Below are positions 1 through 64,000 of a stretch of DNA of 64,000 nt, piece after piece. The position numbers and the translations under genes were made by a program. The notes under the pieces are model-generated. The model was not told where the DNA came from, ran no database searches, and saw nothing but the letters and a program-made list of their open reading frames with translations. This DNA comes from Microbulbifer aggregans (GTDB lineage: Bacteria; Pseudomonadota; Gammaproteobacteria; Pseudomonadales; Cellvibrionaceae), in the NCBI RefSeq assembly GCF_001750105.1, contig NZ_CP014143.1:2161001-2225000 (forward strand), written 5' to 3'. The number at the start of each line of letters is the position of its first letter. The first letter of the stretch is position 1.

Positions 1-1
1 G

Positions 2-295
2 AGACGGTATGGTCGGAGTGGACGTGTAAAGGGTTACCTGTGGCTGCTCCTTTCTGTTGCCGTTATTCTGTTGATACCGTTTATTGCGATGCAGGTGACC
101 GAGGAAGTCCAGTGGGGCCCTGGTGATTTCCTGGTAATGGGGACTCTTTTGTTGGTGCTTGGCAGTCTGTGTATCTTTGTGCTGGGCAAGGTTGCATCCC
201 GATGGCGTTTACCTGTTATTGGATTGTTTATTCTGACCTTTTTGTGGGTGTGGGCCGAGCTGGCTGTAGGGGTATTCACAGATCTGGGGCAGTGA
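2..295 (+). CDS. Small membrane protein of unknown function, 5' end outside the window
   Basis: The reading frame is open from the left edge to a TGA at 293-295, so the true start probably lies outside the window; the only internal starts are weak (CTG at 38, TTG at 71). The visible 97 residues begin with a basic stretch (RRYGRSGRVK), then a hydrophobic segment (LWLLLSVAVILLIPFIA), a short polar loop (VTEEVQW), and two more hydrophobic segments. This indicates a three-helix inner membrane protein. I recall similar short unnamed membrane proteins in other bacteria but know no function. A bidirectional terminator follows at 377-398. Confidence 0.6.
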   Translation, partial: RRYGRSGRVKGYLWLLLSVAVILLIPFIAMQVTEEVQWGPGDFLVMGTLLLVLGSLCIFVLGKVASRWRLPVIGLFILTFLWVWAELAVGVFTDLGQ

Positions 296-376
296 TTGCC
301 GCTTTAGCCATCGCTGGATGGCCGCCGGCATTGCCGGCGTCAATCGTTATTAACTCCTTCAGAATAGCGGCAAAAG

Positions 377-398
377 AAAAGGGGCTTGCGCCCCTTTT
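377..398. terminator. Bidirectional rho-independent terminator
   Basis: A perfect 9-bp stem (AAAAGGGGC / GCCCCTTTT) with a four-base TTGC loop. The A-run and T-run flank the GC core, so it can work in both directions. It lies between the plus-strand membrane gene ending at 295 and the minus-strand valS ending at 431, as expected for a convergent pair. Confidence 0.85.
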
Positions 399-430
399 AC
401 TATCATTGAATCGACTGCAGTCAGCAGCGC

Positions 431-3202
431 TTACAGCTTGGAAATCTCCTCCAGCTGCTGTTGCAGGCGATCCTGCGCGCTTTGCATGTCCACCAGCTTG
501 CCGCGCTCCTTCTCGACCACCGCCTCGGGGGCCTTGTCGACGAATTTCGGGTTTTTCAGTTTACCCTCTACCCGTGCCAGCTCCTTGGCCAGTTTGTCGA
601 TTTCTTTTTGCAGGCGTGCAGATTCGGCAGCGACGTCGATCAGCCCGGCCATGGGTACCAGCAGCTCCACGTCGCCGGCCAGCGCGGTGGCGGAGGCGGG
701 GGCGGCCTCACCGGCGTTGAGCCAGGACACGGACTCGAGGCTCGCCAGCTTGATCATCAGCGCACGGGCGTTGTCCAAGTTCTGGCGGTCTTCGGCGCTG
801 CCACCGCGCAGGATCAGAGGGATCTTGGTAGCCGGGGAGATTTTCATCTCACCGCGGATATTGCGCACGCCCTCAATCACCTGTTTGAGCGCCGCGATGG
901 CGGCCTCGGCTTCAGTGTCGATGCGGTTCTCATCGGCTTCCGGGTAGGGCTGCAACATGATGGTATCGCCGCTCTGGCCCGCCAGATCTTTCACCCGTTG
1001 CCAGATCTCCTCGGTGATAAACGGCATCATCGGATGTGCTAGGCGCAGCACGGTCTCGAGAACGCGAATGAGGGTGCGACGGGTCCCTTTTTTCACTGCC
1101 TCGGAAGCGGATTCGTCCCACAGTACCGGCTTGGAAAGCTCCAGGTACCAGCTGCAGTATTCCGCCCAGACGAAATCGTACAGGGCCTGGGAGGCGAGGT
1201 CGAAGCGATAGCTGTCCATGGCTTCGCGCACGGCTTTCTCAGTGCGCTGCAACTGGGAGATGATCCAGCGGTCTGCCAGTGACAGTTCGAAGTCGCCGCT
1301 GCCGTCCTGGCCACAGTCGTGACCGTCGCAGTTCTGCAGTACGTAGCGGGAGGCGTTCCAGATTTTGTTGCAGAAATTGCGGAAGCCCTCGATGCGGCCC
1401 ACATCGAATTTGATGTCGCGGCCGGTGGAGGCCAGCGAGTAATAGGTGTAGCGCAGGGCATCGGTACCGTAGGCAGCCAGGCCCTCGGGGAATTCCTTGC
1501 GGGTCTGCTTCTCGATCTTCTCGCGCAGGTGCGGCTGCATCATGCCGGAGGTGCGCTTCTGTACCAGACTCTCCAGGTCGATGCCGTCGATCAGGTCGAT
1601 GGGGTCGAGCACGTTACCCTTGGACTTGGACATCTTCTGCCCGTGGCTGTCCCGCACCAGACCGTGTACGTATACGGTATGGAAGGGTACCTCCTTCTTG
1701 AAATAAAGGGTCAGCATCATCATGCGCGCGACCCAGAAGAAGATGATGTCGAAGCCGGTGACCAGCACCGAAGTCGGATGGAAAGTCTTCAGTTCTTCGG
1801 TGTCCTCGGGCCAGCCCAGGGTGCCGAAAGTCCAAAGGCCAGAAGAGAACCAGGTGTCGAGCACGTCCTCGTCCTGGCGCAGGGCGATATCGCCCAGGCT
1901 GTGCTTCTGGCGCACCTCTTCTTCGCTGCGACCGACGTAGACATTGCCGTTGTCGTCATACCAGGCCGGAATGCGGTGGCCCCACCACAGCTGGCGGGAA
2001 ATACACCAGTCCTGGATATCGCGCATCCAGGAGAAGTACATGTTCTCGTAGTTCTTCGGCACGAAATTGACGCTGCCGTCTTCGACTGCCTTGATCGCCT
2101 CTTCGGCCAGCGGCTGGGTTTTTACGTACCACTGGTCGGTGAGCCACGGCTCGATGACGACACCGGAGCGGTCGCCGCGCGGAACCTTCAGAGTGTGCGG
2201 CTCCACTTTTTCCAACAGGCCGAGGGCATCCAGGTCGTCGACGATCTGCTGGCGTGCAGCAAAGCGTTCCATGCCACGGTACTTTTCCGGCACGTCGTTG
2301 TTCAGGTTCGCGTCCGCATCGAGGATGTTGATCATCTCGAGGTTGTGGCGCTGGCCCATCTCATAGTCGTTGAAGTCGTGGGCCGGGGTGATCTTCACGC
2401 AGCCGGTACCGAACTCGCGGTCGACGTAATCATCACCGATGATGGGGATCTCACGGTCGGCCAGCGGCAGCTTGATGGTCTTGCCGATCAGGTGCTGGTA
2501 GCGCTCATCTTCCGGATGTACGGCTACGGCGGTATCGCCCAGCATGGTTTCCGGGCGGGTGGTAGCGACGACCAGATGGCCGGAGCCATCCGCCAGCGGA
2601 TAGCGGAAGTGCCACAGGTGACCCTGCTCTTCCTCGTTCAGTACTTCGAGATCAGAAATGGCCGTGTGCAGTTTCGGATCCCAGTTCACCAGACGCTTGC
2701 CGCGGTAGATCAGGTCGTCTTCGTACAGGCGGATAAAGACTTCCTGTACGGCCTTGTAGAAGCCGTCGTCCATGGTGAAGCGTTCACGGGACCAGTCGGG
2801 GCTGGCGCCCAGGCGGCGCAGCTGGCGGGTGATATTGCCACCGGACTGTTCCTTCCACTCCCACACCTTCTCGATGAACTTGTCGCGGCCCAGCTCGTGG
2901 CGATCGGTACCCTCGGCAGCCAGCAGGCGTTCCACCACCATCTGGGTGGCAATACCGGCGTGGTCGGTGCCCACCTGCCACAGGGTGTTGTCGCCCTGCA
3001 TGCGGTGATAGCGGATCAGAGCATCCATGATGGATTCCTGGAAGCCGTGGCCCATGTGCAGGCTGCCGGTGACATTCGGCGGCGGAATCATGATGCAGTA
3101 GGGATCGGCCTGGGTATCGCCGCTGGGCTTGAAGTAGCCGCTCTCTTCCCAGGTTTTGTACCACTGCTGTTCAATGGCGTTGGGCTGGTATGTCTTGTCC
3201 AT
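431..3202 (-). CDS. valS: Valyl-tRNA synthetase
   Basis: Class I aminoacyl-tRNA synthetase that charges tRNA-Val and edits misactivated threonine; cytoplasmic. The 923-residue length is close to the usual ~950. The ATP-site HIGH motif appears as HMGH at residues 49-52 after PPNVTGSL, and the KMSKS loop is at 523-527. The C-terminal ~65 residues (from about [20 protein letters not shown]) form the coiled-coil arm typical of ValRS. It is the last gene of a minus-strand group pepA-holC-unknown-valS, the same order as PA3831-PA3834 in Pseudomonas aeruginosa. The first ATG begins [10 protein letters not shown], the expected N terminus. No anomalies seen. Confidence 0.97.
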
Positions 3203-3405
3203 GCGGGTGGGGAAACCTTGTGTTGACTGACTGCGGGCGCCTGCATTGCGGCACGAAAGCGTGCGGGCAAGGCTGTCACTGCGCCGAAAAAGGCGGGAAT
3301 TATACCGCCGCGGCAGGGGGCGGCAAAAGGGAGGTATTGGTTCGGGGGCGCCAATATTCTGACCTTGGCGACTGTGGACGGCGGGAACGTTGGGCGCGGC
3401 TGGAG

Positions 3406-4248
3406 TTAGCGCTTGGCCTCCAGCTCGTCCAGCATCAGTTCAATCCGCGCCCGTAGCTGGCGCTCGAGCTCCGGAAGCTGGCTTGCCACCAGTCGATCGA
3501 TGAGTTTCTGGCGCCGCTGGGCGCTCTCCAGCTCGGCCGGGGAAGCCTGAGTGGGTTGGCCGGGTTGGGGGGACTGGGGTTCATCGTCCAGGTGGGAATC
3601 GATGGCCGCTCCACCCGCTACTTCCTGCTCCAGCTCTCGCAGGGCCTCGGCGACCGCAGCTTCCTCTTCCTGCTCACTCTCCGTGGTAGGGCTCGGGGAA
3701 AGCGCCGGTTCCGGCTGCAGGTCTTCCGCCTCTGCCGGTTGCTGAGTCGGCTCTGGATCCCGGGGTACCTTGCCGCCGGTCAGGCGGGCACGGATATGGG
3801 CCGGCAAAAACGGGTTTTCCGCTGACTTGGGCGCCGGGGGATCGAACAGATCCGTCTGCTGTTCCGCAGGCTTATGCTTGGCCGAGTTATCCACGGTGAC
3901 CGCTTTCTCGGCAGCCGGAGAAGAGGGCAGGTCCTCCAGCGGGCGCAGCAGGGCGCGATCCGCCTCGTTTAGCTCAGGGCTGATATCTTCCGGTAACTCC
4001 TCGTCCACCGGAGAAAAGAGGACGGGAAGATCACTCTCGTCGAGCGGTTCCTGCACCGGCTGGTACGCGGGAGGGGCCTGGCGCGGGGAATAGGCCGGCG
4101 CTGGTTCTGCCACCTGGTCGAGGAGCGGGATATCTCCCAGATCATCGGTGCCCAGCAGATCGCGCAGGGAGCTGAGTTCGCTCAGCAGTTCATTGGAATT
4201 GCCCTGCTGTTGTCGGCGCTGTTTGTGCTTGTGCTTCTTGCCGGCCAT
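3406..4248 (-). CDS. Uncharacterised acidic, proline-rich protein between holC and valS
   Basis: 280 residues. It starts with a very basic stretch ([15 protein letters not shown]), continues as a low-complexity Pro/Glu/Gln-rich region (about 40-225) that is probably disordered, and ends in a helical segment (about 235-280, [20 protein letters not shown]) rich in Leu/Glu/Arg. An unnamed gene is conserved at this position in Pseudomonas (PA3833 by gene order). Only the helical end looks conserved-family-like. Location between the DNA polymerase III chi subunit gene and valS suggests co-transcription rather than a known function. It starts 24 bases after the holC stop. Confidence 0.75.
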
Positions 4249-4272
4249 CTGCTGCGTTCCGAGGGGGCGGAG

Positions 4273-4701
4273 TTAGTGATTACTGATGCGATGGGATTGT
4301 AACGGATATCCGCGGTCGCGAAAGTAGCCGTAACGCTGTCGTGAACGGGCAAGGGCGTCGGGCTGCTGGATGACGATCTCGGCGAGCCGTTCAAAGCGGC
4401 TGAACCAACCGGGTACTTCGCTGCAGAGGTTGATCAGGAGGCCATGATGGGGTCCTGGATCCTCGCCGCAGTTGATTTCCACTGCGGCCTGCTTGTCCGC
4501 CTGTTGTCGGTCGTGGGGGAGAAAAGTGTCCTCGCGAAAGGTCCACAGGAGCCTGTCCAGAGCCTCGGCCCGCTCCGCGTTATCCACGGCGACGAGAACC
4601 CGCAGTCCGGCCCGGTAGGCCTTCTCTGCCAGCCGGCAGGCAAAGTGGTCGCCGGATTCCGGGGTGTCGGAGGAGAGGATGTAGAAATCGATGCGGGTCA
4701 T
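4273..4701 (-). CDS. holC: DNA polymerase III chi subunit
   Basis: 142-residue accessory subunit of the clamp-loader complex; chi pairs with psi and contacts SSB on lagging-strand DNA. The start is the ATG at 4701 (MTRIDFYILSS), which matches the family; a longer open frame reaches 4806 but adds residues with no family character. Recognisable HolC features are the N-terminal TRIDFYIL strand, ACRLAEKAYRAGLRVLV (about 20-36), LDRLLWTFREDTFLPH (about 46-61), and the central INCGEDPGPHHGLLINL stretch. Gene order with pepA upstream and valS downstream supports the call. The 182-bp gap to pepA could hold a promoter, but I see no clear one. Confidence 0.92.
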   Translation of the reverse strand: MTRIDFYILSSDTPESGDHFACRLAEKAYRAGLRVLVAVDNAERAEALDRLLWTFREDTFLPHDRQQADKQAAVEINCGEDPGPHHGLLINLCSEVPGWFSRFERLAEIVIQQPDALARSRQRYGYFRDRGYPLQSHRISNH

Positions 4702-4883
4702 GGTGCTCTGTTTTGATGTGGACTGGCGGCAACGGACTGGATACCCGGGGCCTGGTGGTGGATTGCGGGACCGTTGCAGATGAAGGTGTCGACACTGCTG
4801 TGCCACCTTCAGAGCTGTAACGACAGCCTGTCCCGCAAACCGCCACCGGCGCCGTCAAAAGTCGGTGCCGGCGAAGGGCTTGC

Positions 4884-6350
4884 TTATTTATTGAGCAGGT
4901 ATTGCATCAGCAGCGGTACCGGACGACCCGTAGCGCCTTTGTTGCCTCCGGAGTTCCACGCGCTGCCGGCGATATCCAGGTGGGCCCAGGTGTAATCCTC
5001 GGCAAACCGTGACAGGAAGCACGCCGCGGTAACCGAGCCGGCCTCGCGACCGCCGATATTCTGCATGTCGGCGAAATTGGAGTCGAGAGAGGACTGGTAC
5101 TCGTCCCACAGGGGCATATGCCAGGCGCGGTCGCCGGTGCGCTCGCCGGCACTGAGCAGTGCCTGGGCCAGTTCATCCTTGTTGGCGTAGAGGCCGGTGG
5201 CGTGATTACCCAGTGCGATGACACAGGCGCCGGTGAGGGTGGCGACATCGATCACCACCTCTGGCTTGAACTTGGCTGCATAAGTGAGGGCGTCACAGAG
5301 CACCAAACGCCCTTCGGCATCGGTGTTGAGGATCTCGATGGTCTTGCCGGACATGGAGGTGACGATATCGCCGGGCTTGCTGGCGCGGCCGCTGGGCATA
5401 TTCTCGGCGGCGGCCACCAGACAGACCACATTGATGGCCGGCTGTAGTTCTGCCAGTGCCGCCATCACGCCGAACACACTGGCGGCGCCGCACATATCGA
5501 ACTTCATTTCGTCCATGGCCTGGCCAGGCTTGAGGCTGATACCGCCAGTATCAAAAGTGATGCCTTTGCCCACCAGCACGACCGGCTTCTCGCTGGCCTT
5601 GCCGCCCTTGTACTGCATGGCGATCAGTGCCGGCGGCTCGTCACTGCCCTTGGCCACACTCATGAAGGCACCCATACCGAGGGACTGCATTTTCTTGGCG
5701 TCGACGACCGAGGTGGTGATCTTTGCGTGTTTTTTCGCCAGCTCCTTGGCCTGATTGGCGAGATAGGTGGGGGTGCAGATATTGCCCGGCAGGTTGCCCA
5801 GTTCGCGTGCGACATTGCTGCCGGTGGCCTGGGCCGCACCCATGGCCACGCCGTCTTTGACTGCCTTCAGCTGCTTGCGGTCCGGAGCGTGCACCTGGAA
5901 CTTGGCCAGTGGGTGGGGTTTCGCGTCACTGAGGCAGCGGGTGAATTTATAGGTGGCCAGGCCGGCCGCGAGAGCGAGCTGCTGCGCCTGCCAGGCGGTG
6001 TCTGCCTCGGTGACTTCGAGTTCTGTCAGATAGCTGAAGGCGTCCTTGAAGCCTTTTACAGCTTCTGCACTGGCCTTGGCCAGCTTGCGGAAGTCGGCCT
6101 GGCTGAGTATTCCTTCGCCGCTGCGCACCAGCAGGACGCGCTCCGCCGGGCCTTCGATCATGGACAGGAGTTGAGTGGCGCCGAGTCGGCTGCCCAGGTC
6201 ATTGCGCTTCAGCAGCTTGCTGATGACACCGCCACAGGCCTCGTCCAGAGCGGTGCCGCTCGCGGTGAGGCGATTTTTTGCATCCACGGGAATGATGGTG
6301 CAGGCGGTGCGCTGTTTGCCAGCTTCGGAGACCTTGGCGGAGAACTGCAT
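4884..6350 (-). CDS. pepA: Leucyl aminopeptidase (M17 family)
   Basis: Hexameric, two-metal cytosolic aminopeptidase that trims N-terminal residues from peptides; PepA homologues in E. coli and Pseudomonas also bind DNA and affect transcription. The chosen ATG at 6350 gives 488 residues starting MQFSAKVSEAG and has an AAGGA ribosome site just upstream; the open frame extends to 6443 but its first 31 residues are not family-like. The M17 signature NTDAEGRL is at residues 342-349, preceded by the metal/active-site stretches VGKGITFDTGGISLKPG and KFDMCGAA. Transcribed away from lptF; a leader hairpin lies at 6393-6414. Full length, no defects. Confidence 0.96.
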   Translation of the reverse strand: MQFSAKVSEAGKQRTACTIIPVDAKNRLTASGTALDEACGGVISKLLKRNDLGSRLGATQLLSMIEGPAERVLLVRSGEGILSQADFRKLAKASAEAVKGFKDAFSYLTELEVTEADTAWQAQQLALAAGLATYKFTRCLSDAKPHPLAKFQVHAPDRKQLKAVKDGVAMGAAQATGSNVARELGNLPGNICTPTYLANQAKELAKKHAKITTSVVDAKKMQSLGMGAFMSVAKGSDEPPALIAMQYKGGKASEKPVVLVGKGITFDTGGISLKPGQAMDEMKFDMCGAASVFGVMAALAELQPAINVVCLVAAAENMPSGRASKPGDIVTSMSGKTIEILNTDAEGRLVLCDALTYAAKFKPEVVIDVATLTGACVIALGNHATGLYANKDELAQALLSAGERTGDRAWHMPLWDEYQSSLDSNFADMQNIGGREAGSVTAACFLSRFAEDYTWAHLDIAGSAWNSGGNKGATGRPVPLLMQYLLNK

Positions 6351-6392
6351 GATTCCTTTTCCTTCTCTGTTAACCCACTCTGAATCCGCGGG

Positions 6393-6414
6393 GATGTCTC
6401 GCGACCGAGACATC
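6393..6414 (-). promoter_or_regulatory. Hairpin in the probable pepA 5' leader
   Basis: A perfect 9-bp inverted repeat, GATGTCTCG / CGAGACATC, with a 4-base loop. It lies 43 bases upstream of the pepA start in the pepA-lptF intergenic space. On the minus strand a weak -10-like CATTAT lies just upstream, so the hairpin would be at the very start of the pepA message. No T-run follows, so it is not a classical terminator. Role unknown. Confidence 0.5.
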
Positions 6415-6489
6415 GGAAATAATTTTGGCGATAATGCGCGCACAAGTTTAACCCCTGGCGGCCGGGATTGCTGCAGGGGCCGGAAACTT

Positions 6490-6503
6490 GATCAAATTTG
6501 ATC
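6490..6503. promoter_or_regulatory. 14-bp palindrome upstream of lptF, candidate operator
   Basis: GATCAAATTTGATC is a perfect palindrome located 43 bases before the lptF start, where a transcription factor could bind near the promoter. I do not recognise the regulator. It contains two GATC sites, so it could also be methylated if a Dam-type enzyme exists. Confidence 0.4.
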
Positions 6504-6546
6504 CAGACTCCCAGTCTCCGCTGTCACCAAGGAACGCATTTATCCT

Positions 6547-7692
6547 GTGATTATCTTCCGCTATCTCTGCCGCGAGCTGCTTTTCGCCACGCTGGCAGTC
6601 AGCGCTGTTTTGCTGCTGATGGTGATGAGCGGCCGTTTCGTGAAGTACCTGGCCGAAGCGGCGGCCGGGGACCTGTCCGCGGGTATCCTCTTTTCCCTGA
6701 TGGGCTACCGCCTGCCGGGCTTTCTCGAGCTGGTGCTGCCGCTGGGCTTCTTCGTCGGCATCCTGCTCGCCTACGGGCGCCTCTATATCGAAAGCGAAAT
6801 GACGGTCCTGCACGCCTGTGGCTTCAGTGAGCGGCGGCTGCTGACCTATACACTGGCCCCGGCACTGCTGGTGGCGCTGGTGGTGGCTGCCATGAGTCTG
6901 TATTTCACGCCCACCGGCGCGGAACGTTCCTCGGGCCTGCTGACCGCAGACAAGTCCCGCAATGAATTCGATCACCTGATACCGAAGAAATTTGTCTCGA
7001 CCGAGGGTGACAGGGCCGTCTACTACGCCGATGCCCTGAGCGAGGACAAGTCGACGATGTACGACGTGTTTCTCGCCGAGCTGGGTTCCTCTCGTGCAGA
7101 TACCGAGACGGATTACCAGATCGTGCATTTTGCCCGCGAGGGGGTGCAACAGATCGATGCAGAAACGGGGCTGCGGTACCTGGTGCTCAATGATGGCTAC
7201 CGCTATGAGGGCGTACCGGGGCAGCGGGATTACCGGGTGATGAAATTCGACAGCTACGAGATCCTGCTGGATATTCCGCGCCTGCGCCAGAGCGCGAGCG
7301 ATCGCATTGAGGCGGCTTCGACACTGGACTTGTTGCGCAGTGACGGGCGCGAGGAGCGGGCCTATCTGCATTGGCGATTCAGCCTGCCTGTACTGGTTCT
7401 GGTCGTGGCGGTGTTGGCGGTGCCACTCAGCCGCACCAATCCCCGCCAGGGGCGCTACGCCAAAATGATTCCCGCCATTCTCCTGTATATGGTGTACCTG
7501 GTCGTGCTGCAGGGGGTGCGTGGGGCCGTTGAGGACGGTGATATCGAAAACCCGGCCGCTATCTGGCTGGTCCATCCGCCATTCCTGATCCTGGGCCTGT
7601 TCCTGCTGGGTGGCCGCAACTGGGGGCGCCGACCCAAGAGCGCCCCTGCCGACAGCGGCCCGCCGGCAGATGGGGAGGTGAAGGATGCATAA
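6547..7692 (+). CDS. lptF: LPS export ABC transporter permease LptF
   Basis: Inner-membrane permease of the LptB2FGC complex that extracts lipopolysaccharide from the inner membrane and pushes it onto the periplasmic bridge. 381 residues. Three N-terminal membrane helices (about residues 10-120, including LLFATLAVSAVLLLMVMSG), a large periplasmic jellyroll region (about 130-265), and three C-terminal helices (about 275-365) give the LptF/YjgP fold. The start is GTG (IIFRYLCREL), the usual N terminus for the family. The last 8 bases overlap lptG, indicating translational coupling. Divergent from pepA, as in Pseudomonas. Confidence 0.95.
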   Translation: MIIFRYLCRELLFATLAVSAVLLLMVMSGRFVKYLAEAAAGDLSAGILFSLMGYRLPGFLELVLPLGFFVGILLAYGRLYIESEMTVLHACGFSERRLLTYTLAPALLVALVVAAMSLYFTPTGAERSSGLLTADKSRNEFDHLIPKKFVSTEGDRAVYYADALSEDKSTMYDVFLAELGSSRADTETDYQIVHFAREGVQQIDAETGLRYLVLNDGYRYEGVPGQRDYRVMKFDSYEILLDIPRLRQSASDRIEAASTLDLLRSDGREERAYLHWRFSLPVLVLVVAVLAVPLSRTNPRQGRYAKMIPAILLYMVYLVVLQGVRGAVEDGDIENPAAIWLVHPPFLILGLFLLGGRNWGRRPKSAPADSGPPADGEVKDA

Positions 7693-8746
7693 GCTCGATA
7701 TGTACATCGGCCGCACAGTGGCGCTCTCGGTGGGTGCGGTGCTGATGGTGATCCTGGGTCTCGACATCATCTTTGCCATCGTCGATGAGCTGGGCGAGAT
7801 GGATGCGGGCTACCAGACGGCCCAGGCGATTCAGTACGTGATCTGGACCATCCCCGGGCGGATCTACGAACAGCTGGGCTTTTCCGCCCTGGTGGGCTGC
7901 ATGGTGGGGCTGGGTACCCTGGCTGGCACCAGTGAGCTGACGGTCATGCGCGCTGCCGGTGTCTCCATCGGCCGGATTGCCTGGGCAGTGATGAAACCGG
8001 TGATCCTGTTGATTGCCATCGGCCTGGCGCTGGCGGAATTTGTGGTGCCACTCACCAACCAGACGGCGGAGAGCCGCAAGGCGATCGCCCTCGGTGACCT
8101 GGAGGATGCCGGCCTGGAGAGTGGCATGTGGATGCGCGATGGCGATGAGTTTATCCACTTCAATGCCGCGATATCAGGCGGCCGGCTGTACGGCATTACC
8201 CGTTATCACTTCGGGGGTGAACGTGAGCTGGAGTGGGTGGAGTTCGCTGAGCGGGCACAGTTTGCCGAAGACAAATGGATGCTGAACAACAGCCGCGCCA
8301 CGCGCTTCTCCGAGGAGTTTGTGGAGAGCGATGCCCGCGAGCGTGGTATCTGGCAGACGGACATTTCGCCACAGCTGTTCTCGCTGGTGGTGCCGCTGCC
8401 GTCCGACCTTTCGCCCAGTAGCCTCTGGTCCTATGGCCGTTTCCTCGATCGCAAGGGCGAGGATGCCAGCCGCTACTGGCTGCAGTTCTGGAAGAAGTTG
8501 TTGCAGCCGCTCACCATTGCCAGCCTGGTCATGGTGGCAATCTCGTTCATCTTCGGTCCATTGCGCGAGGTGACTACCGGCCTACGGGTGTTTACCGGGG
8601 TGATCGTGGGCATTGTTTTCCAGACCCTGCAGGACATGCTCGGGCCTTCTTCACTGGTATTCGGCTTTCCGCCCTTCGTGGCGGTGTTGGTGCCCATTGC
8701 GCTGTGCTTTGCGGTGGGCTGGATGCTGTTACGGCGGGCGCGCTAG
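7685..8746 (+). CDS. lptG: LPS export ABC transporter permease LptG
   Basis: Partner of LptF in the LptB2FGC exporter. 353 residues, with the same layout of three helices, periplasmic jellyroll and three helices. The start MHKLDMYIGRTVALSV and the end FAVGWMLLRRAR are typical of LptG. An ATG embedded in the end of lptF supplies the start, so the two are made in equal amounts. The ATPase gene lptB is not in the window, as is usual. Confidence 0.95.
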   Translation: MHKLDMYIGRTVALSVGAVLMVILGLDIIFAIVDELGEMDAGYQTAQAIQYVIWTIPGRIYEQLGFSALVGCMVGLGTLAGTSELTVMRAAGVSIGRIAWAVMKPVILLIAIGLALAEFVVPLTNQTAESRKAIALGDLEDAGLESGMWMRDGDEFIHFNAAISGGRLYGITRYHFGGERELEWVEFAERAQFAEDKWMLNNSRATRFSEEFVESDARERGIWQTDISPQLFSLVVPLPSDLSPSSLWSYGRFLDRKGEDASRYWLQFWKKLLQPLTIASLVMVAISFIFGPLREVTTGLRVFTGVIVGIVFQTLQDMLGPSSLVFGFPPFVAVLVPIALCFAVGWMLLRRAR

Positions 8747-8772
8747 CCCGCCGATCGGTTGTTTTGTATCCG

Positions 8773-9267
8773 TTATTTCTTGCTGGGTTTGGGCAGCAGG
8801 CGAACCTGGGAGTTGGATGCCAGGTCGTGCCAGCTGGCGCGATCCTGACGTGTCCAGGCCCAGAAGTACCCTGCACCGAAGAGTACGAGTGAAATCGGCG
8901 CGACCAGTGCGCGGATCGTGCACTGCGTCCAGCTCAGCTGGACCCCCTCCGGGTTCGCCACCATCAGTCGCCAGGCGCGCATACCGATCGTCTGGCCGGC
9001 TCCCCGCCAGGACCAGAAATAATAGCCGGCGATCACCGCCAGCATACCCAGCTGTAACAGCGGCCCTCCGACACAGGGGGTGTAATCCAGCTCCCCTGGC
9101 TTGCACTCCAGTCCACCCACCGTCGAAGCGACCATCATTGCCAGGAATCCATAGACCATCAGCAGGCCGAGGACGATGAGTGCGTCGTAGACGAGGGCCG
9201 CCAGGCGTTTGCCGACACCGGCGTAAGGCAGTTCGGTAAAACTGGTGGGGTTCTGCTGTTGGGTCAC
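8773..9267 (-). CDS. RDD family membrane protein
   Basis: 164 residues with three hydrophobic helices. The RDD-type motif is present in altered form: an Arg early in helix 1 (GKRLAALVYDALIVLG, about 19-34) with Asp after it, and a second half containing the TIGMRAWRLMV signature (about 92-102). An extracytoplasmic loop has Cys pairs (LECKPGELDYTPCVGG) that may form a disulphide. RDD proteins are poorly understood; some are ion exchangers. Convergent with lptG, only 26 bases away. The same neighbourhood (RDD near lptFG) occurs in related gammaproteobacteria. Confidence 0.85.
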   Translation of the reverse strand: MTQQQNPTSFTELPYAGVGKRLAALVYDALIVLGLLMVYGFLAMMVASTVGGLECKPGELDYTPCVGGPLLQLGMLAVIAGYYFWSWRGAGQTIGMRAWRLMVANPEGVQLSWTQCTIRALVAPISLVLFGAGYFWAWTRQDRASWHDLASNSQVRLLPKPSKK

Positions 9268-9409
9268 GGTTTACTCCGCCTGAACTGATGCTATGGCGGC
9301 GGATTCTATCAGAGGCAGTGGGGCAGGGGGCGGTAGTGGGTTGTGAGTGGCTTGTGAGCGCAGAGGTTAGTCGTGCAGAGGTCGGACTTCCGTGTCCGCG
9401 GTTCGAATA

Positions 9410-9898
9410 TCAGAATTCGTATTCGAAGGAGAACTTGAACTTGTCGTCGGAGAGGCGCACGTCGTAATCGAAGGCCTGGCCGATCTTGCCGTGGCCATCG
9501 GTATAGCGCAGCAGGCCGTTACTGCTGCTGCGGCGATTCTGTTCCCGCCAGGTACGCCATCCCATCTTGAGGATCTCGTTGACAGCTTTGCCACCGGTAG
9601 TGGGCTCGAACTCATCTGGGTTGGTATACATTTGCAGCCACTGGTAATTCAGCTGGCGCTGCACGTTGCCCATGGAGTTGTTGCGCAGGTTTTCAGCCGC
9701 CTCGAACAGGGCGGTATTGTCCATGCCGAAGGCGCTGTCGACGAAGAAGGCATTGTCTGCCTGCAGGTTCAAGGCGGTGTTGGAATCGGGAATGAACAGT
9801 TCGTCGGAAAGGCAGTGGGTGGAGACTGGCGACAAAAACAGGGCGAACACGTACGGGAGGTGTCGACTGGCACGAGGACGATGTCTGCAGAGTTCCAT
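9410..9898 (-). CDS. Uncharacterised exported protein
   Basis: 162 residues with a basic start (MELCRHRPRASRHL) followed by a short hydrophobic run (PYVFALFLSPVSTHC), consistent with a signal peptide. The mature part is soluble with several aromatic and acidic stretches (FFVDSAFGMDNTALFEAAENL; WLQMYTNPDEFEP). The last residues (FKFSFEYEF) alternate hydrophobic and polar and end in Phe, resembling an outer-membrane C-terminal strand, but only one such strand is clear. I recognise no family. A separate transcription unit with its 5' end facing the hexosaminidase gene. Confidence 0.6.
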   Translation of the reverse strand: MELCRHRPRASRHLPYVFALFLSPVSTHCLSDELFIPDSNTALNLQADNAFFVDSAFGMDNTALFEAAENLRNNSMGNVQRQLNYQWLQMYTNPDEFEPTTGGKAVNEILKMGWRTWREQNRRSSSNGLLRYTDGHGKIGQAFDYDVRLSDDKFKFSFEYEF

Positions 9899-10321
9899 TG
9901 GATCTACCCCGGGGTGTTTACTTCTTCCTGCACGGCGGATTAACCGCCGCTGAATTTATTATGGTTCACCCGTTACGAACTGTTGTATCTCACATCCACC
10001 ACGAACCGCGCAAGCCCGGAGTGTGGATTTCATATGAATTTTGGTCATTGCGTCACAGGCCGCGTGAGCGCTGGCCCCGTTTATTGTTGCCGAAAATTCG
10101 GGGGCTGCGACAAGCCCCGCGCCATTGTTTTTTATCACCCTCAGCCCGGCGCAAAAAACGTTGATATGCAAATTTAATCTAGGAGGCGCCAGTCGATGAC
10201 TTTAGCGACTGGCGTGCCGTTCTACCCGGTGAATGAATGATGACAGCGTTGTCTTTTTTACTTGGGTGGCGCAGAATGGGGCAAACGTAGCGCTCATAAC
10301 CAATAACAGTCAGAAGCTCCT
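9899..10321. other. 423-bp divergent intergenic region
   Basis: No convincing open frame. It holds the promoters of the unknown exported protein (minus) and the hexosaminidase gene (plus). The stretch 10160-10180 is AT-rich and is followed by the hairpin at 10187-10214; otherwise I see no named element. Confidence 0.6.
10187..10214 (+). promoter_or_regulatory. Hairpin upstream of the hexosaminidase gene
   Basis: Perfect 9-bp inverted repeat CGCCAGTCG / CGACTGGCG with a 10-base loop, 108 bases before the hexosaminidase start. No T-run follows, so it is more likely an operator or leader structure than a terminator. Confidence 0.4.
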
Positions 10322-13018
10322 ATGAATCGTCTGCTCCCCGCTGTCGCCCTGTCCGTCCTGCTTGCCGCCTGTGGCAAGCCTGAGAATGTCCACACCCCGG
10401 TCACTCAGCGCATCGCCGACCACTTTTCCGTGAGCCAGGAGGTTCTGACCAACTTCCAGGGCGTCGATAAGGCGCTGCGGTCCGACTGCAAGCTGGCCGG
10501 CGGCAGTGGGGCCATCTGCTCCACCTATCGCATCTCACTGACCAACAACGGTGACGGGATCGGGGCGGGTGAGCGAGATTGGACGCTGTACTTTCACAGC
10601 ATCCGGCGCACCTTCCGCCTGTTGAATCGGGACGACTTCACTCTCGAGCATGTGAAAGGGGATCTGCACCGGCTGAAGCCTAATGGACAATTTGCTGGAA
10701 TCGCTGCCGGTGAAACGGTCGAGCTGGATTTCCTGGCCGAGAACTGGATGCAGTTCGAGTCCGACTTTATGCCGCGGCTGTTCGTGGTTGATGCGGACGG
10801 CGGGGCGCTGGTGATCGCCTCTACTGACAGCGACGGCATTGACGGGCTGGTGGAGCCGATCGGCAAGAACGATCCGGACAACTGGAAGCGCACCGCAGCA
10901 GACGCCAACATCCTGGCGAACGCCAGCAATCGCTATGCGGACTTTACCGCGGAAGAGAGCATGGCCGTTGAGTCCTGGCGGGAGCGGATCATTCCCAGCC
11001 CGCTCAAGACGGAGGTGCTTGGCGGGACGGTACAGATTGGGGCTGGAATTGCCGTGGACCCGGGCCCACTGAGCCCGGATAGCATCGCGGCGGTTCAGAC
11101 ACGCCTGCAAACACTAGGACTTTCCGCTGCGACTCGCGAGGGGGCCTATCTCGTTTCTGTCACCATCGAGCCGACGGCTTTTGCTGACCAGGTGAGCGGT
11201 GCCTACCGTCTCGAGACAACTGAAACGGGTGCCAGCGTGACGGGCTTCGACCAGGCGGGCGCTTTCTATGGCCTGCAGTCTCTGCTGGCTCTGGTCGACA
11301 TCCGTGAACAGACCCTGGCCCAGGTCGCAGTTGACGATGCGCCGCGCTTCCAACATCGCGGTATGTTCCTGGACGTTGGGCGCAATTTCCATACCAAGGC
11401 CGTGGTACTGCGACTGTTGGATCAGATGGCGGCCTACAAGCTCAATCGCTTCCACTTCCATCTGTCTGATGACGAGGGCTGGCGGCTGGAGATCCCCGGT
11501 CTGCCCGAGCTGACTGAGGTGGGCGGGCGCCGCTGTTTCGACCTCAATGAAGATCGTTGCCTGCTGCCCCAACTGGGTTCCGGTCCCAAGGACGATAACA
11601 ACGGCAGTGGCTACTTCTCCGTTGATGACTATGTCGAGATCCTGCGTTATGCCGCTGCCCGCCACATCGAAGTGGTGCCCGAGTTCGATATGCCGGCCCA
11701 CGCCCGCGCCGCAGTGGTGGCGATGGAGGCCCGCTATCGCCGCCTGGCTGAAAGCGCGCCGGAGCAGGCCAGTGAGTTCCGGCTGATCGACTCTGAGGAT
11801 GATACCGAGTACTTGTCGGTGCAGTTCTACAACGACAGCTACATCAACCCCTGTATCGACTCCACTTACCGCTTCGTGGGCAAGTTGATACGGGAAGTGC
11901 AGGCCATGCATGTCGCCGCTGGCGTACCGCTTGAGACCTGGCACTTTGGTGGTGACGAGGCAGTGAATATCCTCGCAAGCGGCAGCTTCGAGGATGCGCC
12001 CGGCAGTGATCCGGAAAAGGGCGATGTAGCGGCCTCCGCCCGCAAGCAACCCTGGAGCGGCTCGCCGCAATGCCAGAAGCTGGTGGCAGATGGCGATGTG
12101 GAATCCATGGATAAACTCGGTGAGCACTACGCCAAGCAGGTGAGTGCGCTGCTGGTCGACGCCGGCATTCCGACCATGGCGGCCTGGAATGACGGGGTCA
12201 AGCGGATCGACGAGGCCGCTGCGGAACTCGCCACCGCCGACAACTATGCCAATTCCTGGGGGCCGCTGTTCTGGGGTGGCGGCGATGAGAGCGTGCACCT
12301 GACCGAGTCCGGATTCGATGTGGTGCAGTCCCATTCCGACTTCCTCTACTTCGATATGCCTTACGAAGTGGATCCGAAGGAGAGCGGTTACTACTGGGCA
12401 TCCCGCTATATCGATACCGAGAAGACCTTCAGCTACGCGCCACTCAATACCGCGCAGCTGGCCGAGGTCTCCACCGATCGCGATGGCAACGGTTGGTCTG
12501 CCACCTCACCGTCGATGGAATTCGCTGAACGGGTGCGGGGAATCCAGGGGCAGCTCTGGAGCGAGGTGGTACGCACCGATGCCCAGGTGGAGTACATGGT
12601 TTACCCCCGCCTGCTGGCCCTGGCTGAACGTGCCTGGCACCGGGCCTCCTGGGAACTGTCACCACAGGAAGGGCAGAAATTCTCGGCAGAGACGGATCTG
12701 GTAGACAAAGCCGCGCTGGCGCGTGACTGGGCCGAGTTTGCCGCCACTCTGGGCCGCAAGGAACTGCTGAAGCTGGATCGTGCCGGAGTGGGTTACCGCG
12801 TGCCGGTGCCGGGAGCAGTGCAACTGAATGGCGACCTGCATGCTGCCGTGCCTTTCCCGGGACTACCGGTAGAAGTATTTGATGGCGAGCGCTGGCAGTC
12901 TGTAGATAAGGCGGCAAGCTCCGCTCAGGTGCTGGCGGTGCGGGCCCGTAGCAGTGACGGCCAGCGAGCCGGCCGTGCGGTGGAGTTGCCGCCGATCACG
13001 CAGACGGCAGAGCGCTGA
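10322..13018 (+). CDS. Beta-N-acetylhexosaminidase, GH20, lipoprotein
   Basis: Removes terminal N-acetylglucosamine from chitooligosaccharides and similar glycans. 898 residues. The N terminus is a lipoprotein signal with lipobox LLAAC (Cys17), so the protein is membrane-anchored facing the periplasm or surface. Domains in order: CHB_HEX-type carbohydrate-binding domain (about 30-190), GH20b alpha/beta domain (about 210-340), GH20 barrel (about 345-780; HRGMFLDVGRNFH and FHLSDDEGWRLEIPG are typical), and a C-terminal beta domain. The catalytic Asp-Glu pair is D545-E546 in HFGGDEA. This architecture matches chitobiases of marine gammaproteobacteria. Monocistronic. Confidence 0.93.
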   Translation: MNRLLPAVALSVLLAACGKPENVHTPVTQRIADHFSVSQEVLTNFQGVDKALRSDCKLAGGSGAICSTYRISLTNNGDGIGAGERDWTLYFHSIRRTFRLLNRDDFTLEHVKGDLHRLKPNGQFAGIAAGETVELDFLAENWMQFESDFMPRLFVVDADGGALVIASTDSDGIDGLVEPIGKNDPDNWKRTAADANILANASNRYADFTAEESMAVESWRERIIPSPLKTEVLGGTVQIGAGIAVDPGPLSPDSIAAVQTRLQTLGLSAATREGAYLVSVTIEPTAFADQVSGAYRLETTETGASVTGFDQAGAFYGLQSLLALVDIREQTLAQVAVDDAPRFQHRGMFLDVGRNFHTKAVVLRLLDQMAAYKLNRFHFHLSDDEGWRLEIPGLPELTEVGGRRCFDLNEDRCLLPQLGSGPKDDNNGSGYFSVDDYVEILRYAAARHIEVVPEFDMPAHARAAVVAMEARYRRLAESAPEQASEFRLIDSEDDTEYLSVQFYNDSYINPCIDSTYRFVGKLIREVQAMHVAAGVPLETWHFGGDEAVNILASGSFEDAPGSDPEKGDVAASARKQPWSGSPQCQKLVADGDVESMDKLGEHYAKQVSALLVDAGIPTMAAWNDGVKRIDEAAAELATADNYANSWGPLFWGGGDESVHLTESGFDVVQSHSDFLYFDMPYEVDPKESGYYWASRYIDTEKTFSYAPLNTAQLAEVSTDRDGNGWSATSPSMEFAERVRGIQGQLWSEVVRTDAQVEYMVYPRLLALAERAWHRASWELSPQEGQKFSAETDLVDKAALARDWAEFAATLGRKELLKLDRAGVGYRVPVPGAVQLNGDLHAAVPFPGLPVEVFDGERWQSVDKAASSAQVLAVRARSSDGQRAGRAVELPPITQTAER

Positions 13019-13075
13019 GTCATCGTCCCCGCATCGGCAGTCGGAGTGCAGGCCTGGCCACGGGAATGCGCCGGA

Positions 13076-13762
13076 TCATGCGGGTCCGGCATGGAAAATG
13101 ATGGAGGCGGGGGTTCCCGTCTCCGGATCCACAGGCTCGTCCAAACGGGACAGTGGCAGTCCCTTTTCCCCCAGCAGGGCGATCCAGTCGCCGAGGGTGC
13201 GAAAGTACCAGGGCGGGGCATCGCTGAATTCGTCGTTGAATCCCTTCCAGGTTCCACTCCTCCAGCCACTCCGGTAGTCGCCGTCGGCGCCCCAGCAAGG
13301 GTGCAATGTCTGTATCAGCAGATAGCCACCGGGCTCTAGCAGGTCGATGGCCGCGGCCAACACCCGTTCGACCGATGCCTCGCCGATCAGCGAGAAGTTG
13401 CACACCAGCAAGTCAAAACGCAGCGGGAAGCGGGCGCTCTCCATCTCTTCGTAGCGCATTTCCATAAACCGCTGCCCCAGGTCGCCTGACTTGTCCCGCG
13501 CAGCCGCCACCAGTTCCGGAACTCCATCTACGCCCCACGTTTCAATTCCCTCTGACGCCAGGGCGCGACAGAGCCAGCCCTCGCCACAGCCCACGTCGAG
13601 AGCCGTACGCGGTCGGTGCGTGAGGGCGGCGGCTACAATTGCTGCATCGGTTACTCGGATCCGGCTGCCGATCTCGGCGTTCTCGATGGCTCGCTGCCAG
13701 GGGGCGGCATTGCGCCGCCAGCTGTGTAGTACCTTTTCGTCGCTGAATTCGGAATCGGTCAT
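13076..13762 (-). CDS. Class I SAM-dependent methyltransferase
   Basis: 228 residues. SAM-binding motif I is clear: ALDVGCGEGWLCRAL at about residues 54-68, followed by the acidic end of strand 2 (VDGVPEL). The post-motif strand LLVCNFSLIGE and the later GGYLLIQTLHPCW loop suggest a small-molecule methyltransferase of the UbiE/Methyltransf_11 type. Substrate cannot be read from sequence. Convergent with the hexosaminidase gene and divergent from the GMC oxidoreductase, so probably its own transcript. Confidence 0.85.
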   Translation of the reverse strand: MTDSEFSDEKVLHSWRRNAAPWQRAIENAEIGSRIRVTDAAIVAAALTHRPRTALDVGCGEGWLCRALASEGIETWGVDGVPELVAAARDKSGDLGQRFMEMRYEEMESARFPLRFDLLVCNFSLIGEASVERVLAAAIDLLEPGGYLLIQTLHPCWGADGDYRSGWRSGTWKGFNDEFSDAPPWYFRTLGDWIALLGEKGLPLSRLDEPVDPETGTPASIIFHAGPA

Positions 13763-13850
13763 GATTGGCGCTGCGCTCCGGTAGGAAATTTCATGGGGCG
13801 GGTGTAGTGTCCCAGTGTAACGAGGGAGAGGGAATAAAAGAGATAACGCT

Positions 13851-15482
13851 ATGCCCCGTGAAATGATCTTTGATTACATCATTGTCGGTGGAGGCTCCGC
13901 CGGCTGTGTATTGGCCAATCGTTTGAGTGCCGACGAGAAGCACCGGGTATGCCTGCTGGAGGCAGGGCGAAGCGACCGCAGCCTGTTGATTCAGATGCCG
14001 GCCGGGATCAGCTACCTGGTACCGGGCAAGCGCTATAACCTCCACCATTACACTGACCCCCAGCCGGAGCTGAATGACCGCCGTCTATTCTGGCCCCGGG
14101 GGCGCACTCTGGGCGGCAGCAGCGCCATCAACGCGATGATCTATATCCGTGGCAACGGTGCTGACTACGATGCCTGGGAAGCCGCCGGCAGCCCAGGTTG
14201 GGGCTGGCGGGATCTGCTGCCATATTTCCTGCTGGCTGAGGGGAATGAGCGGGGTAGCGATGCCTACCACAGTGGCTTCGGACCGCTGGCGGTGTCAGAC
14301 CTGAAGTGGCGCTCTGAGGCCGGCAACGCCTTTGTCCGCGCTGCGCAGGCGGCGGGTCATCGTCTGAATAGTGATTTCAACGGCAGCCAGCAGAGCGGCG
14401 TGGGCTTTTATCAGGTCACCCAGAAGCACGGCCGGCGATGCTCCTCGGCGCGGGCCTACCTCTACCCGGTGAAGAACCGCCCCAACCTCAGTGTTTTTAC
14501 CAAAAGCCAGGTCGCGCGCCTGTTGTTTCGCGGCGACCGGGTTGTCGGCGTGGAAATGTTGAACGGCCACAGGGTGCTGGCCAACAAGGAAGTGATTCTC
14601 TGCGCAGGGGCTATCCAGTCGCCGCAACTGCTGATGCTCTCTGGAGTTGGTGATGAGAGTGCCCTGAAAAAACTCGGGATTGTGCCCCAGGCACACCTGC
14701 CGGGTGTCGGCCGCAATTTGCAGGATCATCTGGACATCACCCAGGTGGTGGAGGCGTCGGCTCCGGTGACCTTTTCCACATCCTTCGGGGCGATGCTGAA
14801 AAATGCGGCGCACCTGCCGGAATTCCTTTTCGCCAACCGTGGGCCGCTCACCAATAATGTGGCCGAGGCGGGCGGCTTTGCCAGCTCCAGCCTCGCCGGC
14901 GCTCACCCGGATATCCAGTTCCATTTCACTTCCGCACCGCTTTTCGAGCATGGACTGAAAAAAGAGCGGGGCTACGGCTACTCGTTGCACGCCTGTGCCT
15001 TGCGCCCGAAAAGCCGGGGGGAAATTACCCTGGTGAGCCGCAATCCAAAAGATCTCCCGAGGATTCAGCCCAATTATCTGGCCGAGTCGGAAGACCTGCA
15101 GGTTCTGGTAGAGGGGTTCGAGATGGCTCGCGAGATCCTCGAGCAGGAGGACCTCAAGCGTTACCAGAAACGGCTCTGGAGCCCGGGTAAGTCGTTGAGC
15201 AAGCGCAAGGCCATCGAGTCTTTTGTCCGCCAGCATGCGGAGACCATCTATCATCCGGTGGGGACCTGCAAAATGGGCCGTGATGACAACGCTGTGGTCG
15301 ATGCGGAATTGCGGGTTCGCGGCGTGGATGGACTGCGGGTAGTGGACGCCTCCATAATGCCGACCCTCATTAGCGGCAACACCAATGCTCCGGTGATTGC
15401 CATCGCCGAAAAGGCGGCGGATCTGATCCTGAACAAGGAGAAGTCCGCGGCCGTCGATCTGGAAGCACTGGAACTGCAATGA
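13851..15482 (+). CDS. GMC-family FAD oxidoreductase (choline dehydrogenase-like)
   Basis: 543 residues. The FAD-binding Rossmann motif DYIIVGGGSAGCVLANRL starts at about residue 8, and the first GMC signature (GRTLGGSSAINAMIYIRG) follows at about 84-101. The catalytic His region near the C terminus is intact (ETIYHPVGTCKMG and the NTNAPVIAIAEKAADLI segment). This group includes BetA and AlkJ alcohol dehydrogenases; the natural substrate is uncertain, and no betB or betI is adjacent, which argues against a choline-glycine betaine operon. Its stop overlaps the rlmA start by 4 bases (ATGA). A start at the fifth residue (MIFDYI) is also possible. Confidence 0.9.
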   Translation: MPREMIFDYIIVGGGSAGCVLANRLSADEKHRVCLLEAGRSDRSLLIQMPAGISYLVPGKRYNLHHYTDPQPELNDRRLFWPRGRTLGGSSAINAMIYIRGNGADYDAWEAAGSPGWGWRDLLPYFLLAEGNERGSDAYHSGFGPLAVSDLKWRSEAGNAFVRAAQAAGHRLNSDFNGSQQSGVGFYQVTQKHGRRCSSARAYLYPVKNRPNLSVFTKSQVARLLFRGDRVVGVEMLNGHRVLANKEVILCAGAIQSPQLLMLSGVGDESALKKLGIVPQAHLPGVGRNLQDHLDITQVVEASAPVTFSTSFGAMLKNAAHLPEFLFANRGPLTNNVAEAGGFASSSLAGAHPDIQFHFTSAPLFEHGLKKERGYGYSLHACALRPKSRGEITLVSRNPKDLPRIQPNYLAESEDLQVLVEGFEMAREILEQEDLKRYQKRLWSPGKSLSKRKAIESFVRQHAETIYHPVGTCKMGRDDNAVVDAELRVRGVDGLRVVDASIMPTLISGNTNAPVIAIAEKAADLILNKEKSAAVDLEALELQ

Positions 15483-16282
15483 TCTGGCTATGCCCTATCT
15501 GTCATTCGCCCCTGGAATGCCGTGACGTCGATTGGCACTGTGGAAACGGCCATCTGTTCGATCGGGCCCGCGAGGGCTATGTGAACCTGTTGCCGGTACA
15601 GCACAAGCACTCCAGGGAGCCGGGTGATTCGGCTGACATGTTGCGCGCTCGCCGACGCTTCCTCGAGGCAGGACACTATCGCTCGCTGGCAGAGGCCATC
15701 ACTGCATTGCTGCCATTTGAGTCCGGACGCCAACTGCTGGATGTCGGTTGTGGCGAAGGCTATTACACGCGCCAATTGCACGAGGCTGGCTGGCCTGCCG
15801 ACGCTCTGGCGGGGGTGGATATCGCCAAGGCCGGTGTGCGCATGGCGGCCAAGAGCCAGCCGGGCAGTCAGTATGTCGTGGCGGGAAATTTTGATCTGCC
15901 CGTAGCGGAAGACAGTGTCGACCATATCCTGCGGGTATTTGCCCCCGGTGACGCGGCGGAGCTCAGTCGCGTGGTCAACCCCGGAGGTTCGATCGTCGAT
16001 GTGGCGCCGGGGCCGGAGCACCTGTGGTCCCTCAAACAGGCCCTGTACCGGGAGCCTCGTGAACACGCACCGCCAAAACCGCTGGAGGGTTTTGTGCCCG
16101 AGGTGGAGCTGCGCTGCTGTTTCCTTTTCACTCTGGAGAGTACTGAGGAGATCGCCGATTTCCTGTCCATGACGCCCTTTGCCTGGAAAGGGGATGCCGA
16201 GGCGAGGGCAGAACTGGAGCAGCGGAAGCGGCTCAGGCTGGAAGCGGACTTTGTCGTGCGGCGCATGGTGAGCCGCAAGTAA
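15479..16282 (+). CDS. rlmA: 23S rRNA (guanine-745-N1)-methyltransferase
   Basis: 267 residues. The N-terminal zinc module has Cys5, Cys8, Cys21 and His25, the same spacing as E. coli RlmA (RrmA). It is followed by the family stretch FDRAREGYVNLLPVQHKHS and the SAM motif LLDVGCGEGYYTRQL (about 87-101). RlmA methylates G745 in helix 35 of 23S rRNA. Translationally coupled to the oxidoreductase gene upstream by an ATGA overlap, an odd pairing that probably reflects shared transcription only. Confidence 0.93.
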   Translation: MIWLCPICHSPLECRDVDWHCGNGHLFDRAREGYVNLLPVQHKHSREPGDSADMLRARRRFLEAGHYRSLAEAITALLPFESGRQLLDVGCGEGYYTRQLHEAGWPADALAGVDIAKAGVRMAAKSQPGSQYVVAGNFDLPVAEDSVDHILRVFAPGDAAELSRVVNPGGSIVDVAPGPEHLWSLKQALYREPREHAPPKPLEGFVPEVELRCCFLFTLESTEEIADFLSMTPFAWKGDAEARAELEQRKRLRLEADFVVRRMVSRK

Positions 16283-16329
16283 GCCCCAACAAGAACAAAT
16301 CAATAGACTGAGCTGGAATTACCCTGCCG

Positions 16330-16785
16330 ATGGCCACGCCGAAAGATTACGGATTTATGCAGCGCGCCCTCGAATTGGCGGAGATCGCCGCCGAGCGGGG
16401 AGAAGTCCCGGTGGGTGCTGTGGTGGTACAGAATGGGGAGATTATCGGTGAGGGCAGCAATCGCCCCATCGGCAATTGCGACCCCAGTGCCCATGCCGAG
16501 ATTGTCGCCCTGCGCCGGGCCGCCGACCATGCCGGCAATTATCGCCTGCCCGATGCCACCCTGTACGTGACCATTGAACCCTGTACCATGTGTTTCGGAG
16601 CAATGATTCACGCGCGAATCTCACGGCTGGTGTATGGTGCCACCGAGCCCCGTGCCGGCGTGGTGGAGAGTCAGCTGCAGTTGGGGCAGGCCGGATTCTT
16701 CAATCATCGCATTGCCGTCGAGGGCGGTGTCATGGCCGAAGAGGGAGGAGATCTTGTCAGAGACTTTTTCCAACGAAAGCGTTGA
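16330..16785 (+). CDS. tadA: tRNA-specific adenosine deaminase
   Basis: Converts A34 of tRNA-Arg(ACG) to inosine; normally essential. 151 residues. The zinc deaminase motifs are complete: His55-Ala-Glu57 and Pro84-Cys85-Thr-Met-Cys88. The family signatures VPVGAVVVQNGEIIGEG (about 27-43) and NHRIAVEGGV near the end match TadA. The stop is one base from the start of the ion-channel gene, so the two are coupled. Confidence 0.95.
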   Translation: MATPKDYGFMQRALELAEIAAERGEVPVGAVVVQNGEIIGEGSNRPIGNCDPSAHAEIVALRRAADHAGNYRLPDATLYVTIEPCTMCFGAMIHARISRLVYGATEPRAGVVESQLQLGQAGFFNHRIAVEGGVMAEEGGDLVRDFFQRKR

Positions 16786-16786
16786 G

Positions 16787-17230
16787 ATGGCGCTGGCATT
16801 CCTGATCAATTCGCTGCTGGTCGCCACAGTGGTGGTGATTCACCACGAAGCCCTGAATGGCTTGTTCCGAATCGGCCAGAAACTGACGGTGCACCGTAAC
16901 CTGGCACTGCTGATCGGTGTTTTCGGGGCGCTCATCGCCCACATCACCGAGATCTGGCTTTTTGCCCTGGGTTACTTCTACATGGTGCATTCAGATGCCT
17001 TCGAGACATTGAAGGGTAATTTTGACGGCTCCCTGATTGATTGTGCCTATTTCTCCTTCACCACATACACCTCGCTGGGTTTCGGTGATATCGAGCCGCT
17101 GGGGCACCTGCGTTTCACCGCAGGGCTGGAGGCGCTGACCGGGCTGGTGATGATCACGTGGACAGCCTCGTTCATGTTCCTGAAGATGCAGAGATACTGG
17201 GTGCATCGGCAAGACGGTAATGGTTACTGA
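16787..17230 (+). CDS. Two-helix pore protein, ion-channel-like
   Basis: 147 residues from the ATG at 16787; a longer frame overlaps tadA and is not supported. Helix 1 (about 40-65), a pore-loop region and helix 2 (about 108-132) give a two-transmembrane potassium-channel layout. The loop carries FTTYTSLGFGDIEP: residues 95-101 read TSLGFGD, like the K+ selectivity filter TVGYGD but with Leu-Gly-Phe-Gly. An earlier hydrophobic stretch at 3-20 adds a third possible helix. No cytoplasmic regulatory domain. Selectivity is uncertain because of the altered filter. Confidence 0.8.
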   Translation: MALAFLINSLLVATVVVIHHEALNGLFRIGQKLTVHRNLALLIGVFGALIAHITEIWLFALGYFYMVHSDAFETLKGNFDGSLIDCAYFSFTTYTSLGFGDIEPLGHLRFTAGLEALTGLVMITWTASFMFLKMQRYWVHRQDGNGY

Positions 17231-17279
17231 AGCGGGTCGCACCCGTGTCCCCCCTACCCAGTAAGTGATCAAAATAAAT

Positions 17280-17302
17280 GCCCCGTCGCTGACGAACGGG
17301 GC
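17280..17302. terminator. Hairpin between the channel gene and the exporter gene
   Basis: 7-bp stem GCCCCGT / ACGGGGC with a 9-base loop, 50 bases after the channel stop. There is no T-run directly after it, so it may be a weak or Rho-assisted terminator, or a leader structure for the exporter gene that begins 21 bases later. Confidence 0.45.
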
Positions 17303-17322
17303 TGATAAGGTTTGTAGTTGTA

Positions 17323-18522
17323 ATGAACCCCGGTTTTATCAAGATGGCCCTGATCCTCGGGCTGCTCAGCTGTGTTGGCCCCTTTGCCATCGATATGTAT
17401 CTGCCCGCGCTGCCGCAGATTGCGGCAAGCCTGGATGCCCCGGTGGAGCTGACCCAGTACACGCTGATGTCTTTTTTCATCGCCTTTGGTGTCAGTCAGC
17501 TTTTTTATGGTCCGGCGGCAGATATGTTCGGGCGCAAGCCCCCGCTCTATTTCGGTCTGGGATTATTTGCTGCGGCTTCAATCGGGTGCGCCCTGGCCAC
17601 TTCCATCGAATGGCTGATCGCACTGCGATTCCTGCAGGGCGTTGGTGCTGCAGCGGGCATGTCCATCCCCCGTGCCGTCATCCGCGACTGCTATACCGGC
17701 ACCCGGGCCACGCGTCTCATGACCACGGTGATGCTGGTGATTTCCATTTCCCCGATGCTGGCGCCGCTGGTGGGGAGCCTGGTGATCGCGCCGTTCGGCT
17801 GGCCGGCAGTGTTTATCTCGGTTGGCCTGGCGGCGCTGCTCGGGCTGGCCCTGGCGTTCTGGAGTCTTCCTGAAACACTACCGGAAAAGCACCGGGTGCC
17901 CTTCCGGTTTTCGGCGATGGTGCGCGCCTTTTACACCCTGTTTCGCGATCGCGGCTATATGGGCCTGACCGCGATTGGCGGGCTGGGCATGGCAAGCTTT
18001 TTTATCTTCCTCTCCACCTCGTCCTTTATCTATACCGGCCATTACGGGCTGACGCCGACCCAGTTCAGTCTGGCGTTCTCCCTCAATGCGGTCGGCTTCT
18101 TTATCGCCAGCCAGTTTGCCGCCACCCTGGGCGAGCGTTTCGGTCAGGTGATTGTGGTGCGGTGGGCAGTGGCCGGCTTTGCCGTCAGTGCTACTGCCAT
18201 GTTCGTATTGTTTTCCCTTGGTGCGGACAGCTTCCCCTTGTTGATCTCCATGCTGATGCTGAGCAATGCGTTTCTTGGCTTAGTGGTTCCCACTACGATG
18301 GTGCTGTCACTGGAGGCCCACGGCCCTATCGCCGGTACCGCGGCGGCTCTTGGTGGTGCACTGCAGATGCTGCTCGGGGCCGTGGGAATTGTAATCGTCA
18401 GCCTGTTCTTCGAGGGGCAACCTGTCTCGCTGGTAGCGGGAATTGCGGTCTGCGCACTGCTGGCGCAGGGCCTGTCTATGATGACGTTGCGCTTTGAATC
18501 TCCCTTGGCGAGCGAAGGCTGA
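17323..18522 (+). CDS. Bcr/CflA family drug-resistance MFS transporter
   Basis: 399 residues, 12 hydrophobic segments. The MFS loop 2-3 motif appears as GPAADMFGRKPPLYFGL (about 63-79), and the Bcr signatures FAIDMYLPALPQIA (about 21-34) and GAAAGMSIPRAVIRD (about 109-123) are clear. Members are proton-driven exporters of bicyclomycin, sulfonamides, chloramphenicol or cysteine. Substrate not predictable. Probably single-gene unit. Confidence 0.92.
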   Translation: MNPGFIKMALILGLLSCVGPFAIDMYLPALPQIAASLDAPVELTQYTLMSFFIAFGVSQLFYGPAADMFGRKPPLYFGLGLFAAASIGCALATSIEWLIALRFLQGVGAAAGMSIPRAVIRDCYTGTRATRLMTTVMLVISISPMLAPLVGSLVIAPFGWPAVFISVGLAALLGLALAFWSLPETLPEKHRVPFRFSAMVRAFYTLFRDRGYMGLTAIGGLGMASFFIFLSTSSFIYTGHYGLTPTQFSLAFSLNAVGFFIASQFAATLGERFGQVIVVRWAVAGFAVSATAMFVLFSLGADSFPLLISMLMLSNAFLGLVVPTTMVLSLEAHGPIAGTAAALGGALQMLLGAVGIVIVSLFFEGQPVSLVAGIAVCALLAQGLSMMTLRFESPLASEG

Positions 18523-18606
18523 ACCTGTCAGGCGGGCTCGAAAGGAATGGTCTGCTGCCCTCTGCAACGAACGATAAGGCGATGAGCCAATAGTCCGGAA
18601 GGTGTC

Positions 18607-19638
18607 ATGACAACATTGCGGCGTGCCTGGCGCACTCAAAAGGCCGGCTCTATCAGTGATCTCAAACTGGTTGAAGAACCATTAGGTGCACTGGACCCAG
18701 AAAAAATCCGTATTGAGGTCAGATCTGTCGGCCTCAACTTTGCCGATATCTTTGCGCTAACCGGCCTCTATTCCGCCACGCCAAAAGGCAGTTTTGTTCC
18801 CGGTCTTGAGTTTTCCGGAGTGATCGTCGAGCTGGGTGCGTCGGTGGATACCGACCTGGCAGTGGGTGACTCTGTCTATGGCTGCACCCGCTTCGGTGGC
18901 TATGCGGATTGCGTGGATGTACCGCCGCAGCACTGCCGGAAAATGCCATCGGGCTGGCGGTTTGCCGAAGGGGCTGCATTCCCCGTGCAGAGCCTCACCG
19001 CTTATTACGCATTGAACGATCTAGGCGCTGTGAAGCCCGGTCAAAATGTTCTGGTCCACAGTGCCGCTGGTGGAGTTGGCCTTCAAGCCATGCGCATGTT
19101 GCGCCAGATGGGCGCAATCCCGATCGGCACTGTCGGTTCTGCTGGCAAGCGTCAATTTTTGCAGGAGCAGGGCTTCGACGAGGTTATCGTGCGCGGACCG
19201 GACTTTGCCTTGCAGTTAAAAACCACTCTCGCTGGCCGCCCCCTGCAAGCGGTGCTCGATGGCATTGGTGGCAAGGTACAGAAGCAGTCATTCGATGCGT
19301 TGGCGCCCACAGGCAGGTTGGTGGTGTTTGGGGCTGCCGAGTTTACCCCGGGCGACAAACCCAACTTGCTCAAGGCCGCCTGGCTCTATCTGAACCGGCC
19401 CCGATACGACGTGATGGATATGATCAGCAGTAACCGCTCGGTGCTGGCTTTCAATCTGATCTGGTTGTGGCAGGAGCAGGCTTTATTCGATGCGTTGTTG
19501 GATGGGTGTGCCGGACTCGGTCTCCCCGCGCCGCATGTGGGGCATGAGTTTGGGTTTGAGCAGGCGCATGAGGCGATTGAGTGTTTGCGCAGTGGTGGAT
19601 CGGTGGGGAAGGTGGTTTTGAATGTTGGGGGAAGGTGA
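18607..19638 (+). CDS. Zinc-independent MDR oxidoreductase (quinone oxidoreductase/VAT-1-like)
   Basis: 343 residues. Medium-chain dehydrogenase fold: N-terminal GroES-like domain with GLNFADIFALTGLY (about 39-52) and PGLEFSGVIVELG (about 64-76), then the NADPH-binding motif VHSAAGGVGLQAMRM (about 148-162). The zinc-ligand Cys/His set of alcohol dehydrogenases is absent, which points to the quinone reductase/VAT-1 group. Physiological substrate unknown. The sequence just past its stop is a decayed copy of the repeat family also seen near 25 kb. Confidence 0.88.
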   Translation: MTTLRRAWRTQKAGSISDLKLVEEPLGALDPEKIRIEVRSVGLNFADIFALTGLYSATPKGSFVPGLEFSGVIVELGASVDTDLAVGDSVYGCTRFGGYADCVDVPPQHCRKMPSGWRFAEGAAFPVQSLTAYYALNDLGAVKPGQNVLVHSAAGGVGLQAMRMLRQMGAIPIGTVGSAGKRQFLQEQGFDEVIVRGPDFALQLKTTLAGRPLQAVLDGIGGKVQKQSFDALAPTGRLVVFGAAEFTPGDKPNLLKAAWLYLNRPRYDVMDMISSNRSVLAFNLIWLWQEQALFDALLDGCAGLGLPAPHVGHEFGFEQAHEAIECLRSGGSVGKVVLNVGGR

Positions 19639-19644
19639 CTCTAG

Positions 19645-19725
19645 CTTTGCAGCCTAGTGGATGCTCGTTGTTGATGCGCAGGGGCGCAATCGTTCGCACC
19701 ATAGGAGCGGATCTCGCTGGCCTTC
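19645..19725 (+). repeat. Truncated, decayed copy of the structured repeat (copy E)
   Basis: Aligns with the right half of the units at 24.9-25.2 kb: shared blocks are TGCTCGTTGTTGAT, GGCGCAATCG and a GGATCTC..TGGCC end. Hairpin 4 is kept as GAT-GCGC / GCGC-a-ATC with one bulged A, and hairpin 3 as GCA-CC / GG-TGC with one mismatch. Hairpins 1 and 2 are missing. It lies directly after the stop of the MDR oxidoreductase gene, about 5.3 kb from the main cluster. Confidence 0.65.
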
Positions 19726-19738
19726 GTTCAATGAAGAA

Positions 19739-19790
19739 TAATTGGAAGCCACCCATTAGCTGGCCCCTGTCAAATGGTAGCTTCCAATTA
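19739..19790. repeat. 52-bp inverted repeat
   Basis: Outer arms TAATTGGAAGC / GCTTCCAATTA pair perfectly over 11 bp, and an inner CCATT / AATGG continues the stem. No strong T-run follows. It sits between the convergent MDR oxidoreductase and Sel1 genes, next to the decayed repeat copy, so it may act as a terminator or be a small mobile-repeat relic. Confidence 0.6.
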
Positions 19791-19911
19791 TTAAGCGATT
19801 GCCGATCTATCAATCATCGCGGATATCAATAGCGCTCGTATCAAGCGATAAGAATGAAATATGTTTAGAGGAAACCTCCTAAATCGCGATGCCTGATGCG
19901 TTTTTCCCCCA

Positions 19912-22041
19912 CTAGTGCACGATGCGCGCGGGTAATTGTTCGAGGATTTCTTCTACGGTGAGGTCGCAACCGCCGGGTTGCTGGCACTCAAACAAAAGCG
20001 TTTTGGTTTCCGTGTCAGTCGTAACAGACTCGGTAAACTTCATTTTGGCGAGCTGATGGCCCTGTTCTGACGCCTCAAGGAACAAGGCTTTGGCGCGCGC
20101 GGTGTCTGCTGCGACGCCGAGACCCTGCTCGTACATCCGGCCAAGCTGGAATAGGCCCTCGGCAGAATTTTGTTTGGCCGATTGCTCAAACCAGTGCAGT
20201 GCCTTGCCATAGTCGTGAACGGGTGAGCTGGTTTTCAGATGCAGAGATCCCAGCGTGTTCATGGACTCAACCCATCCACCTTCCGCCGCAGTCGTATATA
20301 ACTCAATGGCCCGTGTGAGGTCTTTATCCACCCCTAACCCGCGTTCGTACAGTTGCCCCAGATTGTTTGCGGCTTGGCGATCTCCCCGTTCTGATGCGAG
20401 GCGGTATAGTTCAGCAGCGCGCACGTAATCTCTTGGCACACCGCGTCCGTTCGCATTGGCATAGCCGAGGTTGTTGATGCAGCCCAGGTGTCCGGCTTCG
20501 GCGCAGAGTGAGAACCAGCCGTAGGCGATGAAGCGATCGACCTCCACCGCCTTGCCCTTGTCATTGAAATGGCCAAGTGCAAACTGGGCCTCCGCGTGCC
20601 AGCGCAGTCCCGCTGCCTGATAGTCGAAAAACGCTTTTATGGCGCTTTTCGGCTGACTGTATCGCCCCCATTCAGCAATCGTGCCTCGCTCGTAGAGTGC
20701 GGCGGGGTAGCCCGCGGTCGCGGCCTTGTCCAGCTCTGCCAGCCCGGCCTCTATCTCTTCTTCCCCTTCGAGCAGGTAGCGCGCATAGACGAACTGCGCG
20801 GGCGCGTAACCCGCACGCGCGGCTTTCTTGATGCGCCGGATAAACTGCTCCTGATTTTCTTTATTGTTACTGTCTTTCCGGATAGCTTCGAGGGCAGCCA
20901 TGGCGTGGAGGTACAGGGCTTTAGGGTGCTTCGAGGTTACTGCGCTCTGGAGATATGTTTTTGCCAGATCTGGGCGTGGCTCGGCAAAGCGGTTGGATGA
21001 CAGGAGGATGGCCAGCTTGTATTCCGGCTCGCCGGGGGGGAGAGACGCGGCGGCGCTATCGAGCAACTGCTGCGCCAGGCCGGGATCTGCCTCTATGCCC
21101 AGCCCCAAGAGACTGATGTAGGCGAGAGTGACCTTGGCATCCTCGATACCGAGCTCCGAGGCCGTCACAAAAAGCTGTGCGCATTCGCTGCGGGTGAATT
21201 TGCTTGAGTGACTCTCTAGACAGATGTTGCCGAGGTCGATGTTGGCGCTGACGGAACCCATGGCGATGGCATCGAGGTATGCGATTTCGGCCTCGCCATA
21301 ATTACCGCTAGCCTGGTGGACAATACCTTCAGCGTGGCGCGCGGCAAAGTCGGTTTCCGCCAGAGGCTGAATGATTGAGGTGAAATAGGCATCGCTCAGT
21401 CCGGCGAAAGGATACTGGCCGTTCAGAACCCGGTGAAGAAAGCGGCTGTTGTCGAAGTAAATCCGGGAAAACTGCCCGGAGTCACGGGCCCGAACGTTGT
21501 ATACGCGATAGAGTCCGTTGCGAGAGGCCTGGAACTCGAACTTGCTGTCAATGATCTCGTAACCCGAAAGATTCAACAGCTCTTCAGCGTCTGCCCAGCT
21601 GGCAATTTCGTAAGCGTTGTAGAAGGCCTCACCGGAACTCTGGGAGAGAATGCCCGATACCACGAAGTTGAAAAGGTTTTGGTGGTGGGCAGCTTCCTGG
21701 CTACGCCCGGCAGATTCGAGGCACTCTACGGCAGCGACTCGTGGCATGAGCGCGACCAAGTTGTCGCCAGTCAAACGATCCCAATCCAGGTCTGTGCAAG
21801 CGATCTGACCCGACTCAACTTCCGACATCGTCTGTGCATAACGCTGTTGCGCGGCCACGGTCTCGAGTACCTGTGCAGAGTCCAAGTAGGCGTTCCAGAA
21901 CTGTGCGAAAGTCACGCTGTCGGGGGCCGCGGCCACCTGTTCCGCCAGCGCACGAACTTTATTGTCATTAGGCGGCTGTGGCGCAGACGTTGCACAGGCT
22001 ATAGCCAGTGAGGATAGGAACGGAAGAACGGCTCTTTTCAT
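19912..22041 (-). CDS. Sel1-repeat (TPR-like) lipoprotein
   Basis: 709 residues from the ATG at 22041 (MKRAVLPFLSSLAIAC); an ATG six codons earlier is possible. The N terminus looks like a lipoprotein signal ending in LAIAC, a slightly atypical lipobox. The C-terminal two thirds carry at least six to eight Sel1-like repeats with the A-x-x-x-L-G-x-x-Y-x-x-G-x-G-V pattern, clearest in NNLGYANANGRGVP, NNLGQLYERGLGVDKD and FQLGRMYEQGLGVAAD. Such solenoids act as protein-binding scaffolds. The upstream DUF3857 gene ends 22 bases before this start, so the two are probably an operon and may work together in the envelope. Confidence 0.85.
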   Translation of the reverse strand: MKRAVLPFLSSLAIACATSAPQPPNDNKVRALAEQVAAAPDSVTFAQFWNAYLDSAQVLETVAAQQRYAQTMSEVESGQIACTDLDWDRLTGDNLVALMPRVAAVECLESAGRSQEAAHHQNLFNFVVSGILSQSSGEAFYNAYEIASWADAEELLNLSGYEIIDSKFEFQASRNGLYRVYNVRARDSGQFSRIYFDNSRFLHRVLNGQYPFAGLSDAYFTSIIQPLAETDFAARHAEGIVHQASGNYGEAEIAYLDAIAMGSVSANIDLGNICLESHSSKFTRSECAQLFVTASELGIEDAKVTLAYISLLGLGIEADPGLAQQLLDSAAASLPPGEPEYKLAILLSSNRFAEPRPDLAKTYLQSAVTSKHPKALYLHAMAALEAIRKDSNNKENQEQFIRRIKKAARAGYAPAQFVYARYLLEGEEEIEAGLAELDKAATAGYPAALYERGTIAEWGRYSQPKSAIKAFFDYQAAGLRWHAEAQFALGHFNDKGKAVEVDRFIAYGWFSLCAEAGHLGCINNLGYANANGRGVPRDYVRAAELYRLASERGDRQAANNLGQLYERGLGVDKDLTRAIELYTTAAEGGWVESMNTLGSLHLKTSSPVHDYGKALHWFEQSAKQNSAEGLFQLGRMYEQGLGVAADTARAKALFLEASEQGHQLAKMKFTESVTTDTETKTLLFECQQPGGCDLTVEEILEQLPARIVH

Positions 22042-22063
22042 CGGCTGAGGTATCGGCATGGGC

Positions 22064-24085
22064 TTACTTACGGATGAGTGACTTGATCAGATTTTTCATT
22101 TCGCGGCTGCTACGCTGTTCACCGGAATCGCTGCCCTTGGCCCAGAAACGGTACTGCAGGGCCTCGTCCAGCTTATCGAGTTGTGCGAGATACTCGGGCA
22201 GATCGCGATGGTTGACGAACTCTGCCTTGGACTCAAACTCAAAGGCCACCGCCAGTGCGGAGTCCTCCAAAGATGCTTCCCGCGATAATCGGAACCAGGG
22301 GTTCTCAATGACGGTCGCTTTGGCAGGGTCCTGCCATAGCACTTCGCCCTGGATCTCTGCAAATATTTGGTGAGTCAGTCGCAATGGGTGGGGTAGCGCC
22401 AGGGGAGAATGGCGAATTCGCTCTTCAGGTTTGAACAGGTAGGAGGCGATACTGGAACCGTAGAGGGTAAAAATTCTTCTCGCCGAGATCAGCGGTGCGA
22501 CCCGGTCAATCTGATATGCCTCCGTGACCACCATGCGATTTTGTTCCAGGTCGTCGGTGAAAGTTACATCGCCAGTCGATTGAACGCCGGGGTAGTATTG
22601 GGCAAGGAAGTTGGCATGGTTGCTGTTGACTTGCCGCTGATCCAGGCTGCGAAAATACTGCCGTGCCTGCTCGGCCTTGAGGCGGTTGAAAGTGGACTGG
22701 ATGGTGAGGTTGGCTGTATTAGCGCCAGCGTCGATGGCAAAGCGTTCCTCAGTGGCTGCTGTCAGCGTGCTGCGATCGTCACTGGGGGTGGCTATGGTAA
22801 CAAGGGTGCGACTGCCAGGACGCACCACCAGCGCCCGTTCATAATCAAAATGCCCCTTGTTACGGATGTCCGCCCCCTGAGCCGAGGCAGTGCCGTCAAC
22901 CCAGTACTCGTGCCCATCAATCCGTATCAAGTTGATCACATGGTCGAAAGCGTTGGGCGAAGGCAGATCGTCATCAATTGCCTCGCGACGGGAAGCCGAG
23001 ACCAGGGCCGGGTAGGATTCCACGCCCAGGTGGTCGAGCATGGCGGTCATCAGCAGGGCCTTGTCCTTACAGTCGCCATAGCGTTTGTTGAGAGTCTCCT
23101 GCGGGGTTCGTGGCAGGTGGGAATTGATTCCTAGCTCGATACCAAAGTACCGAATATCTTCCTGCACAAGGCGGACAGCGCGATTGACGGCACCCAGGAC
23201 GCCCAGATCGGCTCGCCACTGGTCAAGCGAAGCTTTCATCGCGTCGGGTAAGGCGCGATCGATGTCGTACAGGCCCAGTGCCCAGTCACTTACTTCGCGC
23301 CAGTTGCTATAGCCGGTGTATTGGAAATAGTTCTGTGGCTCATGCCAATGGGGAAATTGGCTTTCCGCCGGGATCGCGGGTACGCGGTGGAGGTCGATCA
23401 AGTACTCGAAGCCGTGTTCGGTGTTTGCAGTTGCCACCGGTACCTCTGCGTTATTGAACCGATAGCGAATGGGCTTGTCGCTGATTACCCGCACGTGTCG
23501 TTGCCCGACTGCAGCTCCCCAATTCAGGGGCAGTGAACCGAAGTCGCTACGCTCGAAAATTGGATTGCTGCCGTCAACGGTATAGGCGTAAGTGATGATG
23601 TCACCGGGGCGGATATCCTCAAGGATATAGAGGGCGCGCCAACGTTCACTGTAGAGCTTGCTGTCAAGCTCTTCTTCGGTTTGGAATAGTTTGAAGGCTT
23701 CGACCTGCAGCCGGTTTGTCTTGACACCGTCCCGATAGATGCTGATCTCGTGCACGACAAGCTGCTCGTACGAGGGGTAAAACTCGAAGTTAAGCTCCGA
23801 GACTTCCTGAACGCCCTGCTGGTTGAGGGGCTCCATCACTAACTGTTGGTAGTACTGTTTCTGTGTGCCCCGGTGGAATACCTGGGAATTGGAAAGCTGG
23901 TAGCGCACTGCACCGCTGTGCACTTCATCGATGGGCGCTGCCGGTGGTGGTACCACCCAGGCGGGTGCGGGTCCAACGGTGACTTCTGGTGCCTTGGCCA
24001 CTGCAATTGCGGGCAGAAGTAACGTTAAGGCCAAGAGCCGAGCCAGAGTCAGCATGGAGGTGAGAGCAATGTGGGACAAGGACAA
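22064..24085 (-). CDS. Exported DUF3857/transglutaminase-like protein
   Basis: 673 residues with a signal peptide (about 1-30, cleavage near AVAKAPE). The DUF3857 beta-rich domain spans roughly 50-260, and a transglutaminase/protease-like domain follows. The catalytic triad is readable: Cys339 in KRYGDCKDKA, His382 in AFDHVI and Asp397 in YWVDGTA. A C-terminal beta region (about 440-640) resembles DUF3858-type extensions. The true substrate of this family is unknown; some homologues are thought to act on peptides or envelope proteins. First gene of a two-gene unit with the Sel1 lipoprotein. Confidence 0.88.
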   Translation of the reverse strand: MSLSHIALTSMLTLARLLALTLLLPAIAVAKAPEVTVGPAPAWVVPPPAAPIDEVHSGAVRYQLSNSQVFHRGTQKQYYQQLVMEPLNQQGVQEVSELNFEFYPSYEQLVVHEISIYRDGVKTNRLQVEAFKLFQTEEELDSKLYSERWRALYILEDIRPGDIITYAYTVDGSNPIFERSDFGSLPLNWGAAVGQRHVRVISDKPIRYRFNNAEVPVATANTEHGFEYLIDLHRVPAIPAESQFPHWHEPQNYFQYTGYSNWREVSDWALGLYDIDRALPDAMKASLDQWRADLGVLGAVNRAVRLVQEDIRYFGIELGINSHLPRTPQETLNKRYGDCKDKALLMTAMLDHLGVESYPALVSASRREAIDDDLPSPNAFDHVINLIRIDGHEYWVDGTASAQGADIRNKGHFDYERALVVRPGSRTLVTIATPSDDRSTLTAATEERFAIDAGANTANLTIQSTFNRLKAEQARQYFRSLDQRQVNSNHANFLAQYYPGVQSTGDVTFTDDLEQNRMVVTEAYQIDRVAPLISARRIFTLYGSSIASYLFKPEERIRHSPLALPHPLRLTHQIFAEIQGEVLWQDPAKATVIENPWFRLSREASLEDSALAVAFEFESKAEFVNHRDLPEYLAQLDKLDEALQYRFWAKGSDSGEQRSSREMKNLIKSLIRK

Positions 24086-24577
24086 CCTCGTTTCTTTTTA
24101 TTTTGTTATGGTTTGCGGCGTTTTGGTTGATTGAATGGATTCTTTTAATATACCCCAAGAGCTGGCTGGTGAATATGCGGCCATTTTCGCATGACGTTCA
24201 GCTTCATTCTTCCCGGTGTGTATCCTGCGACTCAAAACTCAAGATTGAACTAGTGGCCCACTCGCTTTCACTTTGTATTGCTTCCGTGATTAGTGCGTAA
24301 CGAGTGAGCGAGCCGCGAATCAATTGGCTAATGTGTATTTATTTTGATCATGCTGCCGTTGCCTGCCTGTAGTAATTGGTTCTTGGCTCGCGGCAGGGTA
24401 GACTTTTCTGGCGCCACCACGAGAAAAAATCCCGTTTTGGCGGGCTTTTTTTCGGGTTTTACCTGGTAACAGCGGCCGAACTAATCGGACTGGCTGTGCC
24501 CATCTCTGTAGTGAGAGGTGTTGGTTAATGGCTTCGCCGGAAGTTTGAAGTCAAATTTAAATTGCTCGTTATATCAA
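24086..24577. other. Gene-free region upstream of the DUF3857 gene, possible small RNA
   Basis: No supported protein gene. It contains the promoter side of the DUF3857 gene. On the plus strand, CTGCCG (24353-24358) can pair with CGGCAG (24391-24396), and a terminator-like hairpin follows at 24431-24454, which would suit the 3' end of a short non-coding transcript. A promoter for such a transcript is not clear. Confidence 0.35.
24431..24454 (+). terminator. Rho-independent terminator-like hairpin
   Basis: CCCG / CGGG stem with a TTTTGG loop, preceded by AAAAAAT and followed by C and seven or more Ts. It ends no recognised gene on the plus strand, so it may end an unannotated transcript. Confidence 0.6.
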
Positions 24578-24660
24578 GGTTCCTGGCTCCTTAACCAGGC
24601 CGGACTGATCAAGCCGACTGGGCCGGTTTGTCCCTGCAGTTGCCTGCAGCATCCCAGCCG
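24578..24660. repeat. Diverged structured repeat, copy A
   Basis: Shares the lead-in GGTTCCTGG..CTC and the block GGCCGGACT (24598-24606) with copies C and D, then diverges: hairpin 1 is replaced by other sequence and hairpin 2 by CTGCAG..CTGCAG. It is the weakest member of the family. Confidence 0.45.
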
Positions 24661-24756
24661 TTTGCGGAGTTGTTCGAATCGAGTATTTGTTTTTGTAGGC
24701 ACTCCGATATCAAATGGGGAGGCCTGCATGAGGTGGGCTGTTTCGAGCGTCGTATC

Positions 24757-24860
24757 CTGCCTGATTAACCCAAAAACTTTGGTTTTTCTGCCTGCGGGCC
24801 TCGCAGCTGCTCGCTGTTGTTTGCGCCATAGACGCAAATGGTCGGCAGCTTTGGTGGCTA
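24757..24860. repeat. Structured repeat, copy B
   Basis: Same order of elements as C and D but diverged in sequence. Hairpin 1 is AAAAAC / GTTTTT with a TTTG loop (one G-C pair fewer on both arms), followed by CCTGCGGG. Hairpin 4 is TTTGCG / CGCAAA (24820-24838), where C and D have ATTGCG / CGCAAT, so the changed pair is still complementary. Confidence 0.65.
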
Positions 24861-24892
24861 AAGGAAAGGGAGTCGGAGAAGCAGGAGGTTCT

Positions 24893-25035
24893 GTGTTCTT
24901 CTATCGGCCGGACTAACCAAAAAAGCTTTGGCTTTTTTGGCCCTGCGGGCTTCGCAACCTGTGGTTGCTCGTTGTTGATTGCGCCTCTTCAGGAGAAGAG
25001 TCGCAATCGGTCGAACCGTGGTGCCGGTTCTCGCA
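24893..25035. repeat. Structured repeat, copy C
   Basis: Nearly identical to copy D over its left half. Hairpin 1: CCAAAAAAGC / GCTTTTTTGG (24917-24940). Hairpin 2: CCC-TGC-GGG (24941-24949). Hairpin 3: GCAACC / GGTTGC (24954-24968). Hairpin 4: GATTGCG..CTCTTC / GAAGAG..CGCAATC (24977-25008), longer than in D but still paired on both sides of one mismatch. The block GGCCGGACT starts at 24906, 188 bases before that of copy D. Confidence 0.8.
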
Positions 25036-25074
25036 GGCTGTCGTCCCTTAATTAAAAGGATCTGGATGGGGGAG

Positions 25075-25216
25075 GTTCCTGGGACTCTCTACCGGCCGGA
25101 CTAACCAAAAAAGCTTTGGCTTTTTTGGCCCTGCGGGCTTCGCAACCTGCCGGTTGCTCGTTGTTGATTGCGCCGTGGGCGCAATCGGTCGAACCGGGGT
25201 GCCGATCTCACCGGCC
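25075..25216. repeat. Structured repeat, copy D
   Basis: Hairpin 1: CCAAAAAAGC / GCTTTTTTGG with TTTG loop (25105-25128). Hairpin 2: CCC-TGC-GGG (25129-25137). Hairpin 3: GCAACC / GGTTGC (25142-25157). Hairpin 4: GATTGCGCC / GGCGCAATC with a three-base loop (25166-25186). All stems are perfect. On the minus strand it reads GGTTAGTCCGGCC at one end, like the T-arm of the nearby tRNA-Leu with two bases missing. Its right end runs into the palindrome behind the tRNA. Confidence 0.8.
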
Positions 25217-25277
25217 TCTGGTACCAAACGAAAAAGGCCCGCAGTTGCGGGCCTTTCTGTTTGGTACCAGAGGCCGG
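25211..25277. repeat. 67-bp palindrome overlapping the tRNA-Leu 3' end and holding its terminator
   Basis: Perfect 19-bp arms CCGGCCTCTGGTACCAAAC (25211-25229) and its reverse complement (25259-25277). Inside is an 11-bp stem AAAGGCCCGCA / TGCGGGCCTTT (25233-25256) with T-rich flanks, a good bidirectional terminator. The right arm is the 3' end of tRNA-Leu plus CCA, so the left arm is an inverted copy of that end. Confidence 0.9.
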
Positions 25278-25348
25278 ACTCGAACCGGCACGGGTTTTAC
25301 CCCGGGGGATTTTGAATCCCCTGTGTCTACCAATTTCACCACTCTGGC
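25262..25348 (-). tRNA. tRNA-Leu (anticodon CAA)
   Basis: Read on the minus strand: 7-bp acceptor GCCAGAG / CTCTGGT (one G-T pair), D-arm GTGAAATTGGTAGACAC, anticodon stem-loop GGGGATTCAAAATCCCC with CAA, a long variable arm typical of class II tRNA-Leu, T-arm GCCGGTTCGAGTCCGGC, discriminator A and an encoded CCA. 87 nucleotides. Followed immediately by the terminator palindrome. Confidence 0.96.
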
Positions 25349-25486
25349 AGCGGCTCGAGGCGTGGTTTTGGGTGCCTCGGATAGGGGGGTGATTATAGCC
25401 ATGGACCGGAGCCGGTCAACCGGATTTGGCGGTGGGCGGGGATTCCGTTAATCTTCGCGGCCTTCCCAACTGCCTAAACTGAAGCC

Positions 25487-26527
25487 ATGCGTCGCCAGGA
25501 TTTTCATTTCGACTTGCCCGATGAGCTGATAGCCCGCGCGCCCGCGAGTGAGCGCCGCGGCAGCCGCCTGTTGTGCCTGGATGGCCCCACCGGGGCTGTC
25601 GACCACCGGAAGTTCGCGGAATTGCCGGAGCTGGTGCAGTCCGGCGACCTGCTGGTGTTCAACGACACCCGGGTGATTCCGGCGCGGCTGTTCGGTCGCA
25701 AAGAGAGCGGCGGCAAGCTGGAGATTCTGGTGGAGCGGGTTCTGGACGAGGGCAGGGTGCTGGCCCATATCCGCTCCAGCAAGTCGCCGAAGCCCGGTAC
25801 GCGCATTTTGCTGGAAGACGACAGCGAGCTGGAGATGGTGGCGCGCCACGATGCGCTGTTCGAGCTGGCTTTCCCTTCAGAGGGTGTCCTGCCAGTGCTG
25901 GAGCGCCTCGGCCATATGCCGCTGCCACCCTATATTGATCGCCCCGATGACGAGGCGGACCGCGAGCGTTACCAGACCGTGTACAGTCGCGAGGCCGGCG
26001 CGGTTGCTGCGCCGACTGCCGGCCTGCATTTCGACGATGAAATGCTCGATACCCTGCGCAATATGGGCGTGGAGACTGCTTTCGTGACGCTGCATGTGGG
26101 CGCGGGAACCTTCCAGCCAGTGCGGGTGGATGATATCCATGAGCACCAGATGCACAGTGAGGTGCTGAACGTACCGGAGTCTGTCTGTAAGGCGGTGGCG
26201 GACTGCCGCGCCCGCGGTGGCAAGGTGATTGCCGTGGGCACCACCAGTGTGCGGGCGCTGGAGAGCGCCGCAGCCAGTGGTGAACTGAAACCGACTGTTG
26301 GTGAGACAGATATCTTTATTTATCCGGGCTATCAGTTCCGGGTCGTGGATCGGCTGATCACCAATTTCCACCTGCCCGAGTCGACCCTGATGATGCTGGT
26401 AAGTGCCTTTGCCGGCTACGAGCAGACCATGAATGCCTACCGCGAGGCGGTGCGTGAGCGCTACCGCTTCTTCAGCTACGGCGATGCGATGCTGATCAGC
26501 CGCAATCCCAATGTCAGCGCCTGGTAA
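25487..26527 (+). CDS. queA: S-adenosylmethionine:tRNA ribosyltransferase-isomerase
   Basis: Transfers the ribosyl part of SAM to preQ1 in tRNA, making epoxyqueuosine. 346 residues, usual length. The N terminus [16 protein letters not shown], the block [16 protein letters not shown] (about 60-75), [13 protein letters not shown] (about 170-182), and the end [11 protein letters not shown] are all QueA signatures. It precedes tgt by 36 bases; the two act in sequence on queuosine and are usually co-transcribed. Confidence 0.97.
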
Positions 26528-27697
<1,170 letters not shown>

Positions 27698-27774
27698 TGG
27701 AGCGGTGGTTTCCATTTGGCGACTCGGTCCCGGTCGGGCTGCGGGCTGTGGTGCCCCTGTCCCGGACCGTCCAT

Positions 27775-27802
27775 TTGTACCCTCAGGCGATCCCCGTATA
27801 AT
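27775..27802 (+). promoter_or_regulatory. Sigma-70-type promoter for secDF
   Basis: TTGTAC, 16-bp spacer, then a perfect TATAAT, ending 114 bases before the secD start. It lies in the 219-bp space between tgt and secD where yajC usually sits, suggesting secDF has its own promoter here. Confidence 0.7.
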
Positions 27803-27916
27803 CGGCCCCCACTTGGGGACGGCCGCGCCTTGCATTCTGCCTGAGGCGCCCGCATATCCTCCGACATTGCCAAGATTTACCGGCTCACAGGGCCGCATTA
27901 CAACAATGAGAGCAGC

Positions 27917-29785
27917 ATGAATCGCTACCCCTTCTGGAAATATCTCCTGATTCTCGCGGTGGTGGGCCTGGGCTTCCTCTACGCCGCCCCCAACCTCTAC
28001 AAACCCGATCCGGCCGTACAGATCTCCGGTCAGTCCAGCGCCATGGTGGTGGGCGAGAATGTCCTCAACAAGGCACAGGAGGCCCTGGATGAGGCAGGCA
28101 TCGAGTATTTCGGTGGTGAAGTGGGGGAAAAAGCCATTCTGCTGCGCCTCAGCTCCATCGAAGAGCAGCTGCCGGCCAAGCGCGCCATTCAGCAGGCCCT
28201 CGGCCACAGTGACTATGTTGTAGCCCTGAACCTGGCGTCCACCACGCCGGAATGGTTGGCCAATCTCGGCGCCAGCCCGATGAAGCTCGGCCTCGATCTG
28301 GCCGGTGGTGTGCACTTCCTGATGGAGGTGGATACCAACACCATCGTGCGCACCAACATGGACGGCTACCTCCAGGATGTGAAGGCCAAGCTGCGCGCAG
28401 CCAAGGCCCGCTACCGCAGTGTCGACCTGGTGGATGACCGCGAGATCGTGGCCCGCTTCCGAGATGAGGAACTGCGCAACCTGGGCATGTCCACCATGCG
28501 CAAGGAGTTTCCGCAGCTCCAGCTGACGGAATCAGGCAGTGGCAATAATCTGGAGATTCGCGCCACCCTCGCCGAGCAGGAAATCAAGCAGCTCGAGGAT
28601 TACGCGGTTACCCAGAACCTCACCACCCTGCGCAACCGGGTGAACGAACTGGGCGTGGCTGAGCCCATCGTCCAGCGTCAGGGCCGCAACCGTATCGTGG
28701 TAGAGCTGCCGGGTGTACAGGACACCGCCGAAGCGAAACGCATCATCGGTAAGACTGCCAACCTGGAATACCGGATGGAGGCCAAGCCCGATGCGCTGGT
28801 TACCAACAAGGAATTCTTCGAGTACCGCAACGAGCAGCAGCGCCAGGCCTATGGTGGCGCCTGGCTCGAGCGCAAGGTGATCATCAAGGGCGATCGGGTG
28901 ACCGATGCCCGTGTCGGTTACGACGAGAGCGGCTTCCCGCAGGTGAATATCACCCTGGATGCCCGCGGCGGCGAGCTGATGCACCGCGCGACCTGGAAGA
29001 ACGTGGGTCGCCGCATGGGCACCCTGTTCATCGAGAGCCGCTTTGTTCCGGAAACCACCACCGATGACGAAGGTAACGAGGTGGTGGTGCAGCGCCGTAC
29101 CGACGACAAGAAGATCATCAGTCTGGCAACGGTACAGAGCGCCCTGGGCCGCCAGTTCCGTATCACCGGCCTGGACAGCCCGGCCGAGGCTCAGGAACTG
29201 GCCCTGCTGCTCCGCGCCGGTGCCCTGGCTGCGCCAATGTATTTCGTGGAAGAGCGTGTAATCGGCCCATCTCTGGGCGCCGACAACATCAAGGTGGGTG
29301 TGACCTCCGTGCAGATCGGTCTGCTGGCGGTACTGGTCTGTATGCTGCTGTTCTACCGCGTATTTGGTCTGGCGGCGAATATTGCCCTGGCGGTGAACCT
29401 GATTCTGCTGGTGGCGGTAATGTCGATCCTCGGCGCCACCCTGACCCTGCCGGGTATCGCCGGTATCGTACTGACCGTCGGTATGGCGGTGGACGCCAAC
29501 GTGCTGATCTTCTCGCGAATAAGGGAAGAGCTGCGTAACGGCATGCCACCTCAGTCGGCGATCAATGCCGGTTTCGACAATGCCTACAGCACCATTGTGG
29601 ATGCGAATATCACCACGCTGATCGTGGCGGTGATCCTCTATGCCATCGGTTCCGGCCCGGTACAGGGATTCGCGGTCACCCTGTCCATCGGTATCCTGAC
29701 CTCCATGTTCAGCGCCATCATGGGCACCCGGGCACTGATTAACCTGTTCTACGGCGGTCGCCGTGTGCAAAAACTCTGGATTTAA
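27917..29785 (+). CDS. secD: Protein translocase subunit SecD
   Basis: Proton-driven helper of SecYEG that pulls proteins out on the periplasmic side. 622 residues, usual for gammaproteobacteria. First helix at about 8-25; the conserved GLDLAGGVHF at about 125-134; large periplasmic P1 domain; five C-terminal helices (about 445-610) with the AGIVLTVGMAVDANVLIFSRIRE motif that carries the functional Asp/Arg residues. The P1 head region is intact. secF follows 11 bases later. Confidence 0.97.
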   Translation: MNRYPFWKYLLILAVVGLGFLYAAPNLYKPDPAVQISGQSSAMVVGENVLNKAQEALDEAGIEYFGGEVGEKAILLRLSSIEEQLPAKRAIQQALGHSDYVVALNLASTTPEWLANLGASPMKLGLDLAGGVHFLMEVDTNTIVRTNMDGYLQDVKAKLRAAKARYRSVDLVDDREIVARFRDEELRNLGMSTMRKEFPQLQLTESGSGNNLEIRATLAEQEIKQLEDYAVTQNLTTLRNRVNELGVAEPIVQRQGRNRIVVELPGVQDTAEAKRIIGKTANLEYRMEAKPDALVTNKEFFEYRNEQQRQAYGGAWLERKVIIKGDRVTDARVGYDESGFPQVNITLDARGGELMHRATWKNVGRRMGTLFIESRFVPETTTDDEGNEVVVQRRTDDKKIISLATVQSALGRQFRITGLDSPAEAQELALLLRAGALAAPMYFVEERVIGPSLGADNIKVGVTSVQIGLLAVLVCMLLFYRVFGLAANIALAVNLILLVAVMSILGATLTLPGIAGIVLTVGMAVDANVLIFSRIREELRNGMPPQSAINAGFDNAYSTIVDANITTLIVAVILYAIGSGPVQGFAVTLSIGILTSMFSAIMGTRALINLFYGGRRVQKLWI

Positions 29786-29796
29786 GGGCGTTGGCA

Positions 29797-30798
29797 ATGA
29801 GTGAGACCAAAGTAGAAAACGGCAAGATCACCGAGTACATGGGCAAGCGCGTGTATGACTTCATGCGCTGGCGCAAGCCCGCGGCGGCAATCTCAATTAT
29901 CCTGCTGCTCGCTTCTATCGCTGCGCTGACGATGAACGGCCTGAAGTTCGGCCTCGACTTCACCGGCGGCACCCAGATCGAAGTGGGTTACGAGCAGGCG
30001 CCGCGGATTGAGGACGTGCGCCAGCAGCTGGTAGACGCCGGCTACGAAGGTGCCTCCGTGGTGCGTTTCGGTTCTGACAGTGAGATCCTGATCAAGCTGC
30101 CGCCGGCGGTGGCAGAAGCACAGACGCAGATCAGTGCCCGAGACGAGAAAGCGACTCAGTCGATTGGCGACAAGCTGGTGGCAGAGCTGGATCAGGCTTC
30201 GCCGGGTGACGTGACCCTGCGCCGGGTGGAGATGGTCGGCCCACAGATCGGCGAAGAACTCCGTGACGATGGTGGCCTGGGCATGCTGTTTGCACTGGTG
30301 GTGGTGATGGCCTACGTGGCCCTGCGCTTCCAGTACAAGTTTTCCTTCGGCGCGGTGGCAGCACTGGCACACGATGTGATCATCGTGCTGGGCTTCTTCG
30401 CCCTGTTGAAGCTGGACTTCGACCTGACCGTACTGGCTGCGGTGCTGGCGGTAATCGGTTACTCCCTGAACGACACCATCGTGGTCGCCGACCGCATTCG
30501 CGAGAACTTCCGCAAGGTACGCAAGGCTGACCCTGAAGAGATCATCAATATCTCCATCAGTCAGACCCTCGGCCGTACTTTCATGACCTCATTCACCACC
30601 TTGCTGGTGCTGTGGGCTTTGCAGTTCTTCGGTGGTGAGCTGATCCACAACTTCTCGCTGGCACTGATCGTCGGTGTCGTGGTGGGTACTTACTCGTCGG
30701 TGTACGTGGCTGCCAACGTACTGATGGCAATGAATATCACCAAGGAAGACCTGATGCCGCCAGTGAAAGAGGGGGCAGAGTTGGAGGAGATGCCTTAA
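29797..30798 (+). CDS. secF: Protein translocase subunit SecF
   Basis: Partner of SecD. 333 residues from the ATG at 29797, which has AAGGG at good spacing; a TTG two codons earlier is too close to that site. First helix at about 30-48, GLDFTGGTQIEV (about 51-62), and C-terminal helices with VIGYSLNDTIVVADRIREN (about 223-241) show the SecF fold. N terminus (MSETKVENGKITEYMGKRVYDFM) is a little extended relative to short forms. Confidence 0.96.
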   Translation: MSETKVENGKITEYMGKRVYDFMRWRKPAAAISIILLLASIAALTMNGLKFGLDFTGGTQIEVGYEQAPRIEDVRQQLVDAGYEGASVVRFGSDSEILIKLPPAVAEAQTQISARDEKATQSIGDKLVAELDQASPGDVTLRRVEMVGPQIGEELRDDGGLGMLFALVVVMAYVALRFQYKFSFGAVAALAHDVIIVLGFFALLKLDFDLTVLAAVLAVIGYSLNDTIVVADRIRENFRKVRKADPEEIINISISQTLGRTFMTSFTTLLVLWALQFFGGELIHNFSLALIVGVVVGTYSSVYVAANVLMAMNITKEDLMPPVKEGAELEEMP

Positions 30799-30803
30799 GG
30801 CAT
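30788..30803 (+). terminator. Weak hairpin at the end of secF
   Basis: GATGCC-TTAA-GGCATC overlaps the secF stop codon and is followed by TTCTTC rather than a pure T-run. Possible terminator between secF and the convergent small gene. Confidence 0.35.
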
Positions 30804-30873
30804 CTTCTTCGGAGAGAGGGGAGGTGGAGCGCGGTCCGGAACGACTGAATCCGGCTCGCGCAACTGACCTGAA

Positions 30874-31068
30874 TCAGCTCCGGGGCTTTTTGCCCAGAGT
30901 GATGTGCTTCGGTCCGGAGGTGTTGGTCTGGCCGCTGACGCCTTTCGGAACCTGCTGGATTTCACCGCCGGAGGATAGGAAAGCCTGCACTTGTTCTTCG
31001 ATACTTTCGCGGGTTTCTAAGGCGGTAGGTTGCTTGCGTTTGGATGCGCTGGAAGCTTTTTTGGCCAC
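30874..31068 (-). CDS. Small conserved basic protein, SutA-like at low confidence
   Basis: 64 residues from a GTG start (KKASSASKRKQP). It has a basic N terminus and a core ESIEEQVQAFLSSGGEIQQVPKGVSGQ, then a polar tail ending KKPRS. The segment resembles the helix-plus-GGKIQ-type motif in small Pseudomonas regulators such as SutA, but the acidic N-terminal tail of SutA is absent. Function unproven. No strong ribosome site is visible. Confidence 0.55.
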   Translation of the reverse strand: MAKKASSASKRKQPTALETRESIEEQVQAFLSSGGEIQQVPKGVSGQTNTSGPKHITLGKKPRS

Positions 31069-31380
31069 AATAATTATCCGGTTTTCTGCGTGAACTGGAC
31101 ATTCTACACCAAGTTGGATAAAAAATCACCTGCTTGCGTGCTGGCTACTCAGCCACACTGACTGCCCTCGATACTTACCCCCAATTACGTGCAGTTACGG
31201 TTAAGCGGAAATGGCCGTTAGAGCCGGCTCACATGCTGGACTGGATTGGTGCTGTTCCGGTCAAGGGCATCAATCGGCGATGCCCAAATGATTTCCCGCC
31301 CCTATCTCACCAAAAACTACCTCACCAAACACTACTGAAGATCCCATCCTGTCGCCCGGTCGAGTTGTCAGGAACGAGCT
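31069..31380. other. 312-bp region without a recognisable gene
   Basis: Only weak open frames on either strand. A short direct repeat CTCACCAAA occurs twice around 31306-31328. The minus strand should carry the promoter of the small basic protein. Nothing else stands out. Confidence 0.5.
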
Positions 31381-31581
31381 TCAAGTAGCCCGCTTCGACA
31401 GGCGCCACAGCCAGATGGAAAGGACCAGCAGAAGGATAAAGGCGAGGGCACTGGGCCACACCGGCACGGGAACACCCGACATTAATACTTCCGGTTGGGC
31501 CACCAGGCGCCACAGTTGTCCCAGCGCCATCAGGCCGAAGAGGATACTGGAGAGTTTCAGTCCGCCGCTTGGGGTGTTCAT
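31381..31581 (-). CDS. Small two-helix membrane protein
   Basis: 66 residues from the ATG at 31581, which has a perfect AGGAGG ribosome site five bases upstream; a longer open frame to 31653 is therefore not used. Two hydrophobic helices, about 9-26 (LSSILFGLMALGQLWRLV) and 42-59 (SALAFILLLVLSIWLW), with a short basic C-terminal tail. Small proteins with a similar G-Q-L-x-R-L-V hairpin occur in many bacteria, but I know no function. Confidence 0.75.
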   Translation of the reverse strand: MNTPSGGLKLSSILFGLMALGQLWRLVAQPEVLMSGVPVPVWPSALAFILLLVLSIWLWRLSKRAT

Positions 31582-31714
31582 GGTTACCTCCTGTTGCAGA
31601 CAGAATTCCCGGTTGCTAAAGGACTCTAGTGTGAGAGGGGCGTGGTTACCCACTCTCTTGCAACCAGGTTGCGCGACCCGACCTTTGCGGCAGGGCCACG
31701 CCCGAGCGGAAACC

Positions 31715-33655
31715 TTATGGGCAGGAGCCCAGCTGCCAGGTCACTCCGTCGTTGCTGTAGAGAGTGCTCAACCCCCAGGTTGATCCGGGCATCGGATCGT
31801 CACTGCCGTTGGCGAAATAGTCCGGAGAGAAGTAGTTGCCGGTGCTGTACGCGCGGCCTGCGGTCTTGTGATAGTAGTTGTAGGTGCTCTGTTCCTCACA
31901 CCCGCTGGGCTGGCCGCTGTCGCCGCCACCTGTTCCATCGTCACTACCGTCACCGCTTCCGTCACCGCCGCTGCCCGAGCAGGCCTGGTTGGGGCCATAG
32001 CAGCTGCCGTCGTCGTCTTCCCAGCGGCACTGGCCCGTGCCCGTCGTCACCTCATCCAGGCGGAAAGGCTCTGTGCCGTATTCCAGGTAGCAGTTGGAAT
32101 AGCCCACGGCATAGTCCAGGCGGCTGGCGGCGATATGGGTGTCCAGATCGGCGGTGACGCCTGCGTCGACAGTGAAGCTGACTGTGGCAGTGCTGCTGAG
32201 ACCGGCGAGGTCGCGGGCCGTAACCGTGGCGGAGCCGGGCCCGCCGGGAAGGTTGCACTGCTCTGCTTCGAATGCCGTACCCATGACTGCAGCAGTGATG
32301 GTGCCGTTGCTGAATGCCACCGTTACCGCATCCAGGTTCTGGTTTTCATCCACCACGGTGCCGCTCACGGTCACACACTGGCCGCTGGTTGCAGCGCTGA
32401 TACCGCTCAAAACCGGCGCGGTCTCCGGAGGTTCGGGGCCGACACGGGTCGTGCGGGCGAATGCCTGGCTCACCGCGCCCTGGTCATCCGTTGCAGTGAC
32501 GATGACCTCGTACAGGTCATCTGCCAGGGCCGGGCTGGTCAGATTAAAAAAACCGCTCGAGTCGACGCCTCCCGAGGTCGAGGTCGTACCGGAATCGCCA
32601 GTGAAGGTGGCCTCTACTGAGGAGACGCTGCCCTCGGCATCCTCGGCGTTGCCGCTGACGAGGATGCGGTCACCACTCGCACTGATCTGCACGTTGCTGA
32701 CCACTGGCGGCTGGTTGCGGTCGACCCTCTGATTGTTGTCGCGGAAGAAGCGGCCCAGGTAGCGCGCGTAGTTGATGCCATTGCCATTGATATAGCCGCC
32801 ACTGGCGCCTTCGCCACCGGACCAGGCGTGGTCAACATTGTTGAACCACAGCATGGAGACGCGGCCGTCATCCCAGAGTGTTTCATCGGCGCTGCGGCTG
32901 CCCTCACTGACGGTGTTGGTGCCAGGTAGCTGGCTGACGCCATAGACGCCCGCCATGCCGTTGGCATTCTGCTCGTTGTAGCAGAGGTTGACCGTCGTAT
33001 CGTCGTAGCCGTGTGCGATAGAGGCAATCTGGGTTTCGAACTGGCTCTTGTAACTCCCCGCGTAGGTATTACAGCGGCTGGTGACGTCTGCCTGTTCGCA
33101 GGGGCCCAGAGCACCGTTGGAGCTGGTGCCGATGCTGGGTCCGGCACTGATGCCCATGCCGGCGAAAACGTCAGGCGCCAGGCAGGCGGTGGTGTTGGCG
33201 AAAGCCGCCCCGGAAGAGAGTCCGGCGATATAAACCTGGTCCGGGTCGATATCACGACTGGCATCGCCGGAAAGGGTGTTGGCCAGGTTGATCAGGTTTT
33301 TGTAGTCACCGGCAGTGCGGGAGCGGATCCCCTCCCAGTACGACCAGCAGCTGAAGCCAGCTTTGTTCATGGCGTCTGGTACTGCCACCACCATGCCAAA
33401 TTCTTCCGCCGCGTCTTCGAGGTTAGCGGTCAGGTAGTTGTTGATCGGTTGTGCACAGCCGTGCAACACGATCATCAGGGCCTTGCCGTCACCGATGTCA
33501 GAGCGGGTATCGGGGGTATAAATATTGACGTTGCTGAAGCCGCCGACGGCGACATTCTCCTGCCAGCTTCCGGCCTGGACGCCGGCGGCGCAAGTGAGTG
33601 CTACGGCAGTGGCAACACCGCGGAGCAGGCCGCGGCGGGGTTTCGGGATCATCAT
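31715..33655 (-). CDS. Secreted PHB-depolymerase-type esterase with Ig-like and C-terminal domains
   Basis: 646 residues from the ATG at 33655. Signal peptide about 1-28. The alpha/beta-hydrolase domain (about 30-310) has the oxyanion HGCAQ loop (about 65-69), the nucleophile in GLSSG (Ser147), probable Asp near HGYDD (about 218-219) and His276 in DHAWSGG. Cysteines are frequent, fitting an extracellular enzyme. Two Ig/fibronectin-like beta domains follow (about 320-410 and 415-510), then a Cys-containing segment, a Gly/Asp/Ser linker (about 560-585) and a ~60-residue aromatic C-terminal domain (YNYYHKTAGRAYS..) that may bind polymer. Likely degrades extracellular polyester or releases feruloyl/acetyl esters. 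Confidence 0.85.
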   Translation of the reverse strand: MMIPKPRRGLLRGVATAVALTCAAGVQAGSWQENVAVGGFSNVNIYTPDTRSDIGDGKALMIVLHGCAQPINNYLTANLEDAAEEFGMVVAVPDAMNKAGFSCWSYWEGIRSRTAGDYKNLINLANTLSGDASRDIDPDQVYIAGLSSGAAFANTTACLAPDVFAGMGISAGPSIGTSSNGALGPCEQADVTSRCNTYAGSYKSQFETQIASIAHGYDDTTVNLCYNEQNANGMAGVYGVSQLPGTNTVSEGSRSADETLWDDGRVSMLWFNNVDHAWSGGEGASGGYINGNGINYARYLGRFFRDNNQRVDRNQPPVVSNVQISASGDRILVSGNAEDAEGSVSSVEATFTGDSGTTSTSGGVDSSGFFNLTSPALADDLYEVIVTATDDQGAVSQAFARTTRVGPEPPETAPVLSGISAATSGQCVTVSGTVVDENQNLDAVTVAFSNGTITAAVMGTAFEAEQCNLPGGPGSATVTARDLAGLSSTATVSFTVDAGVTADLDTHIAASRLDYAVGYSNCYLEYGTEPFRLDEVTTGTGQCRWEDDDGSCYGPNQACSGSGGDGSGDGSDDGTGGGDSGQPSGCEEQSTYNYYHKTAGRAYSTGNYFSPDYFANGSDDPMPGSTWGLSTLYSNDGVTWQLGSCP

Positions 33656-33833
33656 CGCATTCACCGTTATTGTTATCGGAATTGTGTTCGGTCTGTTGCC
33701 GAATGACTGCACCGATCAGCCTAGGAGGGGCCGGGGTGGGCGGGAATGCGACTTTGGTTGTACCCGACGGGTAAAGTTGGAGAAACCTGCGCCAGCTTGT
33801 GAAGTGCTTCACGCAGGTTTTGAGGAAGAAGCG

Positions 33834-34613
33834 TTAATCGTCAGTTTCGGTGCCGGTCTCAGCGGTAGTCGGCTGAGCCAGATTTGGCAGTGGCCAGCCG
33901 CCCAGCGCCTGCCAGCGGTTGACGATCAGGCAGAAGAGCTCGGCGGTTTTTTCTGCATCGTACTCGGCGGCGTGGGCGCTGCTGTTGTCGAATTCAATGC
34001 CTGCCACCTGACAGGCCTTCGCCAGCACGGTCTGGCCGTAGGCGAGCCCGGCGAGAGTGGCAGTGTCGAAACAGGAAAACGGATGAAAGGGGTTGCGCTT
34101 GATACCGCAACGCTCCACCGCCGCATTGACGAAACCGAGATCAAAGTGGGCGTTGTGAGCCACCAGCACGGCGCGGGTGCAGCTGTGCTTTTTCACTGCG
34201 GTGCGGATCTTGCGGAACAGTTCCGGCAGGGCGATTTCCTCGGGCCAGGCTTCGCGGTCCGGGGACTCCAGGTCAATACCGATGAAGTCGAGTGCAGATT
34301 GCTCGACATTGGCGCCCTCAAAAGGCTCGATGTGAAAGCTGTGGGTCTCAGACGGGAAGATCACCCCGTCTTCATCCATATCGAGAATGACGGCCGAGAT
34401 CTCCAGCAGGGCATCCGTGCGCGCATTGAAGCCACCGCTCTCAAGGTCCACCACTACAGGCAGGAATCCTCGAAATCGCTGGGCCAGAAGGCTCTTGGGT
34501 CCGGTGGGTTCTTCGGCGGGGGTCACTTGGGGTCCTTGGTCGTCTGGATCTGCAGGAGTGTTTGGTGGCGCCCCGGTCAGTGCGGGCTCTCCCGTGACAC
34601 GCCGTGAATACAT
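33834..34613 (-). CDS. rnt: Ribonuclease T
   Basis: 3'-exonuclease that trims tRNA and other stable RNA 3' ends. The DEDDh active site is complete: Asp56 and Glu58 in [10 protein letters not shown], Asp158 in HNAHFDLGF, and His214/Asp219 in [15 protein letters not shown]. The stretches [20 protein letters not shown] match RNase T. The ATG at 34613 gives 259 residues; even so the N terminus has about 35 extra low-complexity residues compared with E. coli, and a GTG at 34667 would add 18 more. It lies just downstream of pyrC, as in Pseudomonas. Confidence 0.95.
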
Positions 34614-34709
34614 CCCTGTAGGCTTTTCGGCGAGGTCCCTCTCGCCGAAAGTCACGCGAGTGCCCACACTGGCCGGGGCTTCGCATTTCGGTACGTCAAT
34701 CTTAACGGA

Positions 34710-35738
34710 TCATACCAGTCGCCAGTTCAGGGTTTCACCCGCGGCCAGCGGAATCAGTCGGTCTTCGCCCATGGCGAGGCTTTCCGGCAGGCGCCAGGGG
34801 TCGCGCGCCAGGGTAATGGTGTCCTCGTTGCGGGGCAGGCCGTAAAAGTCGGGGCCGAATTCGCTGGCGAACGCTTCCAGGCGATCCAGCTTGCCCGCCT
34901 GATCGAAGACTTCGGCGTACAGTTCGATGGCGCTGTAGGCGGTGTAACAGCCGGCACAGCCGCAGGCGTTCTCCTTCTTGTTCTGAGCATGGGGCGCAGA
35001 GTCTGTGCCGAGGAAGAACTTCGGGTTGCCGCTGGTGGCCGCCTCGATCAGGGCGGACTGGTGGTAGCCGCGCTTTAGGATCGGCAGGCAGTAGTAGTGC
35101 GGGCGGATGCCGCCGACCAGCATATGGTTGCGGTTGTACAGCAGGTGGTGCGCGGTAATGGTGGCGCCGACACCGTCGCGGGCCTTCTGCACGAACTCCG
35201 CAGCATGGGCGGTGGTAATGTGCTCGAGCACAATCTTCAGGGTTGGGAAGTCATCCACCACCCGGGACAGGATCTTCTCAATGAACACCTGTTCGCGGTC
35301 AAAGATGTCGATATCCGCAGTTGTCACCTCTCCGTGGAGCAACAGCTTCATGCCACACGCCTGCATGGCCTCCAGTGCGGGATAGATATTGGCGATATCA
35401 GTCACGCCGGAGTCGGAGTTGGTGGTCGCGCCGGCGGGATACAGCTTGGCGGCCACGACGCCGGCCTTGTGGGCCAGGCGCACGGTCTCTGCGTCGGTGC
35501 GATCGGTCAGGTAGATCACCATCAGCGGCTCGAACGGGTTGCCCTCAGGAATTTGCTCGCGAATGCGCAATTGATAGAAGAGGGCATCTTCGGCATCCAC
35601 CACCGGCGGCACCAGGTTGGGCATCACGATGGCGCGGCGGAACTGCCGGGCCGCGTCGCCAACGGTGCGCTCCAGTGCGGCGCCGTCGCGCAGGTGGATG
35701 TGCCAGTCGTCAGGGGCGCGAAGGGTGATTTGCTCCAT
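34710..35738 (-). CDS. pyrC: Dihydroorotase (class II)
   Basis: Cyclises carbamoyl-aspartate in pyrimidine synthesis. 342 residues, usual for PyrC. The metal-binding DWHIHLRDG (about 11-19) is intact, followed by PNLVPPVV (about 40-47), the carboxylated lysine region [16 protein letters not shown] (about 95-110), LLHGE (about 134-138), LEHITTAHA (about 175-183) and [10 protein letters not shown] with the catalytic Asp (about 243-252). All metal ligands appear present. First gene of the pyrC-rnt pair. Confidence 0.97.
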
Positions 35739-36034
35739 GGTCGAATCCGCAAATATCAGAGTGGGGGGGTGATTGGGGCGCAGATGCTAACCGAACACCG
35801 CGCAAATTGCGACGCGATACTTGTATGAAAAGTAGTCGCATCTGGCAGGAGACCAAGAGGCGCTAGTCGTTCGCCATCTGAAGCGCTACAATCGCGCCCC
35901 GAAAAAGGCAGCGCAACTGTCATAACTGGGCACATCTCCAACAATAATCTCCCCAGCAAAACCTTTCTATCACGGTTACCGGTGGTTGTCCGCCGGGGCT
36001 TTGCGATGGCGGTACATCCCGGCAGAGGATAACT

Positions 36035-37255
36035 ATGAGCGATATCAAGAAGGTGGTACTGGCGTATTCCGGGGGGCTCGATACCTCCGTCATCGTGCGC
36101 TGGCTGCAGGATACCTACGGCTGCGAGGTGGTGACGTTCACCGCCGACATCGGCCAGGGGGAAGAAGTCGAGCCGGCTCGGGCCAAGGCCGAGGCGCTCG
36201 GGGTCAAGGAAATCTACATTGACGACCTTCGCGAGGAGTTCGTGCGCGACTTCGTCTTCCCGATGTTCCGTGCCAACACTATCTATGAGGGCGAGTACCT
36301 GCTGGGTACCTCCATCGCACGCCCGTTGATCGCCAAACGCCTGATCGAGATCGCCAACGAGACCGGCGCTGACGCCATTTCCCACGGTGCCACCGGCAAG
36401 GGCAACGACCAGGTTCGTTTCGAACTGGGCGCTTATGCGCTGATGCCGGGTATCCAGGTGATCGCACCCTGGCGCGAGTGGGACCTGAATTCCCGCGAGA
36501 AGCTGATGAAGTACTGCGAGGAGCACAGCATCCCCGTCGACTTCTCCTCCAGCAAGAAAAAATCCCCGTATTCCATGGATGCCAACCTGCTGCATATCTC
36601 CTATGAAGGCGGCATCCTGGAGGAGCCCTGGGCAGAAGCAGAAGAAGATATGTGGCGCTGGAGCGTCAGCCCGGAAGCCGCCCCCGATCAGCCGACCTAC
36701 ATCACCCTGCAGTTTGAAAAGGGCGACCCGGTGGCGATCGACGGTGAGCGTATGTCGCCGGCGACCCTGTTGGAGAAACTCAACAAGCTGGGCGGTGCCA
36801 ATGGCATCGGCCGCCTGGATATCGTGGAAAACCGCTATGTGGGTATGAAGTCCCGCGGCTGCTACGAGACCCCCGGTGGCACCATCCTGCTGAAAGCCCA
36901 CCGCGCTATCGAGTCCATTACTCTGGACCGTGAAGTGGCTCACCTGAAAGACGAGCTGATGCCCCGTTACGCGCAGCTGATTTATAACGGCTACTGGTGG
37001 TCCCCGGAGCGTCGCATGCTGCAGGCGGCAATCGACGATTCACAGTCAGTGGTCAACGGCGAGGTGCGCCTGAAGCTGTACAAGGGCAGCGTGACGGCCG
37101 TAGGCCGTCGCTCCGCCGATAGCCTGTTCGACGAGCGCATTGCGACGTTCGAGGATGATGCCGGCGCCTACGATCAAAAAGACGCCGAAGGGTTCATCAA
37201 ACTGAACGCTCTGCGCCTGCGGATTGCTGCGGGCAAGGGCAGGGAATTGACCTAG
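36035..37255 (+). CDS. argG: Argininosuccinate synthase
   Basis: Joins citrulline and aspartate with ATP in arginine synthesis. 406 residues. The ATP-binding P-loop-like [18 protein letters not shown] is at about 8-25, and the citrulline/aspartate-binding stretches [17 protein letters not shown] (about 115-131) and [14 protein letters not shown] (about 180-193) are intact. The 296-bp gap upstream, facing pyrC, contains a possible -10 TACAAT at 35886-35891. Its stop overlaps an FNR/ANR-like site for the next operon. Confidence 0.97.
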
Positions 37256-37260
37256 ATCAG
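37247..37260 (+). promoter_or_regulatory. FNR/ANR-like binding site upstream of ccoN
   Basis: TTGA-N6-TCAG matches seven of eight bases of the TTGA-N6-TCAA core bound by FNR/ANR. It overlaps the end of argG, about 150 bases before ccoN. cbb3 oxidase operons are commonly controlled by FNR-type oxygen sensors, which makes the site plausible. Confidence 0.45.
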
Positions 37261-37264
37261 TTTT

Positions 37265-37299
37265 GGCGGGCGAATGATGCGTTTAAATCATCGCCTGCC
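37265..37299 (+). terminator. Hairpin after argG
   Basis: GGC-g-GGCGA-a-TGAT pairs with ATCA-TCGCC-t-GCC around an 8-base loop, with one mismatch and one bulge. It starts 10 bases after the argG stop. There is no T-run after it, so termination strength is doubtful; it could also be part of the ccoN leader. Confidence 0.45.
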
Positions 37300-37402
37300 G
37301 TTCGGCCGCGTCTACTTTGAAGGGATGTAGCCGAAAAAAGGATGGCGGGCCCCCGCTCGTTTGCTGGAAACGAATCTCAAAAAAAGCAACGGAAGTAACA
37401 CA

Positions 37403-38857
37403 ATGACGACAACCGTGGCAAAGACCGGCCCCGTGCCGGACTATGACTACAAAATCGTGCGCCAGTTCACCATCATGTCGGTGGTCTGGGGTGTTTTCGG
37501 TATGGCAATGGGGGTGTTGATTGCCGCCCAGCTGGCGTGGCCGCAGCTGAACGACTTCTTCCAGCCGTTCAGCCATTTTGGCCGCCTGCGCCCGCTGCAC
37601 ACCAACGCAGTGATTTTTGCATTCGGTGGTAGCGTGCTGTTTGCTACCTCTTACTACGTGGTGCAGCGCACCTGTCAGACCCGCCTGTGGGGTGGCTGGT
37701 TGGTGCCGTTCACCTTCTGGGGCTGGCAGCTGGTGATCGTGCTTGCCGCCATTACGCTGCCGATGGGCCTGACTTCTGCCAAGGAATACGCCGAGCTGGA
37801 ATGGCCGATCGATATCCTGATCGCGCTGATCTGGGTGGCATACGCCATGGTGTTCTTCGGTACCATTGCCAAACGCCGCACCTCCCACATCTACGTGGCG
37901 AACTGGTTTTTCGGCGCCTACATCATCACTATCGCCTGCTTGCACATCGTCAATAACCTGGCGGTACCGGCAGCTGCGTGGAAATCCTATTCCTACTTCG
38001 CCGGTACGGCGGACGCGATGATCCAGTGGTGGTACGGCCACAACGCGGTGGGCTTCTTCCTGACCGCGGCCTTCCTCGGCATCATGTACTACTTCGTGCC
38101 GAAGCAGGCGGGGCGTCCGGTTTATTCCTACCAGCTGTCCATCGTGCACTTCTGGGCGCTGATCTCCATCTATGTATGGGCCGGTGGTCACCACCTGCAC
38201 TACTCCGCACTGCCTGACTGGACCCAGAGCCTGGCGATGATCATGTCCGTGATCCTGCTGGCACCGTCCTGGGGTGGCATGATCAACGGCATCATGACTC
38301 TCTCCGGTGCCTGGCACAAACTGCGCACCGACCCGACCCTGCGCTTCCTGGTGGTCTCCCTGTCCTTCTACGGTATGTCCACCTTTGAAGGTCCGATGAT
38401 GTCCATCAAGACAGTAAACGCCCTGTCTCACAACACCGACTGGACTGTGGGCCATGTGCACTCCGGTGCCCTGGGCTGGGTAGCAATGATCTCCATCGGT
38501 GCTCTTTATCACCTGGTTCCGATCCTGTTCCACCGCAAGGAAATGTACAGCGTCAAACTGATCAACGCGCACTTCTGGCTGGCGACCGTTGGTACCGTCC
38601 TGTACATCGCCGCCATGTGGGTGAACGGTATTACCCAGGGCCTGATGTGGCGCGCGTTTAACGCCGACGGCACCCTGACTTACAGCTTTGTTGAGAGTGT
38701 GGTGGCGAGCTATCCGGGCTATGTGGTGCGCTTCATCGGTGGTGCCTTCTTCGTGCTGGGTATGCTGCTGATGGCGTACAACGTCTTCCGCACCATTACC
38801 GATAAGGAAAACGCCAAGCAGCAGGACAACACTGTTCCGCTGGCGCAGACGGCATAG
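37403..38857 (+). CDS. ccoN: cbb3-type cytochrome c oxidase subunit I
   Basis: Catalytic haem-copper subunit that reduces O2 with high affinity at low oxygen; inner membrane. The ATG at 37403 has GGAAGT upstream and gives 484 residues, close to the usual ~475; the open frame begins 14 codons earlier without support. About 12 helices. Haem/copper ligand regions are visible: [14 protein letters not shown] (low-spin haem His), [14 protein letters not shown] with the CuB His, [16 protein letters not shown] with the His pair, and [13 protein letters not shown] near the C terminus. First gene of ccoNOQP-GHIS. Confidence 0.97.
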
Positions 38858-38868
38858 GAGTTCAGATC

Positions 38869-39486
38869 GTGAAGAACCATGACATCGTAGAAAAAAATAT
38901 CGGTCTGATGATCGTCTTGATCTGTGTCGCCATCAGTTTCGGCGCGCTGGTAGAGATCGTTCCCCAATTCTTCATCAAGGCTAACAAAGAGCCCATTGAG
39001 GGTCTGAAGCCCTGGCCGGCGGTAGTGCTGGAAGGTCGCGATATCTACATTCGCGAGGGTTGCCACGTGTGCCACACGCAGATGGTGCGTCCGCTGCGCG
39101 CGGAAGTGGAACGCTACGGCCACTACTCCATGTCCCAGGAGTATGTGTACGAGCATCCGTTCCTGTGGGGCTCCAAGCGTACCGGTCCGGACCTGGCCCG
39201 TGTTGGTGGTCGCTACTCCGACGAATGGCATCGCGCACACCTGTACAACCCGCGCAACGTGGTACCGGAATCCAACATGCCGGCTTTCCCGTGGCTGTTC
39301 GATAACGTCGTGACCGGTGAGCACACTGCCGACAAGATGCGGGCTCTGCGCCTTGCCGGTGTTCCGTACACCGACGAGGATATCGCCAAGGCCAGCCAGC
39401 CTTTCGTGGGTGGCAACGTAAAAGAGATCGATGCGCTGGTCGCCTATCTGCAGCAGCTGGGCGTGCTGGTTCAGCAGAAGCGCTAA
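38869..39486 (+). CDS. ccoO: cbb3-type oxidase subunit II, monohaem cytochrome c
   Basis: 205 residues with a GTG start 11 bases after ccoN and AGGAG upstream. One N-terminal membrane helix (about 11-30) holds a periplasmic cytochrome domain. The haem c site CHVCH is at residues 65-69, and the axial Met region is likely NMPAFPWL (about 138-145). It passes electrons from CcoP to CcoN. Confidence 0.96.
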
Positions 39487-39499
39487 GGGGTAATCGCTC

Positions 39500-39766
39500 T
39501 TGGATATCGACATTTTGCGTCAGATTGCGGTGGTCCTCGGCTCGGTCGCGTTTCTCGCGGTCTGCTGGTGGGCCTTCTCTCCGAAGCGCAAGAAGCGCTT
39601 CGAGGAGGATGCCAAGCTGCCGTTCGCGGACGAAGAGCAATCCATTCGCTCGGCCTACAGTGCCGACAAGAAAAAAACTGATGAAGACTCGGTGGAGAAA
39701 AATGGGCGAGGCGATCGTCCCGTAGATATTTCCACAGAGCACAAGAAGGGGCAGGACGAAAAATGA
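39500..39766 (+). CDS. ccoQ: cbb3-type oxidase CcoQ/FixQ subunit
   Basis: 88 residues with a TTG start; AGGGG lies 10 bases upstream. One helix (about 8-26, AVVLGSVAFLAVCWWAF) is followed by the family block SPKRKKRFEEDAKLPFAD. The charged tail to residue 88 is longer than in the ~55-residue E. coli-like forms. It stabilises the oxidase complex. Its stop overlaps the ccoP start (ATGA). Confidence 0.92.
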   Translation: MDIDILRQIAVVLGSVAFLAVCWWAFSPKRKKRFEEDAKLPFADEEQSIRSAYSADKKKTDEDSVEKNGRGDRPVDISTEHKKGQDEK

Positions 39767-40671
39767 CAACTTTCTGGAGTCTGTGGGTAATCGTTCTCAC
39801 ACTCGCCAACCTGGCGCTGGTGTGCTGGGTTCTGTTCGCCAACCGCAAGGTGGCGGTGGACGATCAGCAGGAGCCGGGCAACCAGACCACGGGTCACGTC
39901 TACGACGGTATCGAGGAGTATGACAACCCGCTGCCGCGCTGGTGGTTCCTGATGTTCGTTGGCTCACTGGTGTTCAGTGCCATCTACCTGGTGATTTACC
40001 CGGGCATGGGTAACTTCAAGGGCGTCAGTGGCTGGACCTCTGTTGGGGAGCTGAATCGCGACCAAGAGAAGGCGATGGAGAAGTTCGATGAGACTTTTGG
40101 CAAGTTTGCCGAGATGCCCATCGAGGAAATTGCCCAGAATCGTGATGCCCTGAAAATGGGTGCCCGTATCTTTGCCAACAACTGCTCGGTCTGTCATGGC
40201 GCTGACGGTGGCGGCAACTACGGTTTCCCGAACCTGACTGACAGTGACTGGCTGTACGGCGGCAGCCCGGAGAAGATTCTGGAAACCTTGTACAAGGGTC
40301 GCCAGGGCCTGATGCCGCCACAGGGGCCGATTATCGGTGAGGAAGGTGTGCGCAACACCGCCGAGTATGTTCTCTCCCTGAACGGCCTGGAGCACAACGC
40401 CGAAATGGCGGCCGCGGGCAAGAAGGTATTCGGTCAGGTGTGCATGGCCTGTCACGGTATGGACGCCAAGGGCAACCAGGCCCTGGGCGCACCAAACCTG
40501 ACTGACAACATCTGGCTCTATGGCAGCAGCCGCGAGCAGATCCAGCACACGATCCGCGGTGGCCGCAGCAACCAGATGCCGGCTCAGGATGACAAGCTTC
40601 GCGATGACAAAATTCGACTGGTAGCTGCCTACGTTTACAGTCTGTCACGCCAGGAAGAAGTGGAGCAGTGA
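39763..40671 (+). CDS. ccoP: cbb3-type oxidase subunit III, dihaem cytochrome c
   Basis: 302 residues. Two N-terminal hydrophobic helices (about 5-26 and 60-80), with the FixP_N block GHVYDGIEEYDNPLPRWW at about 44-61, then two cytochrome c domains. Haem sites are CSVCH (141-145) and CMACH (227-231), each followed by a Met-containing loop (LMPPQGP; QMPAQDD). It takes electrons from soluble cytochromes and passes them to CcoO. Confidence 0.97.
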   Translation: MTTFWSLWVIVLTLANLALVCWVLFANRKVAVDDQQEPGNQTTGHVYDGIEEYDNPLPRWWFLMFVGSLVFSAIYLVIYPGMGNFKGVSGWTSVGELNRDQEKAMEKFDETFGKFAEMPIEEIAQNRDALKMGARIFANNCSVCHGADGGGNYGFPNLTDSDWLYGGSPEKILETLYKGRQGLMPPQGPIIGEEGVRNTAEYVLSLNGLEHNAEMAAAGKKVFGQVCMACHGMDAKGNQALGAPNLTDNIWLYGSSREQIQHTIRGGRSNQMPAQDDKLRDDKIRLVAAYVYSLSRQEEVEQ

Positions 40672-40694
40672 TCCCTCACTGAGCCATGTAAAGT

Positions 40695-40714
40695 GGCCCC
40701 GCTCTAGCGGGGCC
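40695..40714 (+). terminator. Hairpin between ccoP and ccoG
   Basis: Perfect 9-bp stem GGCCCCGCT / AGCGGGGCC with a two-base loop (in practice a four-base loop), 24 bases after ccoP. No T-run follows. It may dampen transcription from the oxidase structural genes into the assembly genes, or protect the ccoNOQP message 3' end. Confidence 0.55.
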
Positions 40715-40818
40715 TGACAAGGAAGCGGGCGCGCAGGGACGAAAAACAAAAGCCTCATTGTTGCCAGACGAAGAGTGCTCCCCTGCACCCAGGGCCCGGA
40801 GCATAAGTGAGGTTTCTC

Positions 40819-42237
40819 GTGAGCGATCTGATTCCCACCCGCGAAGAGCAGGAAGGTGATGGCGAAGTGCGCTATCGCATGCTCTACGAATCCGAAGACA
40901 AGATTTACACCCGTCACATTCGCGGTCTTTACACGCGCATTCGCAAATATACGGGCCTGCCACTGCTGGCCGCCTTCTTCTTCATTCCCTGGATCAACAT
41001 CGACGGCCACCAGGCTGTGCACTTCGATCTTCCGGAGCGCAAGTTCCACATTCTCTGGGCTACTTTCGGTCCTCAGGACGGCTTTCTGCTGGCCTGGATC
41101 CTGATCATGTCCGCTTTTGCCCTGTTTGCGGTGACGACCTGGCTGGGGCGTGTCTGGTGCGGATTCACCTGCCCGCAGACGGTGTGGACCATGATGTTTA
41201 TGTGGGCCGAGCGGGTCTGTCAGGGGGACAGGGCCAAGCGGATGAAACTGGATGCGGCACCGATGAGTGCCGAGAAGGCTCTGCGCAAATCTGCGACTTA
41301 TGCCATCTGGATCTTTATTGCCCTTGCCACCGCGCTGGCTTTTGTTGGCTATTTCTACGGTATCCGCGACCTGGTGGTGGATCTAGCCACCTTCGATGCC
41401 CATCCACAGGGGGTGTTCTGGGTCGGCTTCTTTACGCTCGCCACTTTCTTTAACGCCGGATTTATGCGCGAACAGGTGTGCAAGTACATGTGCCCGTACG
41501 CCCGTTTCCAGTCGGTGATGTACGACCGCGATACCCTCGCAGTCTACTACGATGCCCGTCGCGGTGAGACCCGCGGCCCGCGCAAGAAGGGGATCGACTA
41601 CAAGTCCGAAGGCATGGGCGACTGTATCGACTGCTACTGGTGTGTCCAGGTCTGCCCGGTGGACATCGACATCCGTGACGGCATGCAGTACGAGTGCATC
41701 AACTGTGGTCTGTGTGTGGATGCCTGTAATAGCGTCATGGACAAGATGGCTTACCCGCGGGGCCTGATTCGCTTCACTTCCGAAGATGAGCTGGAGACCG
41801 GCAAGACCAATTACCTGCGGCCACGCCTGTTCGGGTACGCGTTTGTGCTCGTGGCCATGCTGGCGCTCTTCACCCATCAGGTGGCCACCCGGAGTCCGAT
41901 CGAGGCGGAAGTCCTTCGCGATCGCGGGGCGCGCCTGTATCGCGAATATCGCGGCGATATCCAGAATGTCTATACCGTGAAGATCAACAACATGGATCAG
42001 GCCGCCCACGAGTTCAGAATCCGGGTGGAGGGCAAGCCAGGACACGAATATTCCCTTAGAATGCCCCGTCAGATCTATCTCGAGGCCGGGGAGATCTATG
42101 CAGTGCCGATCCGGGTCAGCGTGCCCAAGGAGCAGCTGCAGGACACCAAGCACGATATTGATATCATCGTCGAGGCGGTGGATAAGCCGGAGTTGACCGA
42201 CCGGCACCAGACAGTATTCATCGGCCCCAAACAGTAA
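40819..42237 (+). CDS. ccoG: Cytochrome c oxidase accessory protein CcoG (FixG/RdxA)
   Basis: Membrane iron-sulphur protein that reduces Cu(II) to Cu(I) during cbb3 assembly. The GTG at 40819 (SDLIPTREEQ) is favoured by GAGG seven bases upstream, giving 472 residues; a GTG at 40807 is in frame. Helices flank the WCGFTCPQTVW segment (about 113-123), and REQVCKYMCPYARFQ (about 218-232) carries more Cys. Two 4Fe-4S ferredoxin motifs are clear: CIDCYWCVQVCP and CINCGLCVDAC (about 272-312). C-terminal periplasmic Ig-like domain. Confidence 0.95.
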   Translation: MSDLIPTREEQEGDGEVRYRMLYESEDKIYTRHIRGLYTRIRKYTGLPLLAAFFFIPWINIDGHQAVHFDLPERKFHILWATFGPQDGFLLAWILIMSAFALFAVTTWLGRVWCGFTCPQTVWTMMFMWAERVCQGDRAKRMKLDAAPMSAEKALRKSATYAIWIFIALATALAFVGYFYGIRDLVVDLATFDAHPQGVFWVGFFTLATFFNAGFMREQVCKYMCPYARFQSVMYDRDTLAVYYDARRGETRGPRKKGIDYKSEGMGDCIDCYWCVQVCPVDIDIRDGMQYECINCGLCVDACNSVMDKMAYPRGLIRFTSEDELETGKTNYLRPRLFGYAFVLVAMLALFTHQVATRSPIEAEVLRDRGARLYREYRGDIQNVYTVKINNMDQAAHEFRIRVEGKPGHEYSLRMPRQIYLEAGEIYAVPIRVSVPKEQLQDTKHDIDIIVEAVDKPELTDRHQTVFIGPKQ

Positions 42238-42347
42238 TAACCCGCCGGCACAAGGGCGCAGCAGCGCGGTTGCCGGCGCTGGATTCCGCAGAGCGGGCGC
42301 GGGGCGCAGGGCTGCCAGCCGCCCGCCGTTTCACTGTGAGTAAACTC

Positions 42348-42872
42348 GTGAACGAACAATCACCAAAACCCTGGTATCGGGAAACCTGGCTGTGGCTGGT
42401 GCTCGCACCGCTGATTCTTGTCGTGCTGGTCTCCATGACCATGGTGTCCATCGCCTTCCGCCATGCAGACGACACGGTCAGCGACACCTATTACAAAGAC
42501 AGCCGCATGTACCACTATACCGCCGGTCAGGATGAGCGGGCGCGGGAGCTGGGGCTCGCCGGTATCTTGCAGTTCAATCCTGATGAGCACCTCATCAGCC
42601 TGGACCTGACCGGTGCCATCGAGTACCCCGAGGCCCTGCTGCTGTCCCTCAGCCACCCGGTGGAGGAGGATCTTGATCACCACGTTCGCCTGACCCAGGT
42701 ATCTGCGGGCCGCTACCAGGGTACCTTCGAGGGTGAACTGCATCACCGCTGGTATCTGCGCCTGATGCCGCAACTCGATCCCAAGCAGCATCTCGAGGCA
42801 GATTGGCGGCTCAAGGGCGAGATCAACTTCGAACTGGGGCAGGCCGCGCCGCTGAACCCAGCTGTGCAATGA
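42348..42872 (+). CDS. ccoH: cbb3 oxidase assembly protein CcoH/FixH
   Basis: A short membrane protein needed to assemble cbb3 oxidase. From the GTG at 42348 (NEQSPKPWYRETW) it has 174 residues; alternative in-frame starts at 42336 (GTG) and 42270 (TTG) lack good ribosome sites. One N-terminal helix (about 16-38) and the FixH block IAFRHADDTVSDTYYKDSRM are present. The rest is a periplasmic beta domain. Overlaps ccoI by four bases (ATGA). Confidence 0.88.
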   Translation: MNEQSPKPWYRETWLWLVLAPLILVVLVSMTMVSIAFRHADDTVSDTYYKDSRMYHYTAGQDERARELGLAGILQFNPDEHLISLDLTGAIEYPEALLLSLSHPVEEDLDHHVRLTQVSAGRYQGTFEGELHHRWYLRLMPQLDPKQHLEADWRLKGEINFELGQAAPLNPAVQ

Positions 42873-45328
42873 ACGAAACCAGCTGTTTCCACTGCGGCCT
42901 GCCGGTACCGGCGGGTAGTCAGCACTCGGTCGTGATCGACGGCGCCGAGCGTCCCATGTGTTGCCCGGGCTGCGAAGCTGTGGCGGGTGCCATCGTCGCC
43001 GGTGGCCTCGACAACTTTTACCGTTTCCGCGATACCCCGAATCAGCGCCCGGAAGGGGATGATCCCCGTGATACCCGCTGGGATGCCTTTGATCTGCCGG
43101 AACTGCAGCAACAGTTTGTCCGGGACTGGCAGGGCGGAGGTGACAGCGGGCTCAGAATGGCGAGTCTGCTGGTGGGCGGTATTACCTGTGCCGCCTGTGT
43201 CTGGCTGATCGAAAAGCATCTCGGCGCCCTGGACGGAGTGGACAGGGTCTCGGTCAATGCCAGTACTCAGCGGGCGCAGATTGTTTTCGACCCGGAAGTG
43301 GTGCAGCCCAGCCAGCTGTTTGCGGAACTGGCCCGTGTCGGGTACCGGCCGGCTGCTGCGACGGCGGCCAACAGCGAGGAGTTGATCCAGCAGGAGCGCC
43401 GCGCCGCGCTGCGCCGGCTGGGCGTCGCCGGTCTCGGCACCATGCAGGTGATGATGTTTGCCATCGCCCTCTACTTCGGTGAGGCCACCGGCATCGACGC
43501 GCAGCTTGAACGCTATTTCCGCTGGGTCTCCCTGTTGGTGGCGACCCCTGTGGTGCTCTACGCCGCGCGACCCTTCTTTTCCGCCGCCTGGCGCAGCCTG
43601 CGCAGCCGACATCTCAGCATGGATGTACCGGTCTCCCTGGCCATCGGTCTCGCCTACGCAGCAAGCTTTTATGCGACGGTTTTTGAAACCGGAGATGTGT
43701 ACTTCGAGTCCATCTCCATGTTCACCTTTTTCCTGTTGCTTGGCCGTACGGTGGAAATGCGCGCGCGACACCGGGCGGGTCTCGCCAGTGGTGGGCTGGC
43801 ACAGTTATTGCCCCTGACTGCGACCCGGCTCGAAGGGGGTGAAGCCCGCCCCGTACCTGTGGCAGCGCTGGCCGCGGGTGATTGCATCGTATTGCGGCCG
43901 GGCGATACGGTACCGGCGGACGGTGAGGTGATCGAAGGTTCCAGCGGTGTGGACGAGTCACTGCTGAATGGTGAATCCGCCCTGCAGCAGAAAACGGTCG
44001 GCAGCCGCGTCTACGCGGGCAGCGTCAACGGTGATTCGACCCTGGAGGTACGTGTCACCGCGGCTGGCCAGTCCACCCGTTTGTCCGCGATCGAGCGCCT
44101 GGTCGAGCAGGCGCAGCTGGAAAAACCCCAGCAGGTAGCCCTCGCCGACCGTATTGCCGGCGGGTTCGTGGCGGTGGTGTTGCTGGCCGCTGCAGCCGCT
44201 TTTGCGTTCTGGTGGCAAGTGGCACCGGAGCGGGCCTTCTGGATTGCGCTGTCTGTGCTGGTGGTGACCTGCCCCTGCGCACTATCCCTGGCGACACCTG
44301 CCGCCCTCGCCGCGGCGACCTTGCGGTTGCAGCAGCTGGGTCTGCTGGTGGCTGGCGGTCACCTGCTAGAGACGCTACCGCGGCTGACCCGGGTCGTGTT
44401 CGACAAGACCGGGACCCTGACCCGCGGCGAACCGCGAATCCTTGAGATCCAGCTCCTGCGAGATGGCTGGACGGAGCAGCGGGTCAGGGATGTCGCCGCG
44501 GCGCTGGAGTCCCGCAGCAACCACCCGCTCGCTCGCGCGTTCCGACCGTGGTTCAACAAGCTTCAGGCGCGGCATCTGGTGATTCACACCGGGTGTGGCA
44601 TCGAGGGGCAAGTAGACGGTGTTGGCTATCGAATCGGGCGCCCGGATTTCGCCGTGACGGAGCCGGCGGAGCAGCCTGTAGGCGAGGGCCAGTGGCTGTT
44701 GCTGGGCGATGATAGTGGTGCCGTGGCCTGGATCGGCCTGGGGGACCAGTTGCGAGCTTCGGCCAGCGCGGCGATTTCCAGGCTCAGAACATCGGGATTG
44801 GCACTGGAGTTACTCAGTGGCGATCAGTCTGCGGAAGTGGCGCGCCTGGCGAAACTGGTCGGAGTGGATGAATATCGAGCCGGGGTTTCGCCGGAAGAAA
44901 AACTCGAGCGCCTGCGGTCGTTGCAGGCTGGCGGTGATCGTGTGCTGATGGTGGGGGACGGGCTCAATGACGTGCCGGTGCTCTCGGGCGCCGATGCGTC
45001 GGTTGCGATGCTCTCCGCCGCCGATCTGGCCCAGTCGCGGGCAGATGCGATTTTGCTGAATGGCGACCTGCGGGTGCTTCCTGACGCGCTGGAACTGGCC
45101 GCCAGATCACGGCGGATCATCCGCCAGAATCTGACCTGGGCTCTGGGATACAATGCGCTGGCTTTGCCGCTGGCAGTATGCGGGCTGGTGCCGCCCTGGG
45201 TGGCGGCGCTGGGGATGTCAGCCAGCTCCCTGATCGTGGTGCTCAATGCCCTGCGCCTCTCCCGCTGGACGTCGCGGCACCATGTTGCCGGCGACATTAT
45301 CCCGATGGCGGCGCAAACAGCGAGGTAA
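42869..45328 (+). CDS. ccoI: Copper-exporting-type P1B ATPase CcoI (FixI)
   Basis: Supplies copper to cbb3 oxidase. From the ATG overlapping ccoH it has 819 residues. An N-terminal Cys-rich zinc-finger-like part (CFHCG and CCPGC, about 6-35) precedes the metal-binding domain with CAAC (107-110). The membrane CPC metal site is at 468-470, the phosphorylation motif DKTGT starts at Asp512, and the hinge GDGLNDVPVLSGADASVAM is intact. Eight helices predicted. Full length. Confidence 0.95.
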   Translation: MNETSCFHCGLPVPAGSQHSVVIDGAERPMCCPGCEAVAGAIVAGGLDNFYRFRDTPNQRPEGDDPRDTRWDAFDLPELQQQFVRDWQGGGDSGLRMASLLVGGITCAACVWLIEKHLGALDGVDRVSVNASTQRAQIVFDPEVVQPSQLFAELARVGYRPAAATAANSEELIQQERRAALRRLGVAGLGTMQVMMFAIALYFGEATGIDAQLERYFRWVSLLVATPVVLYAARPFFSAAWRSLRSRHLSMDVPVSLAIGLAYAASFYATVFETGDVYFESISMFTFFLLLGRTVEMRARHRAGLASGGLAQLLPLTATRLEGGEARPVPVAALAAGDCIVLRPGDTVPADGEVIEGSSGVDESLLNGESALQQKTVGSRVYAGSVNGDSTLEVRVTAAGQSTRLSAIERLVEQAQLEKPQQVALADRIAGGFVAVVLLAAAAAFAFWWQVAPERAFWIALSVLVVTCPCALSLATPAALAAATLRLQQLGLLVAGGHLLETLPRLTRVVFDKTGTLTRGEPRILEIQLLRDGWTEQRVRDVAAALESRSNHPLARAFRPWFNKLQARHLVIHTGCGIEGQVDGVGYRIGRPDFAVTEPAEQPVGEGQWLLLGDDSGAVAWIGLGDQLRASASAAISRLRTSGLALELLSGDQSAEVARLAKLVGVDEYRAGVSPEEKLERLRSLQAGGDRVLMVGDGLNDVPVLSGADASVAMLSAADLAQSRADAILLNGDLRVLPDALELAARSRRIIRQNLTWALGYNALALPLAVCGLVPPWVAALGMSASSLIVVLNALRLSRWTSRHHVAGDIIPMAAQTAR

Positions 45329-45331
45329 TCT

Positions 45332-45577
45332 GTGGACAGCCTGTATTTCCTGATACCCATTGCCATTATTTTCGTGACCATTGCCGTGAAGGTGTTCTTC
45401 TGGGCGGTTAACAATGGGCAGTATGACGATCTGGATACGGAGGGCCGGCGCATCCTGTTTGATGACGACGACCCGCGTCCATCTGCCGGCACTGCAAAGC
45501 CAGCCGTGAGCGAAAAGGTGGAGGATCGCCAGACTCCAGAGAATAAGAACCCGGAGACGGGGGAGGAGGACCGGTGA
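45332..45577 (+). CDS. ccoS: cbb3 oxidase assembly protein CcoS
   Basis: 81 residues with a GTG start three bases after ccoI. One helix (about 3-27) and the family block FFWAVNNGQYDDLDTEGRRIL identify CcoS (FixS), needed for cofactor insertion into CcoN. The C-terminal acidic tail (about 46-81) is longer than in typical CcoS. Its stop overlaps the next gene by four bases. Confidence 0.93.
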   Translation: MDSLYFLIPIAIIFVTIAVKVFFWAVNNGQYDDLDTEGRRILFDDDDPRPSAGTAKPAVSEKVEDRQTPENKNPETGEEDR

Positions 45578-46305
45578 GCGATTGGGGTTTTGTCGCCGCG
45601 GCGTTGGCCATCGGGTTTTTCGGTAGCAGCCACTGTATCGGAATGTGTGGCGGTATCTCTTCGGCCCTGGGAATGGCTGTACCCGGTCAGAAGCCGGCCT
45701 GGGGGCAGCTGGTTTCCTACTCCGCCGGGCGCCTCGGCAGTTATGCCTTGATGGGGGCCATTGCCGGTGCACTGGGTGCGGCGGTACTGCCCACCCTGAC
45801 CCCCTTGCGCATCGTCGCAGGGCTGATGCTGGTGGCCATGGCTCTCTACATCGCGGGGTGGTGGCGCGGGCTGGTGTGGCTGGAGCGCGGTGGATCGTAC
45901 CTGTGGCGCTACATTCAGCCACTCAGCCGGCAACTGCTCCCGGTGCACTCCGCCCCGCGGGCGCTGGCGCTCGGGTCCATCTGGGGCTGGCTGCCATGCG
46001 GTCTCGTATACAGTGCCCTTACCTACGCCCTGGCACAGGGCGGCAGCGGCGAGGCGGCCCTGGCCATGTTTGCCTTCGGTCTGGGGACAGTGCCGGCTAT
46101 GTTCGCCACCGGAGCCGCCGGTGCACGGGTGCGGGATCTGGTTCAGCGTCCGCGGGTGCGCCTGCTGATGGCCTTATTGATCCTGCTGTTTGGGCTCTGG
46201 ACCCTCTGGGGTGCCCTTGGGCACGGCGGCCACTCCGGACACGCTGGGCACAATGCCCCGGCAGCGGAAGCTGTGGAAGAGGGCGGCCACCACCATCATC
46301 ACTGA
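45574..46305 (+). CDS. TauE/SafE-like membrane protein (DUF2248 type) with His-rich tail
   Basis: 243 residues with a GTG start. About six helices. The N-terminal motif GSSHCIGMCGGISSALGMA (about 17-35) has the paired Cys/His seen in this cbb3-linked family, thought to handle copper. Unusually, the C terminus is rich in His and Gly (GHGGHSGHAGHN..GGHHHHH), which would bind Cu or Ni. The repeat at the end mimics an affinity tag but is encoded in the genome. Last gene of the cco cluster; hemN and an fnr gene, often nearby, are not seen. Confidence 0.85.
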   Translation: MSDWGFVAAALAIGFFGSSHCIGMCGGISSALGMAVPGQKPAWGQLVSYSAGRLGSYALMGAIAGALGAAVLPTLTPLRIVAGLMLVAMALYIAGWWRGLVWLERGGSYLWRYIQPLSRQLLPVHSAPRALALGSIWGWLPCGLVYSALTYALAQGGSGEAALAMFAFGLGTVPAMFATGAAGARVRDLVQRPRVRLLMALLILLFGLWTLWGALGHGGHSGHAGHNAPAAEAVEEGGHHHHH

Positions 46306-46333
46306 TTGTTAGTGGTGGCGCTCGCGGTCAGGC

Positions 46334-46567
46334 TCACACCCGATCGATCATTTCGTCATGTCCCTCCGCCGATGCGCAGTGGGCACAGCAGTAAAATTTT
46401 CCCTCGGCCTCAGTGCCGTGCCCCAATATTCGGCAGCTGCAGTGGGAGCACCTGGGCGCCAGAGCCTGTATCGCGCACTCGAAGCTATCGAAGAAGTGTT
46501 CCTGATTGTCGATGGTAATCTGCATCGGCTTGTCGTACGCATTCCCGCACGTCTCACATTGTTGCAT
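46334..46567 (-). CDS. Small Cys-rich metal-binding protein (prokaryotic metallothionein-like)
   Basis: 77 residues. Cysteines occur in the pairs CETC (4-7), CSHCSC (about 40-45) and CCAHC (about 59-63), with FDSFECAIQALAPRC between them. This pattern matches the short proteins annotated as prokaryotic metallothioneins or zinc ribbons in Pseudomonas. Expected to bind zinc. Convergent with the TauE-like gene, 28 bases away. Confidence 0.85.
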   Translation of the reverse strand: MQQCETCGNAYDKPMQITIDNQEHFFDSFECAIQALAPRCSHCSCRILGHGTEAEGKFYCCAHCASAEGHDEMIDRV

Positions 46568-46742
46568 TGGTCCTTTCCTCGGAGTGTCTGTCCATGGTGC
46601 GATCGCACTTCCGCAAGCATAGGTGAAGACACCAAGCCGCCGGGCGCCTTGCTTGGCGGAAAGACAGGCGGCGCGGGTCCGCTCGCCAGGTGGAACTGGG
46701 CGCTACAATGTTGGAGTCAGTCACAAAGACAGAGGTCCGGCA

Positions 46743-47039
46743 ATGAGCAGCGAATCCGACCGTTCTGCCTATGAGCAGAAAGCACGCGCCAAATTGAAAG
46801 AGTGGAACGCAGAAATCGACAAGCTGTCCGCAAAGGCGGAACAAGCCAGTGCAGACACAAAAATGAAATACCGGGACGAAATCGACAAGCTACAAACCAA
46901 GCGCGAGTCGATGAAGAAAAAGCTTGAGCAGCTGCACGGCAAGAGCGGCGATGCCTGGGATGAATTCAAGGACGGCGTCGAGGACGCCTGGACGGATATG
47001 AAGCGCTCGATCGAGCGGGCCAGGGACCGACTGAGATAA
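46743..47039 (+). CDS. Small coiled-coil protein
   Basis: 98 residues from the ATG at 46743, which has GAGGT six bases upstream; the longer frame to 46623 is not supported. Almost all of residues 6-70 is highly charged helix with heptad-like Leu/Ala spacing (LKEWNAEIDKLSAKAEQA; IDKLQTKRESMKKKLEQL). The end, WDEFKDGVEDAWTDMKRSIERA, resembles small stress-related coiled-coil proteins (sll1863-like). Function unknown. A -10-like TACAAT lies near 46704. Confidence 0.75.
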   Translation: MSSESDRSAYEQKARAKLKEWNAEIDKLSAKAEQASADTKMKYRDEIDKLQTKRESMKKKLEQLHGKSGDAWDEFKDGVEDAWTDMKRSIERARDRLR

Positions 47040-47051
47040 GTTTTACTGCAA

Positions 47052-47072
47052 CCGGGCCCGAGAGGGGCCCGG
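47052..47072. terminator. Hairpin between convergent genes
   Basis: Perfect 8-bp stem CCGGGCCC / GGGCCCGG with a five-base loop between the coiled-coil gene and nadC. No clear T-run on either side; likely a weak bidirectional terminator. Confidence 0.55.
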
Positions 47073-47082
47073 ATTCTCGGCC

Positions 47083-47937
47083 TCAGAGATCGATACGCAG
47101 AGACAGGTCAATGGCGCGCAGGTGCTTGGTGAGGCTGCCTGAAGAGATGTAATCCGCATCCAGTGCCGCAAGCTGCTGCAATCGATCGGCGTCGACGCTG
47201 CCGGAGATTTCGATTTTCGCTTTGCCTTTCGCCAGTGCCAGAGCCTCGCGGGTGTCGGCATCGCTGAACTCGTCCAGCATGATGACGTCCGCACCAGCGG
47301 CCAGGGCCTCGCGCAGTTCCTGCAGGTTTTCCACTTCGACTTCCACCAGTGCTTCTGGAGCAATGCCGCGCGCCTGCCGAATGGCTGTGTTGATGCCGCC
47401 GGCGGCCGCAATATGGTTCTCTTTGATCAGGAAGGCGTCATAGAGACCGATGCGGTGGTTGAAGCATCCACCGCACAGAACGGCATATTTCTGCGCAGTA
47501 CGCAGCCCGGGAATGGTCTTGCGTGTATCGAGGATTTTCACTCCGGTACCGGCGGCAAGGGCCGCGAAGCGGGCTGCAGTGGTGGCGGTTCCCGACAGCG
47601 TCTGCAGGAGGTTGAGCGCGGTGCGCTCACCGGTCAGGATGGCCCGGGCATTGCCTTCCAGTTCGAAAAGCACACTCTCTGCGGTTACGGAATCGCCGTC
47701 CTCACAGTGCCAGCGCAGTTTCAGTTCCGGGTCCAGCTGCCGAAAGACCTCCTCAACCCATGCCCGGCCACAGACGGTGCAGTCCTCGCGGGTGATGACC
47801 CGCGCTCGGGCCTCGCGATCGGCTGGAATCAGCTGTGCGGTGATGTCGCCGCTGCCCACATCCTCGTCCAGCGCCTGGCGAACAGTGCGCTTCAGATCCT
47901 CGAGCAGGTTGGGGATATCTGTATGTTCCGGTTGCAT
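47083..47937 (-). CDS. nadC: Quinolinate phosphoribosyltransferase
   Basis: Makes nicotinate mononucleotide from quinolinate and PRPP in de novo NAD synthesis. 284 residues. Signatures: [16 protein letters not shown] (about 18-33), [17 protein letters not shown] (about 103-119), [17 protein letters not shown] (about 136-152), [20 protein letters not shown] (about 156-175), and VEVEN (about 200-204), covering the Arg, Lys and Glu active-site residues. Divergent from the DUF1631 genes, the same neighbourhood as in Pseudomonas (nadC, DUF1631, ampD). Confidence 0.97.
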
Positions 47938-48232
47938 CGATCGACCTCTTCTTGGAAGAGCGGCATCTTAGCAGAAATCGACCTGGCGAACGTGCTCATA
48001 GCGGCAACCGTGCTTTAGCCTCTCCTCTCGCACAGGGCTGTGAGCTGGGTCTCAAATACACTCTTAAGTCGTTGTCGTGCAGTGTCAAAATGGCGTTAGA
48101 ATGCCGCTGACGCTCGAGCAGCCCACAAGCGAGAAAAGAGGCGGCCAAAAGCGAAGATCGCGGATATACCCAGCTATCGCGGTTAACACTACCAGGACAA
48201 CGGAATGCCGTCGGGGGCATTCGGGGGACAAG

Positions 48233-50596
48233 GTGGAGAGTAAGGAGACGACCAATGTGATCTCCCTTTCGGGGAGATCTGGCGATCGCGCAGATGAAAA
48301 GGAGCAATGGCTCACTCGGGGCTCGTTGAGCCTGCCCGATACTGTTATCACCCTCAGGGGGAAGGCGAAAGACCTCCTGCTGGAGCGACTCAAACACCTG
48401 TTCAGCAAAGTCGATGACTCGCTGTTTTCAATGGCGGAGCGAGCCCATGGTCAGGAAGAGCAGGACGGACTCTTCCAGGCGCTCAGGCTGTTAAGGGTCG
48501 AACGGCGCAGTCTTGCCGCCCGCTTTGCGGCAAACATCGAGAATGACTTCCAGCTTCAGGAAACCACTGAAGAGGCTGAAGATCGCTTACTGTCTGAAAA
48601 TCTTTCCCTGGTCCACAACGATGACCTGGAGCAGATGGTTGCTGTTGAGACCATGGTCACCAACGCCGAGAGAGACTTTGCCGAGCCCCTGGCCGAACTC
48701 ACACTGCGACTCGACTCCCTCTATCCACTCAAAGTCTTCGAGAAAAATAATCCCCTGCGCCCGGAATCGGTCTGCGATGCGTTCGTAGAGGCTCTGCGTC
48801 CGCTGGAAATCCATATTCGCGCACGACTGACCGTGCTGAAGAAATTCGAGCAGGAAGTCATGGTGCGCCTGGGAGAGTTCTACGATGGCTGTAACCAGCT
48901 GCTTGTCGATCAGGGGGTTCTGCCGGACCTGAGTCAGCACCGGAGAGCGGCCCGCCGGGAGCAGGCGCGAGCAGGCCAGCCGGAGCCACAAGAAACCACG
49001 CCTTCGACAGCGGGCAACTCAGCGGGCCCTGTTGCACAGTCCGGTCAGGGCGGGGCTGGTGTATATGGCCAGGGCACACCCGTGGCTGCGGGCGCGGCAA
49101 TGCAGCCACCCTCGGCCGGACAGTTTGCCCCCGGGCTACTGCCGCCCACCGCAGGTCTTGCGCCCATGCCGCCATCTGACCTTCTCGGTCATCTCGGCGA
49201 GTTGCAGAACTCGGCAACCATCGCCCACGGCTCGGGCGTTCAGTTACTGGATGTCAGTCAGCTTCTGCAACAGCGCCTGGTGGAGGCCAACCAGTCTGCG
49301 TCCCTTGCCAAAGTGGACAGTGACATTATCAAGCTGGTCGAGATGCTGTTTTCGTTCATCCTTGAAGACCGGAATCTGGCCGAGCCAATCAAGTCGCAGC
49401 TGGGGCGGCTACAGCTGCCTCTTCTCAAAGTGGGCATTGCCGACAAATCGCTGTTCTCCAAAGGCGGGCACCCCGCGCGTAAATTGCTCAATGCCCTTGC
49501 CGATGCCGCAACCGGTTGGCAGGCGGGAGAAAGCTACGAGCGAGATCCCCTCTACCGGGAGACCTCGGGGATTGTCGACCGGGTTCTGAATGAGTTCGAT
49601 CAAGACGTCGGTCTCTTTTCCGAATTGCTGGCTTCATTTCAGGAGTTCATCGCGCGCGAGCGCAAGCGTGCTGAAATGCTCGAACGTCGTGTTGTCGACG
49701 AGGCGGACGGCAGGGCAAGAACTCAGGCTGCCAAAGCCCGTGTCGCGGCGGTTGTCGATGCTCTCGTTGCCGAGAGAGATCTGCCGCAGGTGGTACACGA
49801 CTGGTTGAAAAAGGTGTGGAGTAATGTGCTATTCCTGACTTCGGTAAAAGAGGGAACCGAGTCAGAGGCCTGGAGCCGGGAGGTCCGCACCGCACGTGAT
49901 CTGGTCTGGAGTGTCCATGCCCCCATGCCGGACAATCGGCAACAGCTTCTCGCGCTCTTGCCTGCGCTGCAGGAACGGCTGAAGGATGGGGTGAAGACTG
50001 TGTCCCTGAACCCATTCGAAGCCCGCCGACTGTTTGCCGATTTAAAGGAAATCTATCGTGAACGCTTTGCGCTCGCTCAGCGGCTGCTCGCTGAAACAGA
50101 GGTTTCGGAGCAGGTGCAGGTAGAGGAAGAGCCCAATGTTCCCGCTCAGGCAATTAGCCCGGTGGCCGAAAGCATTGAGAGTTCGGAGACTAGTGGTGTC
50201 GATGATAATGCGGTGCCCCAGCTCGAGGAGCTGGAGCAGGTCGCGGCAGACGCCGAGGTTTCGGTGTCCCTGCCGACCGAAGACGACGCTCAAGAAGTTG
50301 ATGAAAATGATGCGCACTGGCAGATGACATTCCGGCTGGCACAGGGTAGCTGGTTTGAATTCAAGCGCACGGCAGATGAACAATTCCGTTGTCGCCTGGC
50401 AGCGGTGATCAAGGATATTGATCAGTTTATTTTCGTGAACCGCAATGGTGCGAAAGTTGCCGAATTCACCCGCCTGGAGTTGGCCCTCGCGTTGCGAGAG
50501 GTGAGGCTGATGCCCCTTGACGATGGCATGCTGTTTGAGCGGGCACTGCAGTCAGTGATTGGTAATGTACGCAAGAGTCGCGAGACGACAAATTAG
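48233..50596 (+). CDS. DUF1631 protein, first paralogue
   Basis: 787 residues from a GTG start at 48233. This start is chosen because its first 15 residues (ESKETTNVISLSGR) align without gaps with the start of the downstream paralogue; the open frame runs back to 48077. Shared blocks with the paralogue include EEQDGLFQALR, PLAELTLRLDSLYPLKV and RARLTVLKKFEQ in the N-terminal third, and SKGGHPARKLLNALADAA plus a C-terminal FRCRLAAVIKDIDQFIFVNR. A Pro/Gly/Ala/Gln-rich linker occupies about 240-325. DUF1631 proteins have no established function. Single-copy in Pseudomonas; duplicated here. Confidence 0.88.
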   Translation: MESKETTNVISLSGRSGDRADEKEQWLTRGSLSLPDTVITLRGKAKDLLLERLKHLFSKVDDSLFSMAERAHGQEEQDGLFQALRLLRVERRSLAARFAANIENDFQLQETTEEAEDRLLSENLSLVHNDDLEQMVAVETMVTNAERDFAEPLAELTLRLDSLYPLKVFEKNNPLRPESVCDAFVEALRPLEIHIRARLTVLKKFEQEVMVRLGEFYDGCNQLLVDQGVLPDLSQHRRAARREQARAGQPEPQETTPSTAGNSAGPVAQSGQGGAGVYGQGTPVAAGAAMQPPSAGQFAPGLLPPTAGLAPMPPSDLLGHLGELQNSATIAHGSGVQLLDVSQLLQQRLVEANQSASLAKVDSDIIKLVEMLFSFILEDRNLAEPIKSQLGRLQLPLLKVGIADKSLFSKGGHPARKLLNALADAATGWQAGESYERDPLYRETSGIVDRVLNEFDQDVGLFSELLASFQEFIARERKRAEMLERRVVDEADGRARTQAAKARVAAVVDALVAERDLPQVVHDWLKKVWSNVLFLTSVKEGTESEAWSREVRTARDLVWSVHAPMPDNRQQLLALLPALQERLKDGVKTVSLNPFEARRLFADLKEIYRERFALAQRLLAETEVSEQVQVEEEPNVPAQAISPVAESIESSETSGVDDNAVPQLEELEQVAADAEVSVSLPTEDDAQEVDENDAHWQMTFRLAQGSWFEFKRTADEQFRCRLAAVIKDIDQFIFVNRNGAKVAEFTRLELALALREVRLMPLDDGMLFERALQSVIGNVRKSRETTN

Positions 50597-50997
50597 CGGC
50601 TCTCGCCATGCCCTTTTGATGTCACGGAAAGGCAGGTTGTCATTGGCGCTCAACCTGCTTGTCAATTTGTGACATTTTCATATTTTCTGCCTGCCAATTC
50701 TGACTTTCCGCCAAATTGTGGAAAAATTTCGACTAAATGATGGTGTAAGTACCCGCCAACCTCTTGCTTGCTGACAGCATTTCCCGGATATTCTCATCTG
50801 CGCTTGTTAACTTTATAAATGCGACGCAGTTCAATTTTTGAACCTGCTCTTTATCAAGTTTCCGCTCGGGGCGGAGACGGTTAATAATCAGAGCGCTGGT
50901 TACCTTTTGATCAGTATATTCGATGCATCCGTTCAGGTCAGGACGACCGTCGGAGAAATCCTATTTCTCAGCGCCAGGGTGGCGAGCAGAGGCAATC
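50597..50997 (+). other. 401-bp region between the two DUF1631 genes
   Basis: No gene seen. The middle (about 50670-50850) is AT-rich compared with its surroundings and includes TTGTGA, TTTTCATATTTT and TATAAA stretches, so a promoter for the second paralogue is likely, but no pair of boxes at ideal spacing can be fixed. A break of this size means the duplicate is probably not simply co-transcribed. Confidence 0.5.
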
Positions 50998-53691
50998 ATG
51001 GATACCAATGACTTCCCGCGCGTGGTCGCGTTTTCCGGAAAAAATGTCAATGACTCCGGAAGATCCCGTACTTCCCCTCTACCAAGTAAAGTCGCCAGCG
51101 TCCGCGACACCGCCAGTAGCTGGCTATTCGCGCGGGTAAAAGAAATATTCACAGCCGTGGATGACACCCTGTTTGCCACCGCTGAAAAAGTGCTTACCCA
51201 GGAAGAGCAGGACGGACTATTTCAGGCTCTGCGGGTATTACGGCTGGAGCGCAACCGGGTCACCGACCGCTTTATCAGTGGGGTTTCCCAGGCATTTGAA
51301 GACCTGAATGATCCGCACCGAGCGCGCGAGAACTCCGCTACGCGTGAAGCTGCCGCTGCCGATGGCAGTCTCTCTCTGGTCCAGAATGATGATCTGGAAC
51401 AGCAGGTGGCCATCAAGACGATTATCGCCGCGGTAAAGCGGGATCACGCAAGCCCCATCGCAGAGCTGACCCTGCGTCTCGATACTCTGCTGCCGTCAAA
51501 GGTTTATGACGAGAACATGCCGCTTTCACCGGCGGTGGTTTGTGATGCCTTTATTCAGGCCCTGAGCCCGCTGGATATTCACCTGCGGGCGCGCCTCACC
51601 GTACTGAAGAAGTTCGAACAGTTACTGGGCCTGAAACTTGGAACCTTGTACAAGAACTGCAATGACCTCCTGATCGAAAAAGGCGTTCTGCCCGGCCTGA
51701 AAGATCCCCTGCTGCACCGCCGCACCAGGAGCGGGAATACCCCGCCGCCGGCACCGCAAGCCAGTGCACCCACAGCCCAGCCGGAACAGGGTGAGCTGGG
51801 GGAGCATGCTGTTCAAAACCCCTGGCAGGGCGGCATGGTGCCCGGTGCCGGTCCCGCCTCTGGATTTGGAGTGCCGGCTGCTGGTATGCCAGCTTCTGGC
51901 GCAGTCCCGGGCTTTTCTGCACCTTCCGGGGGAATGCCGGCCGCGGCAGGCCCCGCTGCGGGAGCTCAGGGTGGTGCGGGCTCCACCGCTGTGCCTTATG
52001 GCTCTGGAGGTATGGTAGGGGGCGCTGGCGTCCCCGGTGGTGCCGCCGGGCAGTCTGGCGGTGGTGCGGGCGGCTACGGCCTGATGCCCGCCTCCGCGGG
52101 TGTTGCCCCCATGGCAACTCCAGACCTGTTACAGCACCTGGGTGCGCTCCAGGTCAGCGTGCCCCTTCAGGCGGGCCCTACCGGTCAACTGCTGGATGTC
52201 AGTGGCCTGTTGCAGGATCGCCTGGTCGAGTCCAAACAGAAAGCCTCGCTGGAAGAACTCGACAGCGAAGTTATCCGCATGGTGGATATGCTGTTCTCCT
52301 TCATGCTGGAGGACCGCAATCTCGCCGAGCCCATCAAGGTTCAGCTCATTCGCCTCCAGCTGCCGCTGCTGAAACTGGCGGTAGCCGACAAGGCGTTCTT
52401 CAGTAAAGGCGGCCATCCGGCGCGGAAGTTGTTCAATGCCCTGGCAGATGCCGCCATTGGCTGGCAGCCTGGCGAAAACTTCCGCGAGGAGCCCTTCTAC
52501 AAAGAGATCTCGCTGATCGTTGAGGAGGTGCTGGAGAAATTCGATCAGGACGAAGGCATATTCGTCCAGTTGCTGGAAGATTTTGAGGCCTTCGTCGATC
52601 GGGAGCGTCGTCGCGCCCGGGTGATGGAGCGCCGCTCAGTGGAGGAGGCGCAGGGTAGTGCCCGGGTGGAAGCAGCCAAGGCGCGCGTTGCCGCTGTCTT
52701 TGACGCGCTCACCGCCGAGCGCCGGCTGCCCAAGGTAGTACATGTCTGGCTGAACCGGGTCTGGAACAGCGTCCTCTTTCGCACCTGCCTTAAAGAGGGT
52801 ACTGACAGTGATCAGTGGCGTCGCAATGTCCTGACCGCCCGTGACCTGGTCTGGAGCGTCGTAGCGCCGATGCCAGAAAGCAGTTTCAAGATGCAGCAGT
52901 TGCTGCCTGGGCTGCGCAAGCGTCTGGATGAGGGAGCGGCGTCCCTGTCACTGAATGCCGGGGACCGCCAGCGGCTGATGCAGGCGCTGGACCGGCTGTA
53001 TCGCGAGCGACAGACGCTGGCCGATCGCGTGGAGTCCGAGCGCGAGCGCCGCACCCGCGAGCGCCTGGTGCAGGAACTGCGCCGCGAGGCTGACAGTATT
53101 CTTCGTATCCCCGATGTCGCTCCTCAGGAAACGGTCGAGGCCAAGGTGCAGCAGGGAGATATCGCGGCACCGGCAGCCGAAATTTCTGCGTTGGCAGAGG
53201 GCGAGCACGCCGACCCCACCGTGGAAGTGGATGTGCAGGAGCTGCTTGATGGCGACGCCGACCTGCCGCGGATGGAGACGCTGGAGCAGGTGGTGCAGGA
53301 AGCACCGCAGCGCAAAGAGGCAACCCTCAAGCCGCTGTCGGATTCTGATGAGCACTGGCGGCAGACCTACCACCTGAAAGACAGCTGGTTCATGCTGCAC
53401 GAGGCTGACAAGGCTCCGGTGCGCTGTCGATTGGCGGCGATTATCCGCGATCTGGATCAGTTTATGTTCGTCAATCGCTCCGGAGCCCGGGTGGCGATTT
53501 ACAGCCGTTTGCAGCTGGCTCACGCCTTGCGGGAAGAAAAGATGACACCACTGGAACAGGGGCCGCTGTTTGAGCGCGCCCTGCAGCATGTGGTTGGCAA
53601 TATCGGCGACAGCAAGATCCCTGTCTCCGTCGGTGAGGATGCGGTGTCCGAGCAGGTTTCCGCTGAAGCGCCGGTGCCCGAAGAGGGCTGA
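50998..53691 (+). CDS. DUF1631 protein, second paralogue with long Gly/Ala/Pro linker
   Basis: 897 residues from the ATG at 50998 (MDTNDFPRVVAFSGKN) with AGAGG upstream. N-terminal helical domain about 30-240 with EEQDGLFQALRVLRLERNR, then a low-complexity linker (about 260-375) very rich in Gly, Ala and Pro, roughly 35 residues longer than in its neighbour. The conserved core (about 380-700) and the C-terminal RCRLAAIIRDLDQFMFVNRSGARV block follow. The C-terminal block looks beta-rich and recalls PilZ-like folds, but no RxxxR motif is present. Lies directly upstream of ampD. Confidence 0.88.
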   Translation: MDTNDFPRVVAFSGKNVNDSGRSRTSPLPSKVASVRDTASSWLFARVKEIFTAVDDTLFATAEKVLTQEEQDGLFQALRVLRLERNRVTDRFISGVSQAFEDLNDPHRARENSATREAAAADGSLSLVQNDDLEQQVAIKTIIAAVKRDHASPIAELTLRLDTLLPSKVYDENMPLSPAVVCDAFIQALSPLDIHLRARLTVLKKFEQLLGLKLGTLYKNCNDLLIEKGVLPGLKDPLLHRRTRSGNTPPPAPQASAPTAQPEQGELGEHAVQNPWQGGMVPGAGPASGFGVPAAGMPASGAVPGFSAPSGGMPAAAGPAAGAQGGAGSTAVPYGSGGMVGGAGVPGGAAGQSGGGAGGYGLMPASAGVAPMATPDLLQHLGALQVSVPLQAGPTGQLLDVSGLLQDRLVESKQKASLEELDSEVIRMVDMLFSFMLEDRNLAEPIKVQLIRLQLPLLKLAVADKAFFSKGGHPARKLFNALADAAIGWQPGENFREEPFYKEISLIVEEVLEKFDQDEGIFVQLLEDFEAFVDRERRRARVMERRSVEEAQGSARVEAAKARVAAVFDALTAERRLPKVVHVWLNRVWNSVLFRTCLKEGTDSDQWRRNVLTARDLVWSVVAPMPESSFKMQQLLPGLRKRLDEGAASLSLNAGDRQRLMQALDRLYRERQTLADRVESERERRTRERLVQELRREADSILRIPDVAPQETVEAKVQQGDIAAPAAEISALAEGEHADPTVEVDVQELLDGDADLPRMETLEQVVQEAPQRKEATLKPLSDSDEHWRQTYHLKDSWFMLHEADKAPVRCRLAAIIRDLDQFMFVNRSGARVAIYSRLQLAHALREEKMTPLEQGPLFERALQHVVGNIGDSKIPVSVGEDAVSEQVSAEAPVPEEG

Positions 53692-53788
53692 TTCTCTCGC
53701 CCTGCGGTTGGCGACTCCTTCCCCCTCTCCATACAATGGCTTTTTGTCGGCGCCCCTCCGGGGCGCCCGAAGAGGGCTGTTCCTGTCA

Positions 53789-54355
53789 ATGAAGAACTAC
53801 CGAGTGGAAAATGGCTGGCTGGACGGTGCACGTCGGGTTCCCAGCCCACACTGTAATGACCGTCCGGAAGGTGCTGAGGTCGACCTGCTGGTAATTCACA
53901 GTATCAGCTTGCCGCCGGGGCAATATGGAGGGAATTACATCGATGATTTCTTCCAGGGGCATCTCGATACCAGCGCTCACCCCTATTTTGAAGAGATCGG
54001 GGGCATGGAGGTTTCCGCGCATCTGCTGATCGATCGCGAGGGTGCTGTCACCCAATACGTGCCTTTTGATCGCCGCGCCTGGCACGCCGGCCAGTCGGAA
54101 TTCTGTGGGCGTTGTAACTGCAACGACTTCTCTATAGGTATCGAGCTCGAGGGAATTGACACTGATACCTATACAGAAGCGCAGTACCGGGCACTTGCCG
54201 ATGTTACCAGCGCGATCATGGAAGCCTACCCGGGGATCAGTACCGACACCATTACCGGACACTCCGATATCGCGCCGGGCCGCAAGCTGGATCCCGGCCC
54301 CGGTTTTGACTGGCAGCACTACCAACGAGAGCTCGAGCAGGTGCAGAAGGCCTGA
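53789..54355 (+). CDS. ampD: 1,6-anhydro-N-acetylmuramyl-L-alanine amidase
   Basis: Cytoplasmic amidase that removes stem peptides from recycled anhydromuropeptides; loss of AmpD induces AmpC beta-lactamase in species with AmpR. 188 residues from the ATG at 53789 (MKNYRVENGWLDGARRV); the upstream open frame overlaps the DUF1631 gene. Zinc ligands His37, His158 and Asp168, plus the catalytic Glu119 and Lys166 (HSDIAPGRKLDPG), match the AmpD family. Upstream of ampE as in Pseudomonas. Confidence 0.95.
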   Translation: MKNYRVENGWLDGARRVPSPHCNDRPEGAEVDLLVIHSISLPPGQYGGNYIDDFFQGHLDTSAHPYFEEIGGMEVSAHLLIDREGAVTQYVPFDRRAWHAGQSEFCGRCNCNDFSIGIELEGIDTDTYTEAQYRALADVTSAIMEAYPGISTDTITGHSDIAPGRKLDPGPGFDWQHYQRELEQVQKA

Positions 54356-54363
54356 CGGTTGCC

Positions 54364-54398
54364 GCCGGCCGGTCATGAGGGTTTTTCCGCCGGCCGGC
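54364..54398 (+). terminator. GC-rich hairpin between ampD and ampE
   Basis: Stem GCCGGCCGG / CCGGCCGGC with a 17-base loop that contains the run GGGTTTTT. It starts eight bases after the ampD stop. Possibly an attenuator between the two genes; no T-run follows the stem. Confidence 0.4.
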
Positions 54399-54440
54399 TA
54401 GCGGTATTCTGTAACCTGTCTTTTCCGATCGAGAATAACT

Positions 54441-55313
54441 ATGGCCCTGCTCATTGTGTTGATCGCCCTGGCGCTGGTGCAGCTCTGGGGTTCTGGTGCA
54501 CCGGTGCACCGGGATGGCTGGTTCCGCTGGTGGCGGCATCGCCTGATGGGATTCCCGGCCCTGCAGCAAAACCCGGGTTTGATGCTGATCGCAGCTGTTC
54601 TGCCGCCGGCGCTGCTGGGCGCGGTGATCATGGTCATGGCTGAGGCGCTGCTGGGCTGGCTCGGAATACTGTTCGCTGGCGTGCCCCTACTCCTCTACTG
54701 CCTCGGCCGCGGCAACTTCAACGAGATGATCTCCAATTACCTGCGTTACTGGTACCAAGGCGATCTGGCCGCGGCCCGCACGGCGGCCGCGCCCCTGTTG
54801 CCACCTCACGAGGAAGAGAGTGCATCCCCGCAGCAACTGCACGAGCAGGTATTTCGCGGCGCGGCCTATTGTGCGTTCGAGCGTCTGTTTGCAGTGCTCT
54901 TCTGGTTTATTTTGCTGGGTATCCCCGGCGCACTCCTGTTTCGGCTGAGTGCCCTCTATGCAGAAGAAGAGGGGACTGATAACAGTATGGCTGCCCGTTG
55001 GCTGTGGCTGCTCGAGTGGCTGCCGGTCCGGCTGATGGGCTTCAGTTTTGCCATCGTTGGCAACTTCGCGGGCTGCTACCGGGCCTGGCGCCAGTGCCTG
55101 ACCTGCCGGGAACGGGGTACAGACGAAGTACTGGAAGCGTATCTTGAGGGTGCTCTGGGCGGTATTGACGCCAGTGAGTGCAGTGCCGGATTCGAAGTTG
55201 GGGAAGCCCAGCGGGCTTGTGGTGCGCAACTGGAGGGCCTGCAGGCGCTACTGTCGCGCTCACTGTTGCTGTGGATCACGGTGATGGCACTGGTAGTCCT
55301 CTTCGGCTACTAA
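54441..55313 (+). CDS. ampE: AmpE membrane protein
   Basis: 290 residues with four hydrophobic segments (about 1-12, 48-88, 150-172 and 272-290). AmpE signatures are RDGWFRWWRHRL (about 24-35), NFNEMISNYLRYWYQGDLAAARTAA (about 91-115) and the EQVFRGAAYCAFERLFAVLFWF block (about 134-155). AmpE is an inner-membrane regulator-like protein paired with AmpD; its biochemical activity is not firmly known. Related to CobD/CbiB in fold. Confidence 0.93.
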   Translation: MALLIVLIALALVQLWGSGAPVHRDGWFRWWRHRLMGFPALQQNPGLMLIAAVLPPALLGAVIMVMAEALLGWLGILFAGVPLLLYCLGRGNFNEMISNYLRYWYQGDLAAARTAAAPLLPPHEEESASPQQLHEQVFRGAAYCAFERLFAVLFWFILLGIPGALLFRLSALYAEEEGTDNSMAARWLWLLEWLPVRLMGFSFAIVGNFAGCYRAWRQCLTCRERGTDEVLEAYLEGALGGIDASECSAGFEVGEAQRACGAQLEGLQALLSRSLLLWITVMALVVLFGY

Positions 55314-55355
55314 CTGGGCCCGGCACCGCTTGCGCAGGGTGAACTGGTACCTAAT

Positions 55356-55372
55356 TTGGAATATTGTTCCAA
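55356..55372. promoter_or_regulatory. Inverted repeat upstream of the aldehyde dehydrogenase gene
   Basis: TTGGAA-TATTG-TTCCAA, six-base arms with a five-base spacer, in AT-rich sequence about 125 bases upstream of the dehydrogenase start. Candidate operator. Confidence 0.4.
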
Positions 55373-55426
55373 TTGATGGATTGACTTGCCTCCTGGCCGG
55401 CAAGATATTGCAGCCGCCAGCAGGCG

Positions 55427-55444
55427 GGTTGTCCGCGGACAACC
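55427..55444. promoter_or_regulatory. 18-bp perfect palindrome upstream of the aldehyde dehydrogenase gene
   Basis: GGTTGTCCGCGGACAACC is a perfect palindrome ending 51 bases before the dehydrogenase start, in the position expected for a repressor operator. The regulator is not adjacent and is unknown. Confidence 0.5.
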
Positions 55445-55495
55445 GTTATTTCCTGTTGTAAATCGCTATAAAAACCAGAAACGCGGGATAGATTC

Positions 55496-56926
55496 ATGGA
55501 TGCAGCGACACTGGAGCCCAAGATGGCTACTGAACTTGATTCCAGCCAAGGTACCCATCTCAACGCACCGGCGCTGGTCGCCGGTCTGCGAACTTACTTT
55601 CGCAGTGGGACTACCGCTGAACTGAGCTGGCGGCGTCAGCAGCTCGCCCAGCTGCGCAAGATGCTGACGGAGAACGAGAAGCGCTTTCTCGACGCCCTGA
55701 AGAGCGACCTCAACAAGGCGCCCCAGGAAGGGTTCATGACCGAAATCTCGGCCGTTGTCGGAGATATCGATCACGCCCTCAAACACCTGAAGCGCTGGGT
55801 ACGTCCCCGTGGTGTATCGACGCCCATCGTTGCGCAGCCGGGCAAGAGCTACATCCTGCCGGAACCCCTGGGTGTGGTTCTGATTATCGGTGCCTGGAAC
55901 TATCCGCTGCAGCTGACTCTCTCTCCGCTGGTGCCGGCGATCGCCGCCGGCAACTGCGCCGTGGTCAAGCCATCGGAATTGTCACCGGCCACCTCCGCCC
56001 TGATTGCCGAGCTGTTACCCCGCTACCTCGACAGTGACGCCTTTGCCTGCGTCGAGGGCGCGGTCGACGAAACCACCGCGCTGCTGGAGCAGCGCTGGGA
56101 TCATATTCTCTACACCGGTGGAGGCCATGTCGGGCGTATCGTCATGACGGCGGCGGCCAAACACCTGACGCCGGTTACCCTCGAGCTGGGCGGCAAGAGC
56201 CCCTGTATTGTCGCCGACGATGCCGATATCGAGGTCACCGCCCGTCGCATTGCCTGGGGCAAATTCACCAATGCCGGCCAGACCTGTATTGCACCGGATT
56301 ACCTGTTGTGTACACGGGCCACCGCCGAGCGGCTGTTGCCGGCGATCGAAAAGTCCGTGCGCGACATGTTTGGCGAGAACCCGCGCGAGTCCTCCGATTA
56401 CGGTCGTATCGTCAACGAACGGCATGCCCGCCGCCTGGCAGCCTATCTCGAAGACGGCGAGGTGTTGTGGGGGGGAGAGGTGGACCCGGAAAGCCGCTAT
56501 GTGGCGCCGACACTGATCCGCAACGCCGGGCCCGAGACGCCAGTGATGCAGGAGGAAATTTTCGGCCCCATCCTGCCAGTGGTGGAGCTGGATGATTTCA
56601 GCCGCGTGGAAGAGTTTGTCAACGAGCGGGAAAAGCCGCTCGCCCTCTATGTGTTCACCCAGGACCAGGCCACCGCTGACCGGATTCTGCGTCGTTGCAG
56701 TTCGGGTAATGCCTGTGTGAACGACTGCATGATGTTCATGGCGGCGCATGACTTGCCCTTCGGCGGCGTGGGGCCCAGTGGCATGGGCGCCTACCACGGT
56801 GAGCACGGCTTCAAGACGTTCAGCCACTACAAAGCCGTGATGAAGCGCAAGAATATTCTCGACCTGAGTGTGCGCTACGCGCCATTCAGTACTTTCAAGT
56901 TCAAGCTGTTGCGCTGGCTGCGCTGA
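55496..56926 (+). CDS. Aldehyde dehydrogenase, class 3-like
   Basis: Oxidises aldehydes to acids with NAD(P). 476 residues. Active-site Glu230 in LELGGKSP and nucleophile Cys264 in NAGQTCIAPDY are intact; the cofactor-binding block PLGVVLIIGAWNYPLQL is at about 122-138. Length, the lack of an N-terminal extension and a C-terminal basic/hydrophobic tail (FKFKLLRWLR) fit the membrane-leaning class 3 (fatty-aldehyde/coniferyl) group. A start at residue 10 (MATELD) is also possible. Preceded by two palindromes, so probably regulated. Confidence 0.92.
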   Translation: MDAATLEPKMATELDSSQGTHLNAPALVAGLRTYFRSGTTAELSWRRQQLAQLRKMLTENEKRFLDALKSDLNKAPQEGFMTEISAVVGDIDHALKHLKRWVRPRGVSTPIVAQPGKSYILPEPLGVVLIIGAWNYPLQLTLSPLVPAIAAGNCAVVKPSELSPATSALIAELLPRYLDSDAFACVEGAVDETTALLEQRWDHILYTGGGHVGRIVMTAAAKHLTPVTLELGGKSPCIVADDADIEVTARRIAWGKFTNAGQTCIAPDYLLCTRATAERLLPAIEKSVRDMFGENPRESSDYGRIVNERHARRLAAYLEDGEVLWGGEVDPESRYVAPTLIRNAGPETPVMQEEIFGPILPVVELDDFSRVEEFVNEREKPLALYVFTQDQATADRILRRCSSGNACVNDCMMFMAAHDLPFGGVGPSGMGAYHGEHGFKTFSHYKAVMKRKNILDLSVRYAPFSTFKFKLLRWLR

Positions 56927-57003
56927 GTCCCCACCATTTATGTGCAAAGTCCGGCCGCTGCGGCCGGACTGGCGATATTGATCAATAAGGTTTGCCGCGC
57001 CCC

Positions 57004-57996
57004 ATGCCCATCGAACAGCTCGACCTGCCCACCAGCGCAGAGGTGTTTTCCGCTGCCCAGACGATTGCCGGGCAGGTGCATACCACACCACTGATCCGGA
57101 GTACCCAGCTCGATACGCTGACCGGCGCCAATCTTCATTTCAAATGTGAGCACCTGCAGAAAGTGGGGGCGTTCAAAGCCCGTGGCGCCTGTAACGCCAT
57201 GGCGCAGCTGCCCGCAGGCACGCACCTGGTTGCCACCCACTCCTCCGGTAACCACGGCGCTGCGTTGGCCTGGGCGGCCGCCCAGGCGGGAATCGAGTGC
57301 CGCGTAGTGATGCCAGAGACCGCGCCGATGGCGAAGCGCGTTGCAGTGGCCAGTTATGGGGCAGAGATCATTCTCTGTGGACCCAGTCTTGCGGATCGCG
57401 AGAGCGCACTTGCCAAGCTGGTCGCAGAAACCGGGGCGCACGTGGTGCCACCATTCGATGACCCGCGCATCATCGCCGGGCAGGGCACGGTGGCGCTCGA
57501 GATTATGCACCAGTGCCGTGACGCGGGCTTTACGCCAGATATCGTCATTGCACCGGTGGGCGGCGGCGGATTGTTGGCCGGCATCGGCCTCGCCATGAAG
57601 GCTCTGGATCCCGGCGCGACCGTGCTCGGTGCCGAGCCCGCCGGTGCTGACGACGCCCAGCGATCGCTACGCAGCGGTCAGCTAGTGACGAGCCAGCAGC
57701 CGGATACCATTGCCGATGGCCTTCGGACTACCCTGGGGCAGCGCAATTTCGCCGTGATTCGCGAGACCGTTCGCGATATCGTGACGGTTTCAGAGGCGGG
57801 TATCGTCGAGGCCATGGAGTTGCTCTGGACGCGCACCAAGCAGCTGGTGGAGCCCTCGGCGGCGGTCGGGTTGGCTGCCGTACTCGAGCACGGTGCCCGT
57901 TTTCGCAACAAGCAGGTCGCCATCGTGCTGACCGGCGGCAATATGGATCTGGACAGGGCCTGCGGCCTGTTCAACAGCAGGGAGAAGACCGCATGA
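57004..57996 (+). CDS. PLP-dependent threonine dehydratase/serine racemase-like enzyme
   Basis: 330 residues from the ATG at 57004; an in-frame TTG at 56992 is too close to the AAGG ribosome site. The PLP Lys lies in KVGAFKARGACNAM (about 52-65), the substrate loop is SSGNHGAALA (about 78-87), and the phosphate-binding GGGGLLAGIGLA glycine run is at about 184-195. This pattern fits fold-type II threonine/serine dehydratases or serine racemases; a regulatory ACT domain is absent, so it is catabolic or racemase-like. Overlaps the PEBP gene by four bases. Confidence 0.88.
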   Translation: MPIEQLDLPTSAEVFSAAQTIAGQVHTTPLIRSTQLDTLTGANLHFKCEHLQKVGAFKARGACNAMAQLPAGTHLVATHSSGNHGAALAWAAAQAGIECRVVMPETAPMAKRVAVASYGAEIILCGPSLADRESALAKLVAETGAHVVPPFDDPRIIAGQGTVALEIMHQCRDAGFTPDIVIAPVGGGGLLAGIGLAMKALDPGATVLGAEPAGADDAQRSLRSGQLVTSQQPDTIADGLRTTLGQRNFAVIRETVRDIVTVSEAGIVEAMELLWTRTKQLVEPSAAVGLAAVLEHGARFRNKQVAIVLTGGNMDLDRACGLFNSREKTA

Positions 57997-58583
57997 ATGT
58001 ATTCGCATCTGCCCACCGCGGGCAAACTCTGGCGTCCGGCTGGGCTGCTAAACTGGTGGCACTCATAACACTGACGGTGATTGCCTCCATGTCCTCTGCC
58101 CAGGAATTTACCCTCACCTCCGACACTCTTAAAGCCGGCGAGCGGATGCCAATGGAGCATGTGTACAGCGGCTGCGGTGGTGAGAATATTTCCCCTGCGC
58201 TTAGTTGGAGCGGGGCACCGGAAGGTACCAAGAGCTTCGCCCTGATGGTCCATGACCCCGATGCACCCACTGGCAGCGGTTGGTGGCACTGGGTCGTGTT
58301 CAATATCCCCGCAGACCAGAACAGCCTGCCTGCCGGGGCCGGTGAACCCAAGAACGGCCTGATCCCGGAGGCGACCCAGGTGCGCAATGATTACGGCACG
58401 CCGGGTTATGGCGGCGCCTGCCCGCCCAAAGGGCACGGAGACCATCGCTACCAGTTCCGCCTTGTTGCGCTGGGCGTGGAGGAATTGCCTCTCGACGAAA
58501 CCGCTACGCCCGCCAAGGTGGGTTTCAATGTGAATGCCAACAAGCTGGGGGAAGCCGAGCTGGAAGTGCTCTGGGGTCACTGA
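57993..58583 (+). CDS. YbhB/YbcL family PEBP protein, exported
   Basis: 196 residues. A hydrophobic segment at about 19-36 followed by SSAQEF looks like a signal peptide. The PEBP core is clear: NISPALSWSGAPEGTKSFALMVHDPDAP (about 64-91, with DPDAP), GWWHWVVFNIP (about 95-105) and GYGGACPPKGHGDHRYQFRLVAL (about 129-151). Bacterial members resemble Raf kinase inhibitor proteins; function unclear. Start overlaps the dehydratase stop (ATGA). Confidence 0.9.
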   Translation: MNVFASAHRGQTLASGWAAKLVALITLTVIASMSSAQEFTLTSDTLKAGERMPMEHVYSGCGGENISPALSWSGAPEGTKSFALMVHDPDAPTGSGWWHWVVFNIPADQNSLPAGAGEPKNGLIPEATQVRNDYGTPGYGGACPPKGHGDHRYQFRLVALGVEELPLDETATPAKVGFNVNANKLGEAELEVLWGH

Positions 58584-58649
58584 GTGCCGGCGCGATCAGC
58601 GCCAACCGCGCGCCCGACCGATAACCAATAAAAGGAACCGCACAGCGGC

Positions 58650-60005
58650 ATGCAGGAACAGAAAATGACCTGGGGGCAGGCGTTAAAGGTCTACCTAAAG
58701 CCCCGTGTACTGACGATGTTCTTCCTCGGTTTTTCCGCCGGGTTGCCCCTGTTGCTGGTCTTTTCCACCATGACCGCCTGGCTGCGGGATTACGGTGTCA
58801 GTCGCACGGCGATTGGCTTCTTTGCCTGGGTCGGTATTACCTTTTCCATCAAGGTGCTCTGGGCACCGGTGATCGATTACCTGCGCCTGCCCGGTGTCAC
58901 GCGCTGGCTCGGCAAGCGCCGCAGCTGGATGCTGGTGTCCCAGTTCGGGGTTGCCCTGGGCCTGCTCGGCATGGGCAGCCTGGATCCGACCATGGCACTG
59001 ACCCAGGTGGCACTCCTGGCGGTGTGGGTGGCTTTCTGGTCTGCCTCCCAGGATGTGGTGATCGACGCCTATCGAATCGAGTCGGTGGACACGGACCTAC
59101 AGGGCGCCATGGCCGCCAACTATGTCTTCGGCTACCGGGTGGCGCTGCTCGTCGCCGGGGCCGGCGCCCTCTACATCGCGGAGTATGCCAACTGGTCCGT
59201 CTCTTACATGGCTATGGCGGGCCTGATGGGCATCGGCGTGATCACCACCCTCTTGATCGCCGAACCCGACCACCAGAGTATTCTCGATCGAGCCGAGCAC
59301 TTTCAGCATGAATGGGTCGACCGGATGCTGGGCAGCGGCGAGCACGGGCCGTTAAAAGAGTGGTTCGTGAAAGCGGTGGCCTGCCCCTTTATCGACTTCT
59401 TCCAGCGCAATGGCCGCTTCGCCCTGGTACTGCTGCTGTTTATCGGCATCTACCGCGTCAGTGATATCGCCATGGGGGTGATGGCCAATCCTTTCTACCT
59501 GGATTTGGGCTTCAGCAAGGCAGATATCGCCAATATCGGTAAGGTATTCGGATTTGTCTGTACCATCCTGGGATCCTTCCTCGGTGGGGTGCTGGTGGTG
59601 CGGTACGGGATCATGCGGCCGTTGATCCTCGGCGCGGCGATGGTGGCGGCCACCAACCTTCTGTTTGCGCAGCTGGCCCTGATCGGGCCGGATATCAAGT
59701 GGCTGGCCATCGTGATCAGTGCCGACAATATCAGTGCGGGGATTTCCAACGCGGTCTTTATCGCCTACCTGTCGAGTCTTACCAACCAGGCCTATACGGC
59801 CACCCAGTACGCGCTGTTCAGCTCACTGATGACGTTGCCGGGCAAGTTCATCAGCGGCTTCTCAGGCATTGTTGTGGATGCTCAGGGTTACGCGCAGTTC
59901 TTCATCTATGTGGCCATCCTTGGCACGCCCGCGGTACTGCTCGCCATATTCCTCTGGTGGCGGGACAGCCGCAAAAACGCCAACGCCGAGGCGGCCGCCA
60001 GTTAG
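58650..60005 (+). CDS. ampG: Muropeptide permease AmpG
   Basis: MFS-type importer of GlcNAc-anhydromuropeptides for cell-wall recycling, feeding AmpD. 451 residues with 12 or more helices. AmpG signatures: FFLGFSAGLPLLLVFSTMTAWLRD (about 24-47), APVIDYLRLPG (about 72-82), KRRSWMLVSQ (about 89-98), and SASQDVVIDAYRIE (about 131-144). GGAACC-type purine run 11 bases before the start. Lies 4.3 kb from ampDE, so recycling functions cluster in this part of the window. Confidence 0.93.
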   Translation: MQEQKMTWGQALKVYLKPRVLTMFFLGFSAGLPLLLVFSTMTAWLRDYGVSRTAIGFFAWVGITFSIKVLWAPVIDYLRLPGVTRWLGKRRSWMLVSQFGVALGLLGMGSLDPTMALTQVALLAVWVAFWSASQDVVIDAYRIESVDTDLQGAMAANYVFGYRVALLVAGAGALYIAEYANWSVSYMAMAGLMGIGVITTLLIAEPDHQSILDRAEHFQHEWVDRMLGSGEHGPLKEWFVKAVACPFIDFFQRNGRFALVLLLFIGIYRVSDIAMGVMANPFYLDLGFSKADIANIGKVFGFVCTILGSFLGGVLVVRYGIMRPLILGAAMVAATNLLFAQLALIGPDIKWLAIVISADNISAGISNAVFIAYLSSLTNQAYTATQYALFSSLMTLPGKFISGFSGIVVDAQGYAQFFIYVAILGTPAVLLAIFLWWRDSRKNANAEAAAS

Positions 60006-60017
60006 TTACGGCTCGAT

Positions 60018-60353
60018 TCAGGGCTGCCAGCGGAAGCGGCCCAGATCGATGCGTCCGCCGATAGCGATCACTCCTTCCCGTTCCAGCCTTTCCCGCTGCC
60101 TCTGGGCGGCGGGCTCCGGCAGTGAGATCCGGCCACTGGCATTGATGACGCGGTGCCAGGGCAGGGCGGTGTCCGCCGGCAACTGGCGCAGTGCCTGGCC
60201 GGCGCGCCGGGCCGCACGGGGATATCCGGCCATGGCCGCCAGGTCACCATAGGTGATCACTCGCCCGGCGGGAATCCTCGCCAGTACCTGGCAGATAGCG
60301 GTCAGCATCGGGCTGGTCGAATCCTTTGTGTCCGCTTTTGAATAGTTGGTCAC
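60018..60353 (-). CDS. Alkyltransferase-like protein (ATL), MGMT family
   Basis: 111 residues from GTG, or 96 from the ATG at 60308, which has AGGA farther upstream. The MGMT core RIPAGRVITYGDLAAMAG (about 26-43) and PRAARRAGQALRQLPADTALPWHRVI (about 45-70) is intact, but the acceptor Cys of the PCHR motif is Trp66, so it cannot accept alkyl groups. Such ATL proteins bind O6-alkylguanine and mark it for nucleotide excision repair. The end (GRIDLGRFRW) resembles E. coli YbaZ. Confidence 0.92.
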   Translation of the reverse strand: MTNYSKADTKDSTSPMLTAICQVLARIPAGRVITYGDLAAMAGYPRAARRAGQALRQLPADTALPWHRVINASGRISLPEPAAQRQRERLEREGVIAIGGRIDLGRFRWQP

Positions 60354-60513
60354 TTCATTGCCCGCATTTTCCTGTCCAGCAGGAACTTTTTCTTAAAACA
60401 GTCGCCCCTGCAAGAGCTGGCGGGAGTGTGGCATCATTGCACCCCTATCGGGTTCGGCCACGTGGCCTGGCCCACACCGCGGTAAATAACTCCTTACAAA
60501 CCAAGGTCCTCTA

Positions 60514-61545
60514 GTGCTTTCAGTTGTACGTTCCTTACTGTCTTTCAGTCTCTCAGGCCTGTTCCTCATCGCGTTGCCGGGCTATGCCGGCGTACTGACG
60601 CTGAACAATGGTGACCGCGTGTACGGCAACCTTGTGGTGGTCGAGCGGGATCATGTGGTCTGGAAGTCGGAAAACTTTGGCGAGATCCGGGTGGAGAAGT
60701 CCAAGGTGCTCTCCCTGGATACTGATGTCGATCTCAAGATCGCCGGTCGCGAGGGCCCCTGCGCACTTGCCGGACACCGCCGTGAGCAGTGGGAACTGTA
60801 CTGCGAAGAGGGTGAGGGCTGGGTGATGGATTTCCCCGCGATCGACCGCGCCGAACCCTACGTGAACTTCGTTGGTAATCCGGTGGTTTTCCACGGCAAT
60901 GTGAACGCCGGCGGGGTGTTCGAAAGCGGTAACCGCGAGCGGGAAGATCTGGATGTGAACGTCAATCTGGATGTGCGTAGCGGTGATTTTCACCACCTGA
61001 TCAACGTGCTGTACCAGAACGACAGCGGCCCGGAAGTGGAATCGCTGGAGAAGTACCAGCTGGCCTACAACCTGCGCTGGATTTTCTCCGAGAAATGGTT
61101 CGCCGCAGCCAACACTGCCGCCGAGCGTGAAGAGGCTCGCAACCTGGATCTGGGTACCACCTACGGTCTCGGTCTCGGTTACCTGTTCTTTGATACCGAC
61201 AAGGCCACCCTCTCACTGCAGGGCGGTGTGAGCAGCCTGCAGGAACAATTTATCGACGATGCCCTGAGTGAGAACCAGGATGACCGCTACGCCGCGGCGC
61301 GGACCGCGTTGAACTACCGCTACAAATTTGACCTGGGGCCGGAGATCTATCTCGATCACGAGCTCCTGCAGTCCGTCAATAACGGTGATGACTATCAGAC
61401 CAATGCCAAGCTCGGCGTACGCACGCCACTGGTCAAGGGTATCCTGATGGAAATCGCCTACCACTGGCTGTACGACAACACGCCCTCACTGGAGAGCGAG
61501 AAAGAAGACACCAAGCTGACCGTTGGTGTCGGCTACCAGTGGTGA
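60514..61545 (+). CDS. DUF481 outer-membrane beta-barrel protein
   Basis: 343 residues with a GTG start and a signal peptide (about 1-25, ending GYAG). The N-terminal part (about 26-70, VLTLNNGDRVYGNLVVV) is a small beta domain of the type seen before DUF481; the rest (about 120-343) is strand-rich with alternating aromatic residues and ends in the Trp-terminated GVGYQW, a classic BAM recognition end. DUF481 barrels (YdiY-like) are salt- or acid-induced in some bacteria. Function unknown. Confidence 0.88.
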   Translation: MLSVVRSLLSFSLSGLFLIALPGYAGVLTLNNGDRVYGNLVVVERDHVVWKSENFGEIRVEKSKVLSLDTDVDLKIAGREGPCALAGHRREQWELYCEEGEGWVMDFPAIDRAEPYVNFVGNPVVFHGNVNAGGVFESGNREREDLDVNVNLDVRSGDFHHLINVLYQNDSGPEVESLEKYQLAYNLRWIFSEKWFAAANTAAEREEARNLDLGTTYGLGLGYLFFDTDKATLSLQGGVSSLQEQFIDDALSENQDDRYAAARTALNYRYKFDLGPEIYLDHELLQSVNNGDDYQTNAKLGVRTPLVKGILMEIAYHWLYDNTPSLESEKEDTKLTVGVGYQW

Positions 61546-61571
61546 CCTGAAAACAATAAGAGAGGCAGACC

Positions 61572-62333
61572 ATGAATATTGCAGGAAAAGTTGTCGCCAT
61601 CACCGGCGCTGGCCAGGGGCTGGGTCGCGCTATGGCCCTCTATCTGGCAGAGCGGGGCGCACGCCTGGCACTGCTGGATGTCAACGAGGAGGGGCTGCAG
61701 GAGTCTGTGGCCCAGTGTGAGGCCAAGGGCGCTGAAGCCCGCAGCTACAAAGTCAACGTTGCCAGTGAAGACGAAGTGGATACCGTGTTCGCCAAGGTGG
61801 CGGAAGATTTTGCTGGCCTTCATGCGCTGGTAAACAACGCCGGCATCATGCGCGACGGCATGCTACTGAAAGTCAAAGAGGGCAAGGTCACCGACCGCAT
61901 GTCGCTGGCTCAGTGGCAGTCAGTGATCGACGTGAACCTGACCGGCGTCTTCCTGTGTGGTCGCGCCGCGGCAGCCATCATGGCCGAGAGCGGTGAGGGC
62001 GGCGTGATGGTGAATATCTCCAGCCTGTCTCGCGCCGGCAACATGGGGCAGACCAACTACTCCGCCAGCAAGGCCGGTGTGGCCACCATGACCGTGACCT
62101 GGGCCCGCGAACTGGCCCGCTACGGAATCCGCGTAGCCGGCATTGCGCCAGGCTTTATCGGTACCGATATGGTGGCGCAGATGCGCCCCGAGATTCTCGA
62201 GGGTCTGGTCAAACAGGTACCGCTGCGTCGTCTTGGCGAGCAGGATGAGATCGCCTCTACTGTGGCGTTCATTCTCGAGAACGACTACCTGACCGGCCGT
62301 GTGCTGGATATCGACGGCGGCGCGCGAATTTAA
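61572..62333 (+). CDS. SDR-family 3-oxoacyl-ACP-reductase-like protein
   Basis: 253 residues. NAD(P)-binding TGAGQGLGRAMA (about 10-21), NNAG (about 86-89), catalytic Ser (NISSLSRAG, about 148-156), and YSASKAG (Tyr163, Lys167) are all present. The AGIAPGFIGTDM stretch and the end LTGRVLDIDGGARI fit FabG-type reductases. It is not in a fatty-acid operon, so it may be a secondary FabG or an alcohol dehydrogenase. A strong terminator follows. Confidence 0.92.
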   Translation: MNIAGKVVAITGAGQGLGRAMALYLAERGARLALLDVNEEGLQESVAQCEAKGAEARSYKVNVASEDEVDTVFAKVAEDFAGLHALVNNAGIMRDGMLLKVKEGKVTDRMSLAQWQSVIDVNLTGVFLCGRAAAAIMAESGEGGVMVNISSLSRAGNMGQTNYSASKAGVATMTVTWARELARYGIRVAGIAPGFIGTDMVAQMRPEILEGLVKQVPLRRLGEQDEIASTVAFILENDYLTGRVLDIDGGARI

Positions 62334-62353
62334 CGCTGTCCCCGCGGTTGATC

Positions 62354-62387
62354 AAAAAAGGGCGAACCGGTCGGTTCGCCCTTTTTT
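62354..62387. terminator. Bidirectional rho-independent terminator
   Basis: Perfect 15-bp stem AAAAAAGGGCGAACC / GGTTCGCCCTTTTTT with a GGTC loop, between the convergent SDR and cfa genes. T-runs on both strands. Confidence 0.93.
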
Positions 62388-62422
62388 ATTTCCATTTCTA
62401 GCAACCCGGACCGGGCCTCTCC

Positions 62423-63571
62423 TCAGGACACTCTCGCCACACCCCCGGGCCGCCGGTCTGACAGCAGCCACTGCCAGAGCTGGATGTGCCGCGCGCGGAA
62501 AGCGCCGGCGCAGGACAGCAAATAGTAGCGCCACATACGGTAGAAGCGCTGGCCATATTGCCCGGCAAATCGCTCCCAGTGCTTTTCAAAATTCTCGTGC
62601 CAGGCCATCAGGGTCTTGTCGTAGTCGCTGCCGAAATTATGCAGGTCTTCGCACACCAGCAGCCTGTCCGCCGCATCGCCGATCTGGCCCGCCGAGGGCA
62701 GCTCCCCGTTGGGGAAAATGTATTTATCGATCCAGGGATCAGTGGAGGAGTGTCGTTGGTTCTTGCCGATGGTGTGCAGCAACAGCAGACCGTCGGGTTT
62801 GAGGCAGCGTTTCGCCACCTGCATGAACGTGCGGTGGTTCCTGTGTCCGACATGTTCGAACATGCCCACACTGGCTATGCGATCGAAGTGCTGATCCAGT
62901 TGGCGGTAGTCCCGCAGGTGCACGGTGACGGGCAGGTGGCCGAAGTGCTGTTCGATATAGGCGCATTGCTCCCGCGAGACGGTGACCCCCACGCACTCCA
63001 CCCCGTAGTGCTCGGCCGCATAACTCACCAGGCTACCCCAGCCGCAGCCGATATCCAGCAGACGCATGCCGGGCTTCAGGCCCAGCTTGCGGCAGATCAG
63101 ATCGAGCTTGGCCGTTTGTGCCTCTTCGAGGGTATCGGCGTCTTTCCAGTAGCCACAGCTGTAAGTGAGGCGGCTGTCCAGCAGGGTGCTGTAGAAGTCG
63201 TTGCCGAGGTCGTAGTGTCGCTCGCCGACCTCGAAGGCGCGGCGACGGCTCTGCCGGTTAACCAGATAGCTGCGAAGGATACGCAGGCCATTGCGCCAGG
63301 TACGGATATGGGGTGTGAGATCGGTGCGCAGCAGCCGGTAGAAGAACTGGTCCAGCGCCGGCACATCCCAGTCGCCGCGCATATAGGTCTCGCCGAGTCC
63401 CAGGCTCTGCCGGGTGACGATTTCATCCAATGCGCTGCGCCGGTGCAGGCGCATATCCCAGGGGCGGTCGCCGTTGATGCGGATATCCGCTTCCGCGAAG
63501 AGTTCATCCAGCAGGTGCTGGTCCCGGGGCGTGGTTGGTGCTGCCATTGATTGCTGTTGCTCACTTCCCAT
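62423..63571 (-). CDS. cfa: Cyclopropane-fatty-acyl-phospholipid synthase
   Basis: Adds a methylene bridge to unsaturated fatty acids in membrane lipids using SAM. The ATG at 63571 has GGGAGG six bases upstream and gives 382 residues; a longer frame to 63619 is not supported. Motifs: HYDLGNDFYSTLLD (about 119-132), YSCGYWKD (about 137-144), the SAM site LLDIGCGWGSLVSYAA (about 172-187), SVGMFEHVG (about 235-243) and PNGELPS (about 285-291). Cfa is commonly stationary-phase controlled. Confidence 0.95.
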   Translation of the reverse strand: MGSEQQQSMAAPTTPRDQHLLDELFAEADIRINGDRPWDMRLHRRSALDEIVTRQSLGLGETYMRGDWDVPALDQFFYRLLRTDLTPHIRTWRNGLRILRSYLVNRQSRRRAFEVGERHYDLGNDFYSTLLDSRLTYSCGYWKDADTLEEAQTAKLDLICRKLGLKPGMRLLDIGCGWGSLVSYAAEHYGVECVGVTVSREQCAYIEQHFGHLPVTVHLRDYRQLDQHFDRIASVGMFEHVGHRNHRTFMQVAKRCLKPDGLLLLHTIGKNQRHSSTDPWIDKYIFPNGELPSAGQIGDAADRLLVCEDLHNFGSDYDKTLMAWHENFEKHWERFAGQYGQRFYRMWRYYLLSCAGAFRARHIQLWQWLLSDRRPGGVARVS

Positions 63572-63710
63572 GGAAGCCTCCCTTGAGCACACGGTGATCG
63601 GGCTCTGGGGGCCTTCCACCGGTCGAAGTCCGTTTGCCAGGTCACTTCATTTAGTACAGCATTGCCCAAAATACCCACTTTCACCAAAATCGACAACCGG
63701 GACCCGTTTC

Positions 63711-64000
63711 ATGCCCATACTGCTGTTGCTGTTTATCGCCGTTCCCATCCTTGAGATGTGGCTGCTGATCACCGTTGGCCGGGAAATCGGCGCACTGCCG
63801 ACCATCGGGCTGGTGCTGCTCACCGCCGTGGTGGGGCTGGCGCTGCTGCGGCGGCAGGGGCTCTCCACCGTGTTGCGGGCCCAGCAGAAGATGCAGGTGG
63901 GGGAATTGCCGGCACGGGAGATGGCCGAGGGCATTTTCCTCGCTGTGGGTGGGGCCCTGTTGCTGACTCCCGGCTTCTTTACCGACGCCCTCGGCTTTGC
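63711..64000 (+). CDS. fxsA: FxsA-family membrane protein, 3' end outside the window
   Basis: The ATG at 63711 opens a frame to the right edge. The visible 96 residues begin MPILLLLFIAVPILEMWLLI and include EIGALPTIGLVLLTAVVGLALLRRQG and EGIFLAVGGALLLTPGFFTD, all FxsA signatures. E. coli FxsA is a small membrane protein whose overproduction relieves phage T7 exclusion by F plasmids; it often precedes groES, which would lie outside the window. Confidence 0.9.
   Translation, partial: MPILLLLFIAVPILEMWLLITVGREIGALPTIGLVLLTAVVGLALLRRQGLSTVLRAQQKMQVGELPAREMAEGIFLAVGGALLLTPGFFTDALGF

Follow-up and report, generated by a model that had tools for sequence, protein, structure and literature searches.

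The window, the whole 64-kb stretch of DNA analysed here, carries a tRNA-Leu(CAA) gene followed by an array of structured repeats (Table 1). Read 5' to 3' on the minus strand, the locus consists of a promoter-like site, the tRNA, a terminator-like hairpin (T1), an inverted copy of the tRNA 3' end, the repeat units D, C, B and A, a 15/18 copy of the tRNA 3' end and a possible second terminator (T2). Judged by its sequence, the promoter-like site is probably that of tRNA-Leu(CAA), and a search of both strands from 24350 to 25480 found no other (shuffle mean 0.5). The consensus scan lists T1 on the plus strand only, and direct reading of the minus strand finds its stem followed by TTTTTCG. The inverted copy lies within an inverted repeat, I1, in which 25211-25239 is 86% complementary to 25249-25277. 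At the far end of the array, the tRNA 3'-end copy has 3 mismatches and stands 781 nt past the tRNA CCA; we regard T2 as weak because the scan lists its stem (24431-24444) on the plus strand only and the minus-strand stem has about 4 pairs. Two minus-strand genes (Sel1 repeats; DUF3857) at 19912-24085 separate the array from an orphan unit and look as if they had been inserted between the two.

Table 1. Features of the tRNA-Leu(CAA) array, in coordinates of the 64-kb window.
Feature	Position	Strand	Basis
Sigma-70-like promoter TTGACC-16-TATAAT (11/12)	25392..25419	-	consensus scan
tRNA-Leu(CAA)	25262..25348	-	ARAGORN; Rfam RF00005 53.6 bits
Terminator-like hairpin T1, GGCCCGC-loop-GCGGGCC between A and T runs	25233..25256		consensus scan and direct reading
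Inverted copy of tRNA 3' end, TGGTACCAGAGGCCGG	25211..25226	-	inverted-repeat search
Unit D	25084..25220	-	R2 135.3 bits
T-stem/T-loop copy GGTTCGA of unit D	25189..25195	-	sequence
T-stem 3' half GTCCGGCC of unit D	25094..25101	-	sequence
Unit C, with extra helix CTCTTC/GAAGAG	24896..25043	-	R2 119.6 bits; fold
Unit B, without most of the tRNA-derived 5' part	24747..24871	-	R2 45.2 bits; alignment
Unit A, degenerate, ending in GTCCGGCC	24588..24705	-	R2 16.4 bits, E 0.0087, weak
Copy of last 18 nt of tRNA-Leu including CCA, 15/18	24464..24481	-	array far end
A-tract, GC hairpin and T-tract, possible second terminator T2	24420..24456		weak
Orphan degenerate unit, about 5 kb further on, no adjoining tRNA	19619..19726	-	BLAST; R2 35.0 bits

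Relatives were sought with two covariance models, R1, built from 11 Leu units and with its P1 helix out of register, and R2, in which P1 was corrected and which was built from 64 units, all of the window's order. The first-pass annotation had described D, C and B and a weaker A as copies of a structured repeat, and R2 places all four, on the minus strand. Over 62 nt, units C and D share 98% identity, at a spacing of 188 bp. The sequence differences pointed out earlier are also there: in B, TTTGCG/CGCAAA takes the place of ATTGCG/CGCAAT, so that an AU pair is replaced by UA; C carries its additional CTCTTC/GAAGAG helix; and the A/T-rich hairpin of B is shorter. That annotation had noted neither the tRNA-Leu next to the array nor the inverted copy of the tRNA 3' end, and had not listed the orphan unit; reading the plus strand had hidden the tRNA, the feature that accounts for the element. 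Rfam at gathering cut-offs passes the tRNA alone in the window, and at E up to 5 the other matches near the array lie over the tRNA and terminator, far under their cut-offs. Open reading frames over the array (for example 24518-24916 plus, 24574-24837 minus and 25116-25451 plus) were set aside as coding candidates, being short and overlapping the hairpins or the tRNA. We also rejected a phage origin: the 781-bp stretch matches 70 phage records, and the 20 matches listed cover only its tRNA end.

The units are built around a split T-arm. Where tRNA-Leu(CAA) itself reads CCGGTTCGAGTCCGGCC without interruption, the units read GGTTCGA, then a gap of 87-97 nt of hairpins (87 in D, 97 in C), then GTCCGGCC. 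In the tRNA sense, in which all well-kept units lie, the first element is an inverted T-stem, GGCCGG, followed by GAG. Next comes helix H0, in which the T-stem and T-loop of the tRNA itself (CCGGTTCGA) form the 3' arm, then H1 (GATTGCGCC/GGCGCAATC) and AACGAGC, H2a followed by GCGAAG and the core CCCGCAGGG, and H3 (CCAAAAAAGC/GCTTTTTTGG) followed by TTA. The last element, GTCCGGCC, is the other half of the T-stem and can pair with the first to form helix P1. By this pairing the tRNA-derived ends can close a multibranched fold; conceivably, the closed ends might form an acceptor/T minihelix that resembles a tRNA. A unit behind tRNA-Arg (L081, genome G028) has this closed multibranched structure as its minimum-energy fold; the minimum-energy folds of D and C have the same hairpins and a different closing helix. 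A further helix overlooked in the first-pass annotation, GAACCGG/CCGGTTC, occurs in relatives. Compared with dinucleotide shuffles, the minus strand of D folds with z -4.4 and that of C with z -6.3, and one 123-nt stretch of D, taken on both strands, reaches z -4.0 on the minus and -2.5 on the plus strand.

Further copies, which the first-pass annotation had suggested looking for, exist in this genome and in others. Across the whole genome R2 gives 15 matches at E <=0.05. Eleven follow a tRNA gene (Leu, Arg, Ser or Asp), three follow the displaced 3' end of a tRNA-Phe, and the remaining one is the orphan. A scan for split T-arms started from 70 tRNA matches and covered 32 tRNA 3' ends without another tRNA <=150 nt downstream, with the tRNA array L068 excluded. 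Ten of the 32 passed the cut: Leu(CAA), Asp at three loci, Gln, Arg(ACG) at one of its two loci, Arg(CCG), Ser(GGA), Met and Leu(TAG). One or two of these look accidental or of another type; the split T-arm of Leu(TAG) is about 1 kb off and probably a chance match, and the Met case was set aside as a repeat of another type. A related form at Ser(TGA) falls under the cut.

BLAST with unit D found relatives in 12 of 58 genomes, all of one genus, and the models reached further (own genome included in each count). R1 matched 33/145 genomes of the order (22/91 genera), and R2 matched 54/369 genomes of the class (44/272 genera) and 20/398 of the phylum, 8 of the latter in one family outside the class; these three surveys used stricter filters. 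Within the genus, R2 matched 28 of 40 genomes, and since the other 12 gave no match the element is dispensable. Five genomes picked for many matches hold 4 to 32 R2 matches each. Units behind tRNA-Phe (L016, L025) bear the Phe T-arm instead of that of Leu, and six tandem copies behind tRNA-Arg (L017) bear the Arg T-arm. One R1 match (L106) and one R2 match (L163), with neither a tRNA nor a T-loop copy, were judged false positives and counted as misses.

Linkage to tRNA genes was examined in 58 survey loci, 29 from the order and 29 from the class. A tRNA lies upstream on the same strand in 49, with 17 anticodon types represented, and 42 of these 49 tRNAs are 20-83 nt from the model start. Nine loci have no such tRNA in the stretch covered; three of them start 59-141 nt from a contig end and one is a likely false positive. 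In the phylum survey 15 of 17 loci have a same-strand upstream tRNA, one being the same place as L103. We also scanned independently with an H2-core pattern free of tRNA sequence, which gave 96 matches in the 80 of 93 named-genome stretches that were returned. Fifty-five lie <=400 nt downstream of a same-strand tRNA, 5 at 401-1000 nt and 1 further; in 7 the nearest tRNA is on the same strand and downstream, and 26 have no tRNA in the stretch. An opposite-strand tRNA is nearest in 2, both times beyond 3 kb, and for no match is the nearest tRNA an opposite-strand one within 1 kb. Hosts of the core pattern include Microbulbifer, Gilvimarinus, Pseudohongiella, Haliea, Porticoccaceae, Alteromonas and Salinimonas. 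Matches in unrelated phyla (Streptomyces, Paenibacillus, a planctomycete), all without a tRNA, are probably due to chance.

The unit ends follow the neighbouring tRNA. We compared each unit tail with the 10 nt after the T-loop of that tRNA, and the 49 survey units matched their own tRNA at 8.8 of 10 positions and other tRNAs at 6.6. Eight of 10 was reached by 40/49 cognate pairs against 16% of non-cognate comparisons, and the cognate beat every other tRNA in 28/49. The 55 pattern-set units gave 8.6 against 6.6, with 9/10 reached in 29/55 cognate and 2.5% of non-cognate comparisons and the cognate best in 32/55. By ad hoc criteria applied to 86 tRNA-adjacent units, 39 retain the final 18 nt of the tRNA, CCA included (<=4 mismatches), 51 have an inverted copy scoring above all 50 shuffles, and 61 have a terminator between tRNA and unit; a terminator follows the 18-nt copy in 15 of the 39 units that keep it.

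REP elements are palindromes that go with a RAYT transposase, attC sites consist of boxes and go with an integron integrase, and CRISPR arrays combine short repeats, unique spacers and cas genes. The units here are much longer than REP or BIME elements, tied to tRNA genes and bounded by tRNA-derived ends. We set all three readings aside because the tRNA linkage accounts for the units.

A different possibility is that the units are mobile DNA, an H1-H3 core that inserts into the T-loop of tRNA 3'-end copies (TTCGA/NTCC) with an integrase or transposase acting in trans and without any role for the host. This would fit the exact T-loop split in many tRNA types, the similarity of cores that follow different tRNAs within a genome, for instance Arg(ACG) and Ser(GGA), and the copy numbers that differ among species. 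It would also fit a mosaic unit, L012_1 (L012:1320-1449), whose 3' part is 0.94 and 5' part 0.57 identical to L010_1, a pattern that suggests hairpin exchange between units; the identities of L012_1 to unit D are 0.63 and 0.78. A further point in its favour is an integrase located in a tRNA-Phe T-arm of the same genome. There, an intact tRNA-Phe at about 770.7 kb (L065) is followed by a phage-integrase gene (PF00589, E 4.3e-11), and about 39 kb away, at about 809.8 kb (L080:1846-1868), stands a tRNA-Phe 3'-end remnant with a terminator and three repeat units. The stretch between is an integrative island, and its arrival moved the former tRNA end away along with the units. Because they were displaced together with that end, the Phe units are part of the tRNA locus rather than of the island, which counts against mobility of the units themselves. 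So do their constant place and strand and their flanks, which are cognate on both sides and partly inverted, unlike the product of a simple insertion. In the arrays read, a non-systematic look found none with a mobility gene attached, and we consider a mobile cassette unlikely.

The first-pass annotation had seen a family of structured repeats that keep their pairing, and this holds up: covariation exceeds shuffles both among the 11 Leu units and in an alignment across several tRNAs. The 11 Leu-type units alone show modest covariation, with 4 of 40 pairs doubly changed (shuffle mean 1.4; 10/500 shuffles reach this), 6 double-change cells (0/500) and no excess of pair types (337/500). Covariation becomes strong once units of other tRNAs join them. 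In a sequence-only MAFFT alignment of 18 of the 40 units listed, covering several tRNA types, 83.4% of cells pair (shuffle mean 68.9), 25/37 pairs change on both sides (15.4), 82 cells are doubly changed (29.8) and the covariation score is 0.318 (0.139), values that 0/500 shuffles reach, with the caveat that relatedness alone can beat such shuffles; pair types, at 41 against 39.2, are not above the shuffles. Alignment A5 has double changes in 35/39 pairs, and likewise in 38 rows less than 75% alike, counts that are favourable to R1 because A5 was fitted to it. A model-free count found that 62 of 82 units have a stem of at least 7 pairs next to the T-loop copy, with 60 distinct 5' arms, and leans high because the best T-loop copy per unit was chosen.

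Mismatches within the helices bear on the strand. Outside P1, read on the tRNA strand, there are 44 G-U and 22 A-C in 63 rows, and 32 and 10 in 38 non-redundant rows (P 0.0009). P1 alone has no excess (19 G-U, 21 A-C), and with P1 included the excess shrinks to 71 against 50 in 63 rows and 51 against 31 in 38 rows. This mismatch type speaks for an RNA of the tRNA strand. By a rough pattern, a tandem-GA context of H2 is present in 34/63 rows; a tandem-GA motif has been reported in RtT RNA (PMC7657543).

The same data weigh on the idea that the folds act not as RNA but as single-stranded DNA or as decoy attachment sites for tRNA-targeting integrases. That the tRNA 3' end takes part in long, near-perfect inverted repeats would suit such a role, as would the position of the split point within the stretch common to the tRNA-Phe island junction. 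The excess of G-U over A-C outside P1 (32 against 10), the better folding of the minus than of the plus strand of D relative to shuffles and the existence of an E. coli homologue annotated as RNA argue the other way, and we find this reading improbable.

That homologue is RtT RNA (rttR, RF00391) of the E. coli tyrT-tyrV locus. Like the window array it has tandem copies, with a period of 178 bp there and 188 bp here, and on the tRNA strand its parts come in the same order: an inverted tRNA 3' end, a conserved GAGAA-, a helix, GGTTCGA, hairpins, the CCCGNAGGG core and the tRNA 3' half. The annotated rttR ends at the CCA of the repeated tRNA end. The tyrT repeats carry a perfect 18-nt tRNA end, which B-D lack, and RtT and the window units differ widely in strand and core sequences. 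R2 detects all four RtT repeats of K-12 (E 1e-9 to 4e-8). Run on 12 E. coli stretches, it also matches the stretch behind rrfB, the rrB region (E 1.7e-8), is weak on the Lys TLRs (E 0.0018 behind lysV and lysQ; 0.19 and 0.23 in other Lys spacers) and finds no match in the Arg spacers (E 0.53), though perfect 18-nt tRNA copies lie there. Conversely, RF00391 has no match in the window at its gathering cut-off of 45 bits, nor in 24400-25400 at E up to 5, and its best matches among relatives are two units of L098 at 35.8 and 34.2 bits. In E. coli it places four tyrTV and six Lys copies above the cut-off and lists none behind rrfB. The proposal of a new family is not supported, as part order and model-level similarity are common to the window units and E. 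coli RtT RNA, a tRNA-linked repeat.

RtT belongs to the TLR class, for which we rely on parts of PMC8144298. According to those parts, the class was first described in 1978 and comprises 22 TLRs at 10 E. coli loci; they lie in tRNA or rRNA operons immediately downstream of an RNA gene, in one to five copies per locus, and their 3' 18-19 bp are identical to the 3' end of that gene. The window units follow tRNA-Leu on the same strand, as do 49/58 survey loci with theirs, and form four tandem copies, A being weak, plus the orphan 5 kb away. They resemble E. coli TLRs to the extent that R2 scores strongly on tyrTV and the rrnB stretch, more weakly on Lys and not on Arg. As to the 3' identity, B-D retain 8-9 nt of the tRNA 3' end and not 18-19, C and D sharing GTCCGGCC; elsewhere the repeat behind tRNA-Gln of this genome matches 18/18, and 39/86 tRNA-adjacent units keep the end within 4 mismatches. 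We file the window array as a TLR variant, with the placement and a similar core, yet short of the 18-19 bp rule in B-D and of the Rfam cut-off.

The rrn members rrA, rrB and rrF share with the window, in the same parts of that paper, a position behind tRNA or rRNA genes, ends copied from the RNA gene, hairpins and a terminator before the repeat. TLRs had no known function before these three were studied; they are transcribed through read-through of T1 and are bound by Hfq and CsrA. Transcription together with the upstream gene has been shown for them and for RtT, and trimming of RrB by RNase E was suggested by the authors. Those parts contain no mention that we found of an inverted copy or a T-loop split, and they record that an early RtT phenotype was retracted. 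The paper also describes 3'ETS-leuZ of E. coli, by that description, and as would apply here, an sRNA derived by processing from the region downstream of a tRNA gene, and does not, in the same parts, call it a repeat. Other papers touch on RtT as well: PMC4986893 shows RtT-type RNAs of a Pasteurellaceae species on Northern blots, places them upstream of tRNA genes and still credits RtT with a stringent-response role, PMC2658671 lists a 175-bp tandem-repeat change in rtT RNA, PMC2965389 likens BIME-related attenuators to the rtT transcript, and a table in PMC12306157 states that rttR contains a REP.

The window units and the E. coli TLRs might instead have arisen independently from duplicated tRNA 3' ends, as the low scores between families (RF00391 at 35.8 and 34.2 bits on two L098 units against a cut-off of 45, and none in the window) and the near failure of R2 on Lys and failure on Arg TLRs would allow; we think this improbable, since R2 has a match downstream of 5S rRNA too, a position that involves no tRNA end and shows that the shared signal is not solely tRNA-derived, and since matching units occur in 44/272 genera of the class.

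The array behind tRNA-Leu(CAA) is very probably a set of TLR relatives, kin of E. coli RtT RNA. The best explanation overall, to which we assign a probability of about 0.8, is an array of TLR type behind this tRNA. The array's product would most likely be a read-through trailer RNA; for the mechanism taken separately, the balance tips only slightly in its favour. Polymerase would run past T1 of the tRNA gene and transcribe the units, a route that transcription of the units needs because a terminator-like hairpin stands between tRNA and unit, here and in 61/86. The copied tRNA 3' end, intact in many relatives and truncated in B-D, might serve as a processing landmark or direct trimming, as suggested for RrB. 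The product would be a small structured trailer RNA whose folded core may bind RNA-binding proteins or other RNAs, as has been reported of E. coli rrB.

The E. coli tRNA-linked repeats, of which the window array is a variant, are already known; the order-wide spread, the shared fold and the cognate-tRNA rule are apparently new. The units obey a simple rule of cognate ends, an inverted and a direct copy, a split at the T-loop and strong covariation. An obscure class thereby gains a usable model, a strand, boundaries and many-copy hosts (32 matches in one genome), and with the model and these hosts the function and spread of TLRs become testable. We would go further only speculatively: TLRs may be one old RNA class found throughout Gammaproteobacteria, a T-loop hairpin cassette within a duplicated and partly inverted tRNA 3' end that spreads between tRNA genes by copying, has its ends repeatedly rebuilt from the resident tRNA or 5S gene and yields a tRNA-ended read-through RNA reporting on or tuning tRNA transcription.

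Several other repeats in this genome lie behind tRNA genes. Behind tRNA-Met CAT at 1877.7 kb (L072), tandem repeats 223 bp apart each bear a terminal copy of the tRNA-Met 3' end with CCA; they are TLR-like by the 3'-end rule, and R2 does not match them. Split T-arms with other inner hairpins and no R2 match are found behind tRNA-Arg CCG (L069), Gln (L060), Ser TGA (L074) and Ala (L070), the last a miniature form that includes a CCA copy as well as a second terminator, and the differing hairpins suggest several subfamilies. The array excluded from the split-T-arm scan (L068, 3271124-3275822) is a dense run of about 20 tRNA genes with odd and duplicate isoacceptors, unlike usual tRNA loci.
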